Made by a program: the position numbers and the translations under genes. From positions 1-58,104 of the IMG/VR virus record IMGVR_UViG_3300045993_000204: a stretch of DNA of 58,104 nt; one strand, 5' to 3'. How positions within the stretch are numbered: the stretch's first letter is position 1; each line of letters opens with the position of its first letter. Below, one piece after another: positions 1-58,104 of the stretch. Under the pieces are notes generated by a model, which worked only from the letters and a program-made list of their open reading frames with translations, ran no database searches and had not been told where the DNA came from. Origin of the DNA: a virus.

Positions 1-127
1 ACAATGGGATGCCTCCCACGCATCTACAGAACCAGGGGTGGTATGCACGCGGTGGTCCTGTCAAGTTTGAAGACGGGGGATTTGTGGAAGAAGACGGGTT
101 AGACAACCTAGCTAGCAGGTATCCTGA
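1..127. repeat. Terminal direct repeat, left copy (assembly overlap)
   Basis: These 127 bases are identical to 57978-58104. The exact length of 127 equals a common maximum assembler k-mer, and the reading frame at the right end continues unbroken into the frame at position 1. I therefore read it as the circularisation overlap of a metagenomic or shotgun assembly, giving a unit genome of 57,977 bp. A true terminal repeat is possible but would be very short and would lie inside a gene. Confidence 0.95.
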
Positions 128-1283
128 GACTGCGCCTGTGGCTAAGAAAGCTACCATTCAAGACCTGTTTGCTAAGTACCAGCAAGAAGATTCAGGCGGA
201 TACCGTGAGCAGCTCAAGCAAGCACGGGAGGCGTCTAATGCATCGCAACAAGCCTTCAGGGATACGCTCAAGAAAGCAATGGAAGGCGGGGAAGAAAGCA
301 AGCCCTCAAATGCCGAGATGTACTTCCGCCTAGCTGCGGCAATCGGCGCCCCCACTCCAACAGGGCATATAAGTGAACGGCTGAGCAACGCCTCTCGCGC
401 CATGGCGGACTACCAGAAAGAGACTCGAGAAACCGAGTCAGCCCGTAGGTCTAAGAACCTAGCGTTAACCTTGGAAGAGCAGAAGCTGGGTATGCAGAGC
501 GCAAAAGATGAACTAAACACCCTACGAGGCATGGCAGGGGAAGATAGTAAAGACAAGCGGGCTGTGACTGCCGAGCTGCTCAAAGACTACATCAAGTCCG
601 GTCAGCCCCAGTCTGAGGCCGGTAAAGTTGCACAGGATGCAGGGCTCAAACCAGGCACCCCAGAATTTAGCAAGTTTGTTAACAAGTACGTCACAGACAA
701 GCTAGAGTCGGGCGCCATGTTCAAGCAAATTATGGCTAGCGTAGCTCAAGGTAATTTGGCCAATGCGCAAGCTAACACAGAGCTGAAAGGCATGGCAATT
801 GAGAATAATATTGCGCAAGGTAAGAAGCTGTCCCCGCAAGAAGCTAATATGAAGCTTGCTGCGCAGGATGCACTTGCTGGCATAGATACTAGCTTGGCTT
901 ACCTCGACAAAGCATTCAAACTGAACCCCAATACTTTTGACAATACAGAGTACGACAAAGTCCAACGGAAAATTCTTGAGCAAACCAAGTCAACAGATAC
1001 ACGTGTTATTGCCACGCGCTTACAAAGTAATCTACTTGGTAAGAAAGCTGCGACCAGCTTGAAAGATATCTTTGGAGGTAACCCAACAGAAGGCGAGCGC
1101 AAAGTTAATATGGCGCTTGAAGGTATTGACGCGATGAGTAGGGCAGAACGGGCCGCTATTATGCAAGAAGCTGGTAAGTTTGTAATGGCAAGGCGCAATA
1201 TACAAGTGCAACGACTCAAAGAAATTGAGTCAGGGCAGTGGCGAATTGTCACCCCACAAATTCCTGCAATAGGAGATGAGTAA
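1..1283 (+). CDS. Internal virion protein, C-terminal part (gene starts at 57482)
   Basis: This is the C-terminal 427 or so codons of a gene that begins at 57482 and crosses the contig join. Joined, it makes a 592-residue protein. The first in-frame ATG here (position 9) is not the start, because the frame is open back through position 1. It carries the motif YARGGPVK, shared with other late proteins, followed by a long charged, Ala/Lys/Gln-rich, probably helical and coiled-coil body. The stop (TAA 1281-1283) overlaps the next ATG as TAATG. Its position at the end of the late operon, among large low-complexity proteins, fits a podovirus internal or ejection protein. No enzymatic motif is visible. 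Confidence 0.75.
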   Translation, partial: NGMPPTHLQNQGWYARGGPVKFEDGGFVEEDGLDNLASRYPETAPVAKKATIQDLFAKYQQEDSGGYREQLKQAREASNASQQAFRDTLKKAMEGGEESKPSNAEMYFRLAAAIGAPTPTGHISERLSNASRAMADYQKETRETESARRSKNLALTLEEQKLGMQSAKDELNTLRGMAGEDSKDKRAVTAELLKDYIKSGQPQSEAGKVAQDAGLKPGTPEFSKFVNKYVTDKLESGAMFKQIMASVAQGNLANAQANTELKGMAIENNIAQGKKLSPQEANMKLAAQDALAGIDTSLAYLDKAFKLNPNTFDNTEYDKVQRKILEQTKSTDTRVIATRLQSNLLGKKAATSLKDIFGGNPTEGERKVNMALEGIDAMSRAERAAIMQEAGKFVMARRNIQVQRLKEIESGQWRIVTPQIPAIGDE

Positions 1284-3214
1284 TGGCTGACTATAAAAAT
1301 GCAGCACGGGCTGCTCTTGGCCAAGGTCTTGGTATGGGCTGGGGCGACGAAGGTGAAGCGTGGTTACGTTCCAAGCTTGGTGATGAGGACTACGAAGATG
1401 CGCTCAAGCGTATTAGGAGTGAATACGGGCACTACGCGCAGTCTAACCCAGGCAAGGCCGCAGCACTTGAATTTGCAGGCGGGGCACTTCCTGGCTTAGC
1501 CGCAATGCTAATTCCAGGTGGCCAGGGTGCTGGTGCCGCTCAGTTAGGCCGTGCTAGCTTAGGTGCAGCAGCTCGTATGGCTGGCACAGGCGCTGCAACA
1601 GGCGCAATTGCAGGAGCTGGGTCCGCAGAAGAAGGTAATAGGGACTCAGGTGCTATTACTGGCGGTGTAATAGGCGGTACACTTGGTCTTGCAGTACCAG
1701 CAGCTATGCGCGGTGCTGGGGGTGCTGGTAGATGGTTAAAGGAACGTATGGCAGCGTACGGAGACGAAATACCTAACGCAGCAGGTGCCTCGTTTGCGCA
1801 AGTGCTAAATAATAGCCCAACAACTATTAAGGACGCAGCTGCGCGTAAGATGTCTGAGGCAATGCAGCAGAAACCGATTTCTTTAGCTCAAATTAGTCAA
1901 AGCGTAGCAGACGATGCTACTCGGGGTATTCCTTCAGTTATAGCTAATGCTGACACAGGTTTGGCTGATCTAGCCCAAGCTGTAGCGCAACGCACCGGCA
2001 AAGGTGCGCATAAAGTAGAAGATGTGCTAGCTGCACAGCGTTTAGGCACCAAGGAGCGCTCTGTTAGTCAAACCAACAAAGCGCTAAACCCAAAAGACTA
2101 TGACGATGCACTGGACCAACTTACGCAAGATATGAAGACCCGGTCAGACCCGGCCTATCAACAAGCTTACGCTTATGGCGAGGTCAAAGACCCAGACGTA
2201 CTAGCGTTCCTCTCCCGCCCACAGTTCCAGCAGGGTCTTAAGGAAGCCCAGCGTAGCGCCGATGTGCTAGGCGAAACAATAGACCTTTCTAAACCTACCG
2301 TTGAAATGCTAGACCGCGCTAAGAAAGGTATAGACTCACTAATTGAGGCAGAAAAGAACGCAGTGACAGGCAAGCTAACTCCGCATGGACGCGACTTGAC
2401 TATTGCAAAGAATGACTTCTTGAAGGAGCTTGACCGTGTTGTCCCCGACTACGAACTTGCTCGAGGTATTTGGAGTGGAGGTGCAGAACTTACTGACGCT
2501 ATGCGTAAAGGCTTGAGCGACTTTGGACAGATGCGGCATCAACAAGTTGTTAAGCTTGTTGGTGGTATGACTACTGCTGAGAAAGAAGCTTTCCGTACGG
2601 GCGTTGCACAGAAGCTTTACCAGGATACAACGAACTCATCAGGTAACCGGAATGCCGCCCAGAATATCATTGGCGCACCTGAGATGCAAGCTAAGCTCCA
2701 ACCGCTATTTGATAATCCTGGTGAGTTCAAGCTGTTCAAAGCAGCTATGGAGCGTGAATCCCAGCTATTTCAGCAGTCTAGCAAAATACTGGGCGGGTCA
2801 TCTACAGGCAAAAATATACAGATGCAAGGGTTACTCAAGGATGACGAGGCAATTACTCAGGCAATAGGGAGCTCTGTTACAGGGGGCCTTAAGACAGGCC
2901 TGGTAGGAATGGCTATGGGGGCCTTGCGCAAAGGCCAGATGACCGAGAAGACAGCCGACAAGCTAGCTACCATGCTGATGGCTAAGGACCCGCATGAGGT
3001 TGCGTCTGTAGTCAAGTTGTTAGAAGACTACCAAGCTAAGACTGCTCCCAAAGCAGCTAGGTTTTCTGCTGCGCAGATGGGGGCAACAACAGGATCAGCC
3101 ATTGCAACTGCCCCAGCCCCATCAACATACCAGCAGCCTAGCAATCTAGATGACGATGAAGAGTTGCAAAAGCTAATGACTGGCCCAAGCATCTTTGGTA
3201 CTATCGATGAGTAA
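1283..3214 (+). CDS. Large Ala/Gly-rich internal virion protein (ejection-type)
   Basis: A protein of 643 residues, the last gene of the late rightward operon. AGGAG lies 8 bases before the ATG, which overlaps the previous stop (TAATG). Residues 60-145 are Gly/Ala-rich and hydrophobic (for example the run GGALPGLAAMLIPGG), the kind of segment podovirus ejection proteins use for membrane insertion. The remainder is helical and charged. The C-terminus is Pro/Asp/Glu-rich. I see no lysozyme, transglycosylase or protease motif. Its stop codon overlaps the stop of the convergent minus-strand gene by 14 bases (3201-3214). Role inferred from position and composition. Confidence 0.7.
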   Translation: MADYKNAARAALGQGLGMGWGDEGEAWLRSKLGDEDYEDALKRIRSEYGHYAQSNPGKAAALEFAGGALPGLAAMLIPGGQGAGAAQLGRASLGAAARMAGTGAATGAIAGAGSAEEGNRDSGAITGGVIGGTLGLAVPAAMRGAGGAGRWLKERMAAYGDEIPNAAGASFAQVLNNSPTTIKDAAARKMSEAMQQKPISLAQISQSVADDATRGIPSVIANADTGLADLAQAVAQRTGKGAHKVEDVLAAQRLGTKERSVSQTNKALNPKDYDDALDQLTQDMKTRSDPAYQQAYAYGEVKDPDVLAFLSRPQFQQGLKEAQRSADVLGETIDLSKPTVEMLDRAKKGIDSLIEAEKNAVTGKLTPHGRDLTIAKNDFLKELDRVVPDYELARGIWSGGAELTDAMRKGLSDFGQMRHQQVVKLVGGMTTAEKEAFRTGVAQKLYQDTTNSSGNRNAAQNIIGAPEMQAKLQPLFDNPGEFKLFKAAMERESQLFQQSSKILGGSSTGKNIQMQGLLKDDEAITQAIGSSVTGGLKTGLVGMAMGALRKGQMTEKTADKLATMLMAKDPHEVASVVKLLEDYQAKTAPKAARFSAAQMGATTGSAIATAPAPSTYQQPSNLDDDEELQKLMTGPSIFGTIDE

Positions 3215-3395
3215 GCTTGTCCATGTAGACAAGATTACGGCGGGCTAAAATGATACGTAGGTGCTCTGCTGCATCCTTTTGTCCCTCGTCTTCTGCTTTG
3301 TTAATCATGCTTAGGAGCTCTTGCTGAGTTTTGTCCCACTGTAGACCAGGCCCAAGGATTTCGCGCAAGTACTGCCAAGTTTTATTGCTTGTCAT
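3201..3395 (-). CDS. Small hypothetical early protein (64 aa)
   Basis: The last gene of the leftward early arm: 64 residues, hydrophilic and probably all-helical. Its ATG overlaps the upstream stop as ATGA (3392-3395), so it is probably translated by coupling. Its 3' end runs into the end of the convergent late gene. A 6-bp stem with a 6-base loop (3216-3233) lies within its coding region, too weak to be called a terminator. Function unknown. Confidence 0.65.
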   Translation of the reverse strand: MTSNKTWQYLREILGPGLQWDKTQQELLSMINKAEDEGQKDAAEHLRIILARRNLVYMDKLTHR

Positions 3396-3934
3396 ACATT
3401 AGCCCGTGCAGCAGGGTAGTAAAAAATCTCCCACGGTCGGTAGTCTGTTTTATAGTCCGTATGCTTTGATACGCCGTACTTATCCCCAGCGCAGCATTCC
3501 CGGCACGTCACGCAGCGCCCGTTGCCCCGATTGAGGTCAGTGCTGTACGCAGTCAGGGGCTTGTCAACGCCGCACTTTGCGCAAGCTTGTGACGGGGTGG
3601 GCTTCCTGGCCTCGCACACCTTGCATGTGTTGTGGAATACATATTCGGGCTTGGCAAGCCTCTCGGGATTCCTGATCCTCCGGTACCCCTCTCGCAACGG
3701 TTTCTTTATTCCGCAGCAGACGCAGGGTTTGCCGTAATCTCCATTAAGGCGCATCTCGCTCTCAACAGGTTGTCCGGCTTTGATAACGGCGTCGCACGTC
3801 TTGCAAACGCTCCGGTACAGCATATCTTCGCCAGTTCGTCTTACTCGTGCAAAGCCTTTAGCTTTGGGCTTGCGTACTCCGCACACGGTGCACACTTGCC
3901 CGAGCATGTGGTAGCGGGTCATCTCGCTTGTCAT
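3392..3934 (-). CDS. Protein with three tandem zinc ribbons (180 aa)
   Basis: Three repeats of a CxxC...CxxC unit can be read: CTVCG...CKTCD, CVCCG...CKVCE and CAKCG...CVTCRECC. Each first knuckle is followed by a KP dipeptide and an aromatic/basic stretch. This looks like three zinc-binding modules arisen by internal duplication, probably contacting nucleic acid or protein. There is no HNH or other nuclease motif. I start it at 3934, where ATG overlaps the previous stop (ATGA) behind GGGAGCAAGAC. A start further upstream would overlap the neighbour more. Function unknown. Confidence 0.75.
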   Translation of the reverse strand: MTSEMTRYHMLGQVCTVCGVRKPKAKGFARVRRTGEDMLYRSVCKTCDAVIKAGQPVESEMRLNGDYGKPCVCCGIKKPLREGYRRIRNPERLAKPEYVFHNTCKVCEARKPTPSQACAKCGVDKPLTAYSTDLNRGNGRCVTCRECCAGDKYGVSKHTDYKTDYRPWEIFYYPAARANV

Positions 3935-4311
3935 GTCTTGCTCCCTGCTTCTACGCAGCACAATTGCACTGCTATAACGTGACCAATGTGGACGTGTTTT
4001 CCGGTTAATGTTTCAGATGTGGGTAGTCCAGCAGCAACTGCTTTTTCTTCGCATCTAGCGCACAGGTATTTGCCCTCTGGTGGGGCGTCTAAGAAGGTGA
4101 ATTTCTTAGTCCCGGTAAAGTTTGTCCCGCACCAGTTGAGTATCGAAATATGAGTCTTGTACTTTTGGCTAACTCTTAGTGTCGTAACACTTCGTGGCCG
4201 ATGGATAAGCACTGCCCTGCTGTTCTCGACAAACGGGCTACACGATGCCCAAGGCAATGCCCCTGGTGCCCATCGCTGCAAGTCTTTCAATGTTTGGAGT
4301 GGAAGCTTCAT
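3931..4311 (-). CDS. Small zinc-knuckle protein (126 aa)
   Basis: The C-terminal half contains CARCEEKAVAAGLPTSE followed by LTGKHVHIG, a pattern I recall from short hypothetical proteins of Burkholderiales phages. The CxxC and the His pair could bind a metal. The start (4311) overlaps the previous stop as ATGA, preceded by GGGAGCAAGAC, the same 15-base junction found in front of the next gene. The protein ends in EAGSKT, matching the AAGSKT end of its upstream neighbour. Function unknown. Confidence 0.65.
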   Translation of the reverse strand: MKLPLQTLKDLQRWAPGALPWASCSPFVENSRAVLIHRPRSVTTLRVSQKYKTHISILNWCGTNFTGTKKFTFLDAPPEGKYLCARCEEKAVAAGLPTSETLTGKHVHIGHVIAVQLCCVEAGSKT

Positions 4312-4550
4312 GTCTTGCTCCCTGCTGCTTCACGGTACGCCGCGACTTTGTCCATAACGCCGTGTTTCTCACACAGATATTCACCCGCATACTGTGCGTG
4401 ATACTCCAGGTCGTCCGCAGCATCGGACAGCATTGCTTTCAGCGCAGCACGCTCTGCTTCGAGTTCATCGATCCTGTATGCAGCTTCATTCTTCAGTCGG
4501 CTTACACCAATGCGCAGTCTCTCGACGAGAGTCATTTCATCTTGTGTCAT
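4308..4550 (-). CDS. TLVERLR-family small protein (80 aa)
   Basis: A member of a local paralogous family defined by an N-terminal TLVERLR and a following EAAxRIxxLE coiled-coil segment; here MTLVERLR at residues 6-13 and EAAYRIDELEAER at about 22-34. The others are at 4843-5160 and 5367-5708, with a 13-codon remnant at 5329-5370. The start at 4550 has GGAGG 3 bases upstream and overlaps the preceding stop (ATGA). Probably a small helical protein. The function of the family is unknown. Confidence 0.65.
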   Translation of the reverse strand: MTQDEMTLVERLRIGVSRLKNEAAYRIDELEAERAALKAMLSDAADDLEYHAQYAGEYLCEKHGVMDKVAAYREAAGSKT

Positions 4551-4846
4551 GTGGCCTCCCTCATTGCTGTGATGGAAGCAATTGGCCTGTGTTTATTCAA
4601 GAAGTCAGCAATGGCGTGGAAGTCATCGTTATCAATGCTTACCGCATTACCAATTTCTCCAGATAATTCTTCCGGGTCTTCGTAGCAAGTGACTCCGTTC
4701 TCGTACTTGTCGAACATCATCGCAAGCATGCCGATTGCAAATGCAGCGTCAGCCTTCAGTGCATCCCTCTCCCTAGCAATGCGCTTGAGTTCTGACAGCG
4801 ACCACTCCTTAGACCCCTCAAGATCAGCTTCAAGTTCTTCTATCAT
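4547..4846 (-). CDS. Small helical early protein (99 aa)
   Basis: I begin this at the ATG at 4846 (MIEELEADLEGSKEW), which overlaps the previous stop as ATGA and has CAGGAG upstream. The longer open frame to 4945 lacks a ribosome-binding site and would overlap the neighbour by 100 bases. The first 45 residues are Glu/Lys/Leu-rich and probably helical; an acidic segment follows. No family recognised. Confidence 0.65.
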   Translation of the reverse strand: MIEELEADLEGSKEWSLSELKRIARERDALKADAAFAIGMLAMMFDKYENGVTCYEDPEELSGEIGNAVSIDNDDFHAIADFLNKHRPIASITAMREAT

Positions 4847-5160
4847 CTTCCACGCTCCTGTGATGCGGCAACGTGGGCCTTGGTGCGCCAGCCCCTCTCC
4901 ATTTCTTCGATCCTTACTGCTAGCTCTTTTGTTTCCGCGTCGCACTTCATTCGGTATGAAATTTGGAAATCATTTTTCTGCTTTTGAAGCTCGTTAATCT
5001 CTCGCGTCTGTCGCTCGATGATGATTTGAAAACCATTGATCTCATTACTAAGACCTTGCGCTTGACTCTCAAGCTCTGCGATCCTGTCAGCAGCTTCCTG
5101 CTGAAGCACCCATGTATCGCCTTCAAATGAGTAGTCGCGCAGTCGTTCAACGAGTGTCAT
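4843..5160 (-). CDS. TLVERLR-family small protein (105 aa)
   Basis: Starts MTLVERLRDYSFEGD at 5160 behind GGGAGGG, with ATGA overlap on the previous stop. EAADRIAELESQ follows at about residues 24-35, and the rest is a predicted coiled coil. It is a tandem paralogue of the genes at 4308 and 5367, sharing both the N-terminal signature and the EAAxRIxxLE block. Function unknown; repeated duplication in a hypervariable early region suggests host-interaction roles (inference). Confidence 0.65.
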   Translation of the reverse strand: MTLVERLRDYSFEGDTWVLQQEAADRIAELESQAQGLSNEINGFQIIIERQTREINELQKQKNDFQISYRMKCDAETKELAVRIEEMERGWRTKAHVAASQERGR

Positions 5161-5336
5161 ACACCCTCCCCACAAGTTACGGTCCACGGTGGCTGAGGCG
5201 GCATAAAAGGAACGTGCTGGACCGGGTGTGGCAACGGATGTCCGTCGCGCACAGGAAAAGTCAAACGCGTCTCAAGCACGGCCACGCGCTCTCGAAGGTC
5301 ATTTACTTCCTTGCGTAGTTGTTCAAGCTCAGTCAT
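5157..5336 (-). CDS. Small coiled-coil protein with Pro-rich tail (59 aa)
   Basis: The start chosen is the ATG at 5336, preceded by TGGGAGAACAAC, the same junction string used by the gene starting at 5941. The N-terminus (MTELEQLRKEVNDLRERVAV) is a clear heptad coiled coil. The C-terminal half is Pro/His-rich. The upstream 13-codon remnant frame overlaps this start and could couple its translation. Function unknown. Confidence 0.6.
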   Translation of the reverse strand: MTELEQLRKEVNDLRERVAVLETRLTFPVRDGHPLPHPVQHVPFMPPQPPWTVTCGEGV

Positions 5337-5370
5337 GTTGTTCTCCCAGTCGTTCAACAAGTGTGCTCAC
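5329..5370 (-). pseudogene. 13-codon fossil of a TLVERLR-family gene
   Basis: Reading leftward from a GTG at 5370 gives MSTLVERLGEQHD and a stop. The front half matches the family N-terminus (TLVERL). The back half (LGEQHD) matches the LGEQHD near the C-terminus of the protein encoded at 5919-6734. The GTG overlaps the stop of the upstream gene, and its own stop lies just inside the next gene. It looks like an internal deletion that kept both gene junctions intact. It may still act as a translational relay. Confidence 0.55.
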
Positions 5371-5708
5371 ATGAAACTCCCATCAAGTAGGCCACCGGGT
5401 TTGCGCCACTCGACCCTAAGTGCATCCTTAAGTGCTTGTGGCAGTTCGTCTTTCGACTGTTGTCTTTGGACGATTGCTTCAAGCTCTGCGATCTTGTCGT
5501 TCAGCCCGTCGATTACTTTTTGCAGATTCATCGGCCTTGCTTCTAGGGCTTCGATCCTGTCAGCCGCTTCTGTCGCCACCTTCGCAAAGTCAAGGCTGCT
5601 GTTCCTGGCGTGGCAGATGTCAGCGCCATCGCGCAGTCGTTCAACGAGTGTGGTCGAACATCCAACATAAATGACGCTGCCTATGTCATCAAAGTTTTCG
5701 TTAGTCAT
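5367..5708 (-). CDS. TLVERLR-family small protein (113 aa)
   Basis: Contains STTLVERLRDGADICHARN at residues 18-36, then EAADRIEALEAR, and a C-terminal helix ending in Lys/Pro-rich sequence. It is the longest of the three intact family members, with about 17 extra N-terminal residues before the shared TLVERLR. The start at 5708 follows GGAGAG and overlaps the upstream stop as ATGA. Function unknown. Confidence 0.65.
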   Translation of the reverse strand: MTNENFDDIGSVIYVGCSTTLVERLRDGADICHARNSSLDFAKVATEAADRIEALEARPMNLQKVIDGLNDKIAELEAIVQRQQSKDELPQALKDALRVEWRKPGGLLDGSFM

Positions 5709-5941
5709 ACACTCTCCGGTAGATGGTGTTTAATCAGTCGATAGGTTGCTAGTATTTTTCTGGCCGTCTTGTCAGTTAAAAATCTCTCATCTAACAGTTT
5801 CCTGAATGTCGAAGGAGATATGCCTAGTGCCTTTGCCGCAGCACGTTCGCTGCCATAGATACCAAGCACACGTCTTAGGATCGTTACAAACGGCGTGGCC
5901 TTCTCGGGCAGAAGAATCTCAATTCGCTTTTGGTAGGTCAT
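5705..5941 (-). CDS. Helix-turn-helix DNA-binding protein (78 aa)
   Basis: Residues about 27-50 read SERAAAKALGISPSTFRKLL, a typical helix-turn-helix of the Cro/CI or Fis-like kind (AAxALGIS turn, then a recognition helix). The basic N-terminus and short length fit a phage transcription factor or repressor-like protein. Start 5941 lies behind TGGGAGAACAAC inside the end of the upstream gene. It may regulate the early operon; no operator can be assigned from sequence. Confidence 0.7.
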   Translation of the reverse strand: MTYQKRIEILLPEKATPFVTILRRVLGIYGSERAAAKALGISPSTFRKLLDERFLTDKTARKILATYRLIKHHLPESV

Positions 5942-6734
5942 GTTGTTCTCCCAGCGCCGCACGCAGCGCGTTGATTGCTGATTCAAAAGAGACTATTGCT
6001 TTGCCGTCCCACTCCGTGTTATCTATGCCTGAGTACATTGCCCCCATAGCCTCAAGCGCCAGCGCCATTACTTCGCGGTACTTGATATTTGCCAATGTCA
6101 GCTTTACGCTTCCGTCCATCAACTTCTCGTTAAGACTTCGCTCAAAGTCATAGTTAGCAATAGCTTCTTGCCAGCGCTTGAAGTCGTGCTCTATGCGTGC
6201 GTTCAGTGCTTCAATCTCGCGGGTCTTGGTGTCGGGTTGCGGTGCTGCGTAGAGAGGGACTGTGTACCTGCCTTCATGCCTAGCATGTTCTTCTGGGCAG
6301 ATCGTGTCGTAAACACCATCGTGTATTAGCCATCCCCACCCCACTGGCTTTGCAGGGGTGTCCACTAACTGGACACCCTTTAGACTTCTAATAATTAGTG
6401 CTGGATCTTCAGGGTCGTAAAATCCACCAGCACCTTTATTCCGCTTGTCAAATTCAACGGCAGCTTCTTCGAGCACTGCTTCGCGGGTCTTGGTGTCGGG
6501 TTGCGGTGCTACGTATAGCGGCCTGAATAGATGCATCCTGCGGTCTATTGGCTTCCAAGTAGTGACGTCACTTTTTGGACCCGCGCTGATAAGCTGCCAC
6601 GCCACCGGCTCCGCAGTGACTGCGAACAAATCATCAAGCGCAGCCTCAATGTGATCGCGCCCTGCCCAGTGTTCTTCTGATGAGTGTGCCATGCGGTACG
6701 CTTCGATGGCTTTCCAGAGGTCTTCCTTTGTCAT
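5919..6734 (-). CDS. Hypothetical protein with duplicated APQPDTKTRE segment (271 aa)
   Basis: Contains two copies of PLYxAPQPDTKTRE (about residues 73-86 and 162-175), each preceded by a similar Val/Trp-rich stretch, so part of the protein is an internal duplication. This phrase recurs, from memory, in hypothetical proteins of betaproteobacterial phages and prophages. A C-terminal helical region ends LGEQHDLPKAN. Start 6734 overlaps the previous stop (ATGA). Function unknown. Confidence 0.7.
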   Translation of the reverse strand: MTKEDLWKAIEAYRMAHSSEEHWAGRDHIEAALDDLFAVTAEPVAWQLISAGPKSDVTTWKPIDRRMHLFRPLYVAPQPDTKTREAVLEEAAVEFDKRNKGAGGFYDPEDPALIIRSLKGVQLVDTPAKPVGWGWLIHDGVYDTICPEEHARHEGRYTVPLYAAPQPDTKTREIEALNARIEHDFKRWQEAIANYDFERSLNEKLMDGSVKLTLANIKYREVMALALEAMGAMYSGIDNTEWDGKAIVSFESAINALRAALGEQHDLPKAN

Positions 6735-6958
6735 TTCAAATACTTCCTTATGTAGTTACCAACTCCGTAGGTGGCGCCATAGGTATTGCGTGTGTATTCA
6801 TCTGCTTCTGTCGCAGCTTCTCGAAGCGCAGCCTTGCGGCACGCTTCGCCGTACTTGCGCATCTGGTCGGCGGTGTAGGTGGTGCTTGTTACATGCGTAT
6901 CCGCGTCAAGCCAATCTGATACCGAATACTGGGAGGAAGGCAGTGGTGGCAGGTTCAT
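6731..6958 (-). CDS. Small hypothetical protein (75 aa)
   Basis: Starts MNLPPLPSSQYSVSDWLDAD at 6958 behind GAAGGGG, overlapping the upstream stop (ATGA). The middle section, QMRKYGEACRKAALREAA, is an amphipathic helix of a type frequent in short phage proteins. No domain recognised. Confidence 0.65.
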   Translation of the reverse strand: MNLPPLPSSQYSVSDWLDADTHVTSTTYTADQMRKYGEACRKAALREAATEADEYTRNTYGATYGVGNYIRKYLK

Positions 6959-7584
6959 AGCACCCCTTCGAAGCACTCGTGAACAAGCGCGTCAAACTCT
7001 GCGTTTGCAGCGGACTCTGCGGCGTACCATGCGGCGGACTTTTCGGCGTACTTTGCGGCGTACTCTGCGGCGTACCATGCGGCGGACCATGCGGCGGACC
7101 ATGCGGCGGACTCTGCGGCGGACCATGCAGCGGACTCTGCGTTTGCAGCGGACTCTGCGGCGTACCATGCGGCGGACTCTGCGGCGGACCATGCAGCGGA
7201 CTCTGCGGCGGACCTAATAGACTCGTCCCCAGTCATCAGCCAGTCCAGCACAATGTCAGGCAGCTCCCCGTATTCAGTAGTTTTCAGCGCCTGCATCCGT
7301 GCATGAAAACGTAGCATGACTGTCGCGTCCATCCTAGCTATGATGGTGCGCTCAGTGCAGACGATCTTGTCATCGCCTTTGATGATCTTGCCACCGCATT
7401 CAACGAGACACAGTATTGGGCCGGGTGCATGCTTAAGCGCTTGATGTGGCTTCAGGCTTGCATGTAGCCCTTGTTCGCACAGGAGCGGTTCTCCAGTGAA
7501 GATCAAAGGTACTCCGTCATCAGGCGCAGTTTTTCCGTCGCGCATTTTGTTGTTCTCGTAGAGAAAATGCCATGCTCTTGTCAT
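6955..7584 (-). CDS. DUF7666-like protein with SAAx repeat tail (209 aa)
   Basis: Begins MTRAWHFLYENNKMRDGK at 7584 (ATGA overlap, GGGGG upstream). The first 140 residues resemble the phage family I know as DUF7666 (AWHFL start, CEQGLHASLKPHQALKHAPG core, then ECGGKI). The last 70 residues are a run of four-residue units [SY]AA[EWK], encoded by 12-base-periodic DNA at about 6990-7215. The tail is probably a continuous Ala-rich helix whose length can change by replication slippage. Function unknown. Confidence 0.75.
   Translation of the reverse strand: MTRAWHFLYENNKMRDGKTAPDDGVPLIFTGEPLLCEQGLHASLKPHQALKHAPGPILCLVECGGKIIKGDDKIVCTERTIIARMDATVMLRFHARMQALKTTEYGELPDIVLDWLMTGDESIRSAAESAAWSAAESAAWYAAESAANAESAAWSAAESAAWSAAWSAAWYAAEYAAKYAEKSAAWYAAESAANAEFDALVHECFEGVL
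6990..7215. repeat. 12-bp-period coding repeat (SAAE/SAAW units)
   Basis: Low-complexity DNA built from GCGGACTCTGCG- and GCGTACCATGCG-like 12-mers, GC-richer than its surroundings. On the minus strand it encodes repeated [SY]AA[EWK] units. Larger repeated blocks (for example the SAAWYAAESAANAE phrase, present twice) show that multi-unit segments were duplicated as well. Confidence 0.9.
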
Positions 7585-7826
7585 GTCAAGTACCCCCAAG
7601 CGAAGCACAGCGCAACAAACGCGCAGAACATGCCAACTACTGCGAGGCCGTTCAGGATGCGGCCAAACAGCGCGTCGATCTCGCTCCAAGGAGCATTCCA
7701 GTCGTCATCGGGGATTTTGTAAGATTTCCAGTCAGTCATGATATTTCCTTTAACTTGTGCTGCCCACCACGTGCGGTTACGCTGTAACAGTGCTAGCTTA
7801 TCAAGAAGCAAGTTTTCATTGTCCAT
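7581..7826 (-). CDS. Small single-pass membrane protein (81 aa)
   Basis: The C-terminal 25 residues (GRILNGLAVVGMFCAFVALC and on) form one clear transmembrane helix, preceded by a soluble Trp/Asp-rich stretch. GGGAGCAC lies upstream of the ATG at 7826. An internal ATG preceded by AAAGGA (about 7739) would give a 51-residue version beginning MTDWKSYKIPDDDW; I cannot decide between them. Possibly a host membrane-targeting early protein. Confidence 0.6.
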   Translation of the reverse strand: MDNENLLLDKLALLQRNRTWWAAQVKGNIMTDWKSYKIPDDDWNAPWSEIDALFGRILNGLAVVGMFCAFVALCFAWGYLT

Positions 7827-7983
7827 TCTTGTGCTCCCTGCATACCCACTGGCGTAGGCCCTGCACGCGTTGTAGGCATCCCCCGCCTATTGCCCTGTGC
7901 ATCTTGCAGAGAGCACAGTAACGCATAATCCCGTAGCCTGCATACTGCTGGTTACCATTAGTTGGAAATAGTGGATGTGGCAT
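7816..7983 (-). CDS. Small Cys-rich protein (55 aa)
   Basis: Start at 7983 (MPHPLFPTNGNQQYAG) follows CAGGAG and lies inside the end of the upstream gene. The motif RYCALCKMHRAIGGGCL, followed later by WVCREH, gives four cysteines and two histidines, a likely zinc-binding site. Function unknown. Confidence 0.6.
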   Translation of the reverse strand: MPHPLFPTNGNQQYAGYGIMRYCALCKMHRAIGGGCLQRVQGLRQWVCREHKNGQ

Positions 7984-8164
7984 TTGAGCACTCCTGAATG
8001 TAAGCCCGCAAGCGCGCAATGCGTGAGGTGTTGTACTTGACCGAGGAGTCAGCCCACTCGCGGCCTGTGAAGGCTTTGAGCAGGGACATCTCAGCTTCAT
8101 AGAGTTCCTGGGTTGCCGCCTCTAGGGGAGTCATGCGGCGAAAGAGTTTAGAGAGCCAGTTCAT
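7958..8164 (-). CDS. Small helical early protein (68 aa)
   Basis: Begins MNWLSKLFRRMTPLEAATQE at 8164, the first gene after a probable promoter region. The MTPLEAATxEL pattern and a helical hairpin resemble a common short phage/prophage protein. Its start context GGAAAGAACATATG matches the leader signature seen in front of four other promoter-proximal genes in this genome. Confidence 0.65.
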   Translation of the reverse strand: MNWLSKLFRRMTPLEAATQELYEAEMSLLKAFTGREWADSSVKYNTSRIARLRAYIQECSNATSTISN

Positions 8165-8269
8165 ATGTTCTTTCCTTAATATAGGCTTAATTACTAGTTG
8201 TTTATACCGAATGTTCGTGTATGTATGCACGCGAACTTTTAAACCGTCGACCGTGGCGCTCCAGCGTAT
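8165..8269 (-). promoter_or_regulatory. Probable promoter and leader of the 8.2-3.2 kb operon
   Basis: This gene-free stretch between the deaminase stop (8270) and the start at 8164 carries, reading leftward, a 43-bp element (8221-8263) that recurs at 19751-19793, then GGTATAAAC as a -10-like hexamer (TATAAA), and the GAAAGAAC-type start context. The -10 assignment is by eye; no convincing -35 is present. Confidence 0.45.
8221..8263 (-). repeat. 43-bp dispersed element, copy 1
   Basis: About 36 of 43 positions match 19751-19793, including CGAACTTTTAA and CCGTGGCG. Both copies lie just after the stop of a leftward gene and just before the promoter of the next leftward unit. Each has a small self-complementary core (GTCGAC here, GGCCGGCC there). 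It could be a regulatory protein site or part of a processing/termination structure. Confidence 0.7.
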
Positions 8270-8689
8270 TTATGCTTGCTGCCACACACGACCTGTAGAC
8301 TCCCAAAGAGCTTTTGCAGGAGCTTCATATTCAGTATTTTGGTAAATAATGAACTGGCAGCTAGTGTTTAGCAGAGTTTTTGTGCACCTAAGGCAGGGGG
8401 CATGTGTGGTGTAGCATGCATAAATCTGCTCAGGATCTCGGCATGTTAACAGTGCGTTCTGCTCTGCGTGGATTCCAATACACGTGTCAGATCCTTTGGG
8501 CAATGCAGCCCCTGCGCACGCTACGTCTATGCAGTGCTGAAGGCCTCTAGGCACGCCATTAAAGCCAGTGCCTGTAATCCTGTAGCGCACGTCAACTAAA
8601 ACGCAGCCTACTTGTAGTTTCCTGCACGTGCCAAGCGAGGCTAGCACTTTAGCAATTTGGAGCATTACGGTATCTTTACATGGGCGCAT
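8270..8689 (-). CDS. dCMP deaminase family protein (139 aa)
   Basis: Zinc-dependent cytidine/deoxycytidylate deaminase fold: HAE at residues 74-76 (metal ligand plus catalytic Glu), PCxxC at 98-102 (two Cys ligands), and TGFNGVPRGLQHC at 41-53, typical of dCMP deaminases. Expected reaction: dCMP to dUMP in the cytoplasm, feeding thymidylate synthesis. I use the ATG at 8689, because upstream sequence belongs to the HNH gene whose end overlaps by 14 bases. It sits beside a MazG-like protein and a thymidylate-synthase homologue, a nucleotide-pool module. Confidence 0.85.
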   Translation of the reverse strand: MRPCKDTVMLQIAKVLASLGTCRKLQVGCVLVDVRYRITGTGFNGVPRGLQHCIDVACAGAALPKGSDTCIGIHAEQNALLTCRDPEQIYACYTTHAPCLRCTKTLLNTSCQFIIYQNTEYEAPAKALWESTGRVWQQA

Positions 8690-9134
8690 AGCTTGCCCGC
8701 CTGTACAGCTTAAACGCCTTAATATTACAATTTGCGCAAAGTAATCTAAACTCTTTTGGGAATGCCATAGTGATAAGCCACTCATAAAACTGGCTGCCGC
8801 CTGTAAAACCTACTTCCCGCCGATGCGCAGCGCCATTTTGGGCAGTATGGTCAACAGTAAGCACATCTGGGTCTGCTTCGCCACAAAGTACGCAGCTGCC
8901 GCCATACACAGCAAGTACCTGGGACTTTCGCTGCAGGTTTTTAGCCCGGCTTTTTTGGTTAACTAATTCTCTATTTTCAGTACGCCACGTTTTGTAGCGT
9001 GTGCTTGCTGAACCTGTAAAACAAGCCCAGCAAAGCACCCCATAAAATCCAGAAGCTTTTCTGCGGCGAAGCTCTGGCGAAGCATCATAGTGTCTTGCGC
9101 ATTTGCATTGTGCGCATACCCGTGTTGCAGGCAT
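8676..9134 (-). CDS. HNH endonuclease with N-terminal zinc finger, inserted in the nucleotide block (152 aa)
   Basis: The N-terminus has CAQC...KASGFYGVLCWACF, a zinc-finger module shared with three other proteins here. The C-terminal domain has CVLCGEADPDVLTVDH, NG, HRREVG and LLCANCN, the treble-clef HNH pattern of free-standing homing endonucleases. The start is the ATG at 9134 with GGAG upstream (an earlier TTG is less likely). It is wedged between the MazG-like gene (1 base away) and the deaminase gene (14-base overlap), as expected of a mobile homing gene that inserts without disrupting its neighbours. Confidence 0.82.
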   Translation of the reverse strand: MPATRVCAQCKCARHYDASPELRRRKASGFYGVLCWACFTGSASTRYKTWRTENRELVNQKSRAKNLQRKSQVLAVYGGSCVLCGEADPDVLTVDHTAQNGAAHRREVGFTGGSQFYEWLITMAFPKEFRLLCANCNIKAFKLYRRASYAPM

Positions 9135-9135
9135 G

Positions 9136-9537
9136 CTACGCTCCAAGCTTCCGCTCTATTGCCCGTGCAATCTCTGCCTCAGGTCCGACCCAGCCTACAG
9201 GCTTGCAAGCATCAACTTTATTACCACGCTTTGTTTGCCCAGAAACCTTGCGCATATTGGCTGCTTGCACAGCATTCCAGATTTCATTGAAGGGGAGACC
9301 CATGCGGTACGCAGTGCCTAGCGCTACGTACACAAGATCGGCAAGGGCGTCTGCTACCCCCACAAGATCGCCTACATTGCTAGCACTGCAAAACTCATCG
9401 AGCTCTTCATGCAAGAAGCGCGCGCGTTCAATGCAGTACTCAGGCGATACCAGGTTAGGGGCTGCTTCTGCAAAGTCGGTTAAGATCTTCTCATGGAAGT
9501 CAGCCACGTCTTGCAGCATATTAGGTGTTGAAGGCAT
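9136..9537 (-). CDS. MazG-like nucleotide pyrophosphohydrolase (133 aa)
   Basis: An all-alpha NTP pyrophosphatase: EELDE at 44-48 and, 15 residues on, DLVGVADALADLVY at 57-70 supply the ExxE...ExxD-type acidic metal-binding residues, followed by MGLPFNEIWNAVQAANMRKV, typical of the MazG/PRA-PH superfamily. It probably hydrolyses a dNTP to dNMP and PPi. Next to a putative dCMP-modifying enzyme it may act as a dCTPase that removes unmodified dCTP (inference). ATG 9537 with GGAG is preferred to a TTG upstream; it overlaps the ThyA-like stop by 17 bases. Confidence 0.8.
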   Translation of the reverse strand: MPSTPNMLQDVADFHEKILTDFAEAAPNLVSPEYCIERARFLHEELDEFCSASNVGDLVGVADALADLVYVALGTAYRMGLPFNEIWNAVQAANMRKVSGQTKRGNKVDACKPVGWVGPEAEIARAIERKLGA

Positions 9538-10345
9538 AGTTAAGTACTCCAAAGTGTTGGTAATTGTTTAGCTTTAAGTCGCTTGGCATAAAGTTGTCTA
9601 TTGTGCACGCCCGCAAGCTATACGTCGGCAGCTTGTGCATAAGCCTTACGCGATGCTCTTCAAATGTGTCTATGTGGTTTTGGTAAACATGTGAATCGCC
9701 CATCATAAAGATAAGCTTGCCAGGGGTGTAGCCTGCCTCAGAACAAAGGATTAGCATCAGTACTGCGTAAAGAATAATGTCACTTGGCAACCCGAGACAA
9801 AGGTCTACGGACCGCATAGTAACAATACAGTCCAAGTGCTTATCATTACGCACATTGAACTGGGCAAGCAAGTGACAAGGTGGCAGGCACATTTCGTCAA
9901 GCTCTGCAGGATTGTAGGTAGCCAGCAAATGTCTACGGCTACTTGGATTAGTCCGGAGTCCTTGAACTAGATCAGCCATCTGGTCCAAGCAACTTTCCCA
10001 AGTGCGCCACTGTGCACCATAGACTCGCCCAACGTACTGCTTTTCAACTGGCACGTCTTTATTAGGGGCCCAGGCCGCAGCGTTGGCGTCCCAGTAGTTA
10101 CAGCCAAAATCTTTGAATGTTTTAAGGTCTGTTGCTCCCCGCAAGAACGCAGCTTCTTCCCCAAGGATGCCACCTGTAAAGATCTTCCGCTGGGTGAGAA
10201 TGGGAAAGCGCCCTTTTTCTAGGCAGTCAATTACTAGCATTGTGCCAAAGAGACTGACTGTAGGCCCTGCGCGGCTGGCACGCACTTCCCCAGTAGCGAG
10301 TACTCTGGACACAAGTGCTACGTAGTCTTTCTCAAACTTGCTCAT
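9521..10345 (-). CDS. Thymidylate-synthase-fold enzyme, probably dCMP hydroxymethylase/methylase (274 aa)
   Basis: A full-length ThyA fold: LFGTMLVID (32-40), YVGRVYGAQWRTW (104-116), SSRRHLL (135-141), catalytic Cys157 in LPPCH, RSVD (178-181), and DSHVYQNH (217-224). In thymidylate synthase the Asn of the GLPFN motif reads the uracil base. Here the motif is GLPSD (Asp189). Asp at this place is the established specificity switch of dCMP-acting relatives such as T4 dCMP hydroxymethylase. The enzyme therefore probably adds a one-carbon group to C5 of dCMP (hydroxymethyl or methyl), not to dUMP. ATGA overlap with the previous gene; GGGGA is the ribosome-binding site. Confidence 0.82.
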   Translation of the reverse strand: MSKFEKDYVALVSRVLATGEVRASRAGPTVSLFGTMLVIDCLEKGRFPILTQRKIFTGGILGEEAAFLRGATDLKTFKDFGCNYWDANAAAWAPNKDVPVEKQYVGRVYGAQWRTWESCLDQMADLVQGLRTNPSSRRHLLATYNPAELDEMCLPPCHLLAQFNVRNDKHLDCIVTMRSVDLCLGLPSDIILYAVLMLILCSEAGYTPGKLIFMMGDSHVYQNHIDTFEEHRVRLMHKLPTYSLRACTIDNFMPSDLKLNNYQHFGVLNYAFNT

Positions 10346-10620
10346 AGGTCCCCGCGCTGCTGGTCAAGATAGTCCAGGTAGAACACAGCGTAGTTCACAA
10401 GATCATACACGCTGTCCAGCATGCTATCAAAATTTGGGGTCGAACCTTTGTCGAGCAAAGACCGCATACGCAGCACTTTCATGTGAAGCATTTGCTGGTA
10501 ACTAATATCTCTGAATGGGAAATACTCGTGAAGCCCGATCGTGTTGTTATAGTCTTGCCCTTTGCGGTCTATAAGCTTGATTGCAGGCTCAATTAGACTT
10601 AGAAACTTTTGTCTATCCAT
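10342..10620 (-). CDS. Short protein resembling nucleotide-modification-associated/DUF1599 proteins (92 aa)
   Basis: Starts at the ATG at 10620, which has GGAG 7 bases before it; the ATG 12 bases earlier has none. The pattern KGQDYNN...YFPFRDISYQQMLHMKVLRM...DSVYDLVNYAVF resembles small phage proteins of the DUF1599/nucleotide-modification-associated type (by recollection). ATGA overlap with the thymidylate-synthase homologue supports a joint role in nucleotide metabolism. The exact function is unknown. Confidence 0.6.
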   Translation of the reverse strand: MDRQKFLSLIEPAIKLIDRKGQDYNNTIGLHEYFPFRDISYQQMLHMKVLRMRSLLDKGSTPNFDSMLDSVYDLVNYAVFYLDYLDQQRGDL

Positions 10621-10637
10621 TTGATTCTCCATGTGAC

Positions 10638-10661
10638 GAGGGGCACAATTAAGTGCCCCTC
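10638..10661 (-). promoter_or_regulatory. Strong 9-bp hairpin in the leader of the ThyA-like operon
   Basis: GAGGGGCAC and GTGCCCCTC (10638-10646 and 10653-10661) form a perfect stem with a 6-base loop, 18 bases before the ATG at 10620 and 21 bases after the stop of the upstream gene. There is no U-tract after it on the minus strand, so it is not a standard intrinsic terminator. It could stabilise the message, block 3' decay of the upstream transcript or regulate the operon. Confidence 0.6.
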
Positions 10662-10681
10662 TGGTTTAACAACAAAGCGCT

Positions 10682-11125
10682 TTAGGCAGCGACTTCTTCT
10701 TCTTCTGCGATTTCTTCTGTGGCTTCCGCCGTAGCCACGACAGTCTTCAGTTTTGCCCGGTAGTAGGCCACGCAGTTCCGTGTGGTTTTGGCTGTAGGGA
10801 AAGCTACAGCGACAAGCTCCAGGATTTCGTCGTTGGTCTTGCCTTCAGTAATCAGGCCCTTGCAGAAAGCGCCGATGCCTTGAGTCGGGCCACGCTTACC
10901 AGCTGTATTGTACTTGGGACCTGAGTTAGCACCATCGTCAGCAGGAATAATTTCGCGGTTAGGATCAAGCTCTTCTTCAGCTTGCTCGTCTGTAGGTGCT
11001 TGCAGTTGTGCAAGAGCAGCTTGCGCGGCTTTCAAGTTTTTGAACGAGTCAACAGGATCTTTGCCTTGCTCAATTGCAAGTGCGTTGTAGGTTTCGATGA
11101 TTTCTGACATTGTTTGTTTGGCCAT
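10682..11125 (-). CDS. Putative winged-helix regulator, paralogue of the 24064 gene (147 aa)
   Basis: The C-terminal domain (about 82-128) reads GIGAFCKGLITEG, then SNxEI-like TNDEILELVAVAFP, then KTTRNCVAYYRAKLK. The same layout occurs at the C-terminus of the protein at 24064-24522 (GVGARILELIAEG ... NKEIVAKVLEENP ... KTTYACVAWYKSQ). It looks like a small winged-helix DNA-binding domain behind a helical, acidic N-terminus. The gene has its own consensus promoter and a 5' hairpin leader, so it is probably strongly expressed. Start at 11125 behind CGGAG. Confidence 0.65.
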   Translation of the reverse strand: MAKQTMSEIIETYNALAIEQGKDPVDSFKNLKAAQAALAQLQAPTDEQAEEELDPNREIIPADDGANSGPKYNTAGKRGPTQGIGAFCKGLITEGKTNDEILELVAVAFPTAKTTRNCVAYYRAKLKTVVATAEATEEIAEEEEVAA

Positions 11126-11145
11126 GTGGCATTCTCCGGGTTGTG

Positions 11146-11164
11146 CAGCAAAACCATTTTGCTG
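11146..11164 (-). promoter_or_regulatory. 5' leader hairpin, regulator gene 10682-11125
   Basis: CAGCAAAA / TTTTGCTG form a perfect 8-bp stem with a 3-base loop. Its first base lies 7 bases after the -10 hexamer, so the predicted transcript starts with the hairpin. The same arrangement recurs at 17546-17565, 19650-19671 and 24540-24563. Confidence 0.7.
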
Positions 11165-11171
11165 TTAAGTA

Positions 11172-11200
11172 ATTATACCGCAAAGCTGCAGTAATTACAA
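11172..11200 (-). promoter_or_regulatory. Sigma70-type promoter of the regulator gene 10682-11125
   Basis: On the minus strand TTGTAA (11195-11200), 17 bases, then TATAAT (11172-11177). This is the best consensus promoter in the early arm. Transcription would begin near 11165, directly at the leader hairpin. Confidence 0.75.
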
Positions 11201-11209
11201 TAAACTTCT

Positions 11210-12775
11210 CTATTGTGTGGCAAATAATTTGAGCGCAGCAAATACACTTTCTTGGGTTGCGGTCTTATCACTTAGGACCTTAACTAGGACTTCGTCAATA
11301 GTTCCTTGGGCTACAAGTAAGTAGTTCCTAACAACAGATTTCTGGCCTTGCCTATAGATGCGCGCAACTAGCTGCATGTAGTTTTCTAGGTTGTAGGTAA
11401 GGCTAAACCAGCACATTGCACTACCCCCATCCTGGAGGTTAATGCCATGCGCGCCTGCTTGGGGTTGAATAAGCAAGATAGGCGCAGCACCTGCATTCCA
11501 GGCAGCTACCACACTTTGAGTTTCTTTAGTGCTCATGCCCCCACGAATTGCTAGTGCATCTGGGAATACGCCTAGCAAGCGCTCACACTCGTGGTTGTAC
11601 TCATACGCAACAATTAAGGGCTCACCGTTCAGCTCTTCTACCAACTCTTGCAATGCCATAATCTTGTCATTATGTAGCACTTCCCAGCTACGGTCTTCTA
11701 CGTACAAAGCACCACCTGCAAACTGCCTAAGCTTGCTAGTAAGCACGCCAGCATTAGCTGCTGTAATTGTGGTATCCTTAAGCTTGAGAATGTACTCATC
11801 TTGTAGAAGCTTGTACCTAGAAAGGTCTTTGAGCTTGACAGGACGCACAACATCAAATAACCCTGGTAGTACAAGGTGGTCTTTTGGATCCATGTACATA
11901 GCAAGGTCTTTGAGCGTGTCTGTCAACGCAGTAGACTTCTCAGGCGTGATGTAGTATTTGTATTGGTCCCAAGGTTCTTGAAAAAAGTACTTAGCACGGA
12001 AATGCGTAATGTACCTCCCCAAGCGCATACCGCAGTCTAACACAAAAACTTGCCCAAACAAGTCTATAAGCCCATTAGCAGTAGGGCTAGCAGTTAAGCC
12101 CCACTTGAACTTGAAGGTCGGGAGCAGCGGTTTCAAGACTTTGAACCGCTTAGACGATGCATGCTTTAGCTTGGTTAGCTCATCAGCAACAAGTACATCA
12201 AACTTATGGCCTTTGGCAAGAATAGGCGTAGCCCAAGCAAGCCCGTCGTAGTTCATAACTACAATATCGTAGCTAGGATCTTTGAGTACCTGCTGCTTAT
12301 CTGGTCCATGCGCAAGACCCACTTTCAAGCCTTGAAACTGGGCCCACTTTTTTGGCTCCGAGATCCACGTCGTCACACAGACGGTGAGTGGCGCTAAAAT
12401 AAGGATGCGCTTGGCAAGCCCTTCTTGCTGCAACTTCAAAATTGCTGCAAGCGTGATGCTTGTTTTCCCCATACCAGGTGCTAAGAAGAGCGCCCCACTT
12501 ATACGGTGCGTAAGCCATTCTATCCCCCGCTCTTGGTATCCATGCGGCTTCCATGTAGGGCTAGCAAACCCGTCAAGAACTGCTTGAACTGCTCTTTGCT
12601 TGTCACCATCACACTGGTGAAGTTCATCTTCTGCAGCTCCGATTGCGTGTACTCCTGTAGGGGCCGAAGAGATTCCCCCGACCGCTTCAGCTCCACAAAT
12701 GCTACTGTCCCATACGGGGTCAATAGCATTCTGTCTGGGAATCCCCGTACTGCTCTGATCTTGACTAGTTTGCAT
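11210..12775 (-). CDS. SNF2/DEAD-type helicase, possibly expressed by -1 frameshifting from the VRR-NUC gene
   Basis: A superfamily 2 helicase: APGMGKTS (Walker A, 99-106 of the open frame), NYDGL, VADELTKLKH (DExx box), LTASPTANGLIDLF (motif III region) and ARIYRQGQ (motif VI). It acts on DNA during replication or recombination. The only ATG upstream of the ATPase domain is at 12775, deep inside the VRR-NUC frame and without a ribosome-binding site. The first 69 residues from it overlap that gene and look non-homologous. There is no ATG, GTG or TTG between there and the Walker A motif. A G_GGT_TTG heptamer at 12565-12571 in the VRR-NUC frame would shift ribosomes into this frame, giving a fusion of about 543 residues. 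Confidence 0.82.
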   Translation of the reverse strand: MQTSQDQSSTGIPRQNAIDPVWDSSICGAEAVGGISSAPTGVHAIGAAEDELHQCDGDKQRAVQAVLDGFASPTWKPHGYQERGIEWLTHRISGALFLAPGMGKTSITLAAILKLQQEGLAKRILILAPLTVCVTTWISEPKKWAQFQGLKVGLAHGPDKQQVLKDPSYDIVVMNYDGLAWATPILAKGHKFDVLVADELTKLKHASSKRFKVLKPLLPTFKFKWGLTASPTANGLIDLFGQVFVLDCGMRLGRYITHFRAKYFFQEPWDQYKYYITPEKSTALTDTLKDLAMYMDPKDHLVLPGLFDVVRPVKLKDLSRYKLLQDEYILKLKDTTITAANAGVLTSKLRQFAGGALYVEDRSWEVLHNDKIMALQELVEELNGEPLIVAYEYNHECERLLGVFPDALAIRGGMSTKETQSVVAAWNAGAAPILLIQPQAGAHGINLQDGGSAMCWFSLTYNLENYMQLVARIYRQGQKSVVRNYLLVAQGTIDEVLVKVLSDKTATQESVFAALKLFATQ

Positions 12776-12840
12776 TTAAGGTCATGGGCGACTAGCACGC
12801 ATGCTCGTTCAATTGTTGATTCTAACTGTTTTGGTTCCAT
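12520..12840 (-). CDS. VRR-NUC domain nuclease (106 aa)
   Basis: A compact VRR-NUC (PD-(D/E)XK superfamily) domain: VKIRAVRGFPDRMLLTPYG (26-44, Asp36), VAFVELKRSGE (47-57, ExK), LRPLQ (58-62). It is probably a structure-specific DNA nuclease used with the adjacent helicase in phage DNA processing. The ATG at 12840 follows the stop of the PD-(D/E)XK gene by 1 base; the ribosome-binding site is weak. The last 50 bases overlap the helicase frame and contain an in-phase G_GGT_TTG. See the helicase entry. Confidence 0.82.
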   Translation of the reverse strand: MEPKQLESTIERACVLVAHDLKCKLVKIRAVRGFPDRMLLTPYGTVAFVELKRSGESLRPLQEYTQSELQKMNFTSVMVTSKEQFKQFLTGLLALHGSRMDTKSGG

Positions 12841-12841
12841 G

Positions 12842-13495
12842 CTAGTACTTGCACTTTCCGCCTTTAGTTTTGGAATACGGGCACCACCGACAGCTTTGAC
12901 CTGGTGTTGGATTCCAAAGTTCCTCAGCAAAGATTGGCGCAAAATACTGCTCGTATACTTTACGCAGGGCTAGAAGTTCCTCACGAGTGTACGTCTTACT
13001 ATACGTTTGGTCTTGGTCTATAAACCACATTTCAACTGTGGTACTTACAGCTTCAGGATAAACTGCACCGCCACATACTGCATACATTTCAACCTGCTCA
13101 GTACTTGGTACCTTATACTTGCCAGTTTTCCAATCAATAACAGTAAGCTTCCCGTCTTTGAGGTAATGCCCATCAGACTTAGCACGTAGCCAGCAGTCTT
13201 TGCCAAACCAATCTGGTAGCTTTGCCCAGTTTTTATCAAAGCCCCATGCTTGCTCAGCCTTGAAGTCTTCAAGCTTAAGCGCATCAAAAGCTTCTTTCCA
13301 GTTAACAGCTTCTGGCGGTGGTTCAGCTTGCCACCCATTCATGTACGCTTCAATACCTTCATGAATTCGGCTACCCCGTTCCATCGCGCTGGATCCAGGT
13401 TGTGGAATTTTGTCTATAAACTGGTAGGCAAATTTAGCAGGGCACTCACGGTAGCAATCAAGCTTGCTAAAACCTACTGCGTCATTGAATTTCAT
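12842..13495 (-). CDS. RecB/Cas4-like PD-(D/E)XK exonuclease with Fe-S cysteines (217 aa)
   Basis: FSKLDCYRECPAKFAY (9-24), GSRIHEGIEAYM (41-52), Asp108, VIDWKTGK (119-126, Asp121 and Lys123), EQVEMYA (133-139), and C-terminal CRWCPYS...C (204-215). Together with Cys18 these cysteines form the 4Fe-4S set of Cas4/AddB-type nucleases. Probably a 5'-3' DNA exonuclease for recombination or replication. The start ATG at 13495 has AAAGGAG upstream. Confidence 0.88.
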   Translation of the reverse strand: MKFNDAVGFSKLDCYRECPAKFAYQFIDKIPQPGSSAMERGSRIHEGIEAYMNGWQAEPPPEAVNWKEAFDALKLEDFKAEQAWGFDKNWAKLPDWFGKDCWLRAKSDGHYLKDGKLTVIDWKTGKYKVPSTEQVEMYAVCGGAVYPEAVSTTVEMWFIDQDQTYSKTYTREELLALRKVYEQYFAPIFAEELWNPTPGQSCRWCPYSKTKGGKCKY

Positions 13496-13889
13496 ACTGT
13501 GCTCCTTTACGTGAATTTTCAGATCGTGTTAAAAACTGTAAGTTATTTTCAACGTGTAAACCGCTAACAAGTTTGCCTTGCAGCGGAGTTATATGATCTA
13601 CGGTTAACCCAAGCGTACTTGCTTGGGTATAAATAGCCTTGATTTTAGCCACATCGGCCCATAGTGGTACACGTTGAACTTTAAGCAAGTCTCTGCGCAC
13701 AGATTTTGCTACAGCCTTGCCCGGGTTGTTCTTGTACCAAGCTAGCGAAAGCTTATTGACCTTTTCACGTTCGCCGGGGATAGCTAGACGCTTAGCCCGG
13801 CTGCGCTGTCCTATGAACCTACTCATCAGCCGACTCTCTTCTTGGTGCTGCTCAAATGGCGTTAACTTGTCAAACGCTACTAAGATCAT
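13482..13889 (-). CDS. HNH endonuclease, free-standing homing type (135 aa)
   Basis: The C-terminal HNH is complete: LTVDHITPLQGKLVSGLHV, then ENNLQFLT and ENSRKG. It lacks the zinc-finger N-terminus of its relatives, having a Lys/Arg-rich region instead. It sits between polymerase and exonuclease genes, overlapping each by 14-20 bases, so it is a neat insertion at a gene junction. The ATG at 13889 has GGGAG upstream. Confidence 0.85.
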   Translation of the reverse strand: MILVAFDKLTPFEQHQEESRLMSRFIGQRSRAKRLAIPGEREKVNKLSLAWYKNNPGKAVAKSVRRDLLKVQRVPLWADVAKIKAIYTQASTLGLTVDHITPLQGKLVSGLHVENNLQFLTRSENSRKGAQYEIQ

Positions 13890-15660
13890 AGCCAGTACTC
13901 CCTGTAGAAATAACCTTGAATAAAAGCGTGCTTTGAAAGCTGCTATTCATTGCCTGCTCAAGCATACATTGCTCAGTTTCAAGATGCACTTTATCAACTT
14001 GAATAACTAACTCGTCATGAATTGTAAGCACTAGCTCACCGTAACTTGTTTTTAGGCAGTACGCAAGCATGGCTTCTTTTGTCATATCTGCTGCAGAACC
14101 CTGTATGAGATAGTTGGTAAGCTTGTACTCGAAGCTCTTCCAAACCCCTTTCACAACTGCTGGTTTTTGTGCGTAGTAGTTTCGACCGCCAAGCGTCGTA
14201 ATAAAACTGCGGTTCTTACCTGCATCTTGCACACGTTTTGTGAGTTCCCTAATCTCAGGTAGCGCTTTAAGGTACTGCTCCTTAACTCGCGTAGCCTCAA
14301 CTACTGTCATGTGAAGACTCTCAGCTATCTTCCCAACGCCGGCCCCATATAGTACCGCAAAGCCAAGTGTCTTGGCTTCTTTCCGTGTGATTCCTGCGAT
14401 TTTGGCTGCGATCTGATGTATATCAGCTACAGGATCTACCTCGAGTTCTTTGAGCAGTTTGCCGGGGGCGAAGTGCGTAAGCAGTCGAAGCTCTTGTGCA
14501 GAGTAGTCTCGATCGATAAAGACTTTGCCCTCATCAGGGATGATGTACTTACGTACCTGTGGTAAAGGAAACGGAAGCGCGTACCCAATTTTATCAAGTT
14601 GCGCGCGCAACCCTTCCCATAAAACGGGGATGTTCTGAAGGTTAGGCGAGCAACTGATCCGGCCCGTCCTAGCACCTGTATCAGAATAATTCCGCACGAG
14701 ATTCCATTTCACGAACAAACGGCCATGCTTCTTGTATTGCTCTAGCCAGTTCGTCATGAACGTCCGAAGACACGTAGCCACGCTCCCACGCACCAACAAA
14801 TGGCCAAGCAAAGTAGGATTATTGATAGCATTTATAAGACTTTCTTTGGCTGTGCTGCGTTGACCTGTTGGGGTAGTGGCAAACCCTTTCGACATGCCCG
14901 CTGCCTCAATAGCATCTGCAAGCTGCGCGTTACTGTCTACGTCGACCTCAGTGCCAAGGATCTCACAGATAGCTGTGTCAAGATCGTCAAGGCATTGGAA
15001 GTAGTAGTCTGTGTCTTTCTTGAGTGCTTCCCCATCAAGGTTTAGACCTCGCTGCTCCATCTTAAGGACATGGGGCATCAAAGCAATCTCACGTTTGTAA
15101 GCACCCTCCATGCCCGTAGCTACTACGTACTCATGCAATAACTTGAACAGCTGCAAGGTACGCACTACGTCGCCTATAGCATAAGGCCCCACGAGTGTGC
15201 CTGGAGCTTTGCAGATGAAGGCGCCCCAACCTTTAACATCGCGGCAAACACTATGCGTGATAAGCCAGTCTTTGACAGCATCGCGCTCGTCAGGGGGCAT
15301 TTGTAACCACTGTGCCGCGAGAGGCTTCAGGGCCAGCTCCCCGAAAGGATCTTGGAGGAAGGCAAGGATCATGGTGTCATGTATGCGATCCCATGGAACT
15401 GATATGCCCCATTGCTCCGCTATAATGGCGCAATCGAAGGGCGCATTATGTGCTATAAACTCATAATCGAAGTCATCAAACAGCTCTTGGAGCTTTCGCT
15501 TGGCCGTAGCCTCTGTGCAGTTGTTGCCGATAGTGTGCCCAAAGGCGTAATACGTAGGTTCTTGACCATCAATATAGATTGCAAGTCCCACGGGTTTGGG
15601 GGGATACTTTGGTCGATCCTCGATACCCTCGGACTCGAAGTCAAATGCTGCATACTTCAT
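13870..15660 (-). CDS. DNA polymerase I-like family A replicative polymerase (596 aa)
   Basis: An N-terminal 3'-5' exonuclease is followed by a polymerase domain. Exo I: AAFDFESEG (Asp7, Glu9); Exo II: FIAHNAPFD. Polymerase motif A: VFIDRDYSAQELRLL (near 380); motif B: RKEAKTLGFAVLYGAG (near 426, the Phe position marking dNTP rather than ddNTP selectivity); motif C: LTIHDELV (near 548). There is no 5'-3' exonuclease domain, as usual for phage replicases. I start at the ATG at 15660; an in-frame TTG 12 bases upstream is less likely. Partners are the VapE-type primase-helicase and the nucleases nearby. Confidence 0.95.
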   Translation of the reverse strand: MKYAAFDFESEGIEDRPKYPPKPVGLAIYIDGQEPTYYAFGHTIGNNCTEATAKRKLQELFDDFDYEFIAHNAPFDCAIIAEQWGISVPWDRIHDTMILAFLQDPFGELALKPLAAQWLQMPPDERDAVKDWLITHSVCRDVKGWGAFICKAPGTLVGPYAIGDVVRTLQLFKLLHEYVVATGMEGAYKREIALMPHVLKMEQRGLNLDGEALKKDTDYYFQCLDDLDTAICEILGTEVDVDSNAQLADAIEAAGMSKGFATTPTGQRSTAKESLINAINNPTLLGHLLVRGSVATCLRTFMTNWLEQYKKHGRLFVKWNLVRNYSDTGARTGRISCSPNLQNIPVLWEGLRAQLDKIGYALPFPLPQVRKYIIPDEGKVFIDRDYSAQELRLLTHFAPGKLLKELEVDPVADIHQIAAKIAGITRKEAKTLGFAVLYGAGVGKIAESLHMTVVEATRVKEQYLKALPEIRELTKRVQDAGKNRSFITTLGGRNYYAQKPAVVKGVWKSFEYKLTNYLIQGSAADMTKEAMLAYCLKTSYGELVLTIHDELVIQVDKVHLETEQCMLEQAMNSSFQSTLLFKVISTGSTGYDLSSV

Positions 15661-15681
15661 ACATGCTTTCAAGAATAAAAA

Positions 15682-15714
15682 GGCCCAGGGCTTTTATACC
15701 TAGGGCTAAACCCG
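15682..15714 (-). terminator. Possible weak intrinsic terminator
   Basis: Between the HNH stop (15753) and the polymerase start, the minus strand reads AGCCCTAGG, an 8-base spacer, CCCTGGGCC, then TTTTTA. The stem is imperfect (one bulge and mismatches). It could attenuate read-through from the HNH gene into the polymerase gene. Confidence 0.35.
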
Positions 15715-15752
15715 TGCTGGCAAACTGCTAAGCTATGCACGGGAAGGGAGGC

Positions 15753-16258
15753 TCACGCAGGTACCCAAGTATTAGACTTGGCCGAATTTGCTTGCGCAGT
15801 AATAACTTGCAAATTATTATGCACGTGTAGCCCCGATACAAATTTTCCGCGTAACGGAATTATATGGTCCACTACAACATTTTCGCCTAAGCTGCGCCGG
15901 TAAGCCGCTTCCGCATACACCGCATTAATTTGCTGTGTATTCCTCCATGAAGGTGCTCTTTGAAGTTCAGCGCACCAACGTTCCATTGCGTAAGCTACTG
16001 TTTTTCCAGGATGCGCCAAATGCCATGCTTTTGTAAGTTCACGTTGGCGCGTGGGGTTTGCAGTTCGCCAAGCAGTACCATGCAATTTAATACGTTCTGG
16101 ATTTGCTTGGCGATACTGAGCTATCCGAGCTTTGTGCAGCTCAGTATTTTCTGCGTAGTGCTTTGCTTTAGCTGCCAATGCGCGCTCTTTGTTAGCCGCG
16201 TACCATTTTTTGCAGTCGCTAGCCTTCGCAAACGGTCTTCTTCAAGCGTTTTAGTCAT
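15753..16258 (-). pseudogene. HNH homing endonuclease with a frameshift at an A6 tract
   Basis: The C-terminal HNH is intact (NVVVDHIIPLRGKFVSGLHV, NNLQVIT). The natural start is the ATG at 16258 (MTKTLEED...), overlapping the previous gene's stop, but that frame dies after about 40 codons. The nuclease frame is open back past 16178 with no ATG. The two frames join perfectly (LATAKKWYAANK) if one A is added at the A6 tract 16206-16211, or if ribosomes slip -1 at the in-phase A_AAA_AAT there. So it is either a one-base loss (real or sequencing) or a frameshift-expressed gene. A TTG at 16178 would give 141 residues. Confidence 0.75.
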
Positions 16259-16973
16259 GGCTCAGTGCAGGGTACGGTGTCATAGCTAGCTCGTACGCCT
16301 TATTTTGGACGCTAAGTAATACAGCCATGTCCATATCCGCAGTAACCTCAACTGGTGTAAGATGTACCTTGAAGAACGTTTTGCGATCTTCAACAACGCT
16401 GAGCTTAGTCACGAACTCGCCCATGAGCTTGTTTGCTTGCCCGCAGCGGCTTGCGAAACTTGTCACCGTTGACAGGCTTGTGACAGGAACTTTGGCAGTG
16501 TACATCTGTGCAGATGCAAGAGGCACGTTTGCAGGGATGACAATCACACGAGCAGACTCCCGGCAGGCCTTGCCTTTGCCGCGTAAAGCGCTACCCCATT
16601 TGTTGTGGGGGCATTCAGCACAAGTGGCTGCTTGCGCATTGCTTGCCTGGTCATGCGGTGTGTCGTCGTCCAGGGCATAACAATCTGGCACTTGAATAGC
16701 ATCAGCATCAAACTCCTTAGAGTACCAGGCACGCTCGCTGATAGTAGCGAGTACACGCACATCCAGCTGGTTTGTAGGGATGGCGATTCCGTCGACTTTG
16801 AGCTGCGCGTTCTTGAAGCCGATGTAGCTTCCAGATGAGCGCAAGCTTTGAGCTGCCTCGTTTTGGCGTGTCAATTGCTGAGCAATTTGCTCTTGAATCG
16901 ACATCACGGCCGTGGTCTTGGGAACTTCGGGCACAGCTGGTGCTTGAACTTCAGATTCTTTTTTCGTTGCCAT
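16251..16973 (-). CDS. Conserved replication-region protein with zinc knuckle (240 aa)
   Basis: The N-terminal 25 residues are charged and Pro-rich. The core has Cys98, Cys118xxCys121 and Cys137 (CAECPHNKWGSA...ACRES), a probable zinc site inside an otherwise beta-rich domain. I recall similar proteins beside phage DNA polymerases, without an assigned function; a single-stranded DNA-binding or polymerase accessory role is a guess. Its stop overlaps the ATG of the HNH gene. Confidence 0.65.
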   Translation of the reverse strand: MATKKESEVQAPAVPEVPKTTAVMSIQEQIAQQLTRQNEAAQSLRSSGSYIGFKNAQLKVDGIAIPTNQLDVRVLATISERAWYSKEFDADAIQVPDCYALDDDTPHDQASNAQAATCAECPHNKWGSALRGKGKACRESARVIVIPANVPLASAQMYTAKVPVTSLSTVTSFASRCGQANKLMGEFVTKLSVVEDRKTFFKVHLTPVEVTADMDMAVLLSVQNKAYELAMTPYPALSHD

Positions 16974-16975
16974 AA

Positions 16976-17362
16976 TTAACTCCGTTTTGACTTAGTTAGT
17001 GAAATGTCGGTATCGACAGCTGCCTCGGTTCCCGGCACGAGGATGCCATCTTTGTACAAGTCGCGCCAAGCTACAACGCCAATGCGTTTTTGTAGCAAGT
17101 CGAACCTGTCATTAGCTTTTATATATGCGTAGACTTTGTCCCAATCTTCTAAATAGGGGACATCATCAGTAGTAATTGATGCCGTTGCAGTCATCCCAGA
17201 TGCTTTAGCAAGACCGGTCTCATTGAGCAACTTGAGCACTGCGCCCTTAGCTACTACTTCTGCGGCTTTGAGGATCTTGACTTCTGCATCCTTGGCAAGA
17301 CGCGCAGCACGAGCTTCGTATAGGGCATCAATCGCTTGCCCGAGCGTCGTTGTTTCAGACAT
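16976..17362 (-). CDS. Hypothetical replication-region protein (128 aa)
   Basis: Starts MSETTTLGQAIDALYEARAA at 17362. The N-terminal half is a long amphipathic helix (Ala/Lys/Glu). The second half, EDWDKVYAYIKANDRFDLLQKRIGVVAWRDL, resembles phage proteins found upstream of SSB-like genes. No catalytic motif. It is 2 bases from the next gene and overlaps the upstream one by 8 bases. Confidence 0.65.
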   Translation of the reverse strand: MSETTTLGQAIDALYEARAARLAKDAEVKILKAAEVVAKGAVLKLLNETGLAKASGMTATASITTDDVPYLEDWDKVYAYIKANDRFDLLQKRIGVVAWRDLYKDGILVPGTEAAVDTDISLTKSKRS

Positions 17363-17528
17363 TTTTTGAAACAATAAGAAGGTCTTGTACAGGTGCAACG
17401 TAACTGACAGTTACTTCGTCTATGTAGCGCTCAAAGTCAACAGTGTTAACTTTTGCTTGAGGAAACTCGTGAAGAACATGCTGGAGCACAATGTCCAGGA
17501 TTTCTTCTTTGGAGAAGACTAATTTCAT
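17355..17528 (-). CDS. Small hypothetical protein (57 aa)
   Basis: Begins MKLVFSKEEILDIVLQHVLH at 17528, directly behind the leader signature GAAAGATCCTATG and a hairpin-led promoter. It is the first gene of the unit that leads into the polymerase region. Mixed alpha/beta, acidic. No family recognised. Confidence 0.65.
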   Translation of the reverse strand: MKLVFSKEEILDIVLQHVLHEFPQAKVNTVDFERYIDEVTVSYVAPVQDLLIVSKNV

Positions 17529-17545
17529 AGGATCTTTCAAGTTAC

Positions 17546-17565
17546 GCAGCAAGTAAGTTTGCTGC
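17546..17565 (-). promoter_or_regulatory. 5' leader hairpin, replication operon
   Basis: GCAGCAA, a 6-base loop, TTGCTGC: a perfect 7-bp stem. It begins 7 bases after the -10 TATAAT (17573-17578, minus strand). Loop and flanks are the same as at 19650-19671, while a stem pair differs in both strands (G-C here, A-T there). Confidence 0.75.
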
Positions 17566-17572
17566 TGAATGT

Positions 17573-17578
17573 ATTATA
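17573..17578 (-). promoter_or_regulatory. -10 element (TATAAT) of the replication operon
   Basis: TATAAT on the minus strand, 45 bases before the ATG at 17528. No good -35 is seen, so it may need an activator or belong to a class recognised mainly by the -10. Confidence 0.6.
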
Positions 17579-17582
17579 CTAC

Positions 17583-18038
17583 TTAAAATGCCCAAGGTGG
17601 CACACTATTTGCCCCACTTGTGGCAACTTTACTCCAGCGGTACCAAGTAGGTTTCATGGCAATTTTCTCAGCAATGCGACTACGAATGATTGCCAAGGCT
17701 TCAGGCGTAGGGGTGTAATCCTGGTTTAGAATATCCAAGGCATGCCACACGCGGTCGGGGTCAAGCGGCGAATGGATGTCGAAGTCAATGTCTCGTTTGA
17801 GTAGCTCCCGCTGTAGCTGGTTGTAACGCTTGCGAAGGTAGAAACCTTTGTCATAGAAGAACATGACATGACCCGTATTGAGCGTGAAGGCAGGCGGTAT
17901 AGCTTTGAGCACGCCTGCGAGACCTCGCGCTTTGAGGCTACGGCTTAGTGCTTTGGGGACCATCTTGATTTCGCGAAACTCAGCAAACAAATGCTGGTCG
18001 GCAAGCTCAGATGGTGGGACGAGGTTAATACGTGTCAT
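17583..18038 (-). CDS. denV: Pyrimidine-dimer DNA glycosylase, T4 endonuclease V type (151 aa)
   Basis: Close in layout to T4 DenV: MTRINLVPPSELADQHLFAE at the N-terminus (Thr2 supplies the catalytic amine; Arg3; Glu23 conserved in FREIK), GHVMFFYDKGFYLRKRY in the middle, and IAEKIAMKPTWYRW near the C-terminus. It cleaves the glycosyl bond at UV-induced cyclobutane dimers and nicks the strand, starting excision repair of phage or host DNA. The ATG at 18038 is fixed by the N-terminal catalytic Thr and by the start context GAAAGAACCTATG. It has its own TATAAT 26 bases upstream. Confidence 0.93.
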   Translation of the reverse strand: MTRINLVPPSELADQHLFAEFREIKMVPKALSRSLKARGLAGVLKAIPPAFTLNTGHVMFFYDKGFYLRKRYNQLQRELLKRDIDFDIHSPLDPDRVWHALDILNQDYTPTPEALAIIRSRIAEKIAMKPTWYRWSKVATSGANSVPPWAF

Positions 18039-18063
18039 AGGTTCTTTCAGTAGTGCAACTTGT

Positions 18064-18069
18064 ATTATA
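18064..18069 (-). promoter_or_regulatory. -10 element (TATAAT) for the DenV-type gene
   Basis: TATAAT on the minus strand within GTAGTATAATACAAG. The predicted leader is only about 19 bases long and, unlike the other early promoters, has no hairpin. Confidence 0.55.
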
Positions 18070-18153
18070 CTACAAACTTGCATGTACAGGTAAACAAATG
18101 CGCGCTTCTTTGCCATTTGCCGAAAGGACTACGAACTGGCGCTCGAGGGTCAT
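18070..18153 (-). CDS. Possible 27-aa small protein
   Basis: ATG at 18153 to TAG at 18070, MTLERQFVVLSANGKEARIC and seven more residues, filling the gap between the genes at 18175 and 17583. The ribosome-binding site is weak. Listed because no other frame explains the interval and neighbouring genes are packed in the same way. Confidence 0.4.
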   Translation of the reverse strand: MTLERQFVVLSANGKEARICLPVHASL

Positions 18154-18174
18154 AGTTGCCAAGTCTTTCTCACC

Positions 18175-18237
18175 CTAACTGAGCTTTAAGAACATAAGTG
18201 CGTTCTTGAACTCTAGGTAGAACTCGTCTGCGTCCAT
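18175..18237 (-). CDS. Possible 20-aa small protein
   Basis: MDADEFYLEFKNALMFLKLS, from the ATG at 18237, which overlaps the stop of the decayed HNH gene and has GGAGG 10 bases upstream. An acidic/hydrophobic peptide. The good ribosome-binding site and junction are the only support. Confidence 0.4.
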   Translation of the reverse strand: MDADEFYLEFKNALMFLKLS

Positions 18238-18689
18238 TACATGTCCTCCGGCATATGGTTGTGCTTGCGCCCATTTTCAAAGGCAGTTAGCAATTGTAAA
18301 TTTTCATGTACGTGCAAGCCGCTAACAAGTTTACCTTGTAAGGGGTAAATATGATCCACGACAAGCCCAAATTTGTTTGCTTGGGCATAAAACTTTTGAA
18401 TTGCTTCTAGATTGGCCCAACTTGGTGTTCGCTTAAGCCTAGCTGCCCGCTTCCTAGCGCATTAGCGCATTAGCGCGCTCTGGGTACTTTTTACACCAAG
18501 CAAGACTAGCTTGGCTATAATACGCACGCCCTTCAGCTGTACGCATTGCTTTAGTCTTAGCTTTGCATCTGCGCAAAAACATGCCCAGCAAGTGTATCCA
18601 ATAAAGCCCGAAGCTTTACAGTCAGTCCGGGCTAGACCCTCCGGTGTATACGCTTTTTGCTGCTTACAAATTTTGCATTGTCTAAGCAT
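18237..18689 (-). pseudogene. Decayed HNH homing endonuclease (two frameshifts)
   Basis: The N-terminus from the ATG at 18689 has the zinc finger CKICKQQ...KASGFIGYTCWACF. The C-terminus has a full HNH (LVVDHIYPLQGKLVSGLHVH, NLQLLT). They lie in different frames. One lesion follows CWACFCADAK, where adding one base in an A-run restores DAKAKTKAMRTAEGRAYY. The second is two extra copies of the 8-mer AATGCGCT (about 18459-18474, minus strand); removing them restores PERARKRAARLKRTPSWANL. So this was a homing gene of the same type as 21942-22511 and is now inactivated. Confidence 0.82.
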
Positions 18690-18777
18690 GATACGCCTTC
18701 CAGATGCCATCAAAAATAGCACTAATAATTTGGGCGAGCAATACACCTAGGGCAATTTCAATAATCGTCACGAGCAT
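18682..18777 (-). CDS. 31-aa single-span membrane peptide
   Basis: From the ATG at 18777: MLVTIIEIALGVLLAQIISA followed by IFDGIWKAYHA. A single hydrophobic helix with a short polar tail. AAAGGAG lies directly upstream, and it overlaps the neighbours at both ends. A small membrane protein; function unknown. Confidence 0.55.
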   Translation of the reverse strand: MLVTIIEIALGVLLAQIISAIFDGIWKAYHA

Positions 18778-19015
18778 ACTCCTTTGCGTTTTCAAGTGCT
18801 TCTTCTTCAATGCGCTCGCGGTCACGGTCTGTCAATTTCTTCTCGAGCCAGGGAGCATAACGGCCGTTCCGATCACAGACTGTGAACTCTATCTCTGTGA
18901 AGCCGTAGCAGTCCCAATCGCTGTCGCAACGAGGACCCAAGGGCTCTTGCACGAAGAGCCGATCTACTTCTATTACGCAGGGTATACCTGCAACTTTGGA
19001 TGTAAAACTTTTCAT
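18758..19015 (-). CDS. Small hypothetical protein (85 aa)
   Basis: Starts MKSFTSKVAGIPCVIEVDRL at 19015. A beta-rich front half with Cys13, Cys30 and Cys36 is followed by a charged helix ending EEEALENAKEYARDDY. This pattern (a region around DSDWDCYGFTEIEFTV) is familiar from phage hypotheticals. Four bases after the previous stop. Function unknown. Confidence 0.65.
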   Translation of the reverse strand: MKSFTSKVAGIPCVIEVDRLFVQEPLGPRCDSDWDCYGFTEIEFTVCDRNGRYAPWLEKKLTDRDRERIEEEALENAKEYARDDY

Positions 19016-19019
19016 GAGC

Positions 19020-19343
19020 TTACCGGAAACGCCGATTGCGCATAATTATTGTGCTCTCAACGTCAATGCTGTCAAGCGCATCTTCAAGCTGCGACGCAAT
19101 CTCTTTCTCAAAGCTCGAGTCAAGTTGTGCAAGCTGCGCAGTAAGCACCTCGATCATGGTGCACTGCTCTTTGGTAACAAGCTCAAGGGCTGCAATACGA
19201 GCTTCGAAGATTTTAGAAACTGCTGCGATCAAAGCGGCACCAACAGATGCCTCGAGCCATGAAATGTGCTGCGCAGGAATAGCCAATACAGCAGGCGTAG
19301 TCACTTCAAGTGTGCTTATTGTGGGGGCGAATGTGTCGTTCAT
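19020..19343 (-). CDS. Small helical protein (107 aa)
   Basis: Begins MNDTFAPTISTLEVTTPAVL at 19343 behind CTGGAG, ATGA overlap with the 28-aa membrane peptide gene. Ala/Leu/Glu-rich coiled-coil prediction over residues 30-95, basic C-terminus (MRNRRFR). Function unknown. Confidence 0.6.
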   Translation of the reverse strand: MNDTFAPTISTLEVTTPAVLAIPAQHISWLEASVGAALIAAVSKIFEARIAALELVTKEQCTMIEVLTAQLAQLDSSFEKEIASQLEDALDSIDVESTIIMRNRRFR

Positions 19344-19426
19344 TTCGATAACTCCAGTACAAGTAAGATTGCGAAACCCAGGCCGATTGCTATGGCCAAG
19401 GTAATGTCTTTCCAGGATTCTTTCAC
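19340..19426 (-). CDS. 28-aa single-span membrane peptide, GTG start
   Basis: A GTG at 19426 overlaps the previous stop (GTGA) and the stop overlaps the next ATG (ATGA), so it is fitted exactly between two genes. The product MKESWKDITLAIAIGLGFAI followed by LLVLELSK is one transmembrane helix with a charged N-terminus. Exact coupling at both ends is the best evidence that it is real. Confidence 0.6.
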   Translation of the reverse strand: MKESWKDITLAIAIGLGFAILLVLELSK

Positions 19427-19632
19427 AGCTGCTTTTCCCAAACGCCTGAGGCGTTCTTGTAGTGCTGACCGAAGCCAACACCAAGCTTGCCGATAGTGTG
19501 CTCTTTGAAGCAAGCTTTGCAGAAGTTGCCCCAGCGTCCGCCGTCAGCGCGGGCATCGAAGAACTCTGTTGTGATGGGTGCTTGACAGATGTCGCACTTT
19601 GTAGGTGGCGTACCTAACCATTTCTTTGTCAT
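19423..19632 (-). CDS. Small zinc-finger protein (69 aa)
   Basis: MTKKWLGTPPTKCDICQAPI from the ATG at 19632, with a second pair FCKACF near residue 44: a CxxC...CxxC zinc ribbon followed by HTIGKLGVGFGQHYKNASG. This composition is familiar from short phage proteins. First gene behind a hairpin-led promoter with start context GAAAGATCCTTATG. Confidence 0.7.
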   Translation of the reverse strand: MTKKWLGTPPTKCDICQAPITTEFFDARADGGRWGNFCKACFKEHTIGKLGVGFGQHYKNASGVWEKQL

Positions 19633-19649
19633 AAGGATCTTTCTATAAG

Positions 19650-19671
19650 AACAACAAGTAAGTTTGTTGTT
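19650..19671 (-). promoter_or_regulatory. 5' leader hairpin before the 19632 gene
   Basis: AACAACAA, a 6-base loop, TTGTTGTT: a perfect 8-bp stem starting 6 bases after the -10 (TATAAT at 19678-19683). The loop is identical to that at 17546-17565, and the paired stem position has changed on both sides. Confidence 0.75.
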
Positions 19672-19677
19672 AAAGTA

Positions 19678-19683
19678 ATTATA
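19678..19683 (-). promoter_or_regulatory. -10 element (TATAAT) before the 19632 gene
   Basis: TATAAT on the minus strand followed by TACTTTAACAACAA. It lies just downstream of the second copy of the 43-bp element. The -35 is unclear. Confidence 0.6.
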
Positions 19684-19750
19684 GCAGCAATTTTGCCAAT
19701 TTTGCAGTTTATTTACCACAAATGTGGCGCACCACGGCCGTTCGGTGCTG

Positions 19751-19793
19751 ATGTACGCACACGAACTTTTAATCGGCCGGCCGTGGCGTTCCA
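19751..19793 (-). repeat. 43-bp dispersed element, copy 2
   Basis: Matches 8221-8263 at about 36 of 43 positions. Lies 10 bases after the stop of the primase-helicase gene and about 68 bases before the next -10. Contains the palindrome CGGCCGGCCG. Confidence 0.7.
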
Positions 19794-19802
19794 ATATTCT
19801 GC

Positions 19803-21806
19803 CTATGTCGGTGCTTTTGAAATGGCAATGTATCCAGGGAGCGCAGAGTCGTGGTTCCCGATCCCACCTGATAGTGCTTTGTGCTGCCACTCGTCTATGC
19901 TTAGCTGTGCAAGCCGCTTCCTAGCAGGGGTAAGGTTAAACGGGAATGTCGGCGATGTCGCAAGGCTTCTCAACACCTTCGCCACCAAGTTCACAGCAGT
20001 AACCTCTTTGTTGTCTTGGTTAATTCTATCTGTGATAAACTTGGCAGTGATGAACTGGTGTGGTAAGTCTTTCAGTTTGGGGAAGATATTGCCTGCAATC
20101 ATTTGCTCAATGCTGCTTGTGAGCTCATCATGCTTGGCGTACTTGAGGTTGAGCAGTTCTTGTGGGGAGCTGATGTGAGGATTCTCTGCTCTGAGCTCTT
20201 GGTCTACATCGTCCATAGTCAGCCTGGACTTCCACCACACTTGCGGGTCATTCTCGTCTACTACCACAGTTTCAAGCGCTTCTGCAAGGAGCTGCAACTT
20301 GACTTCGTAGGGTATTACTACGCACCAGTTCACTGTAACGGCAATGAACCGGCGGGAGCCAGACTTGTCTGAGGTGATGTCCGATCTGTTAGTCGCCCCA
20401 CAGATGATGTACCCTCTAGGCTCTACTTTAGGGTCAGTCTGGTACAGTACCTGGATTGTGTCCTCTGTTTGGGAGATGTACTGCTTGATATTTTCGTGAG
20501 ATGCACCTCGTGAGTCCAAGATAATACCTTCTGCCATATCCACAATGACAGACTTTGCGCACTTCACCATGCTATGCCGCTGCTGGCTAGACGTTCCTGT
20601 AGGGAGCGCCTCGATTGCGTGGTAGAGCTTGTGCCCTTCGAACGTTGCCAAGGCTTCTAGGAACGTGGTCTTACGAATGCCTTGTGGGCCTACTAGCATG
20701 AAGGCAAAGTCTGCTTTAGTTCCTGGTTTGACAAGACGCAGGGCAAAGGCAGTCATGAGCATGCGCCCAAAGTCTTCGCAGATGTGCTGGTCTTCTGGTG
20801 CTACTTGTAAGTACTTTGGGCCCCAAGTATCAAGGCGAGGTACTTTGTCCCAGGTCACTGCCTTGATTGCATCCCGTACTAGGTCTGTAGACGTGGTGTT
20901 GAGGTACCCACCTACTGCAGTGGCAATCACTGGTTTTGTGAACTTGCCATCTATGTGTTCTTGTAGGTTAACCAGGATGTCAAACTTCACATTGTCTACG
21001 CTAGTACAAAGACTGCCATCAAAGATAATGCCAAGTCGCTTATCCTCGTAGAGGCGCTTGGCATACAGTGTTTTGATTATTTGGTAGGCATTAAACTCGT
21101 TGCGCTCAAACTTGCCTTTGTCATCCACAATCACCTTGGCTTCAGACAGGACTTGCTTACGGGAAGCCTGGAGTGACTCTACTGGGATGACCATCAGTTC
21201 TTCAAGCTGGCCTTCAGGATCCTCAACTAACCAGTCATCCACACCTTTGTTGAACGGTGGCTTATAGACTGTGAGGGTAACACTTAGCGCTTTGAGGAGG
21301 GAAGCGAAGGTAGTGACTGCGTACTGGATTTGTACATTTGTTTCTATGTCCCCATCAAAGACTGCCTTGACCTCTGTGCAACCATGCAGGAGACCAACTA
21401 AGGTGGGGTGCAGTACCTGACCCTGCGAGAACCCGCGACAGCCTCTTAGCCCTACGGACGCAATGTTGAAATGCTTGGAGAACTTGACTGACTTCTTCTC
21501 CCCTTCTATTAGCCATAGTGTCTTGGACTTGGGGTACTCGCCTAGCGGGACGTACACCTCTGTTTGTCCCTTGGGTCCCTTATATTTAGGGACCGAATCC
21601 GCACGACAAACCCACATTTGTGGGACTTGATATGGTATAATATAACGCCCAACACCAAATAGATTTGCTATGGGATAGGCACCAAGGTCTGATGGTTCTA
21701 GCCCAGAACGTGCAAGATCCGAGCGCATAAACTGCTCGGAGATGCTGTCTGATATATATGCAGGAGCTGGTTCATAAAGTAGCGAAGCTTGCGCATGAGC
21801 TGACAT
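19803..21806 (-). CDS. Toprim/DUF3854-VapE type primase-helicase (667 aa)
   Basis: The N-terminal half has a Toprim-like fold: LWLIEGEKKS (97-106, Glu101), VGLRGCRGF (118-126), AVFDGDIETN (148-157, Asp151/Asp153), the signature of phage DUF3854 primases. The C-terminal half is a VapE-type SF3-like ATPase: PRLDTWGPKYL (323-333), Walker A VGPQGIRKTT (372-381), then ATNRSDITSD and GSRRFIAV (arginine-finger region). It should prime and unwind DNA at the fork for the family A polymerase. The Walker A has Arg in place of the usual Gly before the Lys. The ATG at 21806 has no clear Shine-Dalgarno sequence. Confidence 0.88.
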   Translation of the reverse strand: MSAHAQASLLYEPAPAYISDSISEQFMRSDLARSGLEPSDLGAYPIANLFGVGRYIIPYQVPQMWVCRADSVPKYKGPKGQTEVYVPLGEYPKSKTLWLIEGEKKSVKFSKHFNIASVGLRGCRGFSQGQVLHPTLVGLLHGCTEVKAVFDGDIETNVQIQYAVTTFASLLKALSVTLTVYKPPFNKGVDDWLVEDPEGQLEELMVIPVESLQASRKQVLSEAKVIVDDKGKFERNEFNAYQIIKTLYAKRLYEDKRLGIIFDGSLCTSVDNVKFDILVNLQEHIDGKFTKPVIATAVGGYLNTTSTDLVRDAIKAVTWDKVPRLDTWGPKYLQVAPEDQHICEDFGRMLMTAFALRLVKPGTKADFAFMLVGPQGIRKTTFLEALATFEGHKLYHAIEALPTGTSSQQRHSMVKCAKSVIVDMAEGIILDSRGASHENIKQYISQTEDTIQVLYQTDPKVEPRGYIICGATNRSDITSDKSGSRRFIAVTVNWCVVIPYEVKLQLLAEALETVVVDENDPQVWWKSRLTMDDVDQELRAENPHISSPQELLNLKYAKHDELTSSIEQMIAGNIFPKLKDLPHQFITAKFITDRINQDNKEVTAVNLVAKVLRSLATSPTFPFNLTPARKRLAQLSIDEWQHKALSGGIGNHDSALPGYIAISKAPT

Positions 21807-21833
21807 GTTGATTGTGGTTGGTTGATGCAGGGA

Positions 21834-21911
21834 TGTGGTTGGTGTTTAGAAAGAAAGACCCGAGGACTTTCGCCCTCGGGTTTTCACCTGCATCTAGGCC
21901 CACCAACCACA
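21834..21911 (-). terminator. Intrinsic terminator after the HNH gene, inside an 11-bp inverted repeat
   Basis: On the minus strand ACCCGAGG, an 8-base loop, CCTCGGGT (21858-21881), then CTTTCTTTCT: a good intrinsic terminator. It is enclosed by a second, perfect 11-bp inverted repeat TGTGGTTGGTG / CACCAACCACA (21834-21844 and 21901-21911). The outer repeat may form a larger stem or be a protein site. Confidence 0.7.
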
Positions 21912-21941
21912 GCAGCTCCTAGACTTTACAAATAGGGTAGC

Positions 21942-22511
21942 CTACGTCTCCAAAAGTCTATTGCCTTTACTACTATTTTCTGTTTGAGTAAGCAGCTGTA
22001 AGTTGTTTGCAACATGAAGCCCAGATACTAAAGCTCCGCGCAAAGGATAAATGTGATCTACAGTAAGCCCCTTACTTGCAGCTTTTGTGTATACTTGCTT
22101 AATTGCTGCCAAGTCTGCCCATGGTGGCACACGCTGGATTTTAGCTATAGCGTACCTCGTACAATTAGCATTAGACTTTCCGCGATTCGCTTTTTGCCAA
22201 GCCCTTACTGCCGCGTTAAGCTTTTCACGCCCTTCAGGCGTTGCTCGGGTTTTTGCCTTTGCAGCTCGTTGCACAGCCCGTATTTTGTCTAAGCCTTCTG
22301 GAGTGGTTCTATTTTTTGCTTGGGTCGCTCTATTTGCCGCATTTGCTTTTGCGCGACCTTCTGGAGTTGCTTTACGAGCAGCATTGCGCTTGGCATCACT
22401 AAGCAAGTAACAGTCCCAGCAGACTGCCCCTAAAAAACCAGACGCTTTCGAGCAAGACTTAGCTGTAAGCTCATAGAACTTTTCTTGGTTACAAATTTTA
22501 CAATATCGCAT
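21942..22511 (-). CDS. HNH homing endonuclease with zinc finger and TPEG repeats (189 aa)
   Basis: Three parts: N-terminal zinc finger CKICNQE...KASGFLGAVCWDC (4-33); three helical repeats beginning TPEG[RL]xK at about 50-115, probably DNA-contacting linkers; and a C-terminal HNH, LTVDHIYPLRGALVSGLHVA, NNLQLLT, ENSSKGN. Intact, and the best model for the decayed copy at 18237-18689. It lies directly upstream of the primase-helicase gene, separated by a terminator. A probable own promoter (TATAGT) precedes the ATG. Confidence 0.88.
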   Translation of the reverse strand: MRYCKICNQEKFYELTAKSCSKASGFLGAVCWDCYLLSDAKRNAARKATPEGRAKANAANRATQAKNRTTPEGLDKIRAVQRAAKAKTRATPEGREKLNAAVRAWQKANRGKSNANCTRYAIAKIQRVPPWADLAAIKQVYTKAASKGLTVDHIYPLRGALVSGLHVANNLQLLTQTENSSKGNRLLET

Positions 22512-22817
22512 AACTTATTGTAACACTATACTGTCGTTTAGGACACATATATTTTTCACAGTTGTGGTATAAGCTTAGTCCTAGGTCCCGTACCTAGAAC
22601 CCCACTCGCCACCAGTTCTTCGTGTTTGTGTGTCGTGCGTGCGCATCGTGTTTTATATTTTAATCATATTTAATTTTGAGCCCTGGTAACATCCAGCAAG
22701 TAGAAGTTGCATTAAACGCATTATTTCGAAAACGTATACGTACGCATCAGCAGCGAAAAATAATGCGACGGTGGCAATCGTGGTGCGTTTTAAGCACCTC
22801 GTGGATCAGTCGGACTG
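22512..22817. other. Gene-free stretch with hairpin and GT-rich segment
   Basis: 306 bases without a credible gene. Contains a probable leftward -10 (TATAGT) for the HNH gene, a 6-bp hairpin CTAGGT-cccgt-ACCTAG (22581-22597), a GT-rich segment (22620-22655), then AT-rich sequence, and a GGTGC/GCACC stem (22782-22798). The order hairpin, GT-rich, AT-rich is echoed at 23417-23530, on the other side of the gene at 22818-23336. Confidence 0.6.
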
Positions 22818-23336
22818 TCAATAATCGTCATCGTCACGACCTTTTTGCTTCTTTGGTATGTAGTCAAATGCGTCTGGCCCAAACTTCTCAATCTTATGCT
22901 TGACTACTCGTATTTCGTCTTCCAGTACAAACTTACGCATACTAAGCGTTGGGTCAGTAGTATCAGGGTATGCTCTTTCAAACAAGCCCAACAAACTTTG
23001 CGCTTGGCTTAGTCGCTCTGCATATGGTACACCTAGTGTACTTCTTTGACTTTGGCCTACCACAGTTCGTTTAGCTTTGGCAGTAACCTGCGCATCAAAC
23101 TTTGTATTGGACATTTGGTGCTTGATTCCTTGGAGTTGCGCCTCCAGCGATTCTTTCTTAGCCTTAAGTTCTAGGTACTCTGGATTAGTACTTTGGGATA
23201 TACTTTGTGCACGTGCTCGCTGGCGCTTGACGTAACATGCCCAGCATATGTTACCCATAAATCCTGCTGCTTTACTATTACGTGGTACGTCTGGATTGAA
23301 CGGGGCATCTTGCTCACAAGTTTTACAAACCTTCAT
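22818..23336 (-). CDS. Zinc-finger/coiled-coil protein sharing its N-terminus with HNH endonucleases (172 aa)
   Basis: The N-terminus CKTCEQDAPF...KAAGFMGNICWACY (4-35) is the same zinc-finger module found in the HNH proteins at 8676, 18237 (decayed) and 21942. Instead of an HNH domain the rest is Lys/Glu-rich coiled coil (ELKAKKESLEAQLQGIKHQM) ending KKQKGRDDDDY. No nuclease residues are visible. Well-placed promoter (TATAAT) and AGGAG before the ATG at 23336. It may be a DNA-targeting protein derived from a homing gene; function unknown. Confidence 0.7.
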   Translation of the reverse strand: MKVCKTCEQDAPFNPDVPRNSKAAGFMGNICWACYVKRQRARAQSISQSTNPEYLELKAKKESLEAQLQGIKHQMSNTKFDAQVTAKAKRTVVGQSQRSTLGVPYAERLSQAQSLLGLFERAYPDTTDPTLSMRKFVLEDEIRVVKHKIEKFGPDAFDYIPKKQKGRDDDDY

Positions 23337-23372
23337 ATCAAACTCCTATATAAAATATTATTATATCGTAAA
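23337..23372 (-). promoter_or_regulatory. Probable promoter of the 23336 gene
   Basis: On the minus strand TTAAAC, about 16 bases, TATAAT within ACGATATAATAATATT, then AGGAG and ATG. Both hexamers are readable but the -35 is weak. Confidence 0.5.
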
Positions 23373-23416
23373 TATTACGACGTTTAATGTATTTAGTGCT
23401 TTGAAGATTGCGTCTA

Positions 23417-23464
23417 GGTTCTTAGTACCTCGTGCTTTGGACTACGAGGTAGGTACTAAGAACC
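23417..23464. repeat. Imperfect long inverted repeat
   Basis: GGTTCTTAGTACCTCGT at 23417-23433 faces ACGAGG plus AGGTACTAAGAACC at 23444-23464. The arms are complementary except for a 4-base insert in the right arm. Ten-base loop. Confidence 0.8.
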
Positions 23465-23622
23465 TCGTGCATGTTGTGTTGTGTGTGTTCGTCGTGTAAT
23501 ATAACTTTAATAATAATAATAATATATATATACAAGTAAATACTATGTTTTTTTCATGGCCATTTTTAAGCTGCCTTTTCAGACGCCTTTCCGACGACAC
23601 GGCCGCGCACGTTACACGAAAC

Positions 23623-23685
23623 CAGCTGTTTTCGGCCCAAAAAGGCCGAAAACCCCGTCAAAATCAGCTGTTTTCGGCCCAAAAA
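23623..23685. repeat. 21-bp direct repeat containing a 10-bp hairpin
   Basis: The 21-mer starting CAGCTGTTTTCGG occurs at 23623-23643 and again at 23665-23685 (period 42). The first copy, with the following bases, forms GTTTTCGGCC / GGCCGAAAAC (23628-23637 and 23644-23653), a perfect 10-bp stem with a CAAAAA loop. Confidence 0.85.
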
Positions 23686-23922
23686 CGTCATTTTAGCCTT
23701 CCAGGCTCCGAACGCACGTGTTTTCGTCGTACACGGAACCAGCGAGTACTACCCCAGGCCCCGAACAGTGCTTTCCACCCCAAAACGGATTCCAGCAACA
23801 GGGCAAATCTCCCGGATTTCGGGCTAGCCCGCTAAAACGCAATCTACCACGTTTTTGGGCAAGTGACCTTCCGTCCGACACTGGGTAGGAAGGAGGGTAG
23901 CACTTCGTAATGCGGAGTTTGT

Positions 23923-23971
23923 CCATGCATATATGAGTTTTGGGCAAAGTCCAAAACTCATATATGCATGG
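23923..23971. repeat. Perfect 21-bp inverted repeat with 7-base loop
   Basis: Arms 23923-23943 and 23951-23971 (core CATGCATATATGAGTTTTGG) are fully complementary around GCAAAGT. The sequence CATATATGAGTTT appears again at 23993-24005 inside a second, shorter stem. It is too AT-rich for a normal terminator; a cruciform or protein-binding site is possible. Confidence 0.9.
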
Positions 23972-24017
23972 CCCGAAGTCAGTTCGACCCCATCATATAT
24001 GAGTTTGATGGGGCAAT

Positions 24018-24045
24018 AAAAAAGCCCTGAGAATCTCAGGGCTTT
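24018..24045 (-). terminator. Intrinsic terminator of the 24064 gene
   Basis: On the minus strand AAAGCCCTGAG, a 3-base loop, CTCAGGGCTTT, then TTTATT: an 11-bp stem with a U-rich run, 19 bases after the stop of the regulator gene. This should separate that gene from the rest of the early arm. Confidence 0.9.
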
Positions 24046-24063
24046 GCGCTTAGCAGCTGTCTA

Positions 24064-24522
24064 TTACTCTTGGGTTACTTCTTCAACTTTGGGCAGGTCG
24101 ATTTTATTTGCCCGCACTTGAGACTTGTACCATGCAACACACGCATAGGTTGTCTTGCGAGCGGGATTCTCTTCAAGGACCTTTGCAACGATTTCTTTGT
24201 TAGAGAGCGCGCCTTCGGCAATCAATTCAAGGATCCTTGCACCAACGCCAGTCTTCACAGTCTTGGGCGCTTTAAACGCATTATTTTCGATCGGTGTATG
24301 TTCGGCTTCGTCGTTCGTTTTGGGAGCCTCCGTGACGATCGTAGTCGATGTATCGTCGCTTACGATCGTTAACGTTTCGGCATCGACGACGACCGGTGGC
24401 ACGTACTCTTCGCCTTTTTCCGCAGCGATCTGAGATTCAATGGCTTGAGTTTCGAGCTCGATCATGGCAAGCTTTTGAGCCTTAGTTAAACGTGGGGCCT
24501 TGGGTGCAGTAGTCTTAGTCAT
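24064..24522 (-). CDS. Putative winged-helix regulator, first gene of the leftward arm (152 aa)
   Basis: N-terminal basic segment (MTKTTAPKAPRLTKAQKLA), an acidic Thr/Val-rich linker, and a C-terminal domain GVGARILELIAEG...NKEIVAKVLEENP...KTTYACVAWYKSQVRANK. The C-terminal domain is shared with the protein at 10682-11125. The 48-residue domain looks like a winged helix. The gene is monocistronic: its own promoter and hairpin leader in front, a strong terminator behind, next to the repeat-filled divergent region it may bind (inference). Confidence 0.7.
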   Translation of the reverse strand: MTKTTAPKAPRLTKAQKLAMIELETQAIESQIAAEKGEEYVPPVVVDAETLTIVSDDTSTTIVTEAPKTNDEAEHTPIENNAFKAPKTVKTGVGARILELIAEGALSNKEIVAKVLEENPARKTTYACVAWYKSQVRANKIDLPKVEEVTQE

Positions 24523-24539
24523 AAGTTCTTTCTAGTTTG

Positions 24540-24563
24540 TCAACCAGCGTGATTGCTTGTTGA
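24540..24563 (-). promoter_or_regulatory. 5' leader hairpin of the 24064 gene
   Basis: TCAAC, one mismatch, AGC, 6-base loop, GCT, mismatch, GTTGA. It starts 7 bases after the -10 hexamer. Same placement and loop size as the perfect hairpins at 17546-17565 and 19650-19671. Confidence 0.6.
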
Positions 24564-24570
24564 TGAGTTA

Positions 24571-24599
24571 ATTATGTCACGGCAAATTAAGAAGTACAA
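24571..24599 (-). promoter_or_regulatory. Sigma70-type promoter of the 24064 gene
   Basis: On the minus strand TTGTAC (24594-24599), 17 bases, CATAAT (24571-24576). Spacing is ideal. The start site falls at the 5' hairpin. Confidence 0.7.
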
Positions 24600-24780
24600 G
24601 CAATCGTTCTAATTGGTTAGCTCTAGTTGATTAGTAAAACCTATTGGGGCTTTGTACTAATTATATACGCGATGCGGGTGCGTGTGCGCACATGCGTATA
24701 ACGTACTTTGATCCAAATGTAAACAAATAAAGTGTAACACTTTGTAACGGAGATACTGATTGGTAATACTATGTGCTACG

Positions 24781-25000
24781 TGGTATGTACTCGTACTACG
24801 TGGTATGTACTCGTACTACGTGGTATGTACTCGTACTACGCGGTATGCACTCGTACTAAGTGGTATGTACTTGTACTAAGTGGTATGCACTAGCACTGAG
24901 TAGTATGTACTCGTACTACTTAGTATGCGCTTGCACTGAGTAGTATGTACTTGTACTAAGCAGTGTGTACTCATACTGAGTGGTATGTACTATGCAGCAT
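24781..25000. repeat. Eleven tandem 20-bp repeats (iteron-like)
   Basis: Units start every 20 bases from 24781. Consensus TGGTATGTACTCGTACTAAG. The first three copies are identical; later ones diverge, and the eleventh is half-conserved. Each contains GTAC-TC-GTAC. Twenty bases is about two helical turns, so bound proteins would line up on one face. Confidence 0.95.
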
Positions 25001-25009
25001 GAGCCACGG

Positions 25010-25129
25010 AGTTACCAACGAGTTGCCCTAGTTACTAACCAGGTTGCTAAGTTACTAACGAGTTACCATAGTTACTAACAGGGCTAGTACGTTGCCAACG
25101 GGTTCATAAAGTTACCAACCAGTTACTAA
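25010..25129. repeat. Six tandem 20-bp units of a second repeat
   Basis: Units at 25010, 25030, 25050, 25070, 25090 and 25110, each beginning AGTTACYAAC (one has CGTTGCCAAC) with a related half-site SAGTTRCYA in the second half of several. The sequence differs from the preceding array but the period is the same. Confidence 0.88.
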
Positions 25130-25131
25130 GT

Positions 25132-25182
25132 CCTATATGGGGCTTGCCTTGTGCGGGGCACTTTGCACCCCCTATATGGGGC
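25132..25182. repeat. Pair of CCTATATGGGGC boxes
   Basis: Identical 12-mers at 25132-25143 and 25171-25182, 39 bp apart, the second in a near-palindrome CCCCTATATGGGG. Likely protein-binding sites. Confidence 0.7.
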
Positions 25183-25231
25183 GAATCCCGACGGGCAGGT
25201 GCAGCCTTATGTTGATCTACATACGCAGCAG

Positions 25232-25415
25232 AAAACCCAAACTAAACTACCAGCGAGTACTTTATACAAATTCCCGGAAAAAACCCAAACTAAACTACCA
25301 GTGAGTAAAGTGCACCGCCACAAAGAACCCCCGGGCATACCCGCCTCTTCACCCCCACCAAGCTCTTCACCAAGAAAAATTTCCCGGAAAAATTTCGAAA
25401 TTTAAACTACCAGTG
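25232..25415. repeat. 28-bp repeats upstream of the first late gene
   Basis: AAAACCCAAACTAAACTACC plus AGYGAGTA occurs at 25232-25259 and 25280-25307 (period 48). A partial copy, TAAACTACCAGTG, is at 25403-25415. TTCCCGGAAAAA is also duplicated (25271-25282, 25381-25392). Position suggests late-promoter regulatory sites; no clear -10/-35 pair is visible. Confidence 0.75.
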
Positions 25416-25449
25416 CACACAACACTAAAATTCACGACATAATACTGAA

Positions 25450-25812
25450 ATGAGTCTAATCCCTGAAGTCCTCCCCCAACAGATCCGCTCAACAGCTCTC
25501 ACCCAGCCCGTTGGCCCCAACGTAGCGATCAAGCAACTCCGTGAAGTATTCAGGGATGCATTTGACCAGCTAGGTGGCGCGCACTGGCTTATCGAGTTTG
25601 TACAAAAAGATCCAGCTAACGCAAGGGTCTTTGTGGGTGCTATCAGCAAGCTGCTCCCCGCGCAAGTCCAGTCAGTAGTAATCAAGGGTGATGCAGACAA
25701 TCCCCTTCGCATGGCTGTTACCTCCCTCAAGGGGCTTAGCGATGCGGACTTACTACAAATGGAAGCTATTGTGTCCAAAGTCAGCACACTGCCAGATCCC
25801 CAAGTAGAGTAG
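25450..25812 (+). CDS. Probable terminase small subunit (120 aa)
   Basis: The first late gene, 4 bases before the large terminase. Mostly helical, with AFDQLGGAHWLIEFVQKDP and ARVFVGAISKLLP, a pattern I associate with small terminase-like proteins of podovirus genomes. No obvious helix-turn-helix. It would recognise DNA for packaging and recruit the large subunit. The call rests largely on position. No Shine-Dalgarno sequence is evident before the ATG. Confidence 0.6.
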   Translation: MSLIPEVLPQQIRSTALTQPVGPNVAIKQLREVFRDAFDQLGGAHWLIEFVQKDPANARVFVGAISKLLPAQVQSVVIKGDADNPLRMAVTSLKGLSDADLLQMEAIVSKVSTLPDPQVE

Positions 25813-25816
25813 CTAA

Positions 25817-27388
25817 ATGGGCGCCAGTCTCTCCCCGCGAGTGCTGAAGGAGCTCATCCAGGAAGAGCAGTCACGTCGTAGGGCTGAGAACTCTCTCTAC
25901 GAGTTTGTTAAACAGGCTTGGTCCGTAGTTGAGCCCGGCGTGCCATTCATCCCCAGCTGGCACATAGAGGTTATTTGTGAGCACCTTGAGGCTATCACCC
26001 ATGGCACGCTGCGCAAGCTGCTAATCAACATTCCCCCACGCCATACCAAGTCGCTCATAGTGTCAGTGCTATGGCCTATGTGGGAGTGGCTGTCTGCCCC
26101 AAACCAGAAGTTCTTGTGTGCATCGTACTCTAGTACACTGTCCATACGAGACAACCTCAAAGCCCGCAGATTAATACAGTCGCCATGGTACCAAAAGCGC
26201 TGGGGCCACCTCTTTGCGTTTGCTGGCGATCAAAACGCCAAGCAACGGTTTGAGAACGACAAGACAGGGTACCGGATCGCAACTAGCGTGGGTGGCACGG
26301 CAACTGGTGAAGGCGGGTCTCGACTTATTCTTGACGACCCCCACGGTGCCCAAGATGCGCAGTCCGAAGCCCTGCGCGAAAGTGCCTTGGAGTGGTTTGA
26401 CGGTGTGTGGTCCACCCGTCTAAACAACCCCAAGACTAATGCTATGGTCGTGGTTATGCAGAGGCTCCACGACAAGGATGTGAGCGGCCACATCCTACAT
26501 GACATCGGCGGTTGGGAACATATCTGTGTCCCCGCCGAGTGGGATGGCATCCACCGTAAAACTTCTTTGGGCCCATACGACCCCCGCACAAAGAAGGGCG
26601 AGCTGATTTGCCCTGAGCGCTTTGGGCCCAAGGAACTAGCATCTTTAAAGCAACTGCTAGGCGAGTACGGTTCAAGCGGCCAGCTCCAGCAAGATCCTGT
26701 CCCCGTCGGTGGAGGTCTAATCAAGACAGAGTATTTCCGCATATGGCCCGTTGCAGAAGGCCTACCTGCTTTTGAGTATATCCTCCAGTCCTATGACTGT
26801 GCGTTTACCGAGAAGACAACTGGCGACCCAACAGCCTGTTCTGTCTGGGCCGTGTTCACCTATAAAGGCGAGCGCATGGTCATGCTAATAGACGCATGGG
26901 ACGCGCACCTGTCGTACCCAGACCTAAGAGCCCGGGCAGTTAGGGACTGGTCCATAGAGTACGGCACTGCAAGCAAGGCATCTCCACACATTCGCCCCAA
27001 GCGTCCAGATCGTATTCTAGTTGAAGCAAAAGCCTCAGGACAGTCCCTTCTCCAAGATCTACGCCTTGCGCGCGTGCCTGCTGTTGCCTACAACCCAGGG
27101 AATGCGGACAAGGTCAGCCGTGCACACCAGGCTGCCCCCACCCTGGAGCTGGGCAAGCTATGGATACCAGAGTCTGCTAAGAACCCCGGGCAGAAAGTTA
27201 GTTGGTCACAGGAATTTGTCAAGCAGTTGACTAAGTTTCCCGTAGCAACGCATGACGATTATGTCGACACGTGGTCCCAGGCAATTATCTTCCTCAAAAA
27301 CGACGGCTGGTTTGAGCTCCCACGTGCTAAAGAGCACGACGAGGTCAAGAAGCCCTACAAAGACAGAGTTAACCCCTACGGAGTATAA
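25817..27388 (+). CDS. terL: Terminase large subunit (523 aa)
   Basis: Packaging motor ATPase plus nuclease. Walker A-like INIPPRHTKS (70-79), adenine/coupling region, Walker B RLILDD (169-174), motif III VVMQRLH (212-218), and the RNase H-like nuclease starting LQSYDCAF (near 323-330, Asp327) with TGDPTACSVW. It cleaves concatemeric DNA and pumps it through the portal into the prohead. The PPRHTKS form of the Walker A (PPRxxKS) is normal for one large group of terminases. Confidence 0.95.
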   Translation: MGASLSPRVLKELIQEEQSRRRAENSLYEFVKQAWSVVEPGVPFIPSWHIEVICEHLEAITHGTLRKLLINIPPRHTKSLIVSVLWPMWEWLSAPNQKFLCASYSSTLSIRDNLKARRLIQSPWYQKRWGHLFAFAGDQNAKQRFENDKTGYRIATSVGGTATGEGGSRLILDDPHGAQDAQSEALRESALEWFDGVWSTRLNNPKTNAMVVVMQRLHDKDVSGHILHDIGGWEHICVPAEWDGIHRKTSLGPYDPRTKKGELICPERFGPKELASLKQLLGEYGSSGQLQQDPVPVGGGLIKTEYFRIWPVAEGLPAFEYILQSYDCAFTEKTTGDPTACSVWAVFTYKGERMVMLIDAWDAHLSYPDLRARAVRDWSIEYGTASKASPHIRPKRPDRILVEAKASGQSLLQDLRLARVPAVAYNPGNADKVSRAHQAAPTLELGKLWIPESAKNPGQKVSWSQEFVKQLTKFPVATHDDYVDTWSQAIIFLKNDGWFELPRAKEHDEVKKPYKDRVNPYGV

Positions 27389-27389
27389 C

Positions 27390-29384
27390 ATGGCAGACCG
27401 TATTAGTGCAACAGAACCAGAATCCCCGTGGGCTGCAAGCATGGCTGGCTGGCTAAAGCAAGCTGATGACTGGGCAAGAGAGAATAACCCACCAGTGCAG
27501 ATGCTGAGTGACCTTGCTGGCATCCCCGCCATTACAAAGACCTTAGAACGCAAAGGATACGGTGAGCCCCTAACAAGCGGCAAGGGTATGACCAGGAAGA
27601 TGAAGCCTGATACCGAGGAGGCAATACTAGGTGCACTGAACTTTGCACCTGCTGTTGGTCCAGCAGCTAAGCTAACAGAGAAGTACGGTGTACCTGCTGC
27701 TCAGGCTATGGCTCGTAACGCTATGATACCTAGCACGCTGAGCAAGGAAGCTGGCGTTATTAAAGTGCCTGGTGGCAACTGGCTCAGTGGGTCAGTGGAG
27801 GATTCGCTGAAGGGGCTGAAGACTTCTGGACCTATTCCCAGAATTGCGCCAGGTCGTTACGAGCGACCTATGCCAGATAAGGCTATTGATGACTGGATCG
27901 ACAAGAAGCTCGCCAGCTACGTCAAGAACGACATGGCCACTGAGCGCGACCCAATTCGTCTGGCAGCAGATGCTTGGCCTAAGAAGAAGGGCGAGCAGAC
28001 GTCAGTGATAGAAGCTCGGTTGGACAAAGCAAAGGCTGACATGGAGACCGCCAGACAAGCTCGTGGTTTTACCCCAGAGATGATGACCAGCTCGCAGGCA
28101 CGGATCCGCGCGATTGAGAAAGACAAGGACTTACTGAACTTACAAGAAGGGCTGCATGGTGTGCCTGACAGGTACGCCATGTCTAGAGGCCAGGAACAGC
28201 GTGTAGCTGCAGGGTTCCCAGTCGAAGGTTCCGGGGTAGGTCCAGAAGCTAAGCGCTGGGAAAATCAGTCAGACATATCGATAGGAACACTCCCAGCTGA
28301 GCAGTACCAAAAGACGGTAGGGCCAAGCTGGGAAGCAAACAAGTGGCTTGACAAAGTTGATCCAAGTACACCAGTACATCGAGCCTCGGGCACTGCTCGT
28401 GGGTTTAATTCAGATACTGGCTTCGACCACCTCATCGACGAACTCCGTAATGCTACTAACGCTGAGTCAGGTCTCCCCAAGCATCTGTTGCTTGATCCCA
28501 AAGACTTAGGCAAGGTGGCAGTGCCACAGGCTGTGGAGCGAGTAGCTCAGATCAACGCCTGGAGGCAAGCGCAGAAGATTGAAGCCAACCAGATGCTCGC
28601 TAACAACGCCGCTACTGTCCTCCACAAAGAGTACCCAGAGAAGGGCATGAAGTGGGTGGAGTTGAAGAAAAATGACCAGATTCCTGAGGGCGCAGTAACT
28701 TTTGACCGTCGTGGGTACTACGGCGGAGACGTTGGGCCTGTGTCAAAAGCCGACGCAGAGCGCCATGCAAAGATGGCAACTCTCAAAGACGCCCTCAAGT
28801 ACGAAGGCGACACTATGAAGCACTGCGTGGGTGGGTACTGCGATAAAGTCGCCGACGGATCTACTCGTATCTTCTCCCTGCGTGACACCAAGACAGGTCA
28901 GCCCCATGTGACAATTGAAACTGTGCCGCTAACTGAGAACAAAGCTATACAGAACTTGAAAGCTGAGTTTGGAGATAACTGGGAAGACTACGCAGATCCA
29001 AGGCTACTTGCTGCAAACGAAAAGTCGGGGGCGCGCATCCTCCAAATCAAAGGTAAAGGCAACAAGAAGCCCAATGACGAGTACCTGCCCTTCGTACAGG
29101 ACTTCGTAAAGTCACAGAAGTGGAGCGATGTGGGGGACTTACAGAATACTGGGTTGCTGCACCGCAAGACGCTCACCTCAGCAGAGCAGGCGGGGCTTGC
29201 CCCAGAGCAGAACTACTTGACAATGGAAGAGATCCAAGAACTACGTAAAGGCAAACCCTGGGTACCCATCGATACGGATCCCGAGTTTGCCAAAGGAGGC
29301 CTAGTTTCTACGCATGACTACAACCCAGAGCACGTGGCAACATTAGCTTCAGCGCTTGCAAAAGATTTAGCGTTGTCGTATTAA
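27390..29384 (+). CDS. PcfJ-domain virion-associated protein (664 aa)
   Basis: Starts at 27390 (MADRISATEPESPWAAS), 1 base after the terminase stop, with CGGAG; the longer open frame upstream overlaps the terminase. The C-terminal third contains MKHCVGGYCDKV (about 476-487), RIFSLRDTKTGQPHVTIE and ILQIKGKGNKKPNDEYLPF, the hallmark of PcfJ-like domains. These occur in phage and conjugative-element proteins without an established reaction. The tail has EFAKGGLVS, the short motif seen in other late proteins. Position between terminase and portal suggests a packaged or head-assembly protein. Confidence 0.75.
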   Translation: MADRISATEPESPWAASMAGWLKQADDWARENNPPVQMLSDLAGIPAITKTLERKGYGEPLTSGKGMTRKMKPDTEEAILGALNFAPAVGPAAKLTEKYGVPAAQAMARNAMIPSTLSKEAGVIKVPGGNWLSGSVEDSLKGLKTSGPIPRIAPGRYERPMPDKAIDDWIDKKLASYVKNDMATERDPIRLAADAWPKKKGEQTSVIEARLDKAKADMETARQARGFTPEMMTSSQARIRAIEKDKDLLNLQEGLHGVPDRYAMSRGQEQRVAAGFPVEGSGVGPEAKRWENQSDISIGTLPAEQYQKTVGPSWEANKWLDKVDPSTPVHRASGTARGFNSDTGFDHLIDELRNATNAESGLPKHLLLDPKDLGKVAVPQAVERVAQINAWRQAQKIEANQMLANNAATVLHKEYPEKGMKWVELKKNDQIPEGAVTFDRRGYYGGDVGPVSKADAERHAKMATLKDALKYEGDTMKHCVGGYCDKVADGSTRIFSLRDTKTGQPHVTIETVPLTENKAIQNLKAEFGDNWEDYADPRLLAANEKSGARILQIKGKGNKKPNDEYLPFVQDFVKSQKWSDVGDLQNTGLLHRKTLTSAEQAGLAPEQNYLTMEEIQELRKGKPWVPIDTDPEFAKGGLVSTHDYNPEHVATLASALAKDLALSY

Positions 29385-29391
29385 ACTGCGC

Positions 29392-29397
29392 TATAAT
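29392..29397 (+). promoter_or_regulatory. Possible late promoter -10
   Basis: TATAAT in CTGCGCTATAATTTTAAATG, directly after the PcfJ-domain gene and about 150 bases before the next start. -35 poor. The 163-bp gap (29385-29547) also holds a short plus-strand frame (from 29439) with a good GGAG but an implausible product. Confidence 0.4.
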
Positions 29398-29547
29398 TTT
29401 AAATGTAAAGCTTCAACTGACTGTTACGGAGTCGCGTTATGCTGGCCGCTAGAATCCATCTCATTATTCAACTTCTGTGCATAGAGCTGCTGACCTCTGA
29501 CGGCTGCATCTTCTTTGTACTGATGCAGGTCACAGTAGGAGTACTTT

Positions 29548-29781
29548 ATGGCATCGCCCAAAGACAAGTTCGAAACAGACGCAGAGCGCATGAAGTCTCG
29601 CGGATTCGCTGGGTACCTCAAAGACCGTATTACCGGTTCAGCTGACTTCTCCAAAGCTGCCTCCTTGTCCAAGCCCGCCAGGGCTAAGTTAACAGGCGAA
29701 GATTCAGATCTAGACCCTGAAGTCCGAGCCAATCTCAAAAAAGGCGGACGCGTGTCTGTCCCCAAGAAGTCTACTTGGTAA
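29548..29781 (+). CDS. Small pre-portal protein (77 aa)
   Basis: MASPKDKFETDAERMKSRGF, GGAG upstream, 4 bases before the portal gene. Lys/Asp/Ser-rich, with LKKGGRVSVPKK at the C-terminus, a variant of the A[RK]GG motif recurring in the late proteins of this genome. Function unknown; probably a virion or assembly component. Confidence 0.65.
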   Translation: MASPKDKFETDAERMKSRGFAGYLKDRITGSADFSKAASLSKPARAKLTGEDSDLDPEVRANLKKGGRVSVPKKSTW

Positions 29782-29785
29782 GCCC

Positions 29786-32323
29786 ATGGCTACAAAGCAG
29801 CTCCCGCCTGAAGAGGACGAAGAGGAAGGTTTGCCTGAGGAAAAAGGCGAGCCGATTAGTCTAGAAGACGTTGACAATGACGTTGAAGACACCGAGGATG
29901 GCGGTGCAATTGTTAGTCTTGTGGCTAACCGCAAAGACGAGAAAGCTAAGGCTGCGCACTTTGCCAATATTGTAGACGAAGTTGACCAAACTGATCTAGA
30001 CGATTACGTCTCTGAGCTCCTAGACAAAATTGGTAAAGACAAAGACGCCCGCGAAAAACGAGACAAGCAGTACGAAGAAGGTCTCCGTCGTACAGGCCTA
30101 GGTGACGACGCACCAGGCGGCGCGCAATTTTCAGGTAGCACCAAAGTAGTTCACCCCATGCTAGTAGAAGCATGCGTGGACTTCAGTGCCAGAGTCTTGA
30201 AAGAGATCTTCCCGCCAAGCGGACCTGTTAAATCTAAAATCCAAGGCAAGCAAAATAATGTCAAGCTAGCAAAAGCCCAGCGTAAAGCTGACTTCATGAA
30301 CTGGCAGACCACAGAGCAAATGCCTGAGTTCAGAGGTGAGCTGGAGCAGCTTAGCACGCAGCTCCCACTAGGCGGTGGGCAATACTTGAAGCTTTTATGG
30401 AATGCAGAGCAACAAAGACCTGCAGCTGAGTTCATTGGAATTGATGACATTCTCATTCCCTTTGCTGCTACTAACTTCTACACAGCTGAACGCAAGACGC
30501 ATGTCCAGTACTTGACTGCTGCAACCTTTGAGCGCAGGGTTTCATCTGGAATGTACATTGACATTTCACTTGGAGCTCCAAGTGATCCTGAGCGTTCCCG
30601 TACAAGCAAAGCCAATGACAAGATCGAGGGCCGTGTAGATACTGCGTACAACGAGGACGGTCTTCGCACAGTACTAGAAGTCTACACCCACCTGGATTTT
30701 GGTGATGGGCTTGCGCCGTACATTATTACTATTGACAAGAGCAGCCAGCAAGCGGTTAGTCTCTATCGTAACTGGGAACCTAAAGACGAGCTGCGCCGTG
30801 AGCTAGAATGGATCGTTGAGTTTGCGTTCATACCCTGGCGCGGCGCGTACCCTATTGGCCTGACTCACATGATAGGTGGGCTGTCCGGAGCTGCCACAGG
30901 GGCATTGCGCGCATTACTTGATTCTGCGCATATCCAAAATATCCCCACCATGTTGAAGCTCAAGGGCGGACCTGGAGGGCAAACACTCAACCTCCAGCCT
31001 ACAGAAGTCCTTGAGATTGAGGGTGGGGCAATGATAGACGACATTCGCAAGATTGCAATGCCTGTCCCCTTCAATCAGCCGAGCCCAGTACTTTTCCAGT
31101 TACTTGGCTTCTTAGTAGACGCAGGCAAAGGCGTAGTCCAAACTAGCTTTGAGAAGCTGTCAGACCAGAATCCTAATGCCCCTGTAGGCACAACGCTTGC
31201 GCTAATTGAGCAAGGCATGGTAGTGTTCAGTAGCATCCATAGTAGGATGCACAATTCGATGAGCCGGGTATTCAAGGTGCTCCATCGTATTAACAGTGCT
31301 TACTTGACAGTAGAAGACGCTAAAGCCAATGCTGCAGGGCTGCCAATCAATCCTGCGGACTTTGATGGCCCAATGGACGTAGTTCCGGTTTCGGATCCAG
31401 CTATCTTCAGTGACACCCAGCGTTTTGCGCAAGTGACTGCCCTGCAGCAACGCGCGGCCTTACTACCTGGTATGTATGACCAGCGCAAGGTCGAAGAGCT
31501 CTTCTTGCGTAATATGAAGATTGACGCAGAGGGCGTGCTCCAGTTGAAACCAGGTTCTGAGGACATGGACCCTGTGTCTGAGAATGTTGCTGCAACTATG
31601 GGCCGACCTGTGTATGTCTTGCCTAAGCAAGACCATGTGGCGCACTTGAAAACACACATGGCGTTCTTGCAGTCTCCGTTGTTTGGCAAGAACCCTGCCA
31701 TCATAAAGACTTTCCTGTACCCAATATCGGTACACTTGCGTGATCACCTGCTCAACTACTATATGGTTGAGGCGCATGAGGCGCTGGAGCAAGCGGAGAA
31801 GCAAGAGCTCATCCAGGCTGAGTCTATTGAGCAAGTGCCTGTCATATTGCAAGTGCAGCAGTTCATTGAGAAGCAGCTTGGTGGACTTGCCCAAGAGCTT
31901 GCTAAAATTGACCAAGCAGCTCAGCAGTTCAAACCACAACCGCAGACACCACCTGATTCAAGCATGCAGGTTGCACAGCTTGCAGCAAAAGTCCAGTCTG
32001 AGACTAGTGCCCAGCGTACGCAGCTTGAACAAGCTAAACTCCAGTCCGGCCAGCAGCACAATGCTGAGAAGCTTAAGCTTGAGGCTGCTAAGCTTCAAAT
32101 ACAACAGCAGAAGCTCCAGGCTGACCCGCAGGCACGTCTTGCTGAAGTGCAGTTGCGCGAGCAGGGCCAGGACCAGCGCAGCCAGCTTGAGACACAGGCT
32201 CGGTTGGACATGAACGAGGCCGACAATCAAACTGCCATGCATATTGCAGCGGCTGAGATTGCCACAGGCGACAAGATCGGTCTAAGCACCGGTACAGGTA
32301 TCAATCCCAACCCTAACCAGTAA
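29786..32323 (+). CDS. Portal protein (845 aa)
   Basis: A large portal of the P22-like size class. Acidic N-terminus; core segments FSGSTKVVHPMLVEACVDFS, the beta-rich domain DDILIPFAATNFYTAE, and the clip/stem region with WRGAYPIGLTHMIGGLSGAA; the C-terminal 170 residues are Gln/Ala/Lys-rich coiled coil (LEAAKLQIQQQKLQADPQA), like the barrel of long podovirus portals. The dodecameric ring forms the DNA entry vertex and binds the terminase and connector. Position between terminase and scaffold/capsid genes supports the call. Confidence 0.88.
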   Translation: MATKQLPPEEDEEEGLPEEKGEPISLEDVDNDVEDTEDGGAIVSLVANRKDEKAKAAHFANIVDEVDQTDLDDYVSELLDKIGKDKDAREKRDKQYEEGLRRTGLGDDAPGGAQFSGSTKVVHPMLVEACVDFSARVLKEIFPPSGPVKSKIQGKQNNVKLAKAQRKADFMNWQTTEQMPEFRGELEQLSTQLPLGGGQYLKLLWNAEQQRPAAEFIGIDDILIPFAATNFYTAERKTHVQYLTAATFERRVSSGMYIDISLGAPSDPERSRTSKANDKIEGRVDTAYNEDGLRTVLEVYTHLDFGDGLAPYIITIDKSSQQAVSLYRNWEPKDELRRELEWIVEFAFIPWRGAYPIGLTHMIGGLSGAATGALRALLDSAHIQNIPTMLKLKGGPGGQTLNLQPTEVLEIEGGAMIDDIRKIAMPVPFNQPSPVLFQLLGFLVDAGKGVVQTSFEKLSDQNPNAPVGTTLALIEQGMVVFSSIHSRMHNSMSRVFKVLHRINSAYLTVEDAKANAAGLPINPADFDGPMDVVPVSDPAIFSDTQRFAQVTALQQRAALLPGMYDQRKVEELFLRNMKIDAEGVLQLKPGSEDMDPVSENVAATMGRPVYVLPKQDHVAHLKTHMAFLQSPLFGKNPAIIKTFLYPISVHLRDHLLNYYMVEAHEALEQAEKQELIQAESIEQVPVILQVQQFIEKQLGGLAQELAKIDQAAQQFKPQPQTPPDSSMQVAQLAAKVQSETSAQRTQLEQAKLQSGQQHNAEKLKLEAAKLQIQQQKLQADPQARLAEVQLREQGQDQRSQLETQARLDMNEADNQTAMHIAAAEIATGDKIGLSTGTGINPNPNQ

Positions 32324-32333
32324 GGAGCTTCTC

Positions 32334-32444
32334 ATGGCTACAACCACTCCCCCCGCAGGCCCCATCAATCAGCACAAAGCAATGGCTATGGGCAAGACCC
32401 CCAACCAGCCCATTCCTAATCCAGGACCAAAGACACCCGCATGA
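32334..32444 (+). CDS. 36-aa Pro-rich small protein
   Basis: ATG at 32334 with AAGGAG upstream; stop overlaps the next ATG as ATGA. Product MATTTPPAGPINQHKAMAMG followed by a Pro-rich tail. Fits exactly between two genes, so probably translated. Unknown. Confidence 0.6.
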   Translation: MATTTPPAGPINQHKAMAMGKTPNQPIPNPGPKTPA

Positions 32445-32653
32445 GTGGGGGCTTTGAGCAGCTGCTCAACCGTCTAAAGGCTGAGCAAGCAAGCTACGCG
32501 CTAGAAGCACTACGTAAGCCCGGTACAAAGACCGAATTTGAGTTTGGTCACCGCTGTGGCTACTTAGTAGGGCTGGACAAAGCAATTGACATCTTGCTAA
32601 AGGCGCTTGACGAAGAGCGCCATGGCGAAAGAGATCTAGACGCAAGACTGTAA
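32441..32653 (+). CDS. Small hypothetical late protein (70 aa)
   Basis: MSGGFEQLLNRLKAEQASYA: helical, with FEFGHRCGYLVGLDKAID in the middle. ATGA overlap with the 36-codon gene. Such short proteins between portal and GroES-like genes are common in related phages. Function unknown. Confidence 0.65.
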   Translation: MSGGFEQLLNRLKAEQASYALEALRKPGTKTEFEFGHRCGYLVGLDKAIDILLKALDEERHGERDLDARL

Positions 32654-32703
32654 CGAGTCTGCGTGGACAAGTTCCACAACCCACCTGCTGAAAGGAGCAG
32701 TAA

Positions 32704-33099
32704 ATGAGCGACGCCCTAACCGAGGCATTCCCACAGGCCAACCCAGGCATCGAGCCTTATGGTAGCCGAGTCCTAGTCCAAATCCGAACCCCCAAGTCTC
32801 GCACCGCTTCAGGCATCATCCTGGACAGTGGTACCAAAGACACCGAACGCTGGAATACGCAAGTGGGTAAGGTCATCTCAGTTGGCCCGCTGGCCTTCAA
32901 GAACCGTAACACGCAGGCGTCCTGGCCTGAAGGCTCATGGGCAGCGCCCGGCGACTACGTCCGTGTGGCCAAGTATGGTGGAGACAGATGGAACGTCCAG
33001 CTACCCAATGGCGAGGACGCGCTCTTTGTCATCTTCAATGATCTTGACCTCATTGGCAAGGTCACCGGGGATCCATTAGCTATCCGTGCTTTTATCTAA
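32704..33099 (+). CDS. GroES-like co-chaperonin (131 aa)
   Basis: Cpn10 fold pattern: IEPYGSRVLVQI (N-terminal strand), the mobile loop RTASGIILDSG, QVGKVISVGPLAF, then GDYVRVAKYGGDRW and VIFNDLDLIGKV. Probably replaces or tunes host GroES so that GroEL can fold the capsid protein. There is no GroEL partner in the phage. GGAG upstream of the ATG; 12 bases before the scaffold gene. Confidence 0.85.
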   Translation: MSDALTEAFPQANPGIEPYGSRVLVQIRTPKSRTASGIILDSGTKDTERWNTQVGKVISVGPLAFKNRNTQASWPEGSWAAPGDYVRVAKYGGDRWNVQLPNGEDALFVIFNDLDLIGKVTGDPLAIRAFI

Positions 33100-33111
33100 A
33101 GGAGCTGAATC

Positions 33112-34098
33112 ATGGCTGATACCTTGAAAGAAGATGACGAGAAGTTGTCACGGGACGAGTATGTTGTTGTTGAAGACCCAAAGAAACTGAGCGCGGTAGA
33201 CGATGACGACGACGACATCGACCCAGATAATCCAGATGGGGAGACTGGTGATGCCCGTATTGCGCATACTTCAGATGAAGATCGTGATGCCATCCGTGAG
33301 CGCCGCAGAGCTGAGAAGCTTGAGCGTAAGCAGCGTCGCGATGTTGCCATTGTACGTGATAAGACTGAGCTTGCTTTTTTAACCAAGCGTAATGATGAGC
33401 TTGAGCGCAGGCTGCTAGCGCAAGAACAACGGGCGCATCAGAGCGACGTCAACAGCCTAGCTTATCAAGCTCAGCAAGCACAGGCACAAGCTGAGCAGGC
33501 CGAGCGTGTCATTGCTAAGGCAGTTGAGGCGGGCAATGGCGATGACGTAGCCCAGGCACTCCGGTACCGTGACCAGGCAATGCAGCGGGCTCAGCAATTG
33601 CTTACTGCCCAGCAACAAACAGCTGCAAGTCCGCCTGTCCAGCAAGTGCCTGCTACAGCTGCTAAAGTGGTTGAGCTTGCCAACAAGTTCATTGATGATA
33701 ATAAAGATTGGTACGATAGGCAAGGTCGGAACGAAGACTCAGCTATTGTATTAGCAATTGACGCAGCACTTGTGCGTGATGGGTACGCCCCACATACAGA
33801 GGAATACTGGGCAGAGCTTAATAAACGTGTGGCGCGGCGCCTGCCTGAGCACTTCACAAAAACAACGCGGCGTGATGACCATGGCGAAGAACCACCTGAG
33901 CGTGTGTCGCGCGGCGGTCCAAATATGGGATCAGGTAAAGAGCATGCACCAGTAAGCACTCGCAAGGAAGTTTATATTAGCCCAGAGCGCAAATCCGCTT
34001 TGATGGAGGCAGGCGTTTGGGACGATCCGGTGCTGAGAAACAAGTACGTAAAAAGGTATATACAGTACGATAAAGATGCTAGGGAGAACCGGTCGTGA
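33112..34098 (+). CDS. Head scaffolding protein (328 aa)
   Basis: Very acidic N-terminus with an Asp run, then a long coiled coil (about 60-170: LTKRNDELERRLLAQEQRAH, then Gln/Ala-rich repeats), and a compact C-terminal half with FIDDNKDWYDRQGRNEDS. The composition and location directly before the capsid block fit a scaffold that guides prohead assembly. The stop overlaps the GTG of the inserted GIY-YIG gene. Confidence 0.78.
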   Translation: MADTLKEDDEKLSRDEYVVVEDPKKLSAVDDDDDDIDPDNPDGETGDARIAHTSDEDRDAIRERRRAEKLERKQRRDVAIVRDKTELAFLTKRNDELERRLLAQEQRAHQSDVNSLAYQAQQAQAQAEQAERVIAKAVEAGNGDDVAQALRYRDQAMQRAQQLLTAQQQTAASPPVQQVPATAAKVVELANKFIDDNKDWYDRQGRNEDSAIVLAIDAALVRDGYAPHTEEYWAELNKRVARRLPEHFTKTTRRDDHGEEPPERVSRGGPNMGSGKEHAPVSTRKEVYISPERKSALMEAGVWDDPVLRNKYVKRYIQYDKDARENRS

Positions 34099-34829
34099 CT
34101 TTTTACACCTATATCCACACACGTGCGTCCGACAATAAGCCTTTCTATGTCGGAAAAGGCCGTGGTAAACGGGCGTACTCGGCAGCTGGTCGAAACACGC
34201 ATTGGCACCGCGTAGTAGCTAAGCATGGGTTAAAGGTCGACATTGCTTCGCGCTGGCCAACCGAAGTTGAAGCTTTTGAGCATGAAAAGTTTTTGATATT
34301 ATGCTTAAAAGATATGAAGATGCTGCTAGTTAACCAAACTAACGGCGGCGAAGGCCGCGCAGGGTGGGTGCCTGACGAGTTGTTTAGAAACATGGTTTCG
34401 CGTGTTCATGCTGGTAAGGCCATATCTGATGAGACCAAAGCCAAAATGAGCGCGTCTGGCCTACTTGCTAATGCAGCCATAGAGGTCCGAGCGCGCAAAC
34501 GCGCAAGCTGGACACCAGAACGGCGCGCACTTAACGCTGCTAGGGGCAGAGAGCTTATTCACCATGCCATTCAAGCCAATGTTGGTGCGCCCAGCCACAT
34601 GCTTGGTAAAAAACAATCTGAAGAGGCTAAAGCCAAAATCAGCGCTGCGGTTTCCGGTGAAAACAATCCCATGTTTGGTAAAACTTTTTCGCACACCGAC
34701 GAGGCAAAAGCAAAGATAGCTAAGGCCAGCAAAAACAGAATCATCACTGACAAGGCTAGAGCCAGTATCAGTGCATCGGCCAAAGCCGCTTGGGCCCGGC
34801 GTAAAGCTGCACAAATAAATCGCGCGTGA
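34095..34829 (+). CDS. GIY-YIG homing endonuclease with NUMOD3 repeats (244 aa)
   Basis: N-terminal GIY-YIG-type domain: YTYIHTRASDNKPFYVGKGR (4-23), RVVAKHG, and catalytic-region EVEAFEHEKFLI (Glu62). Central and C-terminal NUMOD3-like units: SDETKAKMSAS, SEEAKAKISAAVSGENNPMF, GKTFS...EAKAKIAKAS. Starts at a GTG overlapping the scaffold stop (GTGA), GGAG 8 bases upstream. A free-standing homing gene in the late operon between scaffold and capsid genes. Confidence 0.9.
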   Translation: MTFYTYIHTRASDNKPFYVGKGRGKRAYSAAGRNTHWHRVVAKHGLKVDIASRWPTEVEAFEHEKFLILCLKDMKMLLVNQTNGGEGRAGWVPDELFRNMVSRVHAGKAISDETKAKMSASGLLANAAIEVRARKRASWTPERRALNAARGRELIHHAIQANVGAPSHMLGKKQSEEAKAKISAAVSGENNPMFGKTFSHTDEAKAKIAKASKNRIITDKARASISASAKAAWARRKAAQINRA

Positions 34830-34843
34830 CGGACTTTTTGTGA

Positions 34844-34849
34844 CATAAT
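34844..34849 (+). promoter_or_regulatory. Possible -10 (CATAAT) after the GIY-YIG gene
   Basis: CATAAT in TTGTGACATAATCAAT, 30 bases before the ATG at 34879. It could restore transcription of the capsid genes after the insertion. No convincing -35. Confidence 0.35.
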
Positions 34850-34878
34850 CAATTTAATTGCTGAAGGAGCAAATTAGT

Positions 34879-35409
34879 ATGACTGACGAACGAGTTAAGA
34901 AATCTGCTGGTGACGCCCGTGAAAGCCGTGCTGTGGAAGACCGCACGAAAACCGAGTCGCGTGAGTTGTCCGATGATGAGCGGGTTGAAATGTTTCGCCA
35001 CCAGTTTTTCCAGTCCTCTTTACCGGACTTGCCTATGATCCCGGGCTGGCACATGTGCTGGCTCACGACTACTAACCCCCGTGACTCTATCCAAACACGC
35101 ATTCGCCTCGGGTACCAGCCAGTTAAGGCTGAAGATGTACCTGGTTGGGAGTATGCAACCTTGAAAACAGGTGATTGGCAAGGTTTCATTGGGGTTAACG
35201 AGATGCTTGCGTTTAAGCTACCCATGTCCCTCTATCTCAAGTTCATGCAGGAGGCTCATCATGATGCCCCATTGCGTGAAGAGGAGAAGCTGACTGACAC
35301 AGCAGAGTTTATGGCGCAGCAAGCTTCAGCATCTAAGTCTCGGTTGATCCAAGGTGACGGTACGCAGGAACTGGTTCAGAAGCGGGAAGCTCGTTTTGAG
35401 CTGACCTGA
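34879..35409 (+). CDS. Hypothetical head-region protein (176 aa)
   Basis: I start at MTDERVKKSAGDARESR (34879), which has AAGGAG upstream. Charged helical front, then FFQSSLPDLPMIPGWHMCWL and SIQTRIRLGYQPVKAEDVPG, a phrase I know from proteins next to podovirus capsid genes without a proven role. Probably a head or scaffold accessory. Confidence 0.65.
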   Translation: MTDERVKKSAGDARESRAVEDRTKTESRELSDDERVEMFRHQFFQSSLPDLPMIPGWHMCWLTTTNPRDSIQTRIRLGYQPVKAEDVPGWEYATLKTGDWQGFIGVNEMLAFKLPMSLYLKFMQEAHHDAPLREEEKLTDTAEFMAQQASASKSRLIQGDGTQELVQKREARFELT

Positions 35410-35439
35410 TGACCCATTCAATCCTACTAGGAGTTCCAA

Positions 35440-36033
35440 ATGTCCGCTACTAGCGCACCCTTTGGCTTCCGTCCGTCCTTCCACAACAGTGGCCAGATTC
35501 GGTCTAAAGCCTACACGATCGCCAGTACTTATGCTGCCAATATTTTCATGGGTGACCCTGTGAAACTGGTGGATGCAGGTACTATCCAGCTCGGCACCTC
35601 TGACGGTTCACGTACAGGTACAGTTGATGGCATCTTGCTGCTTGGTATTTTCCAAGGCTGTGAGTACAACGACGCCCAAGGCAAACCCACTGTGAGCAAC
35701 TTCTGGCCCACTGGCACAACCGCTACTAATATTGTAGCTTACGTGCTTGACGACCCAGAAACGCTGTTTGATGTTGAGTACCCAAACCCCTCATCTGGAA
35801 CTACTGTGCAAACAGCAGTGGGTGAAGAGTGCGACTGGACTGCAACTGCCGCTGGCGGAAGCACTTCCACTGGCCTGAGCGCCACCTATCTGACCGTAAT
35901 TCAGGCTACCTCCGGGCAGTTCCAGATCACCGGTTTCCATTCTTTCCCCAACGACAGCCTGACCGATGCTTATGTGACCGCCACCGTGCGTATCAATGAG
36001 CATCAATTTAAGGCAGCTGTCAACTCTATCTAA
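35440..36033 (+). CDS. Structural protein, probable capsid decoration protein (197 aa)
   Basis: MSATSAPFGFRPSFHNSGQI then IASTYAANIFMGDPVKLVD and VDGILLLGIFQGCEY. Beta-rich; begins like decoration or structural proteins that precede Mu-type capsid genes. AGGAG upstream. It should bind the capsid exterior (inference from position). Confidence 0.65.
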   Translation: MSATSAPFGFRPSFHNSGQIRSKAYTIASTYAANIFMGDPVKLVDAGTIQLGTSDGSRTGTVDGILLLGIFQGCEYNDAQGKPTVSNFWPTGTTATNIVAYVLDDPETLFDVEYPNPSSGTTVQTAVGEECDWTATAAGGSTSTGLSATYLTVIQATSGQFQITGFHSFPNDSLTDAYVTATVRINEHQFKAAVNSI

Positions 36034-36046
36034 GGAGCACTAGACC

Positions 36047-36961
36047 ATGGCTACTCCAATGCGTAGTACGGACTTCCGCTCCGTAGTTGAGCCCATCATG
36101 AACGAAGTGTTCGATGGCGTGTATGATCAGCGTGCTGACGAATGGAAGATGATCTTCAAGGAGCAGAAGGGTATTCCCCGGAACTACCATGAAGAGCCTG
36201 TCCTTTATGGCTTTGGCGCGGCGCCTGAGCTGCCTGACGGCATGGCTGTCACGTACCAATCCGGTGGTGTGCTGTTCATTCAGCGTTACCTGTACAAGGT
36301 ATATGGCTTGGCCTTCGCCCTGACGAAAGTCTTGGTAGAAGACGGCGACCACATCCGTATCGGCCAGACCTATGCCCGTCACTTGGCCCAGTCGCTGATT
36401 GAGACAAAGGAGACTCTTGCTGCCAACATCATGAACCGTGCTTTCAACAGCTCGTATCTTGGTGGTGATGGTGTGTCGCTGGTGTCTACAGCACACCCGA
36501 TTGTTACTGGCACGTTCAGTAACCAACTGACTACTGCTGCTGCCTTGTCGCAGACCTCACTTGAGCAGTTGCTCATCCAGATCCGCAATGCTGTGGACAA
36601 CAACGGTAAGCGCATCCGCTTGACACCTAAGAAGATTGTTGCCGGTCCTTCTAATGTGTTCCAAGCTGAGACGCTGCTCAAGTCTGTCTTGCGTAGTGGT
36701 ACTGCTGACAATGACATCAACCCGGTGAAGAGCATGGGTCTGTTGTCTGAAGGTCAAGCCAATCTGTCGCGTATCACGTCGACCACCGCCTGGTGGATCC
36801 AGACTGATGCGCAAGACGGCCTGAAGCTGTTGATGCGTCGCGCCTTGGAGAAATCCATGGAAGGCGACTTCGAGACCGACTCTATGCGCTACAAGGCCAC
36901 AGAGCGTTACACTATGGGATGGACCGATCCCCGTGGTGTCTACGGTACAGCAGGCGTTTAA
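36047..36961 (+). CDS. Major capsid protein, Mu gpT-like HK97 fold (304 aa)
   Basis: MRSTDFRSVVEPIMNEVFDG N-arm, then RYLYKVYGLAFALTKVLVED, LAQSLIETKETLAANIMNRA (spine helix), LLIQIRNAVDNNGKRIRLTP, and ADNDINPVKSMG. This layout is that of Mu-like prophage major head subunits with an HK97 fold. There is no protease gene nearby and no long delta domain, so the scaffold is separate. A strong terminator follows. Confidence 0.88.
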   Translation: MATPMRSTDFRSVVEPIMNEVFDGVYDQRADEWKMIFKEQKGIPRNYHEEPVLYGFGAAPELPDGMAVTYQSGGVLFIQRYLYKVYGLAFALTKVLVEDGDHIRIGQTYARHLAQSLIETKETLAANIMNRAFNSSYLGGDGVSLVSTAHPIVTGTFSNQLTTAAALSQTSLEQLLIQIRNAVDNNGKRIRLTPKKIVAGPSNVFQAETLLKSVLRSGTADNDINPVKSMGLLSEGQANLSRITSTTAWWIQTDAQDGLKLLMRRALEKSMEGDFETDSMRYKATERYTMGWTDPRGVYGTAGV

Positions 36962-36991
36962 TCTCTCCCTGGTGAAGTCCCGCAAGGGCTT

Positions 36992-37025
36992 AGCCCCCAC
37001 TCCTCAAAAGGGTGGGGGCCTTTTA
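36992..37025 (+). terminator. Intrinsic terminator after the major capsid gene
   Basis: GCCCCCAC, an 11-base loop, GTGGGGGC (36993-37000 and 37012-37019), then CTTTTA. A strong GC stem with a short U run. It would lower expression of downstream tail genes relative to the capsid. Confidence 0.85.
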
Positions 37026-37119
37026 GGTGAAGGGGTATAGTGATGCGTCAGACAGCGAATCCCCACGCTGACAGCATGCAGACGGGCGCATCTTAATTCT
37101 CGCATGTGAGGAATCAATC

Positions 37120-37608
37120 ATGAGTTCTACTACTTTCTCTGGCCCGGTCACATCGACCAATGGCTTTGTTGGCGGCGTAGTTGCTGCCCCGGTTGCTGCA
37201 ACTGCCTCTACCTTGACTGTGACAGCTGCTACCCACGCAGGGCGCACCGTTGCTCTGAACCGTGCTGCAGGCATTGCTGTTACGTTGCCCGCAGCTACTG
37301 GCACGGGGGCAATCTACCGCTTTGTTATTGTTGCCGCACTGACCAGCAATACCACCACGATCAAAGTTGCAAACGCTTCTGATATCATGACGGGCAACGC
37401 CTATGTGGTCTCAGACGGGGCTGCAGCAGTGCTAGGCTACACAACGGGCGCATCTGACGACACCATCACCCTCAACGGCAGTACAACTGGCGGGCTGAAA
37501 GGCGATTTGATAACGGTGACAGACGTGGCCACAAACGTGTACCATGTCCTGGCCAATACTGCCGCTACAGGCACTGAAGCCACCCCGTTTAGCGCAACGG
37601 TAGCCTAA
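37120..37608 (+). CDS. Thr/Ala-rich structural protein (162 aa)
   Basis: Beta-rich, low-complexity Thr/Ala/Val sequence: SSTTFSGPVTSTNGFVGG, LTVTAATHAGRTVALNRAAG, IAVTLPAATGTGAIYRFVIV. Resembles capsid fibre or head-decoration proteins in which each strand pair is short. GAGGA upstream. No catalytic motif. Confidence 0.6.
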   Translation: MSSTTFSGPVTSTNGFVGGVVAAPVAATASTLTVTAATHAGRTVALNRAAGIAVTLPAATGTGAIYRFVIVAALTSNTTTIKVANASDIMTGNAYVVSDGAAAVLGYTTGASDDTITLNGSTTGGLKGDLITVTDVATNVYHVLANTAATGTEATPFSATVA

Positions 37609-37611
37609 GCA

Positions 37612-37878
37612 ATGATCGCAAACAAACTCGGTTACCAACAGGTAGCTAATACAACTGCGGTGATAAAGGCTAGCCCTGCCGGGTTATTCTCAATCACCTG
37701 CATTGTGGGCGGCGCAGTAGTAGTGTACGACAACGCTACTGCTGGCAGCGGAACAGTGCTGTACACCAAGACCCTTGTAGCAGGGGATGTAGTTCACTGG
37801 GGCAGTCATGGTATTGCTGCCAACAACGGTCTCACAGTTGTGGTCACAACGGGAACTGCCAACATTGCTTTTACTTGA
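37612..37878 (+). CDS. Small structural protein (88 aa)
   Basis: MIANKLGYQQVANTTAVIKA, then SITCIVGGAVVVYDNATAGS, a small beta-sandwich-like sequence that often accompanies head fibre proteins. Three bases from its neighbour. Function inferred. Confidence 0.6.
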   Translation: MIANKLGYQQVANTTAVIKASPAGLFSITCIVGGAVVVYDNATAGSGTVLYTKTLVAGDVVHWGSHGIAANNGLTVVVTTGTANIAFT

Positions 37879-37886
37879 GGTGAACC

Positions 37887-38357
37887 ATGGGTGCTACTCT
37901 TAAATACGGTGACTGGGACTTCGGTCCCCAAAAGACACAAGTGAAAGCATACGCCCGGGGTGGCCCGGTCAAGAAGGAGCCCGGCTGTGGCTGCGGTGGT
38001 CCAGTTAATAAGGCTAAAGGTGGCACTGTAACAAAGTTGCCAGCAACCCCGGACTTAAACGCGAGGGCCTTAGAGCGAGTACAACAGATGCAAGCTACTA
38101 AGAGCGCAAAGCGTACAATGCCTGCATCCAATGCAAAAGACGGTATTCCGCTCAAGAAAGGGGGCGAAGTCGTTGAAAAAGAAACAGGCGAACGGTACCC
38201 TAGTAAAGCTGCTATGGACAAGCATGAAGCCTCTGAAGATCCCGTAGAGCACCAGGCTGAGATGCGGGTACCTGGCAAGCGCAAAGGTGTCCCTGTGATG
38301 CCTAGAGGACCTTTAATTGTAATTGCAATGGAACATAGTAAGCCTCCAAAAAAGTAG
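37887..38357 (+). CDS. Late protein with ARGG and Cys-Gly motifs (156 aa)
   Basis: Residues 22-48 contain AYARGGPVKKEPGCGCGGPV, then Lys-rich helical sequence and a segment PLKKGGEVVEKETGERYPSK. The ARGG motif is shared with internal virion proteins in this genome. Very basic overall, so it may bind DNA or the capsid interior. No family recognised. Confidence 0.6.
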   Translation: MGATLKYGDWDFGPQKTQVKAYARGGPVKKEPGCGCGGPVNKAKGGTVTKLPATPDLNARALERVQQMQATKSAKRTMPASNAKDGIPLKKGGEVVEKETGERYPSKAAMDKHEASEDPVEHQAEMRVPGKRKGVPVMPRGPLIVIAMEHSKPPKK

Positions 38358-38379
38358 CTTACACGTATCGATTTTACGA

Positions 38380-38385
38380 TATAAT
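38380..38385 (+). promoter_or_regulatory. Probable -10 (TATAAT) before the tail operon
   Basis: TATAAT in TTTTACGATATAATCAACG, 54 bases before the ATG at 38439, in an 80-base gap. A TTACAC lies 15 bases upstream, somewhat close. Confidence 0.5.
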
Positions 38386-38438
38386 CAACGTAAGGCCGCT
38401 GCACAAGCTGCCATTCTAGCTATCTTAGTGGAGTGGAC

Positions 38439-39419
38439 ATGGCCTTTTCTGGCAACGTTAGTACAACAACCTTTAACGCCAATAGCGTGATTGATCATGC
38501 TTTTCGGCGTTGTAGGTTGTCTGCTCAGCAAATCACCTCAGAGATGCAGGCCTACGCGCTTGACAACCTCTACTTGCTGACCTCCGAGATAGCCAACATC
38601 AAGACCCCGTCTTGGTGTATCGAGAAGCTAGTACTCCCATTCTACGAGAATCAGCCCGTCATCACCCTGCCTTTGGGGACTGTTGGGGTGCTAAACGCAA
38701 ACTATAGGACTACACAGACAGTAACGGGTACAGAGCTTACGGCCGCCCAGTCCTGGACCTGCATACTTGACAGTGCTACCATTGTCAACACTGTAGGTAT
38801 CAAATGGGCGGCGGCAGCGGTACCTGTTACTTTCCAAGTGAGTTCTGACTACGCAACCTGGACCACTGTAGGCACCTCTTCAGCCAGCGCCCGCGCTGGG
38901 GAAATTACTTGGACTGACATCTCTGGGGCAATGGAGTACCAGTACTTCAGATTTACCGCTACCAGCGCGTTTTCGCTCACTTCAGTTACCTTAGGCAATA
39001 GCCCACAGGAAATACCTTTCGGGGTGCTGAACCGGGATACTTACACCAACCAGAGCAACAAAGTGTTTCCAGGTCGTCCAAACAGCTTCTGGTTTCAAAG
39101 AGATCTAGTTCAACCGGTACTAAATCTGTGGCCTGCCCCCAACTTAGCCGCAGAAGCAGCCCAGTTGGTGGTATGGCGGCATAGGCACATTATGGATACT
39201 TCTACGCTTATACAAGACGTAGAGGTTCCGCAGCGTTGGCTAGAAGCTATTGTAGCTGGTCTTGCGGCTAAAGTGGCGCAAGAATCGCCCCAAGTTGCTG
39301 TAGAGCTTATCCCGTTGCTTGAGCAAAAATACGTAGTTGCTCGTCAGATAGCGTTTGACGGGGACAATGACGGTAGCCCAACATTCATTCAGCCTGCAAT
39401 AGGCTGCTACACAAGATGA
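38439..39419 (+). CDS. Head-tail connector/adaptor with inserted beta domain (326 aa)
   Basis: The flanks (ANSVIDHAFRRCRLSAQQIT; FGVLNRDTYTNQSNKVFPGR; LAAKVAQESPQVAVELIPLL) resemble helical podovirus adaptor proteins, like the shorter paralogue-type gene at 48846. Between them (about 85-190) sits a beta-rich Thr/Trp segment (FQVSSDYATWTTVGTSSASA; YQYFRFTATSAFSLTSVTLG) resembling an F5/8-type C (discoidin-like) sugar-binding domain. Start at the ATG at 38439 with TGGAG; a GTG 6 bases earlier is less likely. Confidence 0.65.
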   Translation: MAFSGNVSTTTFNANSVIDHAFRRCRLSAQQITSEMQAYALDNLYLLTSEIANIKTPSWCIEKLVLPFYENQPVITLPLGTVGVLNANYRTTQTVTGTELTAAQSWTCILDSATIVNTVGIKWAAAAVPVTFQVSSDYATWTTVGTSSASARAGEITWTDISGAMEYQYFRFTATSAFSLTSVTLGNSPQEIPFGVLNRDTYTNQSNKVFPGRPNSFWFQRDLVQPVLNLWPAPNLAAEAAQLVVWRHRHIMDTSTLIQDVEVPQRWLEAIVAGLAAKVAQESPQVAVELIPLLEQKYVVARQIAFDGDNDGSPTFIQPAIGCYTR

Positions 39420-39721
39420 GCAGCCGTTATATTGACCCAACGGGCCAGCCTACCTATGGCATTGGCATCTGTGGGAGGTGCTCCCGCAAGATGGTCTTGT
39501 CTGAGCTGATGAGTGACCCCAACAGCCCAGGCTTGAAGGTGTGCGCCGATGACTTGGACGACTATGATCCGTACCGTCTGGCCCCGCGCAAGGCTGACCA
39601 GATAGCGCTGCCCTTTGCCCGCCCGGACACCTCTGTTGCCACTCGCCCGTCAGGTCTCATTCAAGAGGCTGGCGATGAATTCATGACCACCGAAGACGGT
39701 GAAGGTTACTTGGTGATCTGA
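39416..39721 (+). CDS. Small Cys-containing connector-region protein (101 aa)
   Basis: GIGICGRCSRKMVLSELMSD, then KVCADDLDDYDPYRLAPRKA: a CxxC and a third Cys in a short zinc-like motif, familiar from genes following podovirus adaptors. ATGA overlap with the gene before and TGATG overlap with the fibre gene after. Function unknown, probably structural. Confidence 0.65.
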   Translation: MSSRYIDPTGQPTYGIGICGRCSRKMVLSELMSDPNSPGLKVCADDLDDYDPYRLAPRKADQIALPFARPDTSVATRPSGLIQEAGDEFMTTEDGEGYLVI

Positions 39722-41724
39722 TGACTGTACCCTCCAATCTGATACCCACACGGATAACCCAGCTGCCGGACGCGCCGAGTGCTGATCCAGCAGGCTTGCT
39801 AATCTATGTGCTGAACGGCGTAACGTACAAGATTGCTGCGGGTGACCTGCTGCAAGTGTCAGGGGTGCCTACCAGCACGCAGGTGATTGCAGGTACAGGG
39901 ATGACCGGGGGCGGCGCGCTGACAGGCGACGTCACTCTGAGCATTGTCCCGGGCGGGGTAGGCACAACACAGTTAGCCGCCTCTGGAGTTACTGCAGGCA
40001 GCTATGGCTCAGCCACTTCGGTCCCTGTATTCACTGTTGATGCTACTGGCCGGGTAATGGCGGTATCAGAAGCCACTATTGCACTGTCCGGCTTTGTACC
40101 CACCACAAGGCAAGTGATTGCAGGAACGGGGCTCTCAGGCGGGGGTGAGCTTACAGCTAACGTCACACTTGATGCCAACCTGTCAGATGTGCTACCGCGA
40201 GTGGGGAGCAATACAGGGGTTGCAGGAGTTTCGGACGGCATTTCCCGGGATGACCATCAGCACCCTGCTGTTGAATTGGCTGATGACACGCAAGTTAACG
40301 GACTGCTAGGGCTGGACAATGGGGGTACTGCCAAGAGTATTGTGCCCGCAGCAGGTGCACCTGTTTGGTCTGGTGCTGACGGTCTCTACGTTGGTACTGC
40401 AGGGATCGCAGGGCAAGTCTACGTCTCAGGAGGGCCTGATATGCCTTCCTGGGGATCAGCCCTGCTTATCAGTGACCAAGTTGCTAACATTGTGTACGCC
40501 GGTCCTGCGTCCGGCCCTGCTGCGCCTACAGGATTCAGGGCATTGGTAGATGCAGACATGCCTGTGATAAGCGCTGCGCACGGAGGGACCGGGCAAGTCA
40601 CACTCCAGGCGTCAATGAATACGCTGGCGGCTGGGGTAACTTCCGGCCAGTATCTTCGAGGCGACGGGCTGAATGTAACAATGAGTGCTCTTCAACTAGG
40701 TGACTTGCCTGTGGTTGACATTGTACATGGAGGCACCGGCGCGTCTGATGCCCCTACAGCGCTGACTAACTTGGGCGCCTACCCGGCAAGCAACCCTTCT
40801 GGGTACGCCCCAGGCACTGTGACCTCAGTCTCTGTTGTTACAGCTAATGGCTTTGCTGGGACTGTGGCAACAGACACGCTAACCCCTGCAATCACCCTTA
40901 CAACCGACCTAACGGGATTGCTCAAGGGGAATGGCACGGCAATGTCCGCTGCCGTCGCAAACACCGATTACGTGCCTGCAGTGATGACCACAGCGGGCGA
41001 CGTCATGTATGGCGGGGTTGCAGGCGCTGCTACGCGCTTGGGCATCGGGTCAGCCAATACAGTCCTACACGGAGGAGCAGCTGCCCCGTCTTACTCAGCT
41101 GTGGTTGAGGCTGACATCAGCTTGTCGGCCAACAGCACTAATGACGTTGACATCACAAGGCATGGCTTCTGCCCGGTGCTGCCCAACAACGCCAGCTTGT
41201 TCTTGAACGGCCAAGGCAACTACACCCTGCCGTCAGGGGTAACGCTTGCTGCTTCCTATGCTGAGGTGGCCTTCAGCGGCCAGACTTCAGTCAACGTGGT
41301 GCACAACTTTGGTGCCTACCCGGTGGTGCAGGTTGTGGACAATACAGGGGCTGTGTTTGTACCCCTGTCCATAGTAAACAACACAGTAAACGACTTCACT
41401 GCTACCTTTGCTATTAGCACTACGGGCACCATAATTGCATCTGTTGGAAGCCCCCAACCCCAGGCGCTAACAATCACCGCTGCCAACTATACAGTGCTCC
41501 CTACAGACCGAATTGTACAGGAGACCTCTGGCGGCAAGACCATCACGCTCTACACCGCTGTTGGCAATACTGGGCGGGAAGTGGTAATTAACAACGCAAG
41601 TTCAGGTGGCTTGACAGTCAATACTACAAGCTCCCAGACAATCAGTGCCCAGCTCACGCAAACCCTGCCTTCTTTGTCGAGTATGACTGTGTACTCGGAT
41701 GGCGCTTCATGGTGGATCATCTAA
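39721..41724 (+). CDS. Tail fibre protein (667 aa)
   Basis: Short N-terminal segment (SNLIPTRITQLPDAPSADP) resembling phage fibre attachment domains, then repeats of the form VIAGTG[ML][TS]GGG[AE]LT (at about 57 and 131) and HGGTG units (285, 337), typical of trimeric beta-helical fibres. The last 90 residues, ITAANYTVLPTDRIVQETSG to the end, look like a fibre tip/head-binding repeat. Host receptor binding is expected. Confidence 0.82.
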   Translation: MTVPSNLIPTRITQLPDAPSADPAGLLIYVLNGVTYKIAAGDLLQVSGVPTSTQVIAGTGMTGGGALTGDVTLSIVPGGVGTTQLAASGVTAGSYGSATSVPVFTVDATGRVMAVSEATIALSGFVPTTRQVIAGTGLSGGGELTANVTLDANLSDVLPRVGSNTGVAGVSDGISRDDHQHPAVELADDTQVNGLLGLDNGGTAKSIVPAAGAPVWSGADGLYVGTAGIAGQVYVSGGPDMPSWGSALLISDQVANIVYAGPASGPAAPTGFRALVDADMPVISAAHGGTGQVTLQASMNTLAAGVTSGQYLRGDGLNVTMSALQLGDLPVVDIVHGGTGASDAPTALTNLGAYPASNPSGYAPGTVTSVSVVTANGFAGTVATDTLTPAITLTTDLTGLLKGNGTAMSAAVANTDYVPAVMTTAGDVMYGGVAGAATRLGIGSANTVLHGGAAAPSYSAVVEADISLSANSTNDVDITRHGFCPVLPNNASLFLNGQGNYTLPSGVTLAASYAEVAFSGQTSVNVVHNFGAYPVVQVVDNTGAVFVPLSIVNNTVNDFTATFAISTTGTIIASVGSPQPQALTITAANYTVLPTDRIVQETSGGKTITLYTAVGNTGREVVINNASSGGLTVNTTSSQTISAQLTQTLPSLSSMTVYSDGASWWII

Positions 41725-42969
41725 ATGTCCTACTTCACGCAAGTTTCTTACGCTGACTCAGGGAGCCTGGACGCCTTCAGCAGGCTCCGTGTGTCCACCC
41801 CTGACGTGCTATTTTCTACCCAGAATCAGTACGATGCGGACCCTCTTCAAATGGAGGCTTTTGTTTCAGGCACGGGGGGTGCCCCCGCGCACAACGCCAA
41901 CACAAGAATGGTGGCGCTGAGTTGCACGGCGGGCACGGGGGTTTGTGCTTTTCAAAGCTACCAATATTCACCTTACGCGCCAGGCAAGAGCCACTTCATT
42001 GCTGTGACCGGGGTGCTTGGCACTGGGGTAGCAGGCACCACTGTAGACACTGGGTACTTTGACGACGCCAATGGCGTTATTTTCCGCCAGAATGGGGTAA
42101 CTAACCTGCAGTTAATCCTACGAACGAGCACTAGCGGGGCCGTGTCCGACGCTAATATTTTTGCTCAGAGCGCCTGGAACATAGACAAGATGGACGGCAC
42201 TGGGGCTTCTGGTCTTACACTAGACGTGACTAAAGCCTTCATCTTGCTCATAGACCTCCAGTTCTTGGGCATGGGCCGTGTGCGTGTTGGGTTTGACATC
42301 AACGGGGTGGTGTACTATGTCCATCAGTTTGAGAACGCCAACAACTTGGCTTTACCCTACATGCAGTCAGCCACGCTGCCTGTACAGATGCTGCTTACAG
42401 CTACGGCTTCTGCCGCTACTAAAACCTGCTACTTCAAGTGCGCTTCTGTTATCAGTGAAGGCGGGGACATTGGGGACTACGGGTTTGCTATGTCTACCCC
42501 TAATGCAACCGCAACTGCTGGGAACAATACTCGGGTGCATCTGTTATCTATCCGGCCTAAGACCACTTTCAATGCGCTACCTAGTAGGGGGCTGTTCATC
42601 CTAGACGACTTCAACTTGGTGGTAACGGGTGCCCGGGAAGTTTATTATGAAATAGTTACGGGGGCTGCTTTTACAGTCGCCCCTACTTATGCTAACGTAA
42701 ACACTACTTACTCAGCTTATGAGTATGGCACAGCGGGCACCTTTAGCAACTTGACAACAGGCATAATTCTGTATTCAGGGTACGTTGGTTCGGCTGTAAA
42801 CACCAATGTGGTTAATCGTACCTTTGACCGTAAGCTCTCCCTGCATAACCCCATCAGTCTTAATAGAGCAGGGGCAGCTAGACCGATGGGCACTTTGTCT
42901 GTGCTTGTAACAGGGCTAGGGGCCACCTCTGCTGTCCAAGGCAATATCAACTTCACAGAGGTGCGGTAA
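41725..42969 (+). CDS. Tail/fibre structural protein (414 aa)
   Basis: SLDAFSRLRVSTPDVLFSTQ near the N-terminus followed by a beta-sandwich-rich sequence (YSPYAPGKSHFIAVTGVLGT; ILLIDLQFLGMGRVRVGFDI). This LDAFGRLRVS...LFDSKQ-type opening is frequent in tail or head fibres of environmental phages, by recollection. Directly abuts the fibre gene. Probably an adhesin or fibre accessory. Confidence 0.65.
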   Translation: MSYFTQVSYADSGSLDAFSRLRVSTPDVLFSTQNQYDADPLQMEAFVSGTGGAPAHNANTRMVALSCTAGTGVCAFQSYQYSPYAPGKSHFIAVTGVLGTGVAGTTVDTGYFDDANGVIFRQNGVTNLQLILRTSTSGAVSDANIFAQSAWNIDKMDGTGASGLTLDVTKAFILLIDLQFLGMGRVRVGFDINGVVYYVHQFENANNLALPYMQSATLPVQMLLTATASAATKTCYFKCASVISEGGDIGDYGFAMSTPNATATAGNNTRVHLLSIRPKTTFNALPSRGLFILDDFNLVVTGAREVYYEIVTGAAFTVAPTYANVNTTYSAYEYGTAGTFSNLTTGIILYSGYVGSAVNTNVVNRTFDRKLSLHNPISLNRAGAARPMGTLSVLVTGLGATSAVQGNINFTEVR

Positions 42970-43214
42970 TGAGAATTGACAACCCCACGCTGACCACCCC
43001 GGCTAGTGGGGTATTGACTAACTGTACTGGTACCGCAGTAGGGCTGACTGCTGGGTTAGCTACTGCGCTGGCAGGCGGAGCAGCTAGCCAAGTCCCTTAT
43101 CAAACTGGGGCGGGCACTACAGCATTCATTGCAAACGGAACCGCCGGGCAGATCTTTACTTCAGCTGGGGCACTTGCCCCAACTTGGACCGGTATTTCCG
43201 GAGGAACATTCTAA
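42969..43214 (+). CDS. Short fibre-like protein ending GGTF (81 aa)
   Basis: A beta-repeat fragment, NPTLTTPASGVLTNCTGTAV, of the kind found in the shaft of fibres, ending WTGISGGTF. The fibre gene at 49475 also ends ITGGTF. TAATG overlap with the preceding gene. It may be an add-on fibre module. Confidence 0.6.
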   Translation: MRIDNPTLTTPASGVLTNCTGTAVGLTAGLATALAGGAASQVPYQTGAGTTAFIANGTAGQIFTSAGALAPTWTGISGGTF

Positions 43215-43223
43215 GGACCAATC

Positions 43224-43535
43224 ATGGCAGCAACAAATTACACCCCCATCCAGTTGTACTACAGTACAACAAACACCACTGTCCCTACGGCGGGCAACCT
43301 GCTGCCTGGTGAGCTAGGCTTCAATATTAACAGTGCTGACTTCAGCCTTTACGCTGAAAATTCCCTCGGCACAGTGACCCGCTTGATGAACAACCCGGCA
43401 GGGCTTAAGTACCCGACTGCTGACGGGACTAGCGGGCAAGCGGTAGTCACTAACGGGTCAGGTACTCTGTCTTTCGGGACTGCCGGTATCACAACGGGTA
43501 AGAGTATCGCAATGGCAATTGTTTTTGGATTCTAG
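43224..43535 (+). CDS. Short fibre/tropism-type protein (103 aa)
   Basis: YYSTTNTTVPTAGNLLPGELGFNI...DFSLYAENSLGT: the GELxxNxxDxxLY pattern is that of the N-terminal domain of phage fibre and major-tropism-determinant proteins. The rest is a short fibre shaft. Probably a fibre subunit. Confidence 0.65.
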   Translation: MAATNYTPIQLYYSTTNTTVPTAGNLLPGELGFNINSADFSLYAENSLGTVTRLMNNPAGLKYPTADGTSGQAVVTNGSGTLSFGTAGITTGKSIAMAIVFGF

Positions 43536-43544
43536 GAGCTAAAC

Positions 43545-43940
43545 ATGGCAAACCCCAACATCGTCAACGTCACGACTATTAACGGCGTAACTACCTACTA
43601 CACACCTAGCGGTACCACTGCCGTGGTGCTCCTCACCAACGCCGCTTCCAGCGGCAAGGTGTATAAGATCAACCAGATTGTGGCAGCTAATGTGGACGGT
43701 ACTAACGCCATCAACACCACAGTCAGCCTGTACACCAACGGGGCGGTAGCTCAAGGTTCAGCGCCTTCTGGCGGTACAGCATACCCTATTGCCTCTACTA
43801 TCTCAGTCCCGGCCAATGCATCACTGATTGTTGTAGGTAAGACTACAGCAATTTACCTGCAAGAAGGCACTTGCATCAGTGTCACCTCAGGCACAGCAAG
43901 CAAGATTACATACTCAATCTCCTACGAGGATATTTCCTAA
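43545..43940 (+). CDS. Small tail structural protein (131 aa)
   Basis: Beta-rich Thr/Ala sequence (NIVNVTTINGVTTYYTPSGT; KVYKINQIVAANVDGTNAIN) resembling small proteins found beside phage fibres. GGAG upstream. Function inferred from position. Confidence 0.55.
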   Translation: MANPNIVNVTTINGVTTYYTPSGTTAVVLLTNAASSGKVYKINQIVAANVDGTNAINTTVSLYTNGAVAQGSAPSGGTAYPIASTISVPANASLIVVGKTTAIYLQEGTCISVTSGTASKITYSISYEDIS

Positions 43941-44804
43941 ATGTCGCGCCGCTATAAAGGTGGCGTAATTTCGGCCACCGCTATTACCACCTCGTCCACT
44001 ACTGCAACAGGAGTATTTACACTTCAGCAGCAGATGCAGGCTAAGGCGGCTAGCTTGTGGCCTACACCAATACCCCCGGGACAGCAGGATTTTATTCAGG
44101 CAACATACTCAGTTGGGGAAGTGCTGTCATGGACGGCCCCTACTGGGGTTACTAGCATAAGCGTGCTGGTAGTGTGCGGTGGGACATTCAATTCTGGCGG
44201 CGGTTTGTCTTACAGGAATAATTACGCAGTTACCCCCGGGAATACTTACAAACTAACTCTTGGTGGAAATGGCAGTCGGTCTATTTTTTATAACAATGCT
44301 GCAGGAGATGTACAAGCCTGTGCAGCTAGTTCAGATGGAGCGATAGGCGTAGGTACTGCGACATATTACGCAGGTACTGGCTGGGGCGCAGCTTCCGCTG
44401 GATATTCTTCAAATGGGCCTGTTCAATACGGAGCGCCTGATGATACTGCGGCGACTGGTGCTAGCGGGTTAGGCGGTTCAGGAGGAAATGGGGGAAGTTG
44501 GACAAGCACTGATCCTCCGGGCGCTGCCTTTGCAGCAGGAGGGGGCATCGGGTTGCTTGGGCAAGGAAGTAACGGTGCAGGGGGCACAGCTACTTTCGGG
44601 GGTGCAGTTAACGGCGGAGCGGGCGGCTCAGGAGGGGCGGACGGTCAGGGGGCCGCAGGCAAGAGTATTGCAGCTAACGGGGGCACCTATGGCGGTGGAG
44701 GCAATAACGGTAACGGAACCCCACAAGGCGGTAAAACAGCCATTCGTGTCATCTGGCCAGGAACCGCACGCCAATTCCCGTCAACACGTACTACAAACGA
44801 ATAG
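43941..44804 (+). CDS. Glycine-rich tail-tip/adhesin protein (287 aa)
   Basis: The N-terminal module (MSRRYKGGVISATAITTSST, GVFTLQQQMQAKAASLWPTP) is shared with the protein at 45235. A C-terminal Gly-rich half follows (ASGLGGSGGNGGSWTSTDPP; GGTYGGGGNNGNG), as in T-even gp38-type adhesins. Likely a receptor-binding tip whose specificity lies in the Gly-rich loops. Confidence 0.7.
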   Translation: MSRRYKGGVISATAITTSSTTATGVFTLQQQMQAKAASLWPTPIPPGQQDFIQATYSVGEVLSWTAPTGVTSISVLVVCGGTFNSGGGLSYRNNYAVTPGNTYKLTLGGNGSRSIFYNNAAGDVQACAASSDGAIGVGTATYYAGTGWGAASAGYSSNGPVQYGAPDDTAATGASGLGGSGGNGGSWTSTDPPGAAFAAGGGIGLLGQGSNGAGGTATFGGAVNGGAGGSGGADGQGAAGKSIAANGGTYGGGGNNGNGTPQGGKTAIRVIWPGTARQFPSTRTTNE

Positions 44805-44813
44805 GAACAAACC

Positions 44814-45227
44814 ATGTGGATCAATACAAACACGCTCGGAGTTTTCAACTTGCATTCAGACATTCGCTATGAGTGCTGGAAAGAGAAAGTCGAGTTGCCT
44901 GGGGTGCTGACTGATGAAGTACTGGCCCAATACGGGTATGCCGTTGTAGAGCGTACGCAACCTGTTTACGACGATATTACGCAAGGCATACGGGCGCTTA
45001 CTCCTGTGCTTGCAGATGGGGTCTGGGCACAGCAGTGGGAGGTCTATGCGCTCGACCCCGCTATTGTACTTAATAACCAGAATGCGCTAGCCGCGCGTGA
45101 GCGCAGTGGCAAGATGCAGCAGCTAATGCTGCTAGACAGCAAGACTATTCGGGCGCTGCGCGAAGGTAATACGGAACGCATAGCTGCACTAGAAATCGAA
45201 GCCATCGCCATCCGAGCAACACTGTAG
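44814..45227 (+). CDS. Tail fibre assembly-like protein (137 aa)
   Basis: MWINTNTLGVFNLHSDIRYE, then VVERTQPVYDDITQGIRALT and VWAQQWEVYAL; C-terminal helices. The xQWEV phrase and layout match small tail-fibre assembly or tip accessory proteins. It lies between the two tip proteins that share an N-terminus, so it may be a chaperone or cap. Confidence 0.65.
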   Translation: MWINTNTLGVFNLHSDIRYECWKEKVELPGVLTDEVLAQYGYAVVERTQPVYDDITQGIRALTPVLADGVWAQQWEVYALDPAIVLNNQNALAARERSGKMQQLMLLDSKTIRALREGNTERIAALEIEAIAIRATL

Positions 45228-45234
45228 GTTAAGC

Positions 45235-46326
45235 ATGTCATCCAAATACCCCGGTGGATTTATCACAAAGAGCCCTGTTGCGCCTACCACTTCTGCTGCC
45301 AGCGGTGTGTGGACTTTGGATCAGGCCATGCAGTACACCAAAGCAGGCACGTGGCCGACACCGGTTGTATACATTCAGGATATATTTGCAGCAACAACCT
45401 ATACAGGTAATGGCTCCACGCAGACTATTACCAATAGTATTGATCTGGTAAGTAATGCCGGGCTGGTTTGGGTGAAGAACAGAACAACTGCTGACGGACA
45501 CGCTTTGTATGACACCACAAGAGGGGTAAACAATAAGTTGGCGACAGACGCTACTACAGCGCAAACTGCTTCTGGTGGCATCACGGCATTTTCATCAACA
45601 GGGTTCAGTTTGGATTCTTTAGCCAATGTAAACAGAAACGCAAACTCCCTTGTAGCTTGGACCTTCCGCAAAGCCCCCAAGTTTTTCGATGTGGTGACTT
45701 ATACGGGGAATGGCGCAACCGGTAGAACCATCAGTCATTCACTAGGCATCACTCCAGGTTTTATTATCATAAAACGCACAGATTCCACCAGCGATTGGGC
45801 AGTATGCCATTGTCACGATGGTACAGTCGGGCATTACGGATTTTCGCTAAACACTGCAAATTCCTCTCGTGCTTCAGGCCCCGTATACCACACATCAACA
45901 CTGATAAATCTTGACACGGTAACGACGTACACTAATTTCAATGTAGCGATGAATGTTAATGGTGCTACTTACGTTGCTTATGTGTTTGCAAGTAATACAG
46001 CAGCCAACGGACTTATTCAATGCGGCACGTTACTCAGCGATGCAAATGGGCGCGCTAATGTAACCCTAGGGTGGCAACCCCAATTTGTGTTGTATAAAAA
46101 TATAGACTTTAACGGTCCTTGGCTTATGGATGATACAGCTAGGGGGTGGACATCGACAGGATGGTCTGACTTGGTACCAAATACTTCTAATGCAGAAGTT
46201 GTTAATGCTCTCCCTTACTGGTTTCCGACAGCAACGGGTATGTCTTCTGGCGTATCATTTGGTCCTTTTATGGTGTCTAGTACCTACATTTACGTTGCCA
46301 TCCGTAACTATCCGTACCCTGTATGA
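45235..46326 (+). CDS. Tail-tip protein, DUF7483-like (363 aa)
   Basis: N-terminus SSKYPGGFITKSPVAPTTSA, GVWTLDQAMQYTKAGTWPTP, the same module as at 43941. The body has YTGNGSTQTI...GLVWVKNRTTADGHALYDTT, GVNNKLATD, and a second YTGNGATGRTISHSLG unit with GFIIIKRTD, a repeated domain I recall from marine and freshwater phage tail proteins (DUF7483). Probably a receptor-binding tip. Confidence 0.7.
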   Translation: MSSKYPGGFITKSPVAPTTSAASGVWTLDQAMQYTKAGTWPTPVVYIQDIFAATTYTGNGSTQTITNSIDLVSNAGLVWVKNRTTADGHALYDTTRGVNNKLATDATTAQTASGGITAFSSTGFSLDSLANVNRNANSLVAWTFRKAPKFFDVVTYTGNGATGRTISHSLGITPGFIIIKRTDSTSDWAVCHCHDGTVGHYGFSLNTANSSRASGPVYHTSTLINLDTVTTYTNFNVAMNVNGATYVAYVFASNTAANGLIQCGTLLSDANGRANVTLGWQPQFVLYKNIDFNGPWLMDDTARGWTSTGWSDLVPNTSNAEVVNALPYWFPTATGMSSGVSFGPFMVSSTYIYVAIRNYPYPV

Positions 46327-47228
46327 AACCCGAATCCTTCCCTGCTGTAGTTGACTTCCAGAGCGCGAACATGCGGCCAGAGTACCAAGGCGGCTTACTG
46401 TCTTGCACGACTTTCGGTGCAACGTCCGCGCTGGAAGCGATGGCAGATAGGGCAGGATTTCCACAGCAACTATCGCCCAGGTTTCTATGGTTTTACTCTG
46501 ACAAATCCCGTCTGAGTGTAGAGTCAGTTGTCGCCACGATCAACCGCGTCGGAATTTGCCGTGACGAACTCTGCCCTTACGTTGCAAGCACGACGCCCCC
46601 CTACACAGTCAAAGACTCTGAAGAACTACCCGATCTCGCTGCGCTGCTGGATGCACAGGCGACGAAGATCAAAATCACTGTCGAGCGCATTGCAGGCAAA
46701 GACGAAGTGATGAGAGCGCTGGCAACCGGTCACTCCCTGATCTCTGTGCGCGTCAACCCAAGCGGCTCTGAACATGTTGAAGCAATCATTGGCTACGACG
46801 ACAAAGGCGTCAAGGTGCACGGCAGCGGTTACAGCATCTACCATGAGCCTTGGGAAAGCCTTGGCCTAGTCATCACGCAGCTTTGGAAGATCACATCATG
46901 CCCGTGGGCACCAGTGCCGCATCCTGATTACTACGAGGGCGACCAGCCAGTGTTTGACGGCACCACACTGACGATACCGCAGATTGATCTCATTGGCCCG
47001 GACTTCAAGTCCAGCCGGTTCAACAGCGTAAAAGTCACGTTCGACAACTTCGGCAGGATAGACACCAATAGCGGCTCAATTGCGTGGCGCAACGTGCCTA
47101 CATTCAACATCAGAAGCGATGTCCTTGCCCTTCCTGTACTGACCTATCAAGGTCAGCGCTATACCCGCATCAGTCTCACAAACCCCATGCTAAAGGTAGT
47201 CGGCTATGAAACGCCAGCAGCACCGTAG
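46323..47228 (+). CDS. Papain-like (C1-type) protein (301 aa)
   Basis: The order Gln22, Cys28 (YQGGLLSCTTFGATSALEAM), then His151 (SEHVEAIIGYDDKGVKVHGS) follows the papain-like fold: oxyanion Gln, catalytic Cys at a helix start, and His before a GYD strand. A C-terminal beta domain follows (from about 205). It may be an active cysteine peptidase/transpeptidase or a catalytic-fold binding protein on the tail. ATGA overlap with the tip gene ties it to the tail. Confidence 0.7.
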   Translation: MKPESFPAVVDFQSANMRPEYQGGLLSCTTFGATSALEAMADRAGFPQQLSPRFLWFYSDKSRLSVESVVATINRVGICRDELCPYVASTTPPYTVKDSEELPDLAALLDAQATKIKITVERIAGKDEVMRALATGHSLISVRVNPSGSEHVEAIIGYDDKGVKVHGSGYSIYHEPWESLGLVITQLWKITSCPWAPVPHPDYYEGDQPVFDGTTLTIPQIDLIGPDFKSSRFNSVKVTFDNFGRIDTNSGSIAWRNVPTFNIRSDVLALPVLTYQGQRYTRISLTNPMLKVVGYETPAAP

Positions 47229-47319
47229 CAAGCAGGAACAGCAGGACGCACGCGATAGGCGTCTTATGCGAAAGCGTAAAAAAGAGTCGCAAGAATTAAA
47301 ACTTGAAAGACGCAAATGA
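47206..47319 (+). CDS. 37-aa highly basic small protein
   Basis: Frame-shifted start inside the end of the papain-like gene (ATG 47206, AAGG upstream). Product rich in Arg/Lys/Gln (MKRQQHRSKQEQQDARDRRL and on). The stop overlaps the next ATG (ATGA). A charged single helix; function unknown. Confidence 0.5.
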   Translation: MKRQQHRSKQEQQDARDRRLMRKRKKESQELKLERRK

Positions 47320-47726
47320 ACGAAGTTATCCCCATCGTCGAGCAATGCGAAGCTACAACTACCACCTACTGTGGAGTGGAACGCCGTGCTGACTGGCACA
47401 CACCGGAGGACTGCCACAAGCTACTTGGCGTACAAGGCGCGATGGACGGGGTTAACAAGCGCCTGGATGCAGGCAGCGCAAGGATGGAAAGCATTGAGAA
47501 AACTATCAAAACCAACAACGACGCAGCGTTGATACACAGGCACAAGTTTGAATCAACACTTGAGACAAACACCGAAGCGACGGGGGAGATTCTAGAGATC
47601 GTCACCGCGCTAAAAGGCTTTATCAAGATCACCGCAGCTATTGGCAAAGTAGTTGGATGGGCTGCGGCAATCATCGCACCGCTGCTTGCTATCTGGTACA
47701 CGATAAGCCAAGGGCCATCTAAATGA
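47316..47726 (+). CDS. Membrane protein of the lysis cassette, holin candidate (136 aa)
   Basis: Soluble helical N-terminal part (KRLDAGSARMESIEKTIKTN) and one C-terminal transmembrane segment (ITAAIGKVVGWAAAIIAPLL and on) with a short polar tail. Coiled coil plus one span, directly before the endolysin gene, fits a holin or holin-associated protein. ATGA overlaps on both sides. Confidence 0.6.
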   Translation: MNEVIPIVEQCEATTTTYCGVERRADWHTPEDCHKLLGVQGAMDGVNKRLDAGSARMESIEKTIKTNNDAALIHRHKFESTLETNTEATGEILEIVTALKGFIKITAAIGKVVGWAAAIIAPLLAIWYTISQGPSK

Positions 47727-47818
47727 GCGAGGGCATCGGTTGGGGGTTAGTCGGGATGCTGGTCTTTGTGATCATCGTTCTTATCGGAATCATTGCGGAG
47801 CATGAACAAGATGATTGA
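47723..47818 (+). CDS. 31-aa single-span membrane peptide, second holin candidate
   Basis: MSEGIGWGLVGMLVFVIIVL then IGIIAEHEQDD: one hydrophobic helix with an acidic tail, ATG overlapping the previous stop (ATGA). Its size and placement before the endolysin are typical of small holins or antiholins. Confidence 0.6.
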   Translation: MSEGIGWGLVGMLVFVIIVLIGIIAEHEQDD

Positions 47819-47879
47819 TTTATTTTGGGATCTTTTGCAGGAATGGATTGACCTATGGATGCCAAGCAGAAAGCGATAG
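47811..47879 (+). CDS. Possible 22-aa Trp-rich amphipathic peptide
   Basis: ATG at 47811 inside the end of the previous gene, product MIDLFWDLLQEWIDLWMPSR plus KR, ending inside the endolysin gene. Amphipathic helix with three Trp. It may couple translation to the endolysin; independent function unproven. Confidence 0.4.
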   Translation: MIDLFWDLLQEWIDLWMPSRKR

Positions 47880-48334
47880 CACTCGCGCTGGCTACAGCCA
47901 TTGCAGTACCGGCAGAGGGGCTACGCCAGTACGCCTATCGGGATGTCACGGGCTTGCCTACTGTGTGCTTCGGTAGCACAACTGGCGTAAAGATGGGTGA
48001 CTTCAGAACCATCCCCGAATGCAAAGCATTACTTACAAAGGAAATGAGCGATGTCATATCAACCGTGGACTCATGCCGCCCAGGGCTACCGACAACGGTA
48101 CTGGCCGCGTTCGCTGATGCAGCCTATAACCTCGGAGAACGAATCGCCTGTGACACCACCAGAAGCACCGCAGCCCGATACCTCGCCCGAGGAGACTATG
48201 CACGAGCTTGCCGGGAGCTTCCCCGATGGAATCGCGCTCGCGTTGCAGGAGTTTCGGTTGAGTTGCCCGGACTGACAAAGCGCAGGAACATGGAAATGGA
48301 ACTGTGCTTAAGTGGGTTGGAGACTACGCCATGA
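47855..48334 (+). CDS. SAR-type GH24 endolysin (159 aa)
   Basis: Glycoside hydrolase 24 (T4/P21 lysozyme-like) with the E-x8-D-x5-T triad: Glu21 in PAEGLRQYAYRD, Asp30, Thr36 in VTGLPTVCFGST. Residues 7-20 (AIALALATAIAVPA) form a weakly hydrophobic N-terminal segment typical of signal-anchor-release endolysins, which are held in the membrane until depolarised. It cuts peptidoglycan at lysis. The stop overlaps the i-spanin ATG. Confidence 0.88.
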   Translation: MDAKQKAIALALATAIAVPAEGLRQYAYRDVTGLPTVCFGSTTGVKMGDFRTIPECKALLTKEMSDVISTVDSCRPGLPTTVLAAFADAAYNLGERIACDTTRSTAARYLARGDYARACRELPRWNRARVAGVSVELPGLTKRRNMEMELCLSGLETTP

Positions 48335-48768
48335 ACCTACAACTCACAATCATCTCATCCATCATCAGCGTAGCACTGAGTTTCAGCGCCGCTTGGAGAC
48401 TTCAAGATTGGCGCTACAAATCACAGGAGAAAGATCGTGTTGAACAGCAATTGGAGGATCAGCGACTGGCAACAAAGGCGATTACGCGCCGCGACACGGC
48501 AGTCATCGAAGCCCAAAATCAGTCCGCTATTCGTGAGCGGGGTTTGCGCCTGGACGCTGCTGGGAGTCGTGATGCTCTTGTTGGGCTGTCAGACGCGATT
48601 GACTCAGCCCTGCGAGACGCAGCCGCTTCCCAAGCAGCCTGCTCTCAGCGAGCCGCTTCCCTCGGAGACGTACTCAAAGCAAGCTCAAACAGCTATCAAG
48701 GGCTGGCAGAAATCTGTGACCGACACGCCAGTGACGTCAAAACCTTGAGTGATGCTTGGCCAAAGTGA
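48331..48768 (+). CDS. i-spanin (Rz-like) (145 aa)
   Basis: MNLQLTIISSIISVALSFSA is an N-terminal transmembrane helix; the rest is a periplasmic coiled coil (QEKDRVEQQLEDQRLATKAI). Start at 48331 overlaps the endolysin stop (ATGA). With the embedded o-spanin it should fuse inner and outer membranes at lysis, which implies a Gram-negative host. Confidence 0.82.
   Translation: MNLQLTIISSIISVALSFSAAWRLQDWRYKSQEKDRVEQQLEDQRLATKAITRRDTAVIEAQNQSAIRERGLRLDAAGSRDALVGLSDAIDSALRDAAASQAACSQRAASLGDVLKASSNSYQGLAEICDRHASDVKTLSDAWPK
48437..48748 (+). CDS. Embedded o-spanin (Rz1-like lipoprotein) in the +1 frame
   Basis: Wholly inside the i-spanin gene. Hydrophobic segment CAWTLLGVVMLLLGC with lipobox LLGC (Cys51), then a Pro-rich tail (QPLPKQPALSEPLPSE). 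A GTG at 48437 has GGAG 7-8 bases upstream and gives 103 residues; an internal GTG at 48533 would give a more typical short signal peptide. Lipid anchoring in the outer membrane is expected. Confidence 0.75.
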   Translation: MLNSNWRISDWQQRRLRAATRQSSKPKISPLFVSGVCAWTLLGVVMLLLGCQTRLTQPCETQPLPKQPALSEPLPSETYSKQAQTAIKGWQKSVTDTPVTSKP

Positions 48769-48791
48769 TTTCATTTTATTCAATTTCAGCG

Positions 48792-48797
48792 TATAAT
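48792..48797 (+). promoter_or_regulatory. Probable -10 (TATAAT) before the second tail operon
   Basis: TATAAT in CAGCGTATAATTTAG with TTCATT 16 bases upstream, in the 77-base gap after the lysis cassette. Drives the genes from 48846 on. Confidence 0.55.
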
Positions 48798-48845
48798 TTA
48801 GTCTGATGTAAGCTGCACCAGCTTTGAAACACTATAGGAGTGCCA

Positions 48846-49478
48846 ATGGCTTACACAATGACCTACAGCAGCCTGCTGGACGACGCCCGCCGGTACCTGG
48901 AGCGCGGGTTTACTGCTGAATCCGACCCTATCGTCTACGAGCAACTGCCCCGCCTCATCACACTAGCTGAGCGCAGGATAGCCCGCGAGCTGAAGATCCA
49001 AGGCTTCATTCGGGCTGTGTCTACCACACTTGCGGTAGGAGTGGCTACATATCTCAAGCCTGACCGGTGGCGGGACACCATCAGCATGCGTATTGCCGAT
49101 ACGTCGTTATTTGCCCGCAGCTATGAGTACTGCAGGTTCTATTGGCCCACTGAGTCCAATACAGGCACGCCCAAGTTCTACTCTGACTATGACTATAACC
49201 ACTGGCTCATCTGCCCCACCCCGGCGGTAGACACCCCTGTGGAAATCATGTACTATGAGCAGCCCGCGCTCCTCGGCGAAGACAGTACAACTAACTGGAT
49301 GACTGAGTATGCGCCTGACGTGCTGTTGTATGCTGTACTGCTGGAGGCTTCCCCGTTCTTGAAGAAAGATGAACGCATAGCCACCTGGCAAGCAATGTAC
49401 GACAGAGCTGCCCAGGCGCTGAACGGCGAAGACCTGAAGAAGATCATGGACCGTGCGTCCAACAGGAGTGAAGCATGA
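48846..49478 (+). CDS. Phage adaptor/head-completion protein (210 aa)
   Basis: Starts at MAYTMTYSSLLDDARRYLER (48846, GGAG upstream; a GTG 6 bases earlier is less likely). Helical, with VYEQLPRLITLAERRIAREL, YLKPDRWRDTISMRI, and FLKKDERIATWQAMYDRAAQ. This is the pattern of ring-forming adaptor proteins between portal and tail in podoviruses. It is shorter than, but similar in outline to, the protein at 38439. Confidence 0.68.
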   Translation: MAYTMTYSSLLDDARRYLERGFTAESDPIVYEQLPRLITLAERRIARELKIQGFIRAVSTTLAVGVATYLKPDRWRDTISMRIADTSLFARSYEYCRFYWPTESNTGTPKFYSDYDYNHWLICPTPAVDTPVEIMYYEQPALLGEDSTTNWMTEYAPDVLLYAVLLEASPFLKKDERIATWQAMYDRAAQALNGEDLKKIMDRASNRSEA

Positions 49479-50665
49479 GTTACACCGACGTCTTCGGAGG
49501 GGCCAACATTTACCCCTCCGAGATCAATTACAGCGCTCTGACGGTAACTGCTGACGTAGTGCTCAGTTGGCCGGAAGAGACTTCCGCCGCTACATACTTT
49601 GCCACCAGGATAATGGACCTGTCGTCTTCAGTAGACGGGTGGGTTGTTAGGATGCCTGACGGGTCAAAAGCGGGTACAGGCGCGACAGTGCTGTTCAACA
49701 ACGTTGGTTCAGCTTCCATCATAGTTAGCAAATCTACCGGGGTTCAGATCGTCAGCCTTGCTGCTGGGGAGCAGTGGCAGGTCTACTTGACTGACAACAC
49801 CACAGCTGCAGGCACATGGCGTGCGCTCCAGTACGGGGCAGCAGTGTCTAACGCCAACGCATCTGCCCTAGCCGGAACCGGCATAGTTGCTGTGGGCACG
49901 CAGCTTTCGCAGTCTGTGCCCGTTACCACTTTCAACTCTGACTATGCAGCAGCCGCAACCGACCGCGCCAAGATGTTTGTGTGGACCGGGGCAGCTGGTA
50001 ACTTCACCATTGCTGCAGCAAGTGTGCTAGGCGATAACTGGTTTACCTATCTTCGGAATAGCGGAACCGGCGCGGTTACTGTGGCCCCTGACGGCTCCCC
50101 AATAATTGACGGGGCAGCTACGCTTCTAGTTGAGCCTGGCGAGTCGGCAATCATTGCCACAGATGGGTCTAACTTCTATACCATTGGGTACGGACAGTCT
50201 GCTACTTTTGCCTTTGACTACACCGTCATTGATGTGGCTGGTACCGGCAGCTATACACTGGCAGGTACGGAGCTTAACCGAATAGCATACAACTTTACAG
50301 GTATTCTGACGGGCAGCCGTAATGTCATAGTTCCAAACACTGTTCAGCAGTACTGGATAAGCAACGTCACTACTGGGGCATTTGACTTTACTGTTAAGAC
50401 GCTGGCAGGGACAGGCATAACGCTAGCTAGCGGACAGCGCGCTATTTTCTACTGTGATGGAACAGATGTAGTGGACGCAGACTCCTCCACTGTGTCTACC
50501 CCTATTGCTGTTGCGCAAGGGGGCACAGGGTCTACTACAGCTTCAGGCGCTAGGATTAACTTGGGCGGGACTTCAGTTGGTATTGCACTATTTACAGCTG
50601 CTGATGTTACTGCAGCATGGACAGCCCTAGGCAACAGCCCGCTAATTACCGGGGGAACATTCTAA
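49475..50665 (+). CDS. Tail fibre-like protein (396 aa)
   Basis: N-terminal YTDVFGGANIYPSEINYSAL then repeats of beta-strand pairs. The C-terminal 50 residues contain IAVAQGGTGSTTASGARINL and end PLITGGTF, a fibre-shaft repeat. Overlaps both neighbours (ATGA, TAATG). Likely a fibre or appendage anchored to the tail through its N-terminus. Confidence 0.7.
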   Translation: MSYTDVFGGANIYPSEINYSALTVTADVVLSWPEETSAATYFATRIMDLSSSVDGWVVRMPDGSKAGTGATVLFNNVGSASIIVSKSTGVQIVSLAAGEQWQVYLTDNTTAAGTWRALQYGAAVSNANASALAGTGIVAVGTQLSQSVPVTTFNSDYAAAATDRAKMFVWTGAAGNFTIAAASVLGDNWFTYLRNSGTGAVTVAPDGSPIIDGAATLLVEPGESAIIATDGSNFYTIGYGQSATFAFDYTVIDVAGTGSYTLAGTELNRIAYNFTGILTGSRNVIVPNTVQQYWISNVTTGAFDFTVKTLAGTGITLASGQRAIFYCDGTDVVDADSSTVSTPIAVAQGGTGSTTASGARINLGGTSVGIALFTAADVTAAWTALGNSPLITGGTF

Positions 50666-52191
50666 TGGCTGAAGGTACTTCCGTTCTGCGCTCCCAGCCC
50701 GGGATTAAGCGGGACGGGACTAAGTACGACGGCGACTTCTACACTGATGGCCAGTGGATGCGCTTCCAGCGAGGGCTACCCCGTAAGATTGCAGGATACC
50801 GGTCAGTCAGCAAGTTCTTTACTGAGGTCTCTAGAGGGTTCACAAGCTACACCCAAATGCTGACGCAGTATTGCCACACAGGTTCAGCCAGTCTGCTGGA
50901 GCGAATAACACTGGATTCTACGTACAATAGTTCGATAGTTAGCGACCGCACCCCAACAACACTGACAGCTTCGGATAACAACAAATGGATGTTCGACTAT
51001 GAGTATGATTCGTCCACCACAGACAATTTGATACTGGCTCATGTTGCCCCAAACGGTGCATGTGTTTGCAATGATGTGGGAGGCCAGATATTCACAGGTT
51101 CTCTTATTGGGACTACAGCGCTAACTGAAGTCGTTATTCCAGCCGGGCGAAATGCCACAGGCGGGGTTATTGCCCTGCACCCTTACCTATTCTATTATGG
51201 GTCATCTGGCATTATTGGATGGTCAGTGCCTGGGACTTTAACAGACCTTGCGGGCGCCGGGTCAGGGGTTGCCCGCGTATGGGGCCAGAAGATCGTCAAA
51301 GGCTACCCGCTACGCGCAGGGGCTGGGTCTGCCCCTGCCGGGATCTTCTGGGCGTACGATGCGGTAATCAGGTCCTCATTCACAGGCGGATCTACTGTAT
51401 TCCAATTTGACGTGCTGGCTACAGGCACTTCCATCATGTCAGCTGACAGCGTGATTGACTACGACGGTGTCTTCTACTGGGCAGGGGTTGACCGGTTCAT
51501 GATGTTTAATGGCGTGGTGCGCGACGTGCCTAACGCAATGAACCACAACTGGTTTTTCCAGGGCATAAACAAGGCTCAGTCCTCCAAAGTATTTGCTTTC
51601 AAAGTGCCGTACTACGGGGAGATTTGGTGGTGCTATCCTAGAGGTTCGGCCGCTGAGTGCTCACATGCTATCATCTACAACGTCAGAGAAAATATATGGT
51701 ACGACACAGCCTTGCCTAGCTCTATGCGCACCGCAGGCTACTACAACAACGGCTACGCAGCTCCCCTGCTCACGGACGCAACTGAGAGCGCTGACGGGTT
51801 TAAGCTATGGGTGCATGAGCAAGGAATGGATAAAATTGACGGAACAAGTGTGCAGCCTATCCAGTCTTACTTTGAAACTGCGGACCTTAGCTCACTGGTT
51901 CAAGGGGTTAACTCCGCACTGCGCATATCTAAAATGGAGCCTGACTTTGTCCAATCAGGCAGTATGACTACGCAGATCAGGGGGCGAGCTAATGCTAGAG
52001 CGCCTGAAGTGGTTAGCCGGTCTTTCACTTTCCCGGACGTGGCGACGCTGCCGCAGGAGCAGCTGGTATTGCTTAAAGAACAGAGGCGTGAGCTTCGCAT
52101 TCGATTTGAGAGTAATGAAGTTGGCGGGGACTATCAAATGGGGCAGATCATCGGCCACCTGGACGCAGCTGACGGGACTACTCTCGGATGA
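50665..52191 (+). CDS. Tail nozzle/stabilisation-type protein (508 aa)
   Basis: MAEGTSVLRSQPGIKRDGTK, YDGDFYTDGQWMRFQRGLPR, then a beta-propeller-like sequence (FYYGSSGIIGWSVPGTLTDL; DYDGVFYWAGVDRFMMFNGV). This opening is typical, as I recall, of large tail-tube/nozzle or DNA-stabilisation proteins in podoviruses. TAATG overlap with the fibre gene. Confidence 0.7.
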   Translation: MAEGTSVLRSQPGIKRDGTKYDGDFYTDGQWMRFQRGLPRKIAGYRSVSKFFTEVSRGFTSYTQMLTQYCHTGSASLLERITLDSTYNSSIVSDRTPTTLTASDNNKWMFDYEYDSSTTDNLILAHVAPNGACVCNDVGGQIFTGSLIGTTALTEVVIPAGRNATGGVIALHPYLFYYGSSGIIGWSVPGTLTDLAGAGSGVARVWGQKIVKGYPLRAGAGSAPAGIFWAYDAVIRSSFTGGSTVFQFDVLATGTSIMSADSVIDYDGVFYWAGVDRFMMFNGVVRDVPNAMNHNWFFQGINKAQSSKVFAFKVPYYGEIWWCYPRGSAAECSHAIIYNVRENIWYDTALPSSMRTAGYYNNGYAAPLLTDATESADGFKLWVHEQGMDKIDGTSVQPIQSYFETADLSSLVQGVNSALRISKMEPDFVQSGSMTTQIRGRANARAPEVVSRSFTFPDVATLPQEQLVLLKEQRRELRIRFESNEVGGDYQMGQIIGHLDAADGTTLG

Positions 52192-52421
52192 GCCAATTCC
52201 TTACGCTCCCGGGTATCCTGGCTTTGCAAGACTGGGCTGATCAAGTGTGTCTAGACTTAGATGCCAATGGTCCTCTGTCCAGGCTAACTAATCCTGACCT
52301 GTGGCAAGATTGGGCTGTGCAGTTTCTAAGCTTGAATTCAATAGGGCGCAACCTGCCTAACCCATACGGGTTCAAAGAATGGCGTGACTGGGCAGAGCGG
52401 TTTTGTGGGGCGCTGTCATGA
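52188..52421 (+). CDS. Small Trp-rich tail-region protein (77 aa)
   Basis: MSQFLTLPGILALQDWADQV, then WQDWAVQFLSLN and FKEWRDWAERFC: three similar xDWAxxF units. Possibly a repeat of short amphipathic helices. ATGA on both sides. Function unknown. Confidence 0.6.
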   Translation: MSQFLTLPGILALQDWADQVCLDLDANGPLSRLTNPDLWQDWAVQFLSLNSIGRNLPNPYGFKEWRDWAERFCGALS

Positions 52422-52864
52422 GGCTCATCGGCCATGACAGAGAAGCTGAGGCAGTTGAGTGGGTCAAGTCCAAGATCGGGATTGAGCACGGGGTTGGCTA
52501 TACCCAAGCGTTCAGTGCTGTGGACAAGGATAACGGTTTTGCTTTAGTGGTTGTGCTGAGTAACTTCAGCCCCGGCAACATTGACATTCACATAGCGGGT
52601 GAGCCTGACAAGATCCGTCCCCGGGTTTTTGCGCAGATGTTCAATCAGGTGTTTAGCTACGCCTTTCAGAAGCTCGGTGCCCGTAGGGTTACCGGCTTGA
52701 TAGCAAGCAAGAATCAGCAAGCCATGAGGTTTGCAGAGCTTGCCGGGTTTACAAAAGAAGGGGTATTGCGTAACGCTTTACCTGACGATAGCGTCTGTAT
52801 ATATTGCCTGCTAGCGGGCGAGTATTTGAACCACAAATGGTACGAGGTCCCCAATGTTCAATAA
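52418..52864 (+). CDS. GNAT acetyltransferase (148 aa)
   Basis: Start at MRLIGHDREAEAVEWVKSKI (52418, ATGA overlap). The GNAT signature lies in the second half: ALVVVLSNFSPG, VFSYAFQKLGARRVTGLIAS, NQQAMRFAELAGFTKEGVLR, then SVCIYCLLAGEY. Substrate unknown. Phage GNATs at this position (between nozzle and internal virion genes) recur in related genomes, suggesting a virion or lysate-stage target. Confidence 0.8.
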   Translation: MRLIGHDREAEAVEWVKSKIGIEHGVGYTQAFSAVDKDNGFALVVVLSNFSPGNIDIHIAGEPDKIRPRVFAQMFNQVFSYAFQKLGARRVTGLIASKNQQAMRFAELAGFTKEGVLRNALPDDSVCIYCLLAGEYLNHKWYEVPNVQ

Positions 52865-54749
52865 GAAGATTTTGCTTGATCAAGCCCGCAACAACCCGCA
52901 GATGCAGCAGGCGATTGACGTTATTGAATCGCGGATTGGGAATGTCTCCCTCACCCCTGAGATCATTCAGGAAATCATAGACTTCCTAGAGCTAGTACTG
53001 AGTCAGCCTGACAAGTACCCGCAGATGCGCCAGATGGTCATCAGCGAGAAGTATGCCACAGCAGCGGAGCTACCTGAGAAGTTTGACCCCATGTACCTAG
53101 GGGCAATGCTTATTGCTTTCTACGGACTGCATGACAGGTACAGCCAGCCTGCTAAGTTTGCCCGGGGCGGGCTGGCACAGGCGGTCCAGCACGTTGCGGC
53201 TCAAGGGCGTGGGGGTGACTCCATGCTTGCGCATATCAACCCACGAGAGGCAGAAGCTCTCCGTCGCATGGGCGGTTCAGGCGCTATTAACCCCAACACA
53301 GGCATAGTGGAATTCAAAGGAGGCATCGGTAAGTTACTAGGCGCTATTGCCCCCATTGTTCTGAATTTTATTGTGCCCGGGGCGGGGGCTGCTTTGGGTA
53401 CCGCGCTTGGCGCAACCGGCGTAGGCGCTTCGATTCTTGGAGGTGCGCTAATCGGGGGGGCCTCTTCTGCGCTTACTGGTGGCAATGCCTTGCAAGGGGC
53501 CGTGCTAGGCGGCATGGGCGGGGGAGCAGGCGAATGGCTAGGCGGTGCCACCTCCAACGCGCTCGGGCTGGATCTAGGCGCAACTGCTAGCAAAGCGCTA
53601 GGCAGCGGGTTGATTGGCGGAGTAATGGGCGCAGCCACTGGCAAGGGAGCTCTACAGGGGGCAGCGTCAGGCGCGGCAGGCTCATACCTGGGCGACACAG
53701 TTGGCGGATTGGGCTCGGGTGCTATAGGGGCAGGAGCGCAGGGCGCAGGGTCAATGTTCGGCAACATGATGGCAGCTGGGTATGATGCGGAAGACGCACT
53801 GTCCGGGGCTGCGCTGTCAGGCTTAGCGGCAGGCATGGGGTACAAAGGGACTGATGACCCTTCCTGGACTAAGCCGTCAGAAGCTGTGGTTGACAGTCTA
53901 AAGAACCCTGCTCCTGTGTCTGATCCGTATTCTGCATCAAATACGTTTGACACAGGTACCCCACAATCCAAGGCGCTCTTCACCCCAGCAGTTGCAGAAG
54001 CTGCTGTCCCGACTCCTGGAGTACCTGCAGGATTAGGGGGAGCAGCTACAGACACCAATGGAAACATCATCGGCATGGGCAAGGCTGCAAGTGCTTCCCC
54101 ATTGGCCGCAGCTGGAGCAGCAACGCAAGGGGAAAGCGGGAACTGGCTCAAAGACATGACTGTAGACAAGATGGCTAAACTGACAGCTATTGCTTCTACC
54201 GTCACCAGCCTGATGAAAGCTCCCCCTGCGATTCAATCGGCAGTTAGCGCGCTGAACCCACAACAGCAAGCCTATCTGAACCAGCCTGCAGTTGCATGGG
54301 ACTGGAGCAAGATGCAGAATGACGCCAATCAGCAAGGTATGAGCTTGAAAGAGTACATGGCTAACAACTGGAATAAGATCAGCGCCTACGGGCAGTCTAA
54401 CCCAGCTACAGCAGGCCAATACAACATGCCTAAAGGACCGGCAATTGCCCCAATAGCGCCTATAGGTTCTGCTCCAAAACAATTCGCAAGGGGCGGGCCA
54501 CTCACTGCTTTTGCGCAAGGCGCAGGGTCCGGGCGGGACGACACCATAGACGCCCGACTGTCGGATGGTGAGTACGTCATGGATGCAGAAACTGTGGCTT
54601 TACTAGGCGATGGGTCAAACAAGGCCGGGGCAGCAAGGCTAGATCAGATGCGTGAAGCTATTCGGGAGCATAAAGGCAAATCACTTGCAAGAGGCAAAAT
54701 TAGCGCAGACGCTAAGATGCCTCTGGCGTACCTCAAAGGAGCAAAATAA
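52854..54749 (+). CDS. Internal virion protein with ARGG and VMDAxxV motifs (631 aa)
   Basis: N-terminal helical domain (NNPQMQQAIDVIESRIGNVS), KFARGGLAQ near 103, a long Gly/Ala-rich hydrophobic stretch (about 155-330) of glycine-zipper type, then QFARGGPLTAFAQGAGSGRD and IDARLSDGEYVMDAETVALL. The last phrase is a recurrent phage motif. The hydrophobic zipper fits membrane insertion during DNA ejection. The stop overlaps the next ATG. Confidence 0.72.
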   Translation: MFNKKILLDQARNNPQMQQAIDVIESRIGNVSLTPEIIQEIIDFLELVLSQPDKYPQMRQMVISEKYATAAELPEKFDPMYLGAMLIAFYGLHDRYSQPAKFARGGLAQAVQHVAAQGRGGDSMLAHINPREAEALRRMGGSGAINPNTGIVEFKGGIGKLLGAIAPIVLNFIVPGAGAALGTALGATGVGASILGGALIGGASSALTGGNALQGAVLGGMGGGAGEWLGGATSNALGLDLGATASKALGSGLIGGVMGAATGKGALQGAASGAAGSYLGDTVGGLGSGAIGAGAQGAGSMFGNMMAAGYDAEDALSGAALSGLAAGMGYKGTDDPSWTKPSEAVVDSLKNPAPVSDPYSASNTFDTGTPQSKALFTPAVAEAAVPTPGVPAGLGGAATDTNGNIIGMGKAASASPLAAAGAATQGESGNWLKDMTVDKMAKLTAIASTVTSLMKAPPAIQSAVSALNPQQQAYLNQPAVAWDWSKMQNDANQQGMSLKEYMANNWNKISAYGQSNPATAGQYNMPKGPAIAPIAPIGSAPKQFARGGPLTAFAQGAGSGRDDTIDARLSDGEYVMDAETVALLGDGSNKAGAARLDQMREAIREHKGKSLARGKISADAKMPLAYLKGAK

Positions 54750-57469
54750 TGCCAAGCGTTACAGGCGACACCTCGGCAACCACCACAGTCAGTGGGGTTC
54801 CTGCTGCTAACTGGCAGCAAGATGCTATCCAGTCCCATGTCATCAACTCAGGCAACCTGGCTGCTACCCCATATCAAGCCTACCAGTTGCCCACAGTAGC
54901 AGGGCTGTCTCCTTTACAGGAGCAGGGCATCAACATGACTGCTACTGGGGTCGGTAGGTATCAAGGGGCTGTTGATCAGGCAATCGGTTCGCTTAGCGGG
55001 TCACTTGGTACAGGCAACGGGGGCTACTCAGGCGGAGGTGGGGGCGGAGGCGCTTCTTATATGGGTGCTGTTGGGGCTGTTGACCCAATGGGCGCAGCAA
55101 AGCCGGCTCTGGATGCCCAGACCAATGCGCTGAATACCACCGGGCAATATCTGGCCGCTCCTACTAACACCATGCAGACCTATGTGGACGCAGGGTTGGG
55201 CTTGAACGGTATGCAAGCTGCAGACCAGCATCTGACCCAAGCTACAAACGGCATAGCTGGGATGAACTACGCAGCAGGCTCTGATATTGTAAATGCAGGC
55301 CTAAGTTTAGCGGGGAAGCTTGACCCTTTAACAGGTGCTCAGACAGCTACTGCGGAAGGTGCAGGCATGGCAAGAGCCGCAGGGTCTGCAAACACAGTTG
55401 GGGCTTTGCAACAGGCGCAACAGCAAGCGCTAGCACAGAGCGGGCTAGGTACTGCCCAGCCATATTACAACTCGGCAATGCAGGGCATGACCGGGGCAGG
55501 AAATGTGAACACATCAAATGAGCTTGCCTCAGCCAATCAAGCTGCAATGGCGCAGAATGGGATGACCGCAGCCTCGCCCTACCTCAACACAGCAATGCAA
55601 GGGGCAACTGCAGCAGGTAATTTGAATACAGCTGCCGGGCTACAAGACGCTCAGCAGGCGTACCTAAACCCGGATATGCAGCGCAAGATGCTTGAAGCAG
55701 GCCAAGCCTACTACGGGCAAGCCGGTAAACTGGATGCTGTGGGAGCTGCTCAGCCTTACATGGATAAGGCTAATACATTGAGCGCCACTGCTGCGGCTAA
55801 CCCGCTGCTGGACAGAGCTGCAAGTATGAGCGGCTCAGCAGCTGCACAGCCGTACTTAGACCAAGCATCAGCTACCACAGCCCAATCCCTGCAAGAGCGG
55901 GCGCTGTCAGCCGCTGACCCTTATGCACAAGCTGCTGCGCAATCTTCTGCTGCAGGCGTGCAGCAGTACATGAACCCCTACAACGATGCTGTGGTAAACA
56001 GCATCGGGGAGCTAGGCGGGCGTAACTTGTCTGAAAACCTGCTGCCGAATGTCTCAGATGCGTTCATCAAAGCGGGCCAGTTCGGTGGATCCAGGATGGG
56101 CGAATTCGGCTCGCGTGCTGTTAGGGATACGCAAGAAGCAGTCCTGGCTCAACAAGCACAAGCTCTACAGCAAGGCTACGGCCAAGCACTTGGAGCATCA
56201 CAGGCCGACCTCTCTAGACAGGCGACTCTGGCAGGGACTATGGGGGGTGTAGCAGGAGCTGACTTGTCTCGCGTCATGCAGGGCGGAGCACAGTACGGCA
56301 ATCTTGCCCAGACTGCTGGGGGTTTGACCGCGCAGGAGCAAGCACAGCTAACTAACATTGGGCAGACCAAAGGCACCCTGACAAACCAAGAGCAGTCTAA
56401 TGTGGCTGGAATGGGCCAGTCAATGGGGGCACTGACCGGACAGCAGATGCAGAATCTTACCGCTTTGGGTAACGCACAAACGTCTGCGGGCCAGGCACAA
56501 CAGCAGTTCGGGCTCAATGCTGCCCAGCAAGTTCAACAAGCGCAGACTAGTGATGCAGCTCGTCAATTAGCCGCATCCCAGGCACAAGGTGCTCTGGGCG
56601 CTACAGCTGGGCAGCTCACGGCAGCACAGCAGACAGCAATGCTCAGAAGTAACGAAGCTAACCAAGCAGCTCAGTCGGGAGACGCAGCAAGACAACTAGC
56701 CGCTGCGCAAGCGCAGGCTGCACTAGGTACGTCAGCAGGCGGGCTGCAAACCCAACAGCAAGCTGCCATGCTAACTGCCGCCCAACAAGCCCAGGCAGCG
56801 CAGTCACAGGACTTGACCCGTCAGCTGGCCGCAGGGCAGCAGATTACTTCAGGCGGACAGTCGCTAGGCCAGCTGACACAAGCTCAGCAGGCGTTGCTAG
56901 CGCAGACCTCAATATCAGCAGGGCAGCTTGCTAATGCAGAAGTAGGACAGCGCGCAGACGCTATGGGCCAGATTGCAGGTATTGGTATGAATCGGGCTGC
57001 TTTGACCCAGGCTCAGCAGCAGGCAGTTCTAGCTTCTGGTCAAGCGCTTTCAGGCGCCCAGCAAGGGGCCATCACCAGCGGATTACAGCTGGCCAGCGGA
57101 TACGGAAGTCAGGCCAATACAATTGGCAACATTGCATCTAACCAGCAAAGCGCCTTAGCGTCAGCTGCGGCTTCTGGTGCATCTGCATCTAACGCGGCCG
57201 CGTCACAAGCTAATGCTGCGGCCCAGCTTGAAATATCTAGAGCCAACGCACTGGGTAGCCTAGCCAACACCGGGCAGGGCATGTACTACCGTGATGTTAG
57301 TGGGTTAAGTACTGCCGGCGGGTTACAGCAAACTCAGACACAAGCACAGCTTGATGCAGCTAAAGCGCAGTGGGCTGAGGGTAACAATTATGCGCAGTCA
57401 CAAGCAACCTGGTATGCGAACCAGCTCAAAGGCACCCAACTGCCAACCACTACCGTCACAGGCGGTTAA
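54749..57469 (+). CDS. Very large Gln/Ala-rich internal virion protein (906 aa)
   Basis: Almost entirely Ala/Gln/Gly with repeated short units such as AAQPYLDxA, LAxxQAQxALG and QLTxAQQxxLxxxG. Probably an extended helical protein, like the DNA-ejection proteins of podoviruses. A Gly run sits near residue 95. No catalytic motif. Codon use and strand match neighbours. Confidence 0.7.
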   Translation: MPSVTGDTSATTTVSGVPAANWQQDAIQSHVINSGNLAATPYQAYQLPTVAGLSPLQEQGINMTATGVGRYQGAVDQAIGSLSGSLGTGNGGYSGGGGGGGASYMGAVGAVDPMGAAKPALDAQTNALNTTGQYLAAPTNTMQTYVDAGLGLNGMQAADQHLTQATNGIAGMNYAAGSDIVNAGLSLAGKLDPLTGAQTATAEGAGMARAAGSANTVGALQQAQQQALAQSGLGTAQPYYNSAMQGMTGAGNVNTSNELASANQAAMAQNGMTAASPYLNTAMQGATAAGNLNTAAGLQDAQQAYLNPDMQRKMLEAGQAYYGQAGKLDAVGAAQPYMDKANTLSATAAANPLLDRAASMSGSAAAQPYLDQASATTAQSLQERALSAADPYAQAAAQSSAAGVQQYMNPYNDAVVNSIGELGGRNLSENLLPNVSDAFIKAGQFGGSRMGEFGSRAVRDTQEAVLAQQAQALQQGYGQALGASQADLSRQATLAGTMGGVAGADLSRVMQGGAQYGNLAQTAGGLTAQEQAQLTNIGQTKGTLTNQEQSNVAGMGQSMGALTGQQMQNLTALGNAQTSAGQAQQQFGLNAAQQVQQAQTSDAARQLAASQAQGALGATAGQLTAAQQTAMLRSNEANQAAQSGDAARQLAAAQAQAALGTSAGGLQTQQQAAMLTAAQQAQAAQSQDLTRQLAAGQQITSGGQSLGQLTQAQQALLAQTSISAGQLANAEVGQRADAMGQIAGIGMNRAALTQAQQQAVLASGQALSGAQQGAITSGLQLASGYGSQANTIGNIASNQQSALASAAASGASASNAAASQANAAAQLEISRANALGSLANTGQGMYYRDVSGLSTAGGLQQTQTQAQLDAAKAQWAEGNNYAQSQATWYANQLKGTQLPTTTVTGG

Positions 57470-57481
57470 CTAGGAGTAGAC

Positions 57482-58104
57482 ATGGGATACGAACTCAACA
57501 AACTGATGGCCCAGTACGGGGTAAGCTCTGCCACCCTGCCTGTGGAAAGCCTGGTGGCCCCGGCGGACAAGCCTGCCTATGACGCCTACAAGCAGGAGTA
57601 CATGAACAGGATGCAAGACACCCCGATGTATGCAAATCCTAATGACAGGATGATTCAGCCCGGCCCGCAGACCCCGCAAACCCCCAATGCTAGGCAAGAG
57701 GTAATGCAGCCCGGGGGCATGGGCATAGACGCCTACAACAAGAAACTGCTAGACTGGACGCGCGAAAACCCAAATGCTACTAATGAGCAGGTGGTGTCGG
57801 GCCAGGCAAAGTACGGCATAACAGGCAGGGACTTGTACGGTGCTACAGGTAACTACTGGGGTAATACGCTGCATGCGCCCGGCCCGCAAGGTCCGCAAGT
57901 ACCCCAAGTTGTACCTCCAAAAGTAGCTGAGCCTGTAGTTGCAGAACCTGGGGCACAACCAGTTACAGACGGCCCCTACAATGGGATGCCTCCCACGCAT
58001 CTACAGAACCAGGGGTGGTATGCACGCGGTGGTCCTGTCAAGTTTGAAGACGGGGGATTTGTGGAAGAAGACGGGTTAGACAACCTAGCTAGCAGGTATC
58101 CTGA
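57482..58104 (+). CDS. Internal virion protein, N-terminal part (continues at position 1)
   Basis: ATG at 57482 with TAGGAG upstream; open to the window end and continuing in the same frame at positions 1-1283, giving 592 residues. N-terminal 160 residues are Pro/Asn/Gln-rich and include AQYGVSSATLPVESLVAPAD and a Pro/Val-rich segment before YARGGPVK. Listed in two parts only because of the linear window. Confidence 0.78.
   Translation, partial: MGYELNKLMAQYGVSSATLPVESLVAPADKPAYDAYKQEYMNRMQDTPMYANPNDRMIQPGPQTPQTPNARQEVMQPGGMGIDAYNKKLLDWTRENPNATNEQVVSGQAKYGITGRDLYGATGNYWGNTLHAPGPQGPQVPQVVPPKVAEPVVAEPGAQPVTDGPYNGMPPTHLQNQGWYARGGPVKFEDGGFVEEDGLDNLASRYP
57978..58104. repeat. Terminal direct repeat, right copy
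   Basis: Identical to 1-127; see the left copy. Confidence 0.95.

Follow-up and report, generated by a model that had tools for sequence, protein, structure and literature searches.

Phages in which all cytosine is present as 5-methylcytosine have, to our knowledge, been described only around Xp12. In this Xanthomonas phage cytosine is replaced even though deamination exists (PMC9206674, PMC7653180), and the DNA of its close relative, the Stenotrophomonas phage AXL1 (Bosavirus), is resistant to enzymes whose sites contain C (PMC9206674). An Asp at position 177 of thymidylate synthase (TS) shifts specificity from dUMP to dCMP in the E. coli, L. casei, and T4 enzymes (PMC8670742, PMC6400193). 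N177D TS forms 5-methyl-dCMP (PMC8670742), and the title of Liu and Santi 1992, as given in that paper, names L. casei TS N229D as a dCMP methylase. The signature proposed for dCMP hydroxymethylases places Asp or Glu at the third position ahead of the catalytic Cys (Cys-3) and Ser or Thr two residues before Tyr, and the D145N form of T4 gp42 is inactive (PMC6400193). The link between the Asn-to-Asp exchange and modified cytosine is already published (MetaGPA 2021, PMC8670742): environmental contigs carrying modified cytosine were enriched in Asp-177 synthases, the TS genes on these contigs co-occurred with PF01503 and PF00383, and His147 tended to be changed. Here we analyze a 58,104-bp IMG/VR virus record (the window). 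Our main reading, to which as a whole we give a probability of roughly 0.6, is that its TS-family gene encodes a dCMP methylase and that the phage DNA carries 5-methylcytosine as in Xp12.

A TS-family gene and its neighbors

The first and last 127 bases of the window (1-127 and 57978-58104) are identical, and the contig is therefore probably a whole phage genome, assembled as a circle, of about 57,977 bp. The nearest cultured terminase is that of Roseobacter phage CRP-902 (46%), and the nearest cultured polymerase is that of PW916/AXL3 (37%). The cassette lies on the minus strand in the order DUF1599, synthase, MazG, HNH endonuclease, and dCMP deaminase:

10342-10632, minus strand: DUF1599 / Nucleotide modification associated domain 1 protein, 96 residues (PF07659, 28.1 bits, cut-off 25)
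9521-10345, minus strand: TS-family enzyme, predicted dCMP 5-methyltransferase, 274 residues, ATG start (PF00303, E 2.6e-68)
9779-9781, minus strand: codon GAC of Asp189 in the synthase, equivalent to E. coli Asn177, T4 gp42 Asp179, and L. casei Asn229
9136-9552, minus strand: MazG-type nucleotide pyrophosphohydrolase, candidate dCTPase (PF01503, E 3.9e-16)
8676-9146, minus strand: HNH / endonuclease VII-like gene (phrog_2255 HNH endonuclease, E 1.4e-10)
8270-8785, minus strand: dCMP deaminase (PF00383, E 6.2e-14; phrog_174 dCMP deaminase)

The DUF1599 stop and the synthase start overlap as ATGA, and the MazG gene overlaps the 3' end of the synthase gene; both overlaps are of the kind expected under co-translation. 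An earlier note on this DNA had placed a MazG-like pyrophosphatase and a nucleotide-modification-associated protein beside the synthase, which the PF01503 and DUF1599 matches bear out, but it had missed the dCMP deaminase. The deaminase has intact HAE and PCxxC zinc motifs and likely starts at the ATG at 8689 (MRPCK, as in relatives). Because the deaminase of relatives directly follows MazG, the intervening HNH gene is probably a mobile gene, a homing-endonuclease insertion that stands outside the pathway.

In our comparison set AXL1 stands in for Xp12 (MT664984), which is not part of that set, nor are Bosa (LR743532) and FMYAK-P1 (OK275492). Compared with AXL1, Mallos, and PaMx28, the window carries the Xp12-type gene set. 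AXL1, like the window, has an Asp-type synthase, a dCMP deaminase, and MazG-type and DUF1599 domains side by side, but the last two are fused in AXL1 gp64, whereas they are separate proteins in the window (MazG shares 42% identity with the N-terminal part of gp64, and DUF1599 shares 47% with its C-terminal part). The AXL1 synthase is 25% identical to that of the window and lies on another branch of the tree. The model of the window DUF1599 protein is a small four-helix protein (mean pLDDT 85). Its best match among solved folds was AF_0060 (2p06; TM 0.65, E 0.6, a weak match), which we take to belong with the all-alpha NTP pyrophosphatases; PRA-PH proteins scored lower, and the DUF1599 profile had no match among PDB sequences. 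The fold matches offer a lead toward an all-alpha NTP pyrophosphatase.

Active site of the synthase and its predicted product

The PF00303 match spans residues 6-267 of a complete protein, and the gene was the single match to the TS query in the phage. The GLPSD motif begins at residue 185 and places Asp at residue 189; RSVD lies at 178 and DSHVY at 217. In the alignment with E. coli ThyA, Cys157 corresponds to Cys146, Arg137/138 to Arg126/127, Asp189 to Asn177, and His219/Tyr221 to His207/Tyr209, and the full-length fold of the superfamily is present together with the catalytic Cys, Glu58, the Arg pair, Arg166/Asp169, and His207/Tyr209 (E. coli numbering). Residue checks and alignment thus confirmed the claim of the earlier note that Asp replaces Asn at the base-reading site while Cys157, the Arg pair, RSVD, and DSHVY are intact. 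A structural model had been proposed there as a check; the AlphaFold model has the TS fold (mean pLDDT 96.8; TM up to 0.92 versus solved thymidylate synthases), and its best 50 PDB fold matches are all thymidylate synthases.

The earlier note had drawn an analogy to T4 dCMP hydroxymethylase and had left both 5-hydroxymethylcytosine and 5-methylcytosine as products. T4 gp42 belongs to the same superfamily and shares with the window synthase the catalytic Cys and Glu and the Asp at the base-reading site (Asp179 in gp42). The window synthase differs from gp42 in lacking the water-activating Asp at Cys-3, where it has Leu154, and the Ser-x-Tyr element, where it has Arg107-Val108-Tyr109. It also keeps the closing tail of TS, with 53 residues after the active-site Tyr (Tyr221) compared to 28 in gp42 and 55 in E. 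coli ThyA. The site and the C-terminal tail are TS-like, as in the engineered dCMP methylases L. casei N229D and E. coli N177D, which likewise combine the Asn-to-Asp exchange at the base-reading position with Leu at Cys-3, His147, and a retained tail; in contrast to these engineered enzymes, the switch in the window arose naturally, is shared by a whole phage clade, and is tied to a cassette. Because the signature sites follow the TS pattern and synthases engineered from Asn to Asp act as dCMP methylases, a methylase is favored. Of the two products offered, 5-methylcytosine is the better supported, and the T4 analogy is not well supported, since the hydroxymethylase signature is absent and the tail missing in gp42 is present here.

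A dCMP hydroxymethylase like gp42, giving phage DNA with 5-hydroxymethylcytosine, would use the same Asp switch, it would release tetrahydrofolate and so dispense with a dihydrofolate reductase (DHFR), of which none was found, and DUF1599 adjoins a T4-type dCMP hydroxymethylase in Serratia phage Muldoon. Against it stand the residues and tail described above, the inactivity of gp42 D145N, the exclusively TS matches among the best 50 folds, and a tree (below) that puts the synthase with TS-like enzymes. We consider T4-like hydroxymethylation in this phage unlikely. Two observations count against the predicted methylase. The synthase retains His147, a position that tends to be changed in MetaGPA modified contigs. 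With Asn at Cys-3 and Pro147, the synthases of the AXL1/Xp12 group depart from the TS pattern, and the product call therefore depends on the lack of a signature that derives largely from T4-type enzymes.

Distribution of the Asp switch and of the cassette

The window synthase has the Asp-for-Asn exchange at 177 that defines the dCMP-specific branch. Asp occupies this position in every member of its clade (IMG/VR contigs sharing the gene arrangement), and Asn was found in all 80 TS homologues from cellular genomes. Because the residue is fixed in its own clade while 80/80 cellular ThyA have Asn, we conclude from these sequences that Asp189 is more than chance. In a set of non-redundant IMG/VR relatives, 36 with Asp and 36 with Asn, the residue sorts by clade. 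About three Asn/Asp changes are required on the tree, a number not to be over-read because sampling was query-led, with bootstrap unsettled and long branches meeting. We used the tree just to separate the window synthase from T4 gp42 and from the AXL1 group. The synthase fell among TS-like enzymes and far from gp42, where branches are long.

By synthase, the nearest cultured relatives are Kafunavirus KF-1 and Vibrio phage VPMS1 (36-38%). Their synthases and that of Pelagibacter phage Kolga are, like the window's, Asp-type with Leu and His at 143/147, but they have Asp, not Val, before the catalytic Tyr; in KF-1 and VPMS1 a different NTP-PPase-like protein adjoins the synthase. We found no literature report on the base chemistry of KF-1, VPMS1, or Kolga. 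A second large Asp-type clade has Tyr in place of His after the catalytic Cys, a VAV/VAI-like C-terminus, and no MazG or DUF1599 relatives (L030, L046, L048, L053, L056, L060, L063, L065, L071, L073-L077, L080, L081, L083, L086, and others); it is possibly another group of cytosine-modifying phages. The gene of Pseudoxanthomonas phage PW916 (L100, 3280-4098) is annotated as deoxyuridylate hydroxymethyltransferase, yet it encodes Asp at the base-reading site, which makes the annotation doubtful.

MazG or DUF1599 relatives were present at 13 of the 36 Asp-type IMG/VR loci, at none of the 36 Asn-type loci, and at none of the 80 cellular TS loci. An IMG/VR search with the DUF1599 profile alone returned 17 loci (L109-L125) besides L003, and in each of the 17 a synthase stood beside DUF1599 and was Asp-type. 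Seven of these loci are contigs already found with the synthase and 10 are new (L111-L114, L117, L119, L121-L124), which makes the test partly independent. Among cultured phages, DUF1599 relatives occurred in 41 of 50,697 records, mostly Xp12-kind phages of Xanthomonas, Stenotrophomonas, and Pseudomonas, and DUF1599 adjoined an Asp-type synthase in all six phages inspected (AXL1, V45iii, Mallos, PaMx28, Kolga, and Muldoon). DUF1599 tracks Asp-type synthases. MazG alone was rejected as a specific marker; in cultured phages its relatives also lie beside ThyX (RcRudolph) and next to a thymidylate kinase in Eula, where no synthase occurs within 4 kb.

Three lines of evidence, the Asp at 177, the conserved cassette, and the matching genes of the Xp12 group, give good support to the earlier proposal of an enzyme that uses dCMP and modifies cytosine. 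The predicted substrate is very probably dCMP, and modification of cytosine is likely.

Proposed pathway

We propose that the enzyme is a dCMP 5-methyltransferase that would have evolved from thymidylate synthase through the Asn-to-Asp switch. Cys157 would attack C6 of dCMP, Asp189 would recognize and protonate the cytosine, and methylenetetrahydrofolate would give the one-carbon unit and the hydride reducing it to methyl, as in TS. The 5-methyl-dCMP would be phosphorylated by host kinases, and the resulting nucleotide incorporated in place of cytosine. The MazG-type protein, which we infer to be a dCTPase, and/or the DUF1599 protein would lower dCTP, and the deaminase may also convert dCMP or 5-methyl-dCMP to dUMP or dTMP, as reported for Xp12. 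The modified cytosine would presumably protect the phage DNA from restriction.

Searches of the window with positive controls found no DNA C5-methyltransferase and no carbamoyltransferase, and no glycosyltransferase was seen among the window genes scanned; these results count for the methylase reading. The same kind of search found no DHFR and no thymidylate-kinase-type nucleotide kinase, and both results count against it: methylation would convert tetrahydrofolate to dihydrofolate, and phages of the AXL1 group, AXL1 itself included, encode DHFR. A TET/JBP search gave no match even in control genomes and says nothing on the window. C-containing six-base palindromes are weakly avoided (O/E 0.86 in the window, 0.55 in T7, 0.92 in T4, and 0.90 in AXL1), values compatible with modified DNA on which, given one unmodified control and differing hosts, we place no weight.

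The same dCMP methylase might instead serve mainly to make dTMP, its product being deaminated and dUMP bypassed, so that virion DNA would contain hardly any modified cytosine or none. The deaminase gene that follows in nearly all cassettes would suit such a route, dCMP deaminases act on both dCMP and 5-methyl-dCMP (PMC12088426), and titles of reports on Xp12 infection mention "A new thymidylate biosynthesis" as well as a "5-methyl-dCTP deaminase". Conservation of the MazG and DUF1599 genes, however, suggests removal of a nucleotide such as dCTP, needless for a pure dTMP route, and the cytosine of Xp12 is replaced despite deamination; we judge this route quite improbable as the main outcome. 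It is highly improbable that the enzyme is a normal thymidylate synthase that uses dUMP despite having Asp at 177: the remaining site is that of TS, together with the deaminase it would complete the normal dCMP-dUMP-dTMP route, and no second thymidylate synthase is present in the phage (one TS-query match, and no ThyX in a window search with positive controls), but Asp at 177 moves characterized enzymes from dUMP to dCMP and is invariant in the clade and absent from the 80 cellular ThyA.

Returning to the 5-methylcytosine reading, we hold a wider joint proposal only tentatively, and as a whole it is rather doubtful: DUF1599 would be a dedicated MazG-fold pyrophosphatase that removes dCTP and marks fully cytosine-replaced genomes, it would form with the Asp-type synthase a portable 5-methylcytosine cassette outside the Xp12 group, and the deaminase would give dTMP from 5-methyl-dCMP without dUMP.

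Implications and other genome features

If the 5-methylcytosine reading is true, a separate environmental phage lineage replaces cytosine with 5-methylcytosine by means of a synthase that is near-ordinary but for one residue, and this synthase is a naturally occurring form of the classic engineered dCMP methylases. Protection through modified cytosine is already known, and here a separate phage lineage would be using it. The tight link of DUF1599 to Asp-type synthases provides a marker by which cytosine-modified phages could be recognized simply from their genomes, and it gives a testable role to a protein family of unknown function.

HNH / endonuclease VII-like genes are spread across the replication arm (3392-3961, 8676-9146, 13482-13889, 15753-16178, and 21942-22511, minus strand), and a homing endonuclease match (phrog_314) lies amid structural genes at 34095-34829 on the plus strand. 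The gene at 6955-7689 (minus strand) matches DUF7666 and has a repetitive tail rich in Ala, Glu, Ser, and Trp (ESAAWSAAES...), under which the DNA repeats yield long spurious ORFs on the opposite strand. A pyrimidine dimer DNA glycosylase (PF03013, T4 DenV-like) is encoded at 17583-18116 (minus strand), and Vibrio phage VPMS1, which has an Asp-type synthase, likewise encodes such a glycosylase.
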